Source: Roseateles sp. XES5 (GTDB lineage: Bacteria > Pseudomonadota > Alphaproteobacteria > Rhizobiales > Rhizobiaceae). Taken from it: 18,961 nucleotides of DNA. The position numbers and the translations under genes are program-made. Every line of letters begins with the position of its first letter. Position 1 is the first letter of the stretch. Of the stretch, positions 1 through 18,961 are shown in pieces. The stretch covers positions 1 through 18,961 of the forward strand of contig NZ_CP084756.1 in assembly GCF_020535545.1 (NCBI RefSeq), written 5' to 3'. The notes beneath the pieces were generated by a model. The model made no database searches and was not told the DNA's origin. It worked only from the letters and a program-made list of their open reading frames with translations.

Positions 1-47
1 CGATCCGCGCTAACCGTTTCAATCCAAACAACTTTGCTTTCCCTTAG
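1..47 (+). CDS. tnpA: Tn3-family transposase, C-terminal end (continued from 16039-18961)
   Basis: Bases 1-2 complete the proline codon begun by the last base of the window. The next 14 codons encode IRANRFNPNNFAFP and end in TAG at 45-47, inside the terminal repeat. Together with the part at 16039 the protein is 989 residues, a normal length for Tn3 transposases. The FRPIR stretch formed across the junction corresponds to the FRPLR motif usual near the end of these proteins. Confidence 0.88.
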   Translation, partial: IRANRFNPNNFAFP

Positions 48-80
48 CGGGTATTATTGCAGAAATGCCCACGGAGCCCC
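43..80 (-). repeat. Right 38-bp terminal inverted repeat of transposon B
   Basis: Read on the minus strand it starts GGGGCTCCGTGGG and ends CCCGCTAAG, 38 bases as is typical of the Tn3 family. It differs from the left copy at 15233-15270 at three positions (GGCATTT against GGAATCT, AATAAT against AATATT). The tnpA stop codon lies inside it. Confidence 0.93.
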
Positions 81-273
81 GTATATGGGTCTTATCAATC
101 ACGATGGTGTCGCCATCGACGACCCAGCACTGGCCCCGCAGGACGGTTGGCGCGAGAGTCGATACAGGCGGCGGCGGTATCGGATTCGTGATGACAACAA
201 ACGGCTCACGTTGTTTCGGCCGAGATTTCCGGCGTTTCCCCAAGAGCAAACGGATGAGAATCCGAACCAGCAT
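81..273 (-). pseudogene. Staphylococcal-nuclease-like protein, 5' half, split by transposon B
   Basis: This is the start of a thermonuclease (SNase-fold) gene that would cleave DNA or RNA with calcium. The residues begin with a short hydrophobic-basic leader (MLVRILIRLLLGKRRK), then a proline-rich linker, then the first conserved strand VVDGDTIVI with the metal-binding aspartates. The frame breaks after codons for KTHI, where transposon B entered. Joining to 15227-14908 after removing the transposon and one GTATA gives DKTHIRLAGIDAPELDHP, with both the conserved arginine and the DAPE motif, and a 170-residue protein. The leader could be a weak signal or membrane anchor. Read as it stands, this fragment runs on into the transposon and stops at 19-21. 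Confidence 0.85.
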
Positions 274-423
274 CAGGCCCCTACCCTATGAATTTAACAT
301 CGCGCAGAACACTGGCACATCCGTGGGGCTTTACGCAATTTACCGTTGAGTAGAGGGTTTCTTTTTTGGTAATCCGCAATGGTAATGCCAACGAGTGGCG
401 CGGCTAGCATTTGAGGCTACCTC
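274..423. promoter_or_regulatory. Divergent intergenic region between nuclease and HEPN-like genes
   Basis: These 150 bases separate the nuclease start (273, minus) from the HEPN-like start (424, plus), so both promoters should lie here. A GAGG ribosome-binding site is at 412-415 in front of the ATG at 424. I see no convincing sigma-70 boxes. Confidence 0.35.
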
Positions 424-912
424 ATGAACAACAACGCCCCAACCTATCCCGGCAGCGAAGCCACCGTTGGGCAGCTTCTCCATCTCGCAGACGAGTATTA
501 CAAGGCGGCATTTGGGTTGTTGCCACAGGTCAGCAAACTCGACCCGCGTACATCATCGGCTCCGGCACGCCTTTGCGCTATCCATGCCGTGGAATGTTAC
601 TTGAACGCGTTTCTCATGTTCCATGACGTAAGCCGTGGAGAGGTTCGGGGTTTGCAACATGACCTGGCGAAGCGGACGGATATGGCCGTGGCCAAAGGAC
701 TGAAGCTCAAGGTAAAAACCCACGCCCACCTTCTGCGGTTAAACGACCAACGCGAATACCTGGTTGTCCGCTATGGCCCCGAGCGGGTCAGCGGCCTCAC
801 GGAACTCAACCGAGTGTTTGCGACCCTGAAGGAAATAGGCACCAAGGTTTCGGCGGCCATCATGTCCCAGCCGTATGAGCAGACCGATCCAAGGTTCAAG
901 AAATACTGGTAG
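424..912 (+). CDS. HEPN-like domain protein
   Basis: A 162-residue, mostly helical protein. Residues about 50-66 (LCAIHAVECYLNAFLMF) and the following GLQHDLAK stretch resemble the two core helices of HEPN-superfamily proteins, where a small residue, glutamate and hydrophobics line the first helix and an HDL turn follows. The later NDQREYLVVRY resembles the last HEPN helix. The RNase signature R-x4-6-H is not evident, so it may be a non-catalytic HEPN protein or an antitoxin-like partner rather than a nuclease. The start is supported by GAGG eight bases upstream. It stands alone, next to the disrupted nuclease gene; in the circle a second HEPN-type gene (14230) lies on the other side of that nuclease. 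Family assignment is by eye and moderate. Confidence 0.6.
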   Translation: MNNNAPTYPGSEATVGQLLHLADEYYKAAFGLLPQVSKLDPRTSSAPARLCAIHAVECYLNAFLMFHDVSRGEVRGLQHDLAKRTDMAVAKGLKLKVKTHAHLLRLNDQREYLVVRYGPERVSGLTELNRVFATLKEIGTKVSAAIMSQPYEQTDPRFKKYW

Positions 913-934
913 CCCGCCACGACGAAAAGGCGGG
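913..934 (+). terminator. Weak hairpin after the HEPN-like gene
   Basis: CCCGCC at 913-918 pairs with GGCGGG at 929-934, directly after the TAG at 910-912. There is no T-run after it, so termination is doubtful. Confidence 0.3.
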
Positions 935-1122
935 ATTGGTCATCGTCTTGGCTTTCGTGAGATGCGGCCGGAAGAGGCTGCACACCTAAAGCGGGAGGTG
1001 GTCGGTATCCATGCCCTGCCCGCGCAAACGTGTTGAGCAGGACACCGCCCCCTCCCCCGCTTTTTTGATGGTGGTGCGCTCCGGCGCATCAACCAACGAA
1101 AGCCAAGACCATGACCAATCCC
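932..1122. repeat. 27-bp inverted repeat enclosing the DUF3768 leader
   Basis: Bases 932-958 and 1096-1122 are reverse complements at 26 of 27 positions (mismatch at 944/1110), with 137 bases between. The right arm covers the upstream AAAGCC stretch and the ATG at 1111 of the DUF3768 gene. A transcript running from the HEPN-like gene would fold this start into a long stem. The left arm read on the minus strand also contains an ATG in the same context, so this may instead be an inverted duplication of a gene start. Confidence 0.85.
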
Positions 1123-1463
1123 CAATCCGCCCGTATCAGGGAGCTGAATGACCAGTTCCGTATCACAGGCAACGGTGGCCGTATCTTCATCACCCGGGCG
1201 TGATGGCCCTACAGAGCTATCTGATGCTCCGCGTCATCGAAAACGTCATAGCCTTCGACAGCTTCACACCCGACAATGACCCGCACGGTGAACACGACTT
1301 CGGCGCGTTCGCCATCGAGGACGAGAAGATTTTCTGGAAAATCGACTACTACCAGCCGAGCATTGACGGTGAGCTGGACGTTGACGGCAACGCTTCCGAA
1401 GACCCCTCCAATCCGGAAGAAACCATACGGACGCTGACCATCATGCTTGCCGAGGAATACTAG
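1111..1463 (+). pseudogene. DUF3768-family protein, frameshifted
   Basis: Frame one from ATG 1111 gives MTNPQSARIRELNDQF and RIFITRA, then TGA at 1201-1203. Another frame resumes at GTG 1200 or ATG 1203 and contains the family signature FDSFTPDNDPHGEHDFGAF, FWKIDYY and the terminal LTIMLAEEY. DUF3768 proteins are small, of unknown function and common on alphaproteobacterial plasmids and chromosomes. The two parts would join as ITRGVMAL if the GGG at 1196-1198 were GGGG, so one G is missing. This is either a true frameshift or a homopolymer sequencing error. The second half alone (87 residues) could be translated from ATG 1203, which overlaps the TGA. A 27-bp inverted repeat covers the start codon. 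Family identity is confident; inactivation is not certain. Confidence 0.8.
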
Positions 1464-1602
1464 CCTCGGCACAAAAAAACGCACCGACTCCCATCGGTGC
1501 GTTTCCGGCTTCCTACCCACCAGAAGCCTATCACCCCCACCCCTATGAGGGAAGCACTTATCCTTGCCGCCTTCGGCTGGCGGCCGGTTGTCCCTGCCGC
1601 AT
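1464..1602. other. Intergenic stretch between DUF3768 and the tRNA
   Basis: Apart from the terminator at 1473-1504 it holds one GC-rich hairpin (GCCGCC at 1566-1571 with GGCGGC at 1579-1584). No gene is seen. A tRNA promoter should lie here, but I cannot point to boxes. Confidence 0.4.
1473..1504. terminator. Rho-independent terminator after DUF3768
   Basis: A7 at 1473-1479 is followed by a perfect 8-bp stem (CGCACCGA at 1480-1487, TCGGTGCG at 1494-1501, 6-nt loop) and TTT at 1502-1504. It can work for the plus-strand gene and, with its seven-base tract, better for minus-strand transcription. Confidence 0.75.
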
Positions 1603-1677
1603 GCGTCAGTGGTTCAATGGCAGAATATCCGGCTTCCTACCCGGAGGATGCGGGTTCAAATCCCGTCTGGCGCTCCA
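1603..1677 (+). tRNA. tRNA-Gly-like (TCC region) with apparent 8-nt anticodon loop
   Basis: All four arms can be drawn by hand. GCGTCAG (1603-1609) pairs with CTGGCGC over seven pairs including one GU. A short D arm follows, then a 5-bp anticodon stem (TCCGG with CCGGA), a T arm with the canonical TTCAAAT loop, discriminator T, and encoded CCA at 1675-1677. The GCG/CGC acceptor start, T73 and CC in the loop are glycine identity features. With a perfect anticodon stem, the loop is CTTCCTAC, eight bases instead of seven. A standard 7-base loop forces a C-C mismatch in the stem. An 8-base loop is the hallmark of +1 frameshift-suppressor tRNAs; an extra C in the CCC run by sequencing error or mutation is the alternative. 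Confidence 0.7.
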
Positions 1678-1947
1678 AAAGACCCCTCCCCTCGCATCTG
1701 CCATTGTAACCGACCTCGCCGAGGCGCAAGGGTGCTTGGACTTATAGTCCCCGCCCATGGGTGATAGTTGAGTGAGCCGCCCATCTGCGGCTTGAAAATT
1801 TCTATAGCGCCAATGTTAATGTTAGCATTAATGTTAGCGCTATAATTAGGTCCGTACATTTTTCCCGCATTGCGGGAGAATCGGCCGCTGGATATTGCAA
1901 CCGAATTGGTAACTGCTACGCTCGCCATGTCATGAGGAGAGCAGGCT
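1678..1947. promoter_or_regulatory. Leader region of the zinc-finger gene, with hexamer array 1
   Basis: This 270-base gap holds hexamer array 1 (1803-1850), a TATAAT at 1841-1846 at the array's right end that could be a -10 box for the zinc-finger gene, and a small hairpin CCCGC-ATT-GCGGG at 1864-1876. No good -35 box is visible. No gene is supported. Confidence 0.45.
1803..1850. repeat. Hexamer array 1 (RYTARY type, 8 units), candidate parS/operator
   Basis: Contiguous 6-base units from 1803: TATAGC, GCCAAT, GTTAAT, GTTAGC, ATTAAT, GTTAGC, GCTATA, ATTAGG. Four match RYTARY exactly, a pattern that is its own reverse complement. Outer TATAGCGC (1803-1810) and GCGCTATA (1837-1844) form an inverted pair. 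Its reverse complement closely matches array 2 over about 40 bases. It lies in front of the zinc-finger gene. Confidence 0.75.
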
Positions 1948-2130
1948 ATGGCAATGCGAAAATGCGAAAAGTGCAGCGGCTACGGCGTTATTGATTGCCC
2001 GCATTGTGGCGGCGGTGGTTGGTTCAGCAAAACGAATGGTGATTCCGTCCGTTGTCAGAGTTGCGGGAAGCGTGGCAATGCGCCGGGCCAGTTTTGCTGC
2101 GACAGGTGCGATGGGAAAGGCGAGCTTTAG
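1948..2130 (+). CDS. Small DnaJ-type zinc-finger protein
   Basis: A 60-residue protein with four cysteine pairs: CEKCSGYG, CPHCGGGG, CQSCGKRG and CDRCDGKG. This is the CxxCxGxG spacing of the DnaJ cysteine-rich domain, which binds two zinc ions, here without J-domain or substrate-binding parts. Stand-alone proteins of this kind occur on plasmids and phages and their role is unknown; binding of unfolded protein or nucleic acid is possible. The start is firm: GAGGAGA at 1934-1940 lies 7 bases before ATG 1948. The stop codon overlaps the stop of the convergent gene 2127-2549. Hexamer array 1 lies about 100 bases upstream, so the gene may be controlled together with parA. Confidence 0.75.
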   Translation: MAMRKCEKCSGYGVIDCPHCGGGGWFSKTNGDSVRCQSCGKRGNAPGQFCCDRCDGKGEL

Positions 2131-2549
2131 GCGGTAATCGCCACAAGCGCCGCCTGTAGCCACGCGTTATCACGGTGCGCCTGGTCGGCCGAGGAGTAGA
2201 CCCGCAGATGCCGGACATCCTGGCCGTCGGGAGCTTTCTCCAACCAGACCAGGGTGCCGGCAGTTTCGAGGTCGGCTTTCACCGCCCAGGGGAAGGCCAG
2301 CCATGCGGCCTCCCCTTCTATGTCCAGTTTCAAGGTTAGCGGGGCGTTCGGGGCATATTGAGGGGCAAAGAGCCGCGCCATGTCCCGCCAAAGGCCACTT
2401 GCGAGGTAGATCTTGAAGGCAGCGGGAGAGGCAAATGTTTGTGCCGCTACGGCTTTCGGGTTGGCGATGAACTGGCGCGGGGTGTCGAGTCGTTCGCCTA
2501 GAACTACCCCTTCAGGCATTTGGATCTCGGGGAACAGCACGCGCATCAT
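2127..2549 (-). CDS. Conserved-looking protein of unknown function
   Basis: I do not recognise this 140-residue protein. It begins MMRVLFPEIQMPEGVVLGER and contains a GLWRDMARLFAPQYAP stretch followed by strands with aspartate, glutamate and tryptophan (LKLDIEGEAAWLAFPW, TLVWLEKAPDG). It has no signal peptide or membrane segment and looks like a small cytoplasmic alpha/beta protein. Start choice is uncertain: ATG 2549 and 2546 are adjacent, ATG 2606 would add 19 residues, and neither has a well-spaced Shine-Dalgarno sequence (GGAGG lies about 17 bases before 2549). The stop at 2127-2129 overlaps the stop of the convergent zinc-finger gene. Hexamer array 2 lies upstream at 2644-2697, probably in its promoter region and shared with the parA side. 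Confidence 0.6.
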   Translation of the reverse strand: MMRVLFPEIQMPEGVVLGERLDTPRQFIANPKAVAAQTFASPAAFKIYLASGLWRDMARLFAPQYAPNAPLTLKLDIEGEAAWLAFPWAVKADLETAGTLVWLEKAPDGQDVRHLRVYSSADQAHRDNAWLQAALVAITA

Positions 2550-2643
2550 GGGGCAATAGTAGGCCCCCTCCCCCGGAGGGGACAAGCAAACTGCCTCCCG
2601 ATTCATCGTCGGTTTGCTTCTGCTGACGCGTCGAGTTCGCGGC

Positions 2644-2697
2644 GCTATTCCTAGCGCTAACATTAGCGTTAGCATTAACATTAGCGCTATAATTGCC
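2644..2697. repeat. Hexamer array 2 (RYTARY type, 9 units), candidate parS/operator
   Basis: Contiguous units: GCTATT, CCTAGC, GCTAAC, ATTAGC, GTTAGC, ATTAAC, ATTAGC, GCTATA, ATTGCC. Five match RYTARY exactly and the others differ by one or two bases. Outer AGCGCTAA (2653-2660) and TTAGCGCT (2681-2688) are inverted. It lies upstream of the minus-strand unknown gene and faces parA. Confidence 0.8.
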
Positions 2698-2857
2698 ATC
2701 AGAGATGGCCTGTGCCTCGCAGAATGTGGCTGCCGCGCCATACTCCTCACGTGGTAAATTCCGTGCGTCCCCCCTCCCCTTCCCTGCCGCAACAGAGCGT
2801 TACGGAGGAATTGTAACAATAATTCAATACGTTGGTGCTTGTGGCGTTATTTATGGT
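2698..2857. other. Spacer between hexamer arrays 2 and 3
   Basis: No gene is supported here. One plus-strand frame is open from 2693 into parA, but it lacks a ribosome-binding site. Pyrimidine-rich 2770-2785 and GTAACAATAATTC near 2813 are the only notable composition changes. Confidence 0.4.
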
Positions 2858-2935
2858 GCTAACATTAACGCTAACGCTAATGTTGGCGTTAAAATTAGCG
2901 TTAATGCTATCTTCAGCATTAACGCTTATGTTGCC
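2858..2935. repeat. Hexamer array 3 (RYTARY type, 13 units), candidate centromere and parA operator
   Basis: Contiguous units: GCTAAC, ATTAAC, GCTAAC, GCTAAT, GTTGGC, GTTAAA, ATTAGC, GTTAAT, GCTATC, TTCAGC, ATTAAC, GCTTAT, GTTGCC. Seven match RYTARY exactly and most others by one change. It ends 10 bases before the parA ribosome-binding site, so it should cover the promoter. TTGGCG (2883-2888) and CTATCT (2907-2912) could be -35 and -10 boxes with an 18-base spacer. The equivalent in pSM19035 is the 7-bp heptad array bound by omega. Confidence 0.8.
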
Positions 2936-2956
2936 CTCACAATTAGAGGAATCGCC

Positions 2957-3691
2957 ATGTTCACCATCACCTTCGCCAACCCCAAGGGCGGCTCCGGTAA
3001 GACGACCTCCGCCATGATTCTGGCGGAGCAGATCGCCTTGGCCGGCGCGTCCGTCGCCATACTCGACTGCGACCCCAACCTAAATATCCAGCAATGGGCC
3101 AAGCAGCGCCAGGAGCAGGGGAGGGCGGTTCCCTTCGCCATCCACGCACCGCAGAACGAGGAAACGTTCCTCGATGCCTACGACGCCATCACCGACACGG
3201 TGGATTATCTCATCATCGACCTGGAAGGCACCGCGTCCACGCTCGTCACCTACGCGGTCAGCCGCTCCGACCTGGTGGTTATCCCGTTCGAGCCGACCCC
3301 CATGGAAGCACGGCAGGCGGCCCGCGCCGTCCAGCTCGTCCGCCAGACCGGCCGCGCCATGAACAACCGGACGATTCCGCACGCCCTGGTGCTGACCCGC
3401 GTCAACGCCGCGTTCCAGACCAGCGAAGAAAAGGACATCCGCAAGGAAATGGTCGGCGCGAAGATGCCGGTGCTGGACACCGGCATTGTGCGCCGCGCCG
3501 CCTATACCCGCATTTTCCGCGACGGCTTCCTGTTGAGCGAACTGCTTGAACAGGGCCGTGACGAGGTGAAGAACAAGACGGCTTCCCAGCAGGAGCGCAT
3601 TTTGAACCCGCTGGAAACCGCTATCGAGAACGCCAAGGCTTTCACGCAGGAAGTCGTGAACCAGCTGGGCCAACAGGAGGCCGCCGCATGA
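2957..3691 (+). CDS. parA: ParA-family partition ATPase (short, type Ib-like)
   Basis: A 244-residue Walker-type ATPase that should bind the nucleoid in its ATP form and move plasmid copies apart with a centromere-binding partner. Residues 9-17 are the deviant Walker A PKGGSGKTT with signature lysine 10 and catalytic lysine 15; LDCDPN follows near residue 37 (A' motif) and YLIIDLEG near 80 is Walker B. No N-terminal helix-turn-helix is present, which marks the short ParF/delta/VirC1-like type that leaves DNA binding to the partner. The start at ATG 2957 is chosen because AGAGGA sits at 2945-2950 and the Walker A lies at the usual distance. An in-frame extension upstream would translate the hexamer array and is rejected. 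The stop overlaps the start of the next gene (ATGA, 3688-3691), so the two are translationally coupled. Confidence 0.93.
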   Translation: MFTITFANPKGGSGKTTSAMILAEQIALAGASVAILDCDPNLNIQQWAKQRQEQGRAVPFAIHAPQNEETFLDAYDAITDTVDYLIIDLEGTASTLVTYAVSRSDLVVIPFEPTPMEARQAARAVQLVRQTGRAMNNRTIPHALVLTRVNAAFQTSEEKDIRKEMVGAKMPVLDTGIVRRAAYTRIFRDGFLLSELLEQGRDEVKNKTASQQERILNPLETAIENAKAFTQEVVNQLGQQEAAA

Positions 3692-4023
3692 GCTACGGAT
3701 TCACCACAGACGACGCACCCGAGGTAGCCGCCACGCCCGTTGCCACAGGCATTAAACTACCGCCCGTCCGGAAGAGCGCGGCCGTGCCGGCAGCGCCAGC
3801 CGGCGACATCGCCCGCGCCGTGCAGGCCGGCCAGGAGCTGGGTTTCGTGTCCCGCGACACGGGCGCGCGCCGGAAGCCCGGTCCTAAGCGCAAAGAAGCG
3901 CAGGACCGACTTACCGTCACAGGCCCGAAGCGCGTCATTGACCGCCTGAAAGCCTACAGCGACGGGACAGGGCTTTCCTACTGCGAAGCCATTGAGGCGC
4001 TGCTAGACGCGGCAGACCACTAA
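3688..4023 (+). CDS. Ribbon-helix-helix partition partner (ParG/omega-like)
   Basis: A 111-residue protein whose last 45 residues have the ribbon-helix-helix pattern: strand DRLTVTGP, helix KRVIDRLKAYSDGTG, turn, helix SYCEAIEALLDAA. Such dimers insert paired strands into the major groove of short repeats. The first 65 residues are Pro/Ala/basic-rich and probably disordered (RRKPGPKRK near 60-68), as in ParG, whose flexible arm stimulates the ParF ATPase. Overlapping parA by four bases, it is the expected centromere-binding protein and autorepressor, and the hexamer arrays are its likely sites. That binding is inference from gene order and fold. No HTH_ParB-type partner is present elsewhere. 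Confidence 0.8.
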   Translation: MSYGFTTDDAPEVAATPVATGIKLPPVRKSAAVPAAPAGDIARAVQAGQELGFVSRDTGARRKPGPKRKEAQDRLTVTGPKRVIDRLKAYSDGTGLSYCEAIEALLDAADH

Positions 4024-4101
4024 GCGCCCCGCATGAGATTTGCAGTCTTACCATTGGGCAGTAGCCTTTGCGAAACAGTACAGGCGGGGTAGGGTAGGGC
4101 T

Positions 4102-5322
4102 ATGACCACTTCCAAGCTCAAACTCATGCCCCGCGAGCAATTTGGCGCGCTTTCGCTGCATGAGAAGAACGCCTATCTGCAACAACTCGCAGATGACTTT
4201 GCCGAACTTCATGAGCGCGAAAATGTCGTTCTTGACAAGGACGCCTTAAGCCGTTTGCGCCGCTACTACAGCCGCCGTGTGTGGGCTGACCTTAAGCTAG
4301 ATGACGGCATCGGCCCCTTGAATCGCGCCCTGCGTAGCCTGGGTGAAAATATCCGCAATTCCAGTATCGAGGCCGACGTAACCGGTGCGCTGTTGAGCGA
4401 GACCACCCCCAAGAGGGTGCTACGCACGCCGCCGCAGGACGACGCGCAGCTCATGTTTTTCGTCCCGACCGTTTACGACGCTCCGCTAAAGGACGACGTA
4501 AACCTGATGGACGTGGCTCCGTTCAGCCTTAGCAAGCGAGCGAATAAGGGCATCATCAAGTACGAGCTGAAAGACAGCTTGATTACGATTGAAGGCGGCG
4601 CGGAAAGCGGGCTGGCGACCGTCTTTGACTACGACATCTTCCTCAACATGGTGTCTTATCTGGCGGAGGAAGTGCAGCAGTACCGGCGCGACGAAGCAAA
4701 GGGGCTTCGCCCTACGGTGCCCCCCAAGGTGTACCGCCCCAGCGCCTCGCATATCCTGAAATTCTGCCGCCGCTCGGATGGTGGTAAATCCTATGAGGAC
4801 TTGGAGGCTGCGCTAGACCGTCTCGCTGCAACCACTATCAAGGTCGTGAATCTTTCCGGCGGCAAGCGCCGCCAGGTGGACAGCCGCCCCTTGATAGGCG
4901 GCTACAGTGTCGTTAGCCGCACCGGAGCCAACAAAATCGAGCTGGTGGAAATCACCATCCCTGATTGGGTTTATACGAGTGTCGTGAGAAGCGATAAAAA
5001 GCTGCCGCTTCTGACTTTGAACCAAGATTACTTCCTCATCAGCTCCGGTCTTGGCCGCTTTATCTACCGCCTGGCCCGCAAAGCGGCCGGCAAGGATGAG
5101 GCCCGCTATGGCATGCGCGAACTCCACAAGCGCAGCGGCTCGTCGCAGGAGTTGCGGAAGTTCGCCTATGACCTGCGCGAGTTTGTCACTCGCACCCAAG
5201 CTTTCCCGATGCCCGACTACGACCTGTCATTGGAAGAGGGGAAGGAGGAGCAGATGCTTTACATGCGCCGGCGCACCGACGACGAGCTGACCGCGCCCGT
5301 CGATTTGCTGGCAGGCGAGTAA
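4102..5322 (+). CDS. repA: Plasmid replication initiator, RPA family
   Basis: A 406-residue initiator that should bind the iterons just downstream and open the origin. The middle part (PKRVLRTPPQDDAQLMFFVP, then DVNLMDVAPFSLSKR and ASHILKFCRR with YEDLEAALDRLAATTIKV) matches what I know of replication initiator protein A (RPA, PF10134), common on alphaproteobacterial plasmids. The latter half (LTLNQDYFLISSGLGRFIYRLARKAAG) resembles the winged-helix module of such Reps. The start is ATG 4102; the preceding GGGTAGGGTAGGG is purine-rich but a weak ribosome-binding site. The gene lies 78 bases after the partition operon, with its own short intergenic region, and ends next to the iterons. Confidence 0.87.
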   Translation: MTTSKLKLMPREQFGALSLHEKNAYLQQLADDFAELHERENVVLDKDALSRLRRYYSRRVWADLKLDDGIGPLNRALRSLGENIRNSSIEADVTGALLSETTPKRVLRTPPQDDAQLMFFVPTVYDAPLKDDVNLMDVAPFSLSKRANKGIIKYELKDSLITIEGGAESGLATVFDYDIFLNMVSYLAEEVQQYRRDEAKGLRPTVPPKVYRPSASHILKFCRRSDGGKSYEDLEAALDRLAATTIKVVNLSGGKRRQVDSRPLIGGYSVVSRTGANKIELVEITIPDWVYTSVVRSDKKLPLLTLNQDYFLISSGLGRFIYRLARKAAGKDEARYGMRELHKRSGSSQELRKFAYDLREFVTRTQAFPMPDYDLSLEEGKEEQMLYMRRRTDDELTAPVDLLAGE

Positions 5323-5335
5323 TTTTGTCGGACCT

Positions 5336-5394
5336 CCGTTTTTCACCGACGACAAATTTTTGTCGTACCGCTCCCGTACATGGCCGACGACAAA
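5336..5394 (+). repeat. Two separate iterons at 5336-5356 and 5374-5394
   Basis: Both carry CCGT, then CCGACGACAAA, like the tandem set. Between them TTTTTGTCG at 5357-5365 forms a palindrome with the first iteron's end (CGACAAA-TT-TTTGTCG), which would allow two Rep monomers to bind face to face. Confidence 0.85.
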
Positions 5395-5452
5395 AATGGC
5401 TGTCACTCTTGCTTTCCGTTGGGAATCGTTTTTGTCGCTAAAAATTGTCTTT

Positions 5453-5557
5453 CCGTATCTCGCCGACATTTTTCCGTACATCACCGACGACAACCCGTAC
5501 TTTACCGACGACAAACCGTTTTTCGCCGACGACAAACCGTACATCAGCGACATGGCA
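5453..5557 (+). repeat. Five tandem 21-bp iterons
   Basis: Units start at 5453, 5474, 5495, 5516 and 5537 and each begins CCGTA or CCGTT and contains CGCCGAC or CACCGAC with GACAA. The first and last are the most diverged (ATTTTT and ATGGCA tails in place of GACAAA). Confidence 0.93.
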
Positions 5558-5603
5558 TCTTGATAAGTCTCTGACTCTTTGTCGTAATTTGGCACTTTTC
5601 CGC

Positions 5604-5660
5604 TCTAAAACTTATTTAAAACTTAGATAAAACATAGAAAATAAGAAAAAACAGGCTGCG
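5604..5660. other. AT-rich stretch, candidate unwinding element
   Basis: This stretch, beginning CTCTAAAACTTATTTAAAAC, is strikingly AT-rich in a GC-rich plasmid and lies just after the iterons, where a duplex unwinding element is expected. Unwinding itself is inference. Confidence 0.6.
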
Positions 5661-5705
5661 CCTAATTTCCAGATTTGGATTCTTGATTTTTTGTCGTTGT
5701 CGGCG

Positions 5706-6073
5706 TTCCCCATCTATTTCGAAAATCACGGGTACCCCGTGGGGGCTGTCTGCCCCCACACCCCCGAGGATATTTACAAAAGCGTTAGAGCTGGGGGCGG
5801 CCTTCCCATAGCTACGGCTGCTCTAGAGAGGTGTAGCGTCGTTTTTAGGGAAAAAGCATGTAGAGGATTGCTGGGAAAGACTTGGTGGAGGAGTGCCACC
5901 AGCCCCTATGGGATGGTGGCAGCCCTAACCCTTTACGGTCATCGGCTTCCCAGCCTGTACCGTGTGATGATTGAATCACATCTTTTTCCACGCGCCAAGC
6001 GCGTAGATGCTTTTTTCATAGGCATTGGAATCGTGGAATCTAGCCAAGTACGGTATCCTGTCAGGAATCTTGT
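5706..6073. other. Gene-free region between oriV and hicA
   Basis: It contains the first copy of the 44-bp inverted repeat (5732-5775), an intergenic-type sequence to about 6056, and a small palindrome TCCTG-T-CAGGA at 6057-6067. An open frame covers it, but it has no ribosome-binding site and reads through the hairpin repeat, so I do not call a gene. Confidence 0.5.
5732..5775 (+). repeat. 44-bp repeat, copy A (inverted relative to copy B)
   Basis: It is identical to the reverse complement of 7851-7894 over 44 bases, starting GTACCCCGTGGGGGC and ending GAGGATATTT. Similarity runs about 12 bases further (CxAAAGxGTTAG). Inside is a perfect hairpin GTGGGGGC-TGTCT-GCCCCCAC at 5739-5759. Confidence 0.95.
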
Positions 6074-6096
6074 AAGTGATACTGGAAAGTGATACT
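6074..6096 (+). promoter_or_regulatory. Direct repeat in the hicA promoter, candidate HicB operator
   Basis: AAGTGATACT occurs at 6074-6083 and 6087-6096, a 13-base period, ending just before the hicA ATG at 6099. Toxin-antitoxin operons are usually repressed by the antitoxin binding such repeats, and HicB here has a ribbon-helix-helix-like end. TTGTAA at 6070-6075 and the second GATACT could be part of the promoter. Confidence 0.55.
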
Positions 6097-6098
6097 AT

Positions 6099-6359
6099 AT
6101 GGAATTAAGCAGGAAGCATCAGGCAACTCTTGAAGCCGTCTTTGCCGAACCCGTCCGCGCCAGCATACCTTGGCGCGACATCGAGGCCATGTTGGCCGCA
6201 TGTGGGGCGGAGATTACGGAAGGGCAAGGGTCGCGTGTCCGCATAGCCTTGAATGGCGTGCGGGCGGTGTTTCACCGACCCCATCCGCAAAAGGAAACGG
6301 ACAAGGGCGCGGTGAAATCCGTCCGGCGCTTCCTGCTCGAAGCGGAGATACAACCATGA
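6099..6359 (+). CDS. hicA: HicA-type toxin
   Basis: An 86-residue HicA-family mRNA interferase with a double-stranded-RNA-binding fold. Conserved features are IPWRDIEAMLAACGAEI, the GSRVRI strand, and FHRPHPQKETDKGAVKSVRRFL, where histidine 59 and histidine 62 are the candidate catalytic and neighbouring residues. The protein is slightly longer than the shortest HicA toxins but normal for this FHRPHP subgroup. The start ATG 6099 is preceded by GGAAAG at 6084-6089, a weak site, and lies directly beside the direct-repeat operator. The stop overlaps the hicB start (ATGA at 6356-6359), so both are made together and the free antitoxin neutralises the toxin. Confidence 0.93.
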   Translation: MELSRKHQATLEAVFAEPVRASIPWRDIEAMLAACGAEITEGQGSRVRIALNGVRAVFHRPHPQKETDKGAVKSVRRFLLEAEIQP

Positions 6360-6685
6360 CCATGATGCACTACAAGGGCTATGAAGCTGTCGTCGAGTTC
6401 GACGAGGAGGCCGAGATTTTCCATGGCGAAGTCATCAACCTGCGCGATGTGATTACCTTCCAGGGCGCATCGGCGGCCGAGCTGAAGCAAGCATTTGCGG
6501 AATCTGTCGAGGATTACCTGGCATTCTGCGCCGAGCGCGGCGAGGAACCGGAAAAGCCCTTCTCCGGACAGTTCGTGGTGCGTACCGAACCAGGCTTGCA
6601 TAAAGCTCTGACGGTGGCCGCCCGCCGTGCCGGCGTCAGTCTGAACAAGTGGGTTACGTCCACGTTGGAACGAGCTGTCGGCTGA
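6356..6685 (+). CDS. hicB: HicB-type antitoxin
   Basis: A 109-residue HicB-family antitoxin. The N-terminal part (YKGYEAVVEFDEEAEIFHG, GEVINLRDVITFQG, AELKQAFAESVEDYLAFC) is the degenerate RNase-H-like HicB fold that covers the toxin. The C-terminal part (VRTEPGLHKALTVAARRAG, SLNKWVTSTLERAV) is a ribbon-helix-helix-like DNA-binding segment for autorepression. The start is ATG 6356, overlapping the hicA stop; a second ATG at 6362 is possible. The pair serves plasmid maintenance by killing or arresting cells that lose the plasmid; this role is inferred from the family and the plasmid setting. Confidence 0.92.
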   Translation: MTMMHYKGYEAVVEFDEEAEIFHGEVINLRDVITFQGASAAELKQAFAESVEDYLAFCAERGEEPEKPFSGQFVVRTEPGLHKALTVAARRAGVSLNKWVTSTLERAVG

Positions 6686-6687
6686 CC

Positions 6688-6903
6688 ATGGACAAGCGAT
6701 TTTCCGCTTTCAGTTTCGAGGAATGTATAGCCCATTTCAAAGCCAATCCGCCTGTCGGCGGACGGGTGGAACTAGATTTCACCGCAGAGGAAATCCAGCG
6801 GGTTCGTGACCATGCCGCTCGTTACGATTGCACTACCGATAGCTTTTTGGCAGCGGTTTTGACCTTCTTCCAGTCCGAGCTAGAATGCAGCGAGCGTGCT
6901 TAG
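6688..6903 (+). CDS. Small protein of unknown function, third gene of the hicAB operon
   Basis: A 71-residue acidic protein starting MDKRFSAFSFEECIAHFKA, then GGRVELDFTAEEIQRVRDH and TTDSFLAAVLTFF. The strand-helix-helix order (VELDFT, EEIQRVRDHAARYDC, TDSFLAAVLTFFQSEL) is compatible with a ribbon-helix-helix fold, but I do not recognise a family. ATG 6688 starts two bases after the hicB stop, so it is probably cotranscribed. It could be an extra regulator of the toxin-antitoxin operon or an unrelated cotranscribed gene. Confidence 0.65.
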   Translation: MDKRFSAFSFEECIAHFKANPPVGGRVELDFTAEEIQRVRDHAARYDCTTDSFLAAVLTFFQSELECSERA

Positions 6904-7163
6904 GCTGCCTTGTCTGCATCCACCAGCCCGATGGGCGGAAGCTTTGTAAACTCTTCCAGCCAAGAAGCCCTGTCGGCAAAAAGTGGAACATTTAACATCA
7001 AGGATAGATGCGAGAATAATTGGCGATGGCCGGAATTATCCTCGCACTTGTACTGGAACGGCGTCATTTCGTTCGTAGAAAAGCGAAAGTCCGCATTTCT
7101 TCTCGTTTGTTCAAAGCCAATAAGGCCCTTACATTGGGGACGTTACTTGGAAAGGACACCGCT
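6904..7163. promoter_or_regulatory. Intergenic region before the AT-hook gene
   Basis: It holds an imperfect inverted repeat, GCGAGAATAATT at 7010-7021 with AATTATCCTCGC at 7034-7045 (one mismatch, 12-base spacer), a possible operator or terminator. AAAGGA at 7151-7156 is the ribosome-binding site of the next gene. No gene is supported otherwise. Confidence 0.5.
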
Positions 7164-7724
7164 ATGACGACCAACCGCAAACGGGGCCGCCCCCCAGGCT
7201 CGGGAATTGATGACAGCCGTTTCCTCGCGGAAATCGCCGACCATATGCATGCTAACCCATCGATGAAGGCTCGGGCTGCGATGAATTACATTATCCGTAA
7301 GCGCAAGGGCGATTGGCGTGCACATTCCGAAGCAGCCATGCTGCGGCGTCTTCAGGACAAGTGGACGAAGCAGGGCGTGGCGCTTCTCGCGGATGCCCAG
7401 CGTCGCGCCGAGATTCAGCAGAGGCGGGTGAGCCTCTCTGATATTGTGGAAATTGGCATTCGGGTGAATGCTGCGGTGCAGGCTCTGCGGACCCCCGTCC
7501 ATATGGAAAGGGTCATGAGGGTGGCGAATGCCGTCAACGCAGCCATCGACCAGATTACCAAGCCGATGTCCGAGGTCCAGAAGATGATGAACCGCATCAG
7601 TGACCCGCTGGCGAATGTTCATCGCGCTCTCGCGGTTCAGAATGAAGCGTTCCAGAACATTGAACGCTTCAAGAAGAGCATTGAGCTTACCAGGCTGCCG
7701 CGCGATAAGCTGAGCGGTCTTTAA
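7164..7724 (+). CDS. Basic helical protein with N-terminal AT-hook-like motif
   Basis: A 186-residue protein beginning MTTNRKRGRPPGSG, where KRGRPPGSG is an AT-hook-like motif that binds the minor groove of AT-rich DNA. Residues 20-80 are helical and basic (IIRKRKGDWRAHSEAAMLRRLQDKW). The rest is a long helix set, VSLSDIVEIGIRVNAAVQAL onward, likely coiled coil. I do not recognise a named family. The start ATG 7164 has AAAGGA seven bases upstream; an earlier frame start at 7020 would translate a likely regulatory inverted repeat and is not chosen. It is followed by a strong hairpin at 7789. A role as nucleoid-like or transfer-region DNA-binding protein is possible, but only from the motif. 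Confidence 0.7.
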   Translation: MTTNRKRGRPPGSGIDDSRFLAEIADHMHANPSMKARAAMNYIIRKRKGDWRAHSEAAMLRRLQDKWTKQGVALLADAQRRAEIQQRRVSLSDIVEIGIRVNAAVQALRTPVHMERVMRVANAVNAAIDQITKPMSEVQKMMNRISDPLANVHRALAVQNEAFQNIERFKKSIELTRLPRDKLSGL

Positions 7725-7788
7725 TAGATCATCACTGATAGGGTCAGAAACGCCCCATAGATCGTTTTCGAGGCGGTTCCTTTAATCG

Positions 7789-7821
7789 GGCCATAGAAGG
7801 GTGTAAACCGCTTCTATGGCC
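7789..7821 (+). terminator. Hairpin terminator after the AT-hook gene
   Basis: GGCCATAGAAG at 7789-7799 and CTTCTATGGCC at 7811-7821 form a perfect 11-bp stem with an 11-base loop, 64 bases after the stop. Only a short TTCCTGTG follows, so it may terminate weakly or act as a boundary for either strand. Confidence 0.6.
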
Positions 7822-7850
7822 TTCCTGTGCACCTATCCTAACCCTTTGGC

Positions 7851-7894
7851 AAATATCCTCGGGGGTGTGGGGGCAGACAGCCCCCACGGGGTAC
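7851..7894 (-). repeat. 44-bp repeat, copy B (inverted relative to copy A)
   Basis: This is the reverse-complement copy of 5732-5775, located upstream of the mobilization genes. The hairpin GTGGGGGC/GCCCCCAC is retained. The pair encloses hicAB, the small downstream gene and the AT-hook gene, about 2.1 kb. Confidence 0.95.
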
Positions 7895-7948
7895 GACAGG
7901 TGCGGCGCTTGAAATAGGTCTGCGACGGTCGGGAGCCGGGGAGGGGGT

Positions 7949-7968
7949 GCAGGGGGCAAGCCCCCTGC
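7949..7968. repeat. GC-rich hairpin GCAGGGGGC-AA-GCCCCCTGC
   Basis: This perfect 9-bp stem with a 2-base centre lies between the 44-bp repeat copy B and the membrane-protein gene. It could be a terminator for the minus-strand gene 7996-8322, although no T-run follows, or a structural part of the transfer region. Confidence 0.6.
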
Positions 7969-7995
7969 GACGGCGCGAAGCGCCCGCGCAAAATT

Positions 7996-8322
7996 TCAGG
8001 GATTCGGTATACACGCAACTCCGAAATAGTGCGGCATCACCTGAGGCAAAAGACCGAATATCAGACCTCCGATGACAAACCCCAGTCCAATGTCGCTGCG
8101 GAATCGGGAAATCGCCCAGATGACCACGCCGAGGCTGGCGAGGATGACGCCGAGGGAAACGGCAATCGGCACGAAGAAATCCACGATGGAGCAGAGCGCC
8201 CGGGTTTGCCAGCCCAGCCAGGCCGAAGCCTTGTCGATGAGATAGGCAACGCCGATGGCGACCAAAACCAGTGCGGCAAGGTTGCCGATAAAGCGGGTGG
8301 GATGGTGCGGAGGTGGTTTCAT
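7996..8322 (-). CDS. Small membrane protein next to the relaxase gene
   Basis: A 108-residue protein with three predicted transmembrane segments, about residues 12-29 (IGNLAALVLVAIGVAYLI), 51-71 (VPIAVSLGVILASLGVVIWA) and 77-95 (DIGLGFVIGGLIFGLLPQV). No cleavable signal peptide is evident. I do not recognise a family. It is transcribed away from mobA across a shared intergenic region that contains the candidate oriT, a position often taken by small mobilization accessory genes. The start ATG at 8322 lacks a Shine-Dalgarno sequence on its own strand, so start or expression level is uncertain. A role in mobilization, such as membrane docking of the relaxosome, would be guesswork from position. 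Confidence 0.6.
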   Translation of the reverse strand: MKPPPHHPTRFIGNLAALVLVAIGVAYLIDKASAWLGWQTRALCSIVDFFVPIAVSLGVILASLGVVIWAISRFRSDIGLGFVIGGLIFGLLPQVMPHYFGVACIPNP

Positions 8323-8400
8323 AGCGAGGAGGACAGAGAGAAATCAGAGAGAAGGTATCAAACCACAGAGGGTGGGGGAAAGGGTAAGTTGACTGGTTAA

Positions 8401-8426
8401 TAGCGCACTTATACATTGCTTAGCAA
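8401..8426 (-). other. oriT: Candidate origin of transfer with MOBQ-like nick core
   Basis: On the minus strand 8412-8401 reads ATAAGTGCGCTA, close to the TAAGTGCGC core of IncQ/MOBQ nick regions. Just 5' of it on that strand is a short inverted repeat TTGC-TAA-GCAA (8426-8416), the usual arrangement for this class. It lies between the membrane-protein gene and mobA, about 120 bases before the mobA start. The core match breaks after GCGC, where IncQ continues CCT. Nicking here is inference. Confidence 0.5.
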
Positions 8427-8530
8427 CATAGGTGCTCCGGCCGCCACGGGAGTGGCGTAGGGCCGGACAGGCAGGCCCGGTCGGGCCTTGTTTTTTAAGG
8501 GTGGCAGAGTTGCCACCATGGGAGAACCGC

Positions 8531-9478
8531 GTGGCGATTTACCACTTCTCAGGGCAAATCCTTGGTCGCACCGCCAAGCTGAATCCTGACGGCAGCGGGC
8601 GTCCCGGCTCCAAGGCGGCGGCAGCCGCCGCCTACCGCAGCGGGTCGCAGGTGCGCGATTACCGTACCGGCGAACTCCACGATTACAGCCGCCGCAAAGG
8701 GGTGGCCCATGCCGAAATCATGATGCCGGTGGGTGCGGCGGCGTGGCTGGAAGACCGGGAGCTGTTGTGGGGCGCGGTCGAGCGCATGGAGAAGCGCGCC
8801 GACGCCCAGCTTGCCCGCGAGTTCAATATGGCGTTGCCGCACGAGCTGGACGCCGCGCAGCGGCTGGAGCTCGTGCGCGGCTTCGTGCAGCGGCATTTTG
8901 TGAACCGGGGCATGGTGGCGGACATCGCCTTGCATGACCCAGTGCCGGAGCAGGGGCAGAGCCGCCACAATTACCATGCCCATGTCATGTTGACATTGCG
9001 CCGGGCAACCCCGGACGGACTGGATCCCGTGAAGACACGGGAATGGAACAGCAAGGAGCTGTTGAACCTGTGGCGGGCCGAATGGGCGGTGTCCTGCAAT
9101 GCCGCGCTGGCGCGCGCGGGGCGGCAGGTGCGGGTTGACCACCGCACCCTTGTGGCGCAGCGGGACGACGCCTTGCAGCGCAAGGACATGGCCCGCGCCG
9201 CCGAGCTGAATCGCGCGCCGGAAATCCACGTTGGGCCGAGGGCACGGCAGGCGGTGCGCCACCAGCGCCCGCCGGTCAGCCGGGTGCGCGAGGTGGGGGC
9301 GGTGAAGGCGCGCGCTCCGGGGCAAGCCCCGGCCAAGCGCGTACGCGAGTATCCGGCGCGCGACAGCGGCACGCGGCTGGACTGGCTGGAGCGGATTGTT
9401 GTCGGCAACGACGAGCGGCTACGCCGTGACGTTGAGCGCATCAACCGGCGCTTTGACCGCTACCAGGGGTCTGAGTAG
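8531..9478 (+). CDS. mobA: MobA/MobL relaxase, 3' end cut by transposon A
   Basis: A relaxase that should nick oriT and pilot the strand in mobilization. The N-terminus MAIYHFSGQILGRT and AAAAAAYRSG contain the candidate nucleophile tyrosine 35. HNYHAHVML holds the metal-binding histidines 146, 149 and 151, typical of the MobA/MobL (MOBQ) family. The start is GTG 8531 with GGGAG at 8520-8524; an upstream in-frame start at 8432 would translate leader DNA. The protein is 315 residues. Its last codons, QGSE and TAG, come partly from the terminal repeat of transposon A at 9466, so the native C-terminus is lost. The catalytic domain looks complete and could still function. The natural frame can be followed in frame beyond the transposon at 13807. 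Confidence 0.88.
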   Translation: MAIYHFSGQILGRTAKLNPDGSGRPGSKAAAAAAYRSGSQVRDYRTGELHDYSRRKGVAHAEIMMPVGAAAWLEDRELLWGAVERMEKRADAQLAREFNMALPHELDAAQRLELVRGFVQRHFVNRGMVADIALHDPVPEQGQSRHNYHAHVMLTLRRATPDGLDPVKTREWNSKELLNLWRAEWAVSCNAALARAGRQVRVDHRTLVAQRDDALQRKDMARAAELNRAPEIHVGPRARQAVRHQRPPVSRVREVGAVKARAPGQAPAKRVREYPARDSGTRLDWLERIVVGNDERLRRDVERINRRFDRYQGSE

Positions 9479-9503
9479 CAACGGAACAGAAAACCTACAT
9501 AAG
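9466..9503 (+). repeat. Left 38-bp terminal inverted repeat of transposon A
   Basis: It starts GGGGTCTGAGTAGC and ends CTACATAAG, and is an exact reverse complement of 13769-13806. Its first bases supply the stop codon that ends the truncated relaxase. Confidence 0.96.
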
Positions 9504-9522
9504 GGATTTCACAGCTCAGCGG

Positions 9523-9915
9523 TCAGCGCCAGCGGCCCAGCTCCTTGATCGTTTTCCTGTGGCATTTGAGGTGATGCTTCATCAGCCTGATGTCGTGGGG
9601 GTAATCCTGCTCCGGCCGAAACTCGTAATCCGGATCGATGTGGAATTGGTTGCGGGTAAAACACTCGAACAGATTGATGTCGCCCCAGGTGTCGATAACC
9701 TGTTCGAGGCTTTTCGCCATATGATGCAACGGCGAACCAGGTCCGTCCTCAGCCCTCATCTTATGAAGGCGCAAATGGATGTGTTGCAGCATGTCGGTGC
9801 GCATGTAGCTGTTCAAAAGCATGAGCGAGTGGGTCGGTGTCTTCGGAACAGCAAAGCCCATCTTATCTTCTGGCTGCAGGTCCGCGACATCCTGGTGGTC
9901 GTCGTTGTCAGTCAT
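9523..9915 (-). CDS. Transposon A passenger protein of unknown function
   Basis: A 130-residue protein that I do not recognise. From ATG 9915 it begins MTDNDDHQDVADLQPEDKMG and contains TPTHSLMLLNSYMRTDMLQH, then LEQVIDTWGDINLFECFTRN and a histidine-rich, basic end (LMKHHLKCHRKTIKELGRWR). It looks soluble and helical. The frame is open further upstream to a start at 10044, adding a basic stretch, so the start is uncertain; no clear ribosome-binding site precedes 9915. It is divergent from tnpR, in the place where Tn3 elements carry accessory genes. Lack of metal-binding, efflux or resistance motifs means no resistance role can be claimed. Confidence 0.6.
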   Translation of the reverse strand: MTDNDDHQDVADLQPEDKMGFAVPKTPTHSLMLLNSYMRTDMLQHIHLRLHKMRAEDGPGSPLHHMAKSLEQVIDTWGDINLFECFTRNQFHIDPDYEFRPEQDYPHDIRLMKHHLKCHRKTIKELGRWR

Positions 9916-10044
9916 CACGTTTCGCTCGCAAGAGATTTTGCCCCGCCGGTGGCATCCACAAAAGCCCTGCCCGAACGTCGCAACAAACCCCGGTTTGATG
10001 TGACGCCGCAAAGCAGATCGCAACAATTTCCGCAGAGCGGTCAA

Positions 10045-10122
10045 ATTCTATAAATACCCGTGCAGAAACCTATAGCCGATAAACTCTCTGCCGTCTAAGT
10101 TAATGTGAAACGGGGAGCGCCG
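10045..10122. promoter_or_regulatory. Region before tnpR of transposon A, candidate res site
   Basis: In Tn3 elements the resolution site lies just upstream of tnpR. This 78-base region is AT-richer than its surroundings (TATAAATACC near 10050, TAAGTTAATGTG near 10096) and ends with GGGGAG at 10112-10117, the tnpR ribosome-binding site. Individual resolvase subsites cannot be assigned by eye, and they may extend left to about 9916. Confidence 0.4.
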
Positions 10123-10749
10123 ATGCTGATTGGTTATATGCGGGTTTCGACCATCGAGCAGAATCTCGATCTCCAACGCGACGGTCTTGAACGCGCCGGA
10201 TGTGAGAAGATTTTCGACGACGTATGCTCGGGCCGTGCAACAGAACGGCCGGGTTTGGCTAAAGCGCTTGAGATCGCGCGGGCTGGTGACGCTCTGGTAG
10301 TGTGGAAGCTCGATCGCATCGGCCGCTCGCTTGCCCATGTGGTCGGCCTGGTCAGCGACCTTCAGAAGCAAGGGATCGGCCTGAAGGTCCTGACCGGCGA
10401 CGTAGACACCACGACGACAACCGGGCGCCTCGTCTTCGGCATCTTTGCCACCCTGGCGGAGTTCGAGCGCGATCTCATCCACGAACGCACCATGGCGGGG
10501 CTGGCAGCGGCGCGTGCCCGAGGCCGGGCTGGTGGGCGCCCGCGCGTCATGACACTGAAGAAGCTGAAGGCGGCCATGGCCATGATGGCAGATCGCGACA
10601 ACGCTGCGCGTGATGTCGCGGCTGAACTCGGTGTGTCGTTGTCGACGCTCTATGCCTACGTCGATGCCAAGGGAAAGCCTCGCGAGCGGGCAAGTGATCT
10701 GCTGGCAAGCAAGCGTCGAGCGAAACGCGACAATAGCATGCAGGCGTAA
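10123..10749 (+). CDS. tnpR: Serine resolvase of transposon A
   Basis: A 208-residue serine recombinase that resolves cointegrates at res. It begins MLIGYMRVST with nucleophile serine 9; further catalytic-domain motifs are LVVWKLDRIGRSLAHV and the GIFATLAEFERDLIHERTMAGL helix. GRAGGRPRVMT leads to a C-terminal helix-turn-helix (RDVAAELGVSLSTLYAYV). The tail after the helix-turn-helix is about 25 residues longer and basic. The start ATG 10123 is chosen for GGGGAG five bases upstream; a GTG at 10105 is possible but lies before the canonical N-terminus. tnpA starts six bases after the stop. Confidence 0.94.
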   Translation: MLIGYMRVSTIEQNLDLQRDGLERAGCEKIFDDVCSGRATERPGLAKALEIARAGDALVVWKLDRIGRSLAHVVGLVSDLQKQGIGLKVLTGDVDTTTTTGRLVFGIFATLAEFERDLIHERTMAGLAAARARGRAGGRPRVMTLKKLKAAMAMMADRDNAARDVAAELGVSLSTLYAYVDAKGKPRERASDLLASKRRAKRDNSMQA

Positions 10750-10755
10750 AAGACC

Positions 10756-13700
10756 GTGCCGGTAGGATATCTGAGCGAGAGCCAGGCGCGGGAATATGGC
10801 TGTTTTCCCGACGAGCTTACCCCGGATCAACTGGCTCGCTATTTCCACCTCGATGACGCCGATCGTGCGTTCGTCGCCTTGCATCGCGGCGATCACAATC
10901 GTCTGGGCGTCGCCGTCCAGCTCGGATCGTTGCGCATACTCGGCACCTTTCCGGAAGACCCCACAGAGGCACCTGTTCCGGCCCTGCGCTTCACCGCCCG
11001 CCAGCTTTCGCTCACCGAGCCCGAAGAGTTGATTGCCGAATATGCCCGCAGCGAAGGGCGCTGGCGCCATGCGCCTCGCATTCGTCAGCACTACGGCTAC
11101 CGAACCTATACCGATTTCGGTGTCGCGTTCCGTCTCAACCGCTTTCTTTACGCCCTGTGCTGGACGGGATCGGACCGACCGTCGGCTCTCTTCGACCGGG
11201 CCGTCGCATGGTTGCTGGAAGCCAAGGTCCTGCTGCCGGGCCTGTCTGTGCTGGAAAGGGCCGTGGCAAGGGTTCGCACACGGGCGAACAGCCGGCTGCA
11301 TAGATTGCTGATCGAGTCGATGACGCCCGAGCAGCGTGCGCGACTGGATAGCCTGGTCGCTGTTTCCGAAGGCAGTCGGCAAAGCCCGCTCGACCGGCTG
11401 CGCGATGGACCGTACATTCAGAGCGGGCGGGAGATCAGCCGTGCACTCGGCCGTCTGGAAGAGATTCGCACCCTCGCAAGCGGCCTGCCGTCGCTCGATC
11501 GGCTGCCACCGGGTAAAGTCACGGCGCTGGCGCGGTTTGCCAGCGCTGCAAAGGCTCAGGCCGTTTCGCGTCTGCCGGCCGACCGGCGCGCTGCAACCCT
11601 GCTGGCCTTTATTCGAACACTCGAAGCATCGGCCGGGGATGATGTCATCGATCTGTTCGACGCGGTTACGACATCGATGGTGTCGGAGGCGTCGTCGGCC
11701 GCCAAGCTGGCAAGATTGCGGTCGCTGCGAGACCTGGATGCAGCGGCACTGAAGTTACGCGACGCGGCGATCGTCATTCTCGATCCCGAAACGCCCGACG
11801 ATGCAGTCCGCACCGCAATCTTCGACCTGATCGACAGGCAGGCGCTTGACGCGGCCGTCGAGCGTGTCGGCACCCTCGCGGAACCTCACGACGACACCTA
11901 CTTTACCGAACTCAGGAAGCACAATCGCAAGATTGCCTATACGCCGGGACTGCTCGCCGGCCTCGATCTCGGCGCGGCTCCCGCCGGCCGGCCCTTGCTG
12001 GAGGCCATTGATTATCTCCGTGTGGTTCATTCCGGCCGCAAGCGCGCCGGCCCACCACCAACAGCCTTTGCGCCAAAGGCATGGCAGACCCAACTCAAGA
12101 CTGCCGATGGCGCTGTCGATCTGACAGGATATCGGCTCTGCATCCTGGACGAACTGCGCCGCGCCATTCGCCGGCGCGACATCTTTCCGGTTCACTCACT
12201 GCGGTATGCCGATCCGCGCAAGGGGCTGCTATCAGGTCCAGCATGGGAAGCTGCACGTCCGACGGTCTGCCGCACCGTCGGAGTGTCCACCGTTGCTGAC
12301 GAAGAACTCGGGCGTTTGTCGAGCCGGCTAGACCGAGCCTATAGGGAAACCGCCGATCGTGTCCCGCTGAACCCGGCCGTCACCATCATCAATACCTCGG
12401 AAGGCTCGGACCTGTCCCTCGATCGCCTGGAAAAGATCGAGGAACCGCCTAGCCTCATCGCGCTGCGCGCCGCGATCGATGCGCGTCTGCCTCGGCTCGA
12501 TCTGCCCGAACTGATCATGGAAATGCATGCGAAAACCGGCTTTGCCGATCTCTTCACCCACGCCAGCGAGGGCGGCTCACGCGCGGAAAACATCGCAACC
12601 AGCATCTGCGCCGTTCTTGTCGCCGAAGCGACCAATACCGGATTCGAGCCGCTGGTTCGCATCGATACCCCGGCACTTCGACGCTCCCGGCTCAGCTGGG
12701 TCAAGCAGAACTTCCTGCGCGCCGAGACGCTGACCGCCGCAAACGCCGCTCTGGTCGCGGCGCAAAACGCCATCCCCCTGGCGAGAAAATGGGGCGGCGG
12801 TGAAGTGGCGTCCGCCGATGGATTGCGGTTCGTCGTGCCGGTCCGCACCATTCATTCCGGCCCCAATCCGCGATATTTTGGGCAGGAGCGCGGTATCACC
12901 TGGTACAATCTCGCTTCAGATCAGTTTACCGGCCTCAACGCCATGACCGTTCCAGGCACCCTGCGCGACAGCCTCAACCTCCTCGCCGTCGTGCTGGAAC
13001 AGGAGACCGAGCTTCAGCCCACCGAGATCATGACCGACACGGCCGGATATACCGACACCGTCTTCGGCATCTTTTATCTGCTCGGATACCAGTTCAGCCC
13101 TCGCATCGCAGATGTCGGCGGGGCAAGATTCTGGCGCGCCGATGCAAAAGCCAACTACGGCATCCTCGACGATCTCGCGGCGAACAGGATCAACATGAAG
13201 CTGATCATCGAGCATTGGGACGATCTGTTGCGGCTTGCCGGCTCCCTCAAACTCGGCGTCGTCCAGGCCGCTGGCCTCACCCGAACCCTCCAGACCAATG
13301 ACCGGCCAACCCGTCTCGCTCGCGCCCTGCAGGAACTCGGCCGCCTTATCAAGACGCTCTACCTCCTGCGCTTCATTGATGATGAAAGCTACAGGCGCCG
13401 TATTCTCGTCCAGCTCAATCGAGGTGAGGGTCGCCACCAGCTCGCCCGCGTCATTTTTCATGGAAAACGTGGTGAACTGCGGCAGCGCTATCATGAGGGA
13501 CAGGAAGATCAGCTCGGAGCACTCGGCCTGGTCGTCAATCTCGTCGTGCTCTGGAACACGATCTACACGGATGCAGCCGTCAACCAGCTCTTGACTGAAG
13601 GCTACGACGTCAAGCCGGAGGATGTCACGCGTCTCTCGCCGCTCGGCTTCCGTCACGTCAACATGCTTGGTCGATACGCCTTCACGCTCCCCGATTTCGT

Positions 13701-13764
13701 GGCCCGAGGCGAACTCAGGCCTCTACGCGATCCGAAAACCGCCGACCCCGATGACGAGCCGTGA
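10756..13764 (+). CDS. tnpA: Tn3-family transposase of transposon A
   Basis: A 1002-residue replicative transposase that binds the 38-bp ends and joins them to target DNA as cointegrates. The N-terminal part (about 1-160; LTPDQLARYFHLDDADRAFV, HNRLGVAVQLGSLRILGTFP) is the DNA-binding domain typical of the family. The catalytic triad can be placed at D688 (VASADGLRF), D761 (MTDTAGYTD) and E891 (NRGEGRHQLAR), with 73 and 130 residues between. The start is GTG 10756, six bases after tnpR. The reading frame is intact and the terminal repeats are perfect, so the protein may be active. The sequence before the first aspartate reads WGGGEVASADG, the subgroup variant of WGDG seen in transposon B. Confidence 0.95.
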   Translation: MPVGYLSESQAREYGCFPDELTPDQLARYFHLDDADRAFVALHRGDHNRLGVAVQLGSLRILGTFPEDPTEAPVPALRFTARQLSLTEPEELIAEYARSEGRWRHAPRIRQHYGYRTYTDFGVAFRLNRFLYALCWTGSDRPSALFDRAVAWLLEAKVLLPGLSVLERAVARVRTRANSRLHRLLIESMTPEQRARLDSLVAVSEGSRQSPLDRLRDGPYIQSGREISRALGRLEEIRTLASGLPSLDRLPPGKVTALARFASAAKAQAVSRLPADRRAATLLAFIRTLEASAGDDVIDLFDAVTTSMVSEASSAAKLARLRSLRDLDAAALKLRDAAIVILDPETPDDAVRTAIFDLIDRQALDAAVERVGTLAEPHDDTYFTELRKHNRKIAYTPGLLAGLDLGAAPAGRPLLEAIDYLRVVHSGRKRAGPPPTAFAPKAWQTQLKTADGAVDLTGYRLCILDELRRAIRRRDIFPVHSLRYADPRKGLLSGPAWEAARPTVCRTVGVSTVADEELGRLSSRLDRAYRETADRVPLNPAVTIINTSEGSDLSLDRLEKIEEPPSLIALRAAIDARLPRLDLPELIMEMHAKTGFADLFTHASEGGSRAENIATSICAVLVAEATNTGFEPLVRIDTPALRRSRLSWVKQNFLRAETLTAANAALVAAQNAIPLARKWGGGEVASADGLRFVVPVRTIHSGPNPRYFGQERGITWYNLASDQFTGLNAMTVPGTLRDSLNLLAVVLEQETELQPTEIMTDTAGYTDTVFGIFYLLGYQFSPRIADVGGARFWRADAKANYGILDDLAANRINMKLIIEHWDDLLRLAGSLKLGVVQAAGLTRTLQTNDRPTRLARALQELGRLIKTLYLLRFIDDESYRRRILVQLNRGEGRHQLARVIFHGKRGELRQRYHEGQEDQLGALGLVVNLVVLWNTIYTDAAVNQLLTEGYDVKPEDVTRLSPLGFRHVNMLGRYAFTLPDFVARGELRPLRDPKTADPDDEP

Positions 13765-13768
13765 AATC

Positions 13769-13806
13769 CTTATGTAGGTTTTCTGTTCCGTTGCTACTCA
13801 GACCCC
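13769..13806 (-). repeat. Right 38-bp terminal inverted repeat of transposon A
   Basis: Exact reverse complement of 9466-9503. The tnpA stop at 13762-13764 lies four bases before it. Confidence 0.96.
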
Positions 13807-13906
13807 ATTCTTTGAGGGTGTCATCAAAATTGCCCTCGGCGGCTTCATTTGCGCGGTGTTCGCGCCACTCCTCGTCCGTAGCATATGGGATAGGGAGACC
13901 CGCGTA
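13807..13906. other. Right flank of transposon A, remnant of mobA or a lost gene
   Basis: No start codon with a ribosome-binding site lies here. Two readings are open. Plus strand: the mobA frame, if the transposon is removed, continues in frame as FFEGVIKIALGGFICAVF and runs on to 14038. Minus strand: a charged peptide YATDEEWREHRANEAAEGNF that looks like real protein sequence and runs into the transposon. At most one can be genuine. Confidence 0.4.
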
Positions 13907-14038
13907 ATGTTCCTTAGCTCACCCCATGTGCGACACCCGACACGTCTTCACAGGATAGGTTTTGCCCTGCTGGCCATGTTCTTGTTGGCATTTGCGGTGT
14001 TGCTGTTGTGGTCGGGGGTCACTAAATTGTTCGGATAG
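13907..14038 (+). CDS. Small single-pass membrane protein
   Basis: A 43-residue peptide, MFLSSPHVRHPTRLHRIG then FALLAMFLLAFAVLLLW, ending SGVTKLFG. It has a basic N-terminus and one strong transmembrane segment. AGGGAG at 13892-13897 lies nine bases before ATG 13907. The frame is open further upstream to the transposon edge, so it may be the tail of a longer gene, even of mobA, rather than an independent gene. A hairpin follows at 14045. Confidence 0.4.
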   Translation: MFLSSPHVRHPTRLHRIGFALLAMFLLAFAVLLLWSGVTKLFG

Positions 14039-14044
14039 CTACAG

Positions 14045-14060
14045 CCCCTGTAGACAGGGG
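14045..14060 (+). terminator. Hairpin CCCCTGT-AG-ACAGGGG
   Basis: A perfect 7-bp inverted repeat directly after the small membrane protein gene (stop at 14036-14038). It has no T-run, so it may be a weak terminator. Confidence 0.45.
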
Positions 14061-14229
14061 GAGACCTAGCAGCCAGCTAAGGGTGTGGGGTACAGTAGCG
14101 AAGCCATGCAGGCCATAACCCTACCCTAGAAAAAACTTGCCCCGGCGGTATGCAGAGCAGTGACCAGCCGGGGGATACATGGTTTATATGGCATATAACA
14201 CTAACCTATGCAAGTCTGTTCCCTGACAC
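14061..14229 (+). promoter_or_regulatory. Leader of the Abi-like gene
   Basis: The last 50 bases are AT-rich; CATATAAC near 14192 could serve as a -10 box for the gene at 14230. There is no evident ribosome-binding site before ATG 14230, so translation may be weak or leaderless-like. Nothing else is seen. Confidence 0.35.
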
Positions 14230-14895
14230 ATGCCCCTTGTAGACATCCTTTCTCCTGACCGCTTCAGCACATACCTAGGGTGGGCGGAAGGTGATGCATC
14301 CACGGCGGAGCGTCTGTACAGCTATAACATCCAGCTATCTGCGGACTTCTATGCCTCCATGCACATGCTGGAAGTCGCCCTGCGGAACAAAGTGGACGAA
14401 GCCCTAACCAATATTCATGGTACGGGGTGGATGCATAGCACCTTGGTGCTGACAGAAGCCTATCAACAGGGGTGCGTGGCGCAGGCACACAGTACTCTCC
14501 TGCGGGACGGCAAGGCGGCTACACACAGTCAAATGGTGGCGGAATTGAACTTCGGATTCTGGAGTTCGGTGTTCGGCCGTTCCTCGAATCACCTTTGGGG
14601 GCCACTGCGCGCCATTTTCCAGACCAACGGTCTGAAGCGCACCACCATCGCGCAGAAGCTGCGCGACCTGCGGCGGTTGCGGAACCGTATCGCCCATTAT
14701 GAGCCGATTTTAGCCCAGCCCATCGCCACTCTGCATCAAGACATCCTGACCATGACCGCCTGGATGTCGGTGGACGCCTCGGCGTGGATTACGACCCATT
14801 CCACCATCAACTATCCCGCGACACCGATAATCATCAAGAATGCTCAAGGTGTTTCCATTTTCGACAAGGCTCTGACCGGACACCTCCCCAACTAA
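14230..14895 (+). CDS. Abi-like HEPN protein (probable abortive-infection RNase)
   Basis: A 221-residue protein of the Abi-like (Abi_2/AbiD-AbiF type) HEPN group. Residues 40-60 (FYASMHMLEVALRNKVDEAL) form the first HEPN helix with the family's ALRN motif. RLRNRIAHYEPI contains the RNase signature R-x4-H at arginine 151 to histidine 156, followed by the usual HYEP. The region FGFWSSVFGRSSNHLW matches the family's conserved aromatic stretch. Members arrest growth or cleave RNA on phage infection, so a defence role is likely but inferred. No separate antitoxin gene is adjacent. The start ATG 14230 lacks a clear ribosome-binding site. The gene converges on the nuclease fragment ending at 14908. 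Confidence 0.8.
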   Translation: MPLVDILSPDRFSTYLGWAEGDASTAERLYSYNIQLSADFYASMHMLEVALRNKVDEALTNIHGTGWMHSTLVLTEAYQQGCVAQAHSTLLRDGKAATHSQMVAELNFGFWSSVFGRSSNHLWGPLRAIFQTNGLKRTTIAQKLRDLRRLRNRIAHYEPILAQPIATLHQDILTMTAWMSVDASAWITTHSTINYPATPIIIKNAQGVSIFDKALTGHLPN

Positions 14896-14907
14896 GCGAG
14901 CGCGTCT

Positions 14908-15232
14908 TTAGCAGTCATTTTGCATCCGTAGCTTGCCACGCTGGCGCGCATCCGCGCGCCAAAGCTTGCGCCGCGCATCCGGCGTCTCAAGATGCTTATA
15001 TTTACCGCCCGAAAATTTCGGCCAATCCAACGCCATGCCGGCGCGGACCATCTCCGCTGCCAAATCGCGCCCATCCGCCAGGAAGCATTCCGCCACCAGG
15101 CGGTCATAGGAGAGTTCTGGCCTAATGTGGGCCGTCACTGCCTGACCCTTGCAAAGTTGGACCAACGCCCACTTTGCCTTTTTGCCCCACGGATGGTCGA
15201 GTTCGGGCGCATCAATGCCGGCCAGCCGTATA
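14908..15232 (-). pseudogene. Staphylococcal-nuclease-like protein, 3' half, split by transposon B
   Basis: This is the downstream part of the same nuclease gene as 81-273. It encodes RLAGIDAPELDHPWGKKAKWA, then a YDRLVAECF stretch with the second conserved arginine, and ends RMQNDC before TAA at 14908-14910. Downstream starts exist inside it, but any product would lack the DGD motif and should be inactive. The gene ends 12 bases from the end of the convergent Abi-like gene. Fragment assignment is direct from the joined frame; nuclease activity of the intact ancestor is inferred from the family. Confidence 0.87.
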
Positions 15233-15270
15233 GGGGCTCCGTGGGAATCTCTGCAATATTACCCGCTAAG
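15233..15270 (+). repeat. Left 38-bp terminal inverted repeat of transposon B
   Basis: It starts GGGGCTCCGTGGG and ends CCCGCTAAG and is preceded directly by the target duplication GTATA (15228-15232). The mate is at 43-80. The GGGG start and TAAG end are hallmarks of Tn3-family ends. Confidence 0.93.
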
Positions 15271-15417
15271 AGATTTTTGGCGTGACGGAAAACAGATGAT
15301 TTCCGCGTAGCGGTTCGGCGGGTCGAAATCGACGGGGTGACTGGGCAATTATTTGCGCGACAAACCCTGTCGGAATGTGAGACTGTGCGGCAACTCGGAA
15401 CTTGAGGTTTGTCGTGC
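15271..15417. promoter_or_regulatory. Candidate res site and tnpR promoter of transposon B
   Basis: The 147 bases between the left terminal repeat and tnpR contain an inverted pair GCGCGACAAACC (15355-15366) and GGTTTGTCGTGC (15406-15417) with one mismatch and 39 bases between, suitable as resolvase-binding sites. GAGG at 15404-15407 is the likely ribosome-binding site of tnpR. Confidence 0.55.
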
Positions 15418-16023
15418 ATGTTGATCGGTTACATGCGGGTATCGAGCGGTGATGAGCGGCAGTCGGTTGCCTTGCAGCGCGACGCCCTGCTCGCCGCCGG
15501 GGTCGATCAGCGTCACCTGCATCAGGATCGCGCTTCGGGCGCGCGCGACGATCGGCCGGGGCTGAAGGCTTGCCTTGCAGAATTGTGCGAGGGCGACGTG
15601 TTGGTCGTTTGGAAGCTCGACCGTCTGGGCCGATCACTCTCCCACCTGATCCGGATCGTTGAGGATCTGAAGATGCGCGGGGTCGCCTTCCGCTCTTTGA
15701 CGGAAGCTATAGACACGACGAATTCGCACGGTGCATTCCTGTTCAACCTGTTTGGCACGCTCGCCGAATACGAGAGAGTGCTGATCACGGAGCGGGTCAA
15801 CGCTGGACTGGCGGCGGCACGCCGGCGCGGTCGCAAGGGCGGCAGGCCACCGACGATCGACACCGAAAAGGTTGAGCAGATTCTGGCGGCGCTGGAAGCC
15901 GGCGCCAGCAAGGCGTCGGTGTGTCGGACATTCAAGGTGCCGCGCTCGACTCTCATCGACACATTGCGGCGAGCCGGATGGACCGGACCGGGCAAAGAAG
16001 ATGAGCCTGCTCCCCCAGTTTGA
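15418..16023 (+). CDS. tnpR: Serine resolvase of transposon B
   Basis: A 201-residue serine recombinase for cointegrate resolution. It begins MLIGYMRVSSGDERQS with nucleophile serine 9. RASGARDDRPGLKACL, LVVWKLDRLGRSLSHL and LFNLFGTLAEYERVLITERV are the catalytic-domain motifs. GRKGGRPPTID leads to the C-terminal helix-turn-helix (GASKASVCRTFKVPRSTLID). ATG 15418 is taken as start, since GAGG lies ten bases upstream and MLIGYMRVS is the canonical N-terminus; a TTG at 15409 would add three residues. tnpA starts 15 bases downstream. Confidence 0.94.
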   Translation: MLIGYMRVSSGDERQSVALQRDALLAAGVDQRHLHQDRASGARDDRPGLKACLAELCEGDVLVVWKLDRLGRSLSHLIRIVEDLKMRGVAFRSLTEAIDTTNSHGAFLFNLFGTLAEYERVLITERVNAGLAAARRRGRKGGRPPTIDTEKVEQILAALEAGASKASVCRTFKVPRSTLIDTLRRAGWTGPGKEDEPAPPV

Positions 16024-16038
16024 GAGCGGGTGTGACCG

Positions 16039-18961
16039 ATGGCCTTCCTCGACGCGCAGTCGCGCACCGTTCTGTTCGACCCACCCGATGTTTATGAAGA
16101 GGCCCTCGCGCGCTATGCGCTGTCCGCTGAGGACATCGCTTTCGCCAAGGCGCATCGCCGATCGCATAATCGTCTGGGTTTTGCCATCCAACTCGCCCTG
16201 GTGCGTGATCTCGGTCGTCCGCTCCGCGCTGGGGAAGTTGCGCCTCAGGCAGTCGTCTCCGTTGTCGCCGACCAGCTGGACATCGACGCTGCGGTGTTCG
16301 CGCTCTATGCCCAGCGGGAGGAAACCCGTCGAGAACATACGCGGGAGATTGTCGTCGCACTGGATCTCCGGCCCGTCCGGGCGAGCGATTATCGATCCCT
16401 GATCACCGCGGCGGCACGCGAGGCAGCCGCGACCGAACAAGGCGAGCCGATCACCAAGGCCGTGATCGAAGCCCTGAAGGAGAGGAAGCTGCTCATTCCT
16501 GTGCCGGAACTGCTGATACGTCTGGCGATGGCGGGCCGGGCGGCGGCGCGACGACAGGCTTATCGCGGCTTGATCCGGGGCATGGAGCAACCGTCCATCG
16601 AGGCGCTTGATCAGCTTCTCATCGATCGGTCCGGCGATCGGAGCCATCTCGGCTGGATTGCGGAAGCGCCGGAGGGGACGAAACTGAAAAACCTCAAGGG
16701 CCTGATTGCCCGGCTTGAGGTTCTGCGTTGGGCGGCGATTTCCGATGAGCGACGTAAAACGATCCATGCCAACCGCTATGGCATCATCGCCCGGGACGCT
16801 CGCATTCTGCATGCCCGTGAGATACGACGCCTGACATCCGAGCGCCGCTACGCCACGCTGGCGGCGTTCGTCATCGAGAGGCAGGCGGCAATCACCGACC
16901 TTGTGATCGACATGTTCTGCAAACTGATCGGCAGCACCCGTCGCAAGGCTGAACTGAGCCGCACAGAACGCCGGCTGCAAGAAGCCGAGATTCTTGATGG
17001 GGTGGCGCTCGATCATCTCAAGCTTGGCGAGGCGCTTCTGGCCGCCCGTGAGAGCAACACCGATCTCGCATCCGCAATTGCAGTCTCACTCGGCTGGGAC
17101 GGATTGACCGCCAGCATGGCGGCAGCCAGGTCCGTCGTGCGCCCCGATCGCAGCGACGAATTCGATGAGCTCATAGAGCGGCACAAATCGCTGCGAAAGC
17201 TGGGCAGGCTCATGTTCGGCGCGTTCTCTTTCCGGTCGTTTCGTCCCGATGATCCGGTTTTGAAGGCAGTGGATCATCTGCGTGCGCTCTACAATGGCAG
17301 GAAACTACCCGCGCAGGTGCCGTTCGCGTTCATGACCCGCAAGTGGCGGCGGCGTGTGCGCTCGGACGGTGTCACCATCGACCTGCGTGCCTGGGAAGTG
17401 GCGGTGCTCGTTCATCTGCGGGAGCGCCTGCGGGCCGGCGACATATGGGTTGAGGGCAGCCGAGCATGGCGCAGTTTCGAGGATTATCTTCTGCCTCGAC
17501 CGATCTTTGCCCTCATGCGCGCCGAAGGCCGGCTCGGGCTTGCCATTCCTGACAGCTTTGCCGAATGGCGAGCCGAACGCACCGCCACGCTCGACGCGAA
17601 ACTCAAAAAGCTGGCAAGGGCGGCGGCCGCCAACGCCATTCCGCATGCGGCTATTTCCGACAAGGGTTTGTCGGTCTCCCCGATCCGCGAGGAGGAGCGT
17701 GACGGGATCGTCGCGCTCAGCCGGCGTCTTTACATCCTCGTTCCCCGGATCAGGATCACCAGCCTGCTTGCCGAGGTCCACAGCTGGACCAGGTTCCTTG
17801 ACAGCTTCACACACTATCGCACCGGCGAGACGGCGAACGACGAGCCGGCGCTGATGGCCGCTATCCTTGCCGACGCCACCAACGCCGGTGCTGAACGCAT
17901 GGCGGAAAGCTCACGCGGCGTCACGATCCACCAGATGATGCTGATGGTAGATAGGCATCTGCGCTCGGAAACCTATGCCACGGCGACCGCCGTGCTGGTC
18001 GATGCGCAGCAGGCTCATCCCTTCGCCGCAGTCTGGGGCGACGGTCATATCTCCTCCTCGGACGGGCAGTTCTTTCCGGCCGGCGGGCGCGGTGAAGCCA
18101 GCCTCGAATACAATGCAAAATACGGCAAACGGCCAGGTGCCTCGATCTATGGCTTTCTTTCCAATCGTTTCGCCTCCTTCTTCTCCCGGATGATCCAGGC
18201 GTCCGAGAGCGAAGCGCCCTACGTGCTCGACGGCCTCCTTCACAACGAAAGCTCCGTCGAAATCCATGAGCATGCAACCGATACCGCCGGCGCGACCGAA
18301 ACCACATTCGCTATGTTCCATGGCTTCGGCTACAGGCTCATTCCTCGTATCCGCAATCTCGGCAATCGCAGGCTCTTCGTCATCGATCCCGACCCGGCGT
18401 ACGAGCCGCTCGGGGCGCTGATCTCGGGAGCCGTCAACATGGATGTCATCGAGCAGCACTGGGATGAGGTTTTGCGGCTGAAGGCATCGATTGGCGCAGG
18501 CCTCGTGCCGCCGTCCGTCATCCTCAAGAAGCTTGCCGCATCGCCTCGACAAAATCGGCTCAATCAGGCGCTACGCGAAATGGGCCGAATTGAACGCTCG
18601 ATCTTCATCTGCGACTGGTTGCTCGACACCAAGCTCCGGCGCAGGTCGCATGCCATCCTCAACAAGGGTGAAAGCCGTCACGCCCTTGCCAGGGCGGTCT
18701 TCCTCCACCAGCTTGGCGAGCTGCGCAACCGCGTGGCGGAAACCATGGCCTATCGGGCGTCAGGTCTTAACCTCGTCGTCAACGCCATTATCCTGTGGAA
18801 CACCGTCTATCTCAGCCGCGCTGTCGATTATGTCCGCACCCAGGGCATCGATATTCCCGCCGAACTGCTCTCCCAGGTCGCACCACTTCCCTGGGCTCAT
18901 ATCGCACTCACCGGCGACTATCTCTGGAACGAAATTGACCGACCCCTCGAACGCTTCAGGC
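16039..18961 (+). CDS. tnpA: Tn3-family transposase of transposon B (ends at base 47 across the junction)
   Basis: This is a replicative transposase of 989 residues in the joined circle, 974 of them encoded here without a stop. The N-terminal domain includes FAKAHRRSHNRLGFAIQLAL, the conserved DNA-binding stretch. The catalytic triad is D675 (SSSDGQFF, preceded by WGDG), D748 (HATDTAGATE) and E878 (NKGESRHALAR), spaced 73 and 130 residues, exactly as in transposon A. The late conserved stretch PWAHIALTGDYLWNE and the FRPIR motif at the junction complete the family pattern. ATG 16039 is the natural start after tnpR. It has about one third or less identity by eye to the transposon A protein, so it belongs to a different branch. 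Confidence 0.95.
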   Translation, partial: MAFLDAQSRTVLFDPPDVYEEALARYALSAEDIAFAKAHRRSHNRLGFAIQLALVRDLGRPLRAGEVAPQAVVSVVADQLDIDAAVFALYAQREETRREHTREIVVALDLRPVRASDYRSLITAAAREAAATEQGEPITKAVIEALKERKLLIPVPELLIRLAMAGRAAARRQAYRGLIRGMEQPSIEALDQLLIDRSGDRSHLGWIAEAPEGTKLKNLKGLIARLEVLRWAAISDERRKTIHANRYGIIARDARILHAREIRRLTSERRYATLAAFVIERQAAITDLVIDMFCKLIGSTRRKAELSRTERRLQEAEILDGVALDHLKLGEALLAARESNTDLASAIAVSLGWDGLTASMAAARSVVRPDRSDEFDELIERHKSLRKLGRLMFGAFSFRSFRPDDPVLKAVDHLRALYNGRKLPAQVPFAFMTRKWRRRVRSDGVTIDLRAWEVAVLVHLRERLRAGDIWVEGSRAWRSFEDYLLPRPIFALMRAEGRLGLAIPDSFAEWRAERTATLDAKLKKLARAAAANAIPHAAISDKGLSVSPIREEERDGIVALSRRLYILVPRIRITSLLAEVHSWTRFLDSFTHYRTGETANDEPALMAAILADATNAGAERMAESSRGVTIHQMMLMVDRHLRSETYATATAVLVDAQQAHPFAAVWGDGHISSSDGQFFPAGGRGEASLEYNAKYGKRPGASIYGFLSNRFASFFSRMIQASESEAPYVLDGLLHNESSVEIHEHATDTAGATETTFAMFHGFGYRLIPRIRNLGNRRLFVIDPDPAYEPLGALISGAVNMDVIEQHWDEVLRLKASIGAGLVPPSVILKKLAASPRQNRLNQALREMGRIERSIFICDWLLDTKLRRRSHAILNKGESRHALARAVFLHQLGELRNRVAETMAYRASGLNLVVNAIILWNTVYLSRAVDYVRTQGIDIPAELLSQVAPLPWAHIALTGDYLWNEIDRPLERFR

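Follow-up and report, generated by a model that had tools for sequence, protein, structure and literature searches.

Contiguous six-base repeats upstream of parA as a predicted centromere of ParA–ribbon-helix-helix partition systems on mostly alphaproteobacterial plasmids

What are the contiguous hexamer arrays that precede parA on a small plasmid of Roseateles sp. XES5, and which protein would read them? The window, that is, the whole stretch of DNA analysed here, is a complete plasmid of 18,961 bp, the first 8000 bases of which are 100% identical to NZ_CP084760.1, a circular replicon of Shinella sp. XGS7 (window position = NZ_CP084760.1 position + 5). The plasmid annotation includes parA, a hypothetical protein, a RepA replication initiator, HicA/HicB, a MobQ relaxase and a Tn3-family transposase. 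Three hexad arrays lie upstream of parA. Array 1 (1803–1850) comprises eight in-phase units, four of them strict RYTARY (1815–1838), and array 2 (2644–2697) comprises nine, five of them strict (2656–2685); both include a common right-hand stretch, TTAGCGCTATAATT. Array 3 (2846–2929), the proposed centromere and operator, adjoins parA, with period 6 at z 7.2 (0/200 shuffles). TATAAT hexamers sit near the ends of arrays 1 and 2, the one closing array 1 at 1841–1846. Array 3 is followed on the forward strand by AGAGGA, read from the sequence as the probable parA ribosome-binding site (2945–2950), by parA itself (2957–3691) and by a gene for a small 111-aa partner, the proposed array-binding protein (3688–4023), whose start codon overlaps the parA stop.

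Hexamer arrays of this kind in the window are far beyond chance. When at most three mismatches in 24 bases were allowed, a four-unit RYTARY pattern had 19 matches in the window, 19/19 of them within the three arrays, and no match in 200 dinucleotide shuffles; across the 5,810,938-base genome, the strict four-unit pattern occurred in these three arrays only. Read in phase, array 2 consists of GCTATT CCTAGC GCTAAC ATTAGC GTTAGC ATTAAC ATTAGC GCTATA ATTGCC, and array 3 of GCTAAC ATTAAC GCTAAC GCTAAT GTTGGC GTTAAA ATTAGC GTTAAT GCTATC TTCAGC ATTAAC GCTTAT GTTGCC. This reading confirmed the positions that the first-pass annotation had assigned to arrays 2 and 3, and the single phase of each. Its wording, uninterrupted RYTARY, was right about the phase but too strict about the units: RYTARY is matched in full by 5/9 units in array 2 (2644–2697) and 7/13 in array 3 (2858–2935), the remaining units agreeing at 4–5 of six letters. 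RYTARY is its own reverse complement as a class, as that annotation stated; single units are often not self-complementary. The constant feature of the arrays is the 6-base phase of the T-A (or TG/CA) step.

The two genes downstream belong to a recognizable kind of partition locus. ParA, a 244-aa Walker-type partition ATPase of the VirC1/ParA family, carries NPKGGSGKT at its N-terminus and matches PF07015 (VirC1, the best Pfam match, 75 bits), PF13614 and PF01656; the NCBIfam VirC1 model gave 77 bits against a cut-off of 313. VirC1/VirC2 of Ti plasmids have a role in T-DNA transfer at overdrive. The partner matched no Pfam or NCBIfam family. Its AlphaFold2 model, of modest strength, shows a ribbon-helix-helix (RHH)-like C-terminus (approximately residues 70–111; helices 81–94 and 98–110) and a low-confidence N-terminus, with CopG and Arc as the best structural matches and MazE, AmrZ, MatP and ParG also among the matches. 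The N-terminal part contains a conserved YGF motif and a GFVSR-like block, and we infer by analogy with ParG that this tail may touch ParA. The order parA-then-partner is the same in annotated relatives. Type Ib systems are described as having a ParA of 192–308 aa and a partner of 46–131 aa (PMC3235114). Both proteins fall within these ranges; ParA carries a deviant Walker motif and lacks an N-terminal DNA-binding domain, the partner is encoded directly after it and has an RHH domain in the model, and a repeat array precedes the operon.

The plasmid holds several further features. An unannotated tRNA gene (1603–1677, forward strand; Rfam RF00005, 57 bits) has, by eye, an 8-base anticodon loop, CTTCCTAC, and ARAGORN assigned it the four-base anticodon tcct. 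Similar stretches were found in 12 plasmid records, own included; the copy on Neorhizobium pNCHU2750e also has tcct, and a Mesorhizobium copy, one base shorter, is assigned Arg tct. The gene is possibly a plasmid-borne reader of the four-base codon AGGA. About 100 bp past array 1, an unannotated 60-aa ORF (1948–2130, forward strand) contains several CxxC motifs and is zinc-ribbon-like, with weak Pfam matches under the cut-off; a hypothetical protein at 14230–14895 (forward strand) has weak Abi_2 and HEPN similarity, also under Pfam cut-offs. On the 3' side of repA, positions 5474–5551 hold 3.7 copies of a 21-bp repeat, CCGTACATCACCGACGACAAA, which are unlike the hexads and are probably replication iterons.

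Relatives of the partner were collected with tblastn, which returned 14 plasmid records (own included), and with a profile scan of genome contigs, which returned 44 loci, mostly from Rhodobacterales and some from Hyphomicrobiales; a few bins carry the labels Verrucomicrobia, Sphingopyxis or Erythrobacter, and mis-binning is possible there. The parA start was located in 42 of the 44 profile-scan loci, the other two (L029, L037) being dropped for want of a parA motif, with the match near a contig end. L082, where the stretch starts too near the partner gene to contain parA, was also dropped, as were L073 and L075, which duplicate L020 and L016. Prevalence was low among genomes of the same family, order and class, where only the best candidates of an initial search were scored: a match was present in 4 of 199 at E 0.001 (own and the hexad-less L015 included), 7 of 397 at 1e-6 (own and L076–L078 included) and 1 of 385 at 1e-8 (own only). 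The viral contigs searched yielded no relative. One record labelled Synechococcus phage Ssp-JY41 (L079, PP438431.1) contains a Rhodobacterales-type parA, the partner, a hexad array and a RepA-like gene; it may be a Rhodobacterales-type plasmid filed as phage.

In-phase reading upstream of parA revealed hexad runs in nearly all loci of the profile-scan set. Sulfitobacter pontiacus, for example, has TCTAAC TATATC TTTATC TATAAC TTTAAA GTTATA GATAAA GATATA gttgac before parA, and a Cohaesibacter bin has 18 in-phase TA units. We quantified the pitch by counting TA steps in the best phase at each period from 4 to 14 and comparing the counts with 200 dinucleotide shuffles, over 36 non-redundant upstream regions (56 minus 20 near-copies). 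Period 6 was the best in 34/36 loci and period 7 in 0/36. The two exceptions were L058, in which periods 10 and 6 are nearly tied, and L015, a distant pair whose partner is 40% identical over part of its length and which has no hexads. Five additional loci all favoured period 6, of which L079 and L081 are near-copies of earlier loci and L074, L080 and L083 are not. Autocorrelation led with lags 6, 12, 18 and 24 in the five family loci tested. As a measure of background, 41/2000 random 160-mers drawn from the loci, arrays included, reached seven in-phase TA steps.

Loci with related ParA proteins and other partners behaved differently. Period 6 was favoured in 0/8 informative control rows, that is, nine rows minus L066, in which the tested stretch lies inside an annotated gene and the true upstream region has no TA step; L015 is counted both here and among the 36 family regions. 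The leading lags were 11 or 18 (L010, L062, L063), 4, 11 and 7 (L061), 7 (L067), 26 and 11 (L015), 30, 10 and 20 (L064, from A. vitis) and 10 (L065). Words resembling GGTAGC/GCTATC, with TA steps often alternating at 4 and 7 bp (lags 4, 7, 11, 18), recur in L010, L061, L063 and L067 and constitute a second repeat layout, that of other ParA–partner pairs. The method recovered the pitch of a positive control, the IncX1 ParF/ParG plasmid L084, at lags 8, 16, 24 and 32 with no period 6 directly before parA; the lag of 8 agrees with the layout of TP228, in which tetramer boxes and spacers have been described (PMC7308502). Three other ParA loci (L085, L086, L087) had no clear pitch, lag 16 reaching z 3.6 and lag 6 z 1.7 in L087, and lags 12 and 6 reaching 2.9 and 2.2 further upstream in L086. 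Among the sister ParA loci, L076 has upstream lags of 29, 6 and 12, the latter two at z 3.3 and 3.2, with a different word, GATATGCATATA, and perhaps represents the same pitch with altered specificity; L077 has lag 11, and in L078 the parA motif was not found.

From 388 hexads in 35 loci we derived the palindromic consensus GTTAAC, centred on a T-A step. The two core bases hold the most information and read TA in 304 hexads, TG in 44 and CA in the remaining main class of 30. The unit given in the first-pass annotation needs revision, the family version being GTTAAC-like with a YR core and not RYTARY. In these 35 loci, arrays have about 11 units (range 5 to 19), and their 3' ends, as defined for the consensus, lie 5 to 104 nt from the parA start codon. 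A PWM spanning five hexads (threshold 20; top value in 20 shuffled windows 13.1) was then run over 66 loci and 444,033 bases. It detected an array before parA in 55/55 family loci, as two separate blocks in five, a test that is partly circular because the PWM was built from 35 of the same loci. The scan's only matches elsewhere were the window's arrays 1 and 2 (scores 32.8 and 32.1, with 31.4 for array 3), so the Shinella plasmid is alone in having three arrays among the loci scanned, many of which represent just a few kb of a replicon; array 3 is the copy conserved in relatives. The array-bearing loci include Rhodobacterales relatives whose RHH partner is approximately 37–52% identical. The position directly before parA is thus shared throughout a clade whose loci are mostly alphaproteobacterial.

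The first-pass annotation had proposed a hexad centromere and had named the absence of arrays upstream of homologous parA genes as the finding that would speak against it. Their presence in every scorable family locus, together with the RHH type of the modelled partner, supports that interpretation, in which binding and centromere role are deduced. We put the probability at roughly 0.8 that the arrays are the sites of the RHH protein encoded at 3688–4023 and make up a 6-bp-pitch centromere, probably also an operator, of a type Ib ParA–RHH system. Judged from the array itself and its distribution, it is most probably the centromere and, in the Rhodobacterales branch at least, perhaps also an operator. 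In the mechanism that we propose, RHH dimers would line up along the array as direct neighbours, each occupying a single palindromic hexad and placing its two-fold axis over the T-A step. Once filled, the array would repress transcription of parA and the RHH gene and would also serve as the centromere, its clustered N-terminal tails engaging nucleoid-bound ParA-ATP and stimulating the ATPase, much as at least four contiguous heptads are needed for ATPase activation in the pSM19035 work (PMC9499535). Arrays 1 and 2 of the window plasmid would be extra centromere or operator copies.

The geometry of such packing would differ from that of a heptad array. On straight B-DNA, a 6-bp step corresponds to 206 degrees and 20 Å, compared to 240 degrees for the step of a 7-bp array. 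By simple geometry, a 6-bp pitch generates two rails of dimers on opposite faces, which drift 51 degrees per 12 bp and repeat approximately every 84 bp. With dimer centres at an assumed radius of 18 Å, the n±1 and n±2 neighbours would be approximately 41 and 44 Å apart (39 and 57 Å at 7 bp), and because of these neighbour distances one dimer per hexad looks sterically possible. We consider, tentatively and at nearly even odds, a two-rail segrosome with a dimer every 6 bp, neighbours on near-opposite faces and four near neighbours for each dimer versus two in a heptad array.

The best-surviving alternative retains the same system but lets each RHH dimer span 12 bp, so that each subunit takes one of two hexads, as RelB does in relO, with dimers along one side of the DNA that may slide between two registers. 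RelB provides a model, reading four 6-bp repeats as two 12-bp half-sites with two dimers on one face (PMC2812701), and the alternation of TA steps at 4 and 7 bp in the sister loci L061 and L063 looks as if two TA half-sites served each dimer. The arrays themselves speak against it: their lengths are odd as well as even, the unit spacing does not alternate, and direct unit similarity at lag 2 (3.13) is not above that at lags 1 and 3 (3.26 and 3.30). Inverted unit similarity has its minimum at lag 1 (2.93), a result that does not clearly fit either the one-hexad or the two-hexad model. The lag statistics thus give no sign of a 12-bp register and are not decisive, and we regard two hexads per dimer as a genuine if somewhat doubtful possibility. 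Two other approaches were abandoned. The lengths of indels between related arrays peak at 6, 12 and 18 over neighbouring lengths, a result that is unsafe because it comes from 511 dependent pairs and self-similar repeats. Self-complementary inter-unit junctions are rarer than expected (z -6.8), but the pattern seems to vary from branch to branch and the loci are related, and we derived no mechanism from it.

The promoter region bears on whether the array might be an operator only, with the RHH protein repressing parA and the centromere lying elsewhere. In 43/55 loci, nearly all of the Rhodobacterales branch, one in-phase hexad starting 35–38 nt before the parA ATG contains TTGAC, a -35-like element; the remaining 12/55, among them the window, have no in-phase TTGAC. 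If TTGAC is a -35 box, array coating would cover it. The approximately 11 units per array (5 to 19), however, seem to exceed the needs of repression, and in the type Ib systems described in PMC3235114 the site bound by the small ParB is the promoter region of the operon. An operator with its centromere elsewhere appears unlikely, the search for other sites having covered this one repeat. A -10 box past TTGAC is weak, at least 4/6 letters being matched at spacers of 16–18 in 13/43 loci, and no sigma-70 promoter was found in window positions 1700–3000. The distance alone would allow a guess at a leaderless start at the parA ATG.

A third possibility is that the arrays bind the replication initiator or a host factor, or bind nothing and act through DNA shape, as AT-rich DNA rich in T-A steps beside a replication gene might. 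L010 and L067 have a replication gene resembling that of the window, a different ParA–partner pair and no hexads; the array thus goes with the ParA–RHH pair and not with repA. Consistently, a single change divides hexad from non-hexad ParA in a tree of 36 proteins, in which branch support is weak (73/63) and from which L062, L063, L065 and L066 are absent (ParA start motif not matched). The 21-bp repeats after repA (5474–5551) differ from the hexads, and the remaining genome has no strict four-unit pattern. We consider binding by another factor highly improbable. Neutral expansion of a 6-bp word in the manner of a microsatellite, for which five consecutive TATAAC units in L042 show that units can be copied, is contradicted by conservation, since the units of one array vary but their phase is preserved in two or more orders, and can be practically dismissed.

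How does the predicted hexad centromere relate to known systems? In pB171 par2, a ParA acts with an RHH ParB that binds direct repeats (parC1/parC2) on both sides of the operon; the repeat length there is uncertain, 6–7 bp, and this system may be a closer precedent. The small ParA and small ParB of Agrobacterium pTAR, a Rhizobiaceae plasmid on which Kalnin and colleagues worked in 2000, reportedly use upstream repeats as both centromere and operator; L064 from A. vitis is possibly pTAR-type, which is our guess, and its top lags are 30, 10 and 20, not 6. In pSM19035, arrays occur at several promoters. Its delta/omega pair resembles the present system in combining a small ParA with an RHH partner and in having contiguous short repeats without spacers, but the repeats there are oriented 7-bp heptads and here have a 6-bp palindromic consensus. 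Our best reading, by analogy, is that the hexad system would work like the pSM19035 heptad arrays at another pitch.

TP228 ParF/ParG-parH likewise has a ParA-type ATPase, an RHH partner with a flexible N-terminal tail, an array before the operon and autorepression, but parH is described as tetramer boxes with AT-rich spacers (PMC7308502), and the corresponding box spacing of approximately 8 bp contrasts with the leading lags of 6, 12, 18 and 24 in the five hexad-family loci tested. On the Paracoccus plasmid pMARC3, also alphaproteobacterial and with ParA and a small ParB, the predicted parS in the parA promoter region is set apart by its description as three non-identical 13-bp repeats, not contiguous hexads (PMC3832669). 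E. coli RelB/relO likewise has an RHH protein on 6-bp repeats, with no spacing tolerated between half-sites, but it is described as a toxin–antitoxin operator with four repeats, two 12-bp dimers on one face, the core [A/T]TGT[A/C]A and no ParA (PMC2812701); the hexad arrays neighbour parA, not relE, and have approximately 11 units, not four. The earlier statement that no six-base system of this type is known therefore needs qualification, as RHH proteins on 6-bp repeats exist in relO, which, as described, is not a centromere. A described 6-bp RHH centromere was not found in the open-licence papers searched, and a precedent in pTAR, parH, omega or pB171 work is possible. The type Ib ParA–RHH kind is already known; what is new is the 6-bp pitch, the palindromic nature of the unit and the TTGAC incorporated in the array.

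A family fixed at 6 bp, related loci with lags of approximately 11 or 10 bp and the ParG type at 8 bp together form a comparative series for how repeat pitch shapes an RHH partition complex and its activation of ParA. A GTTAAC-like hexad array just upstream of parA, with TTGAC in one branch, offers a sequence rule for a likely centromere, and this rule serves plasmids on which the partner so far bears the annotation hypothetical protein. If true, the two-rail segrosome would give partition complexes a new quaternary architecture, one that alphaproteobacterial plasmids have conserved, and in one branch its lattice would have a -35-like box as one rung.
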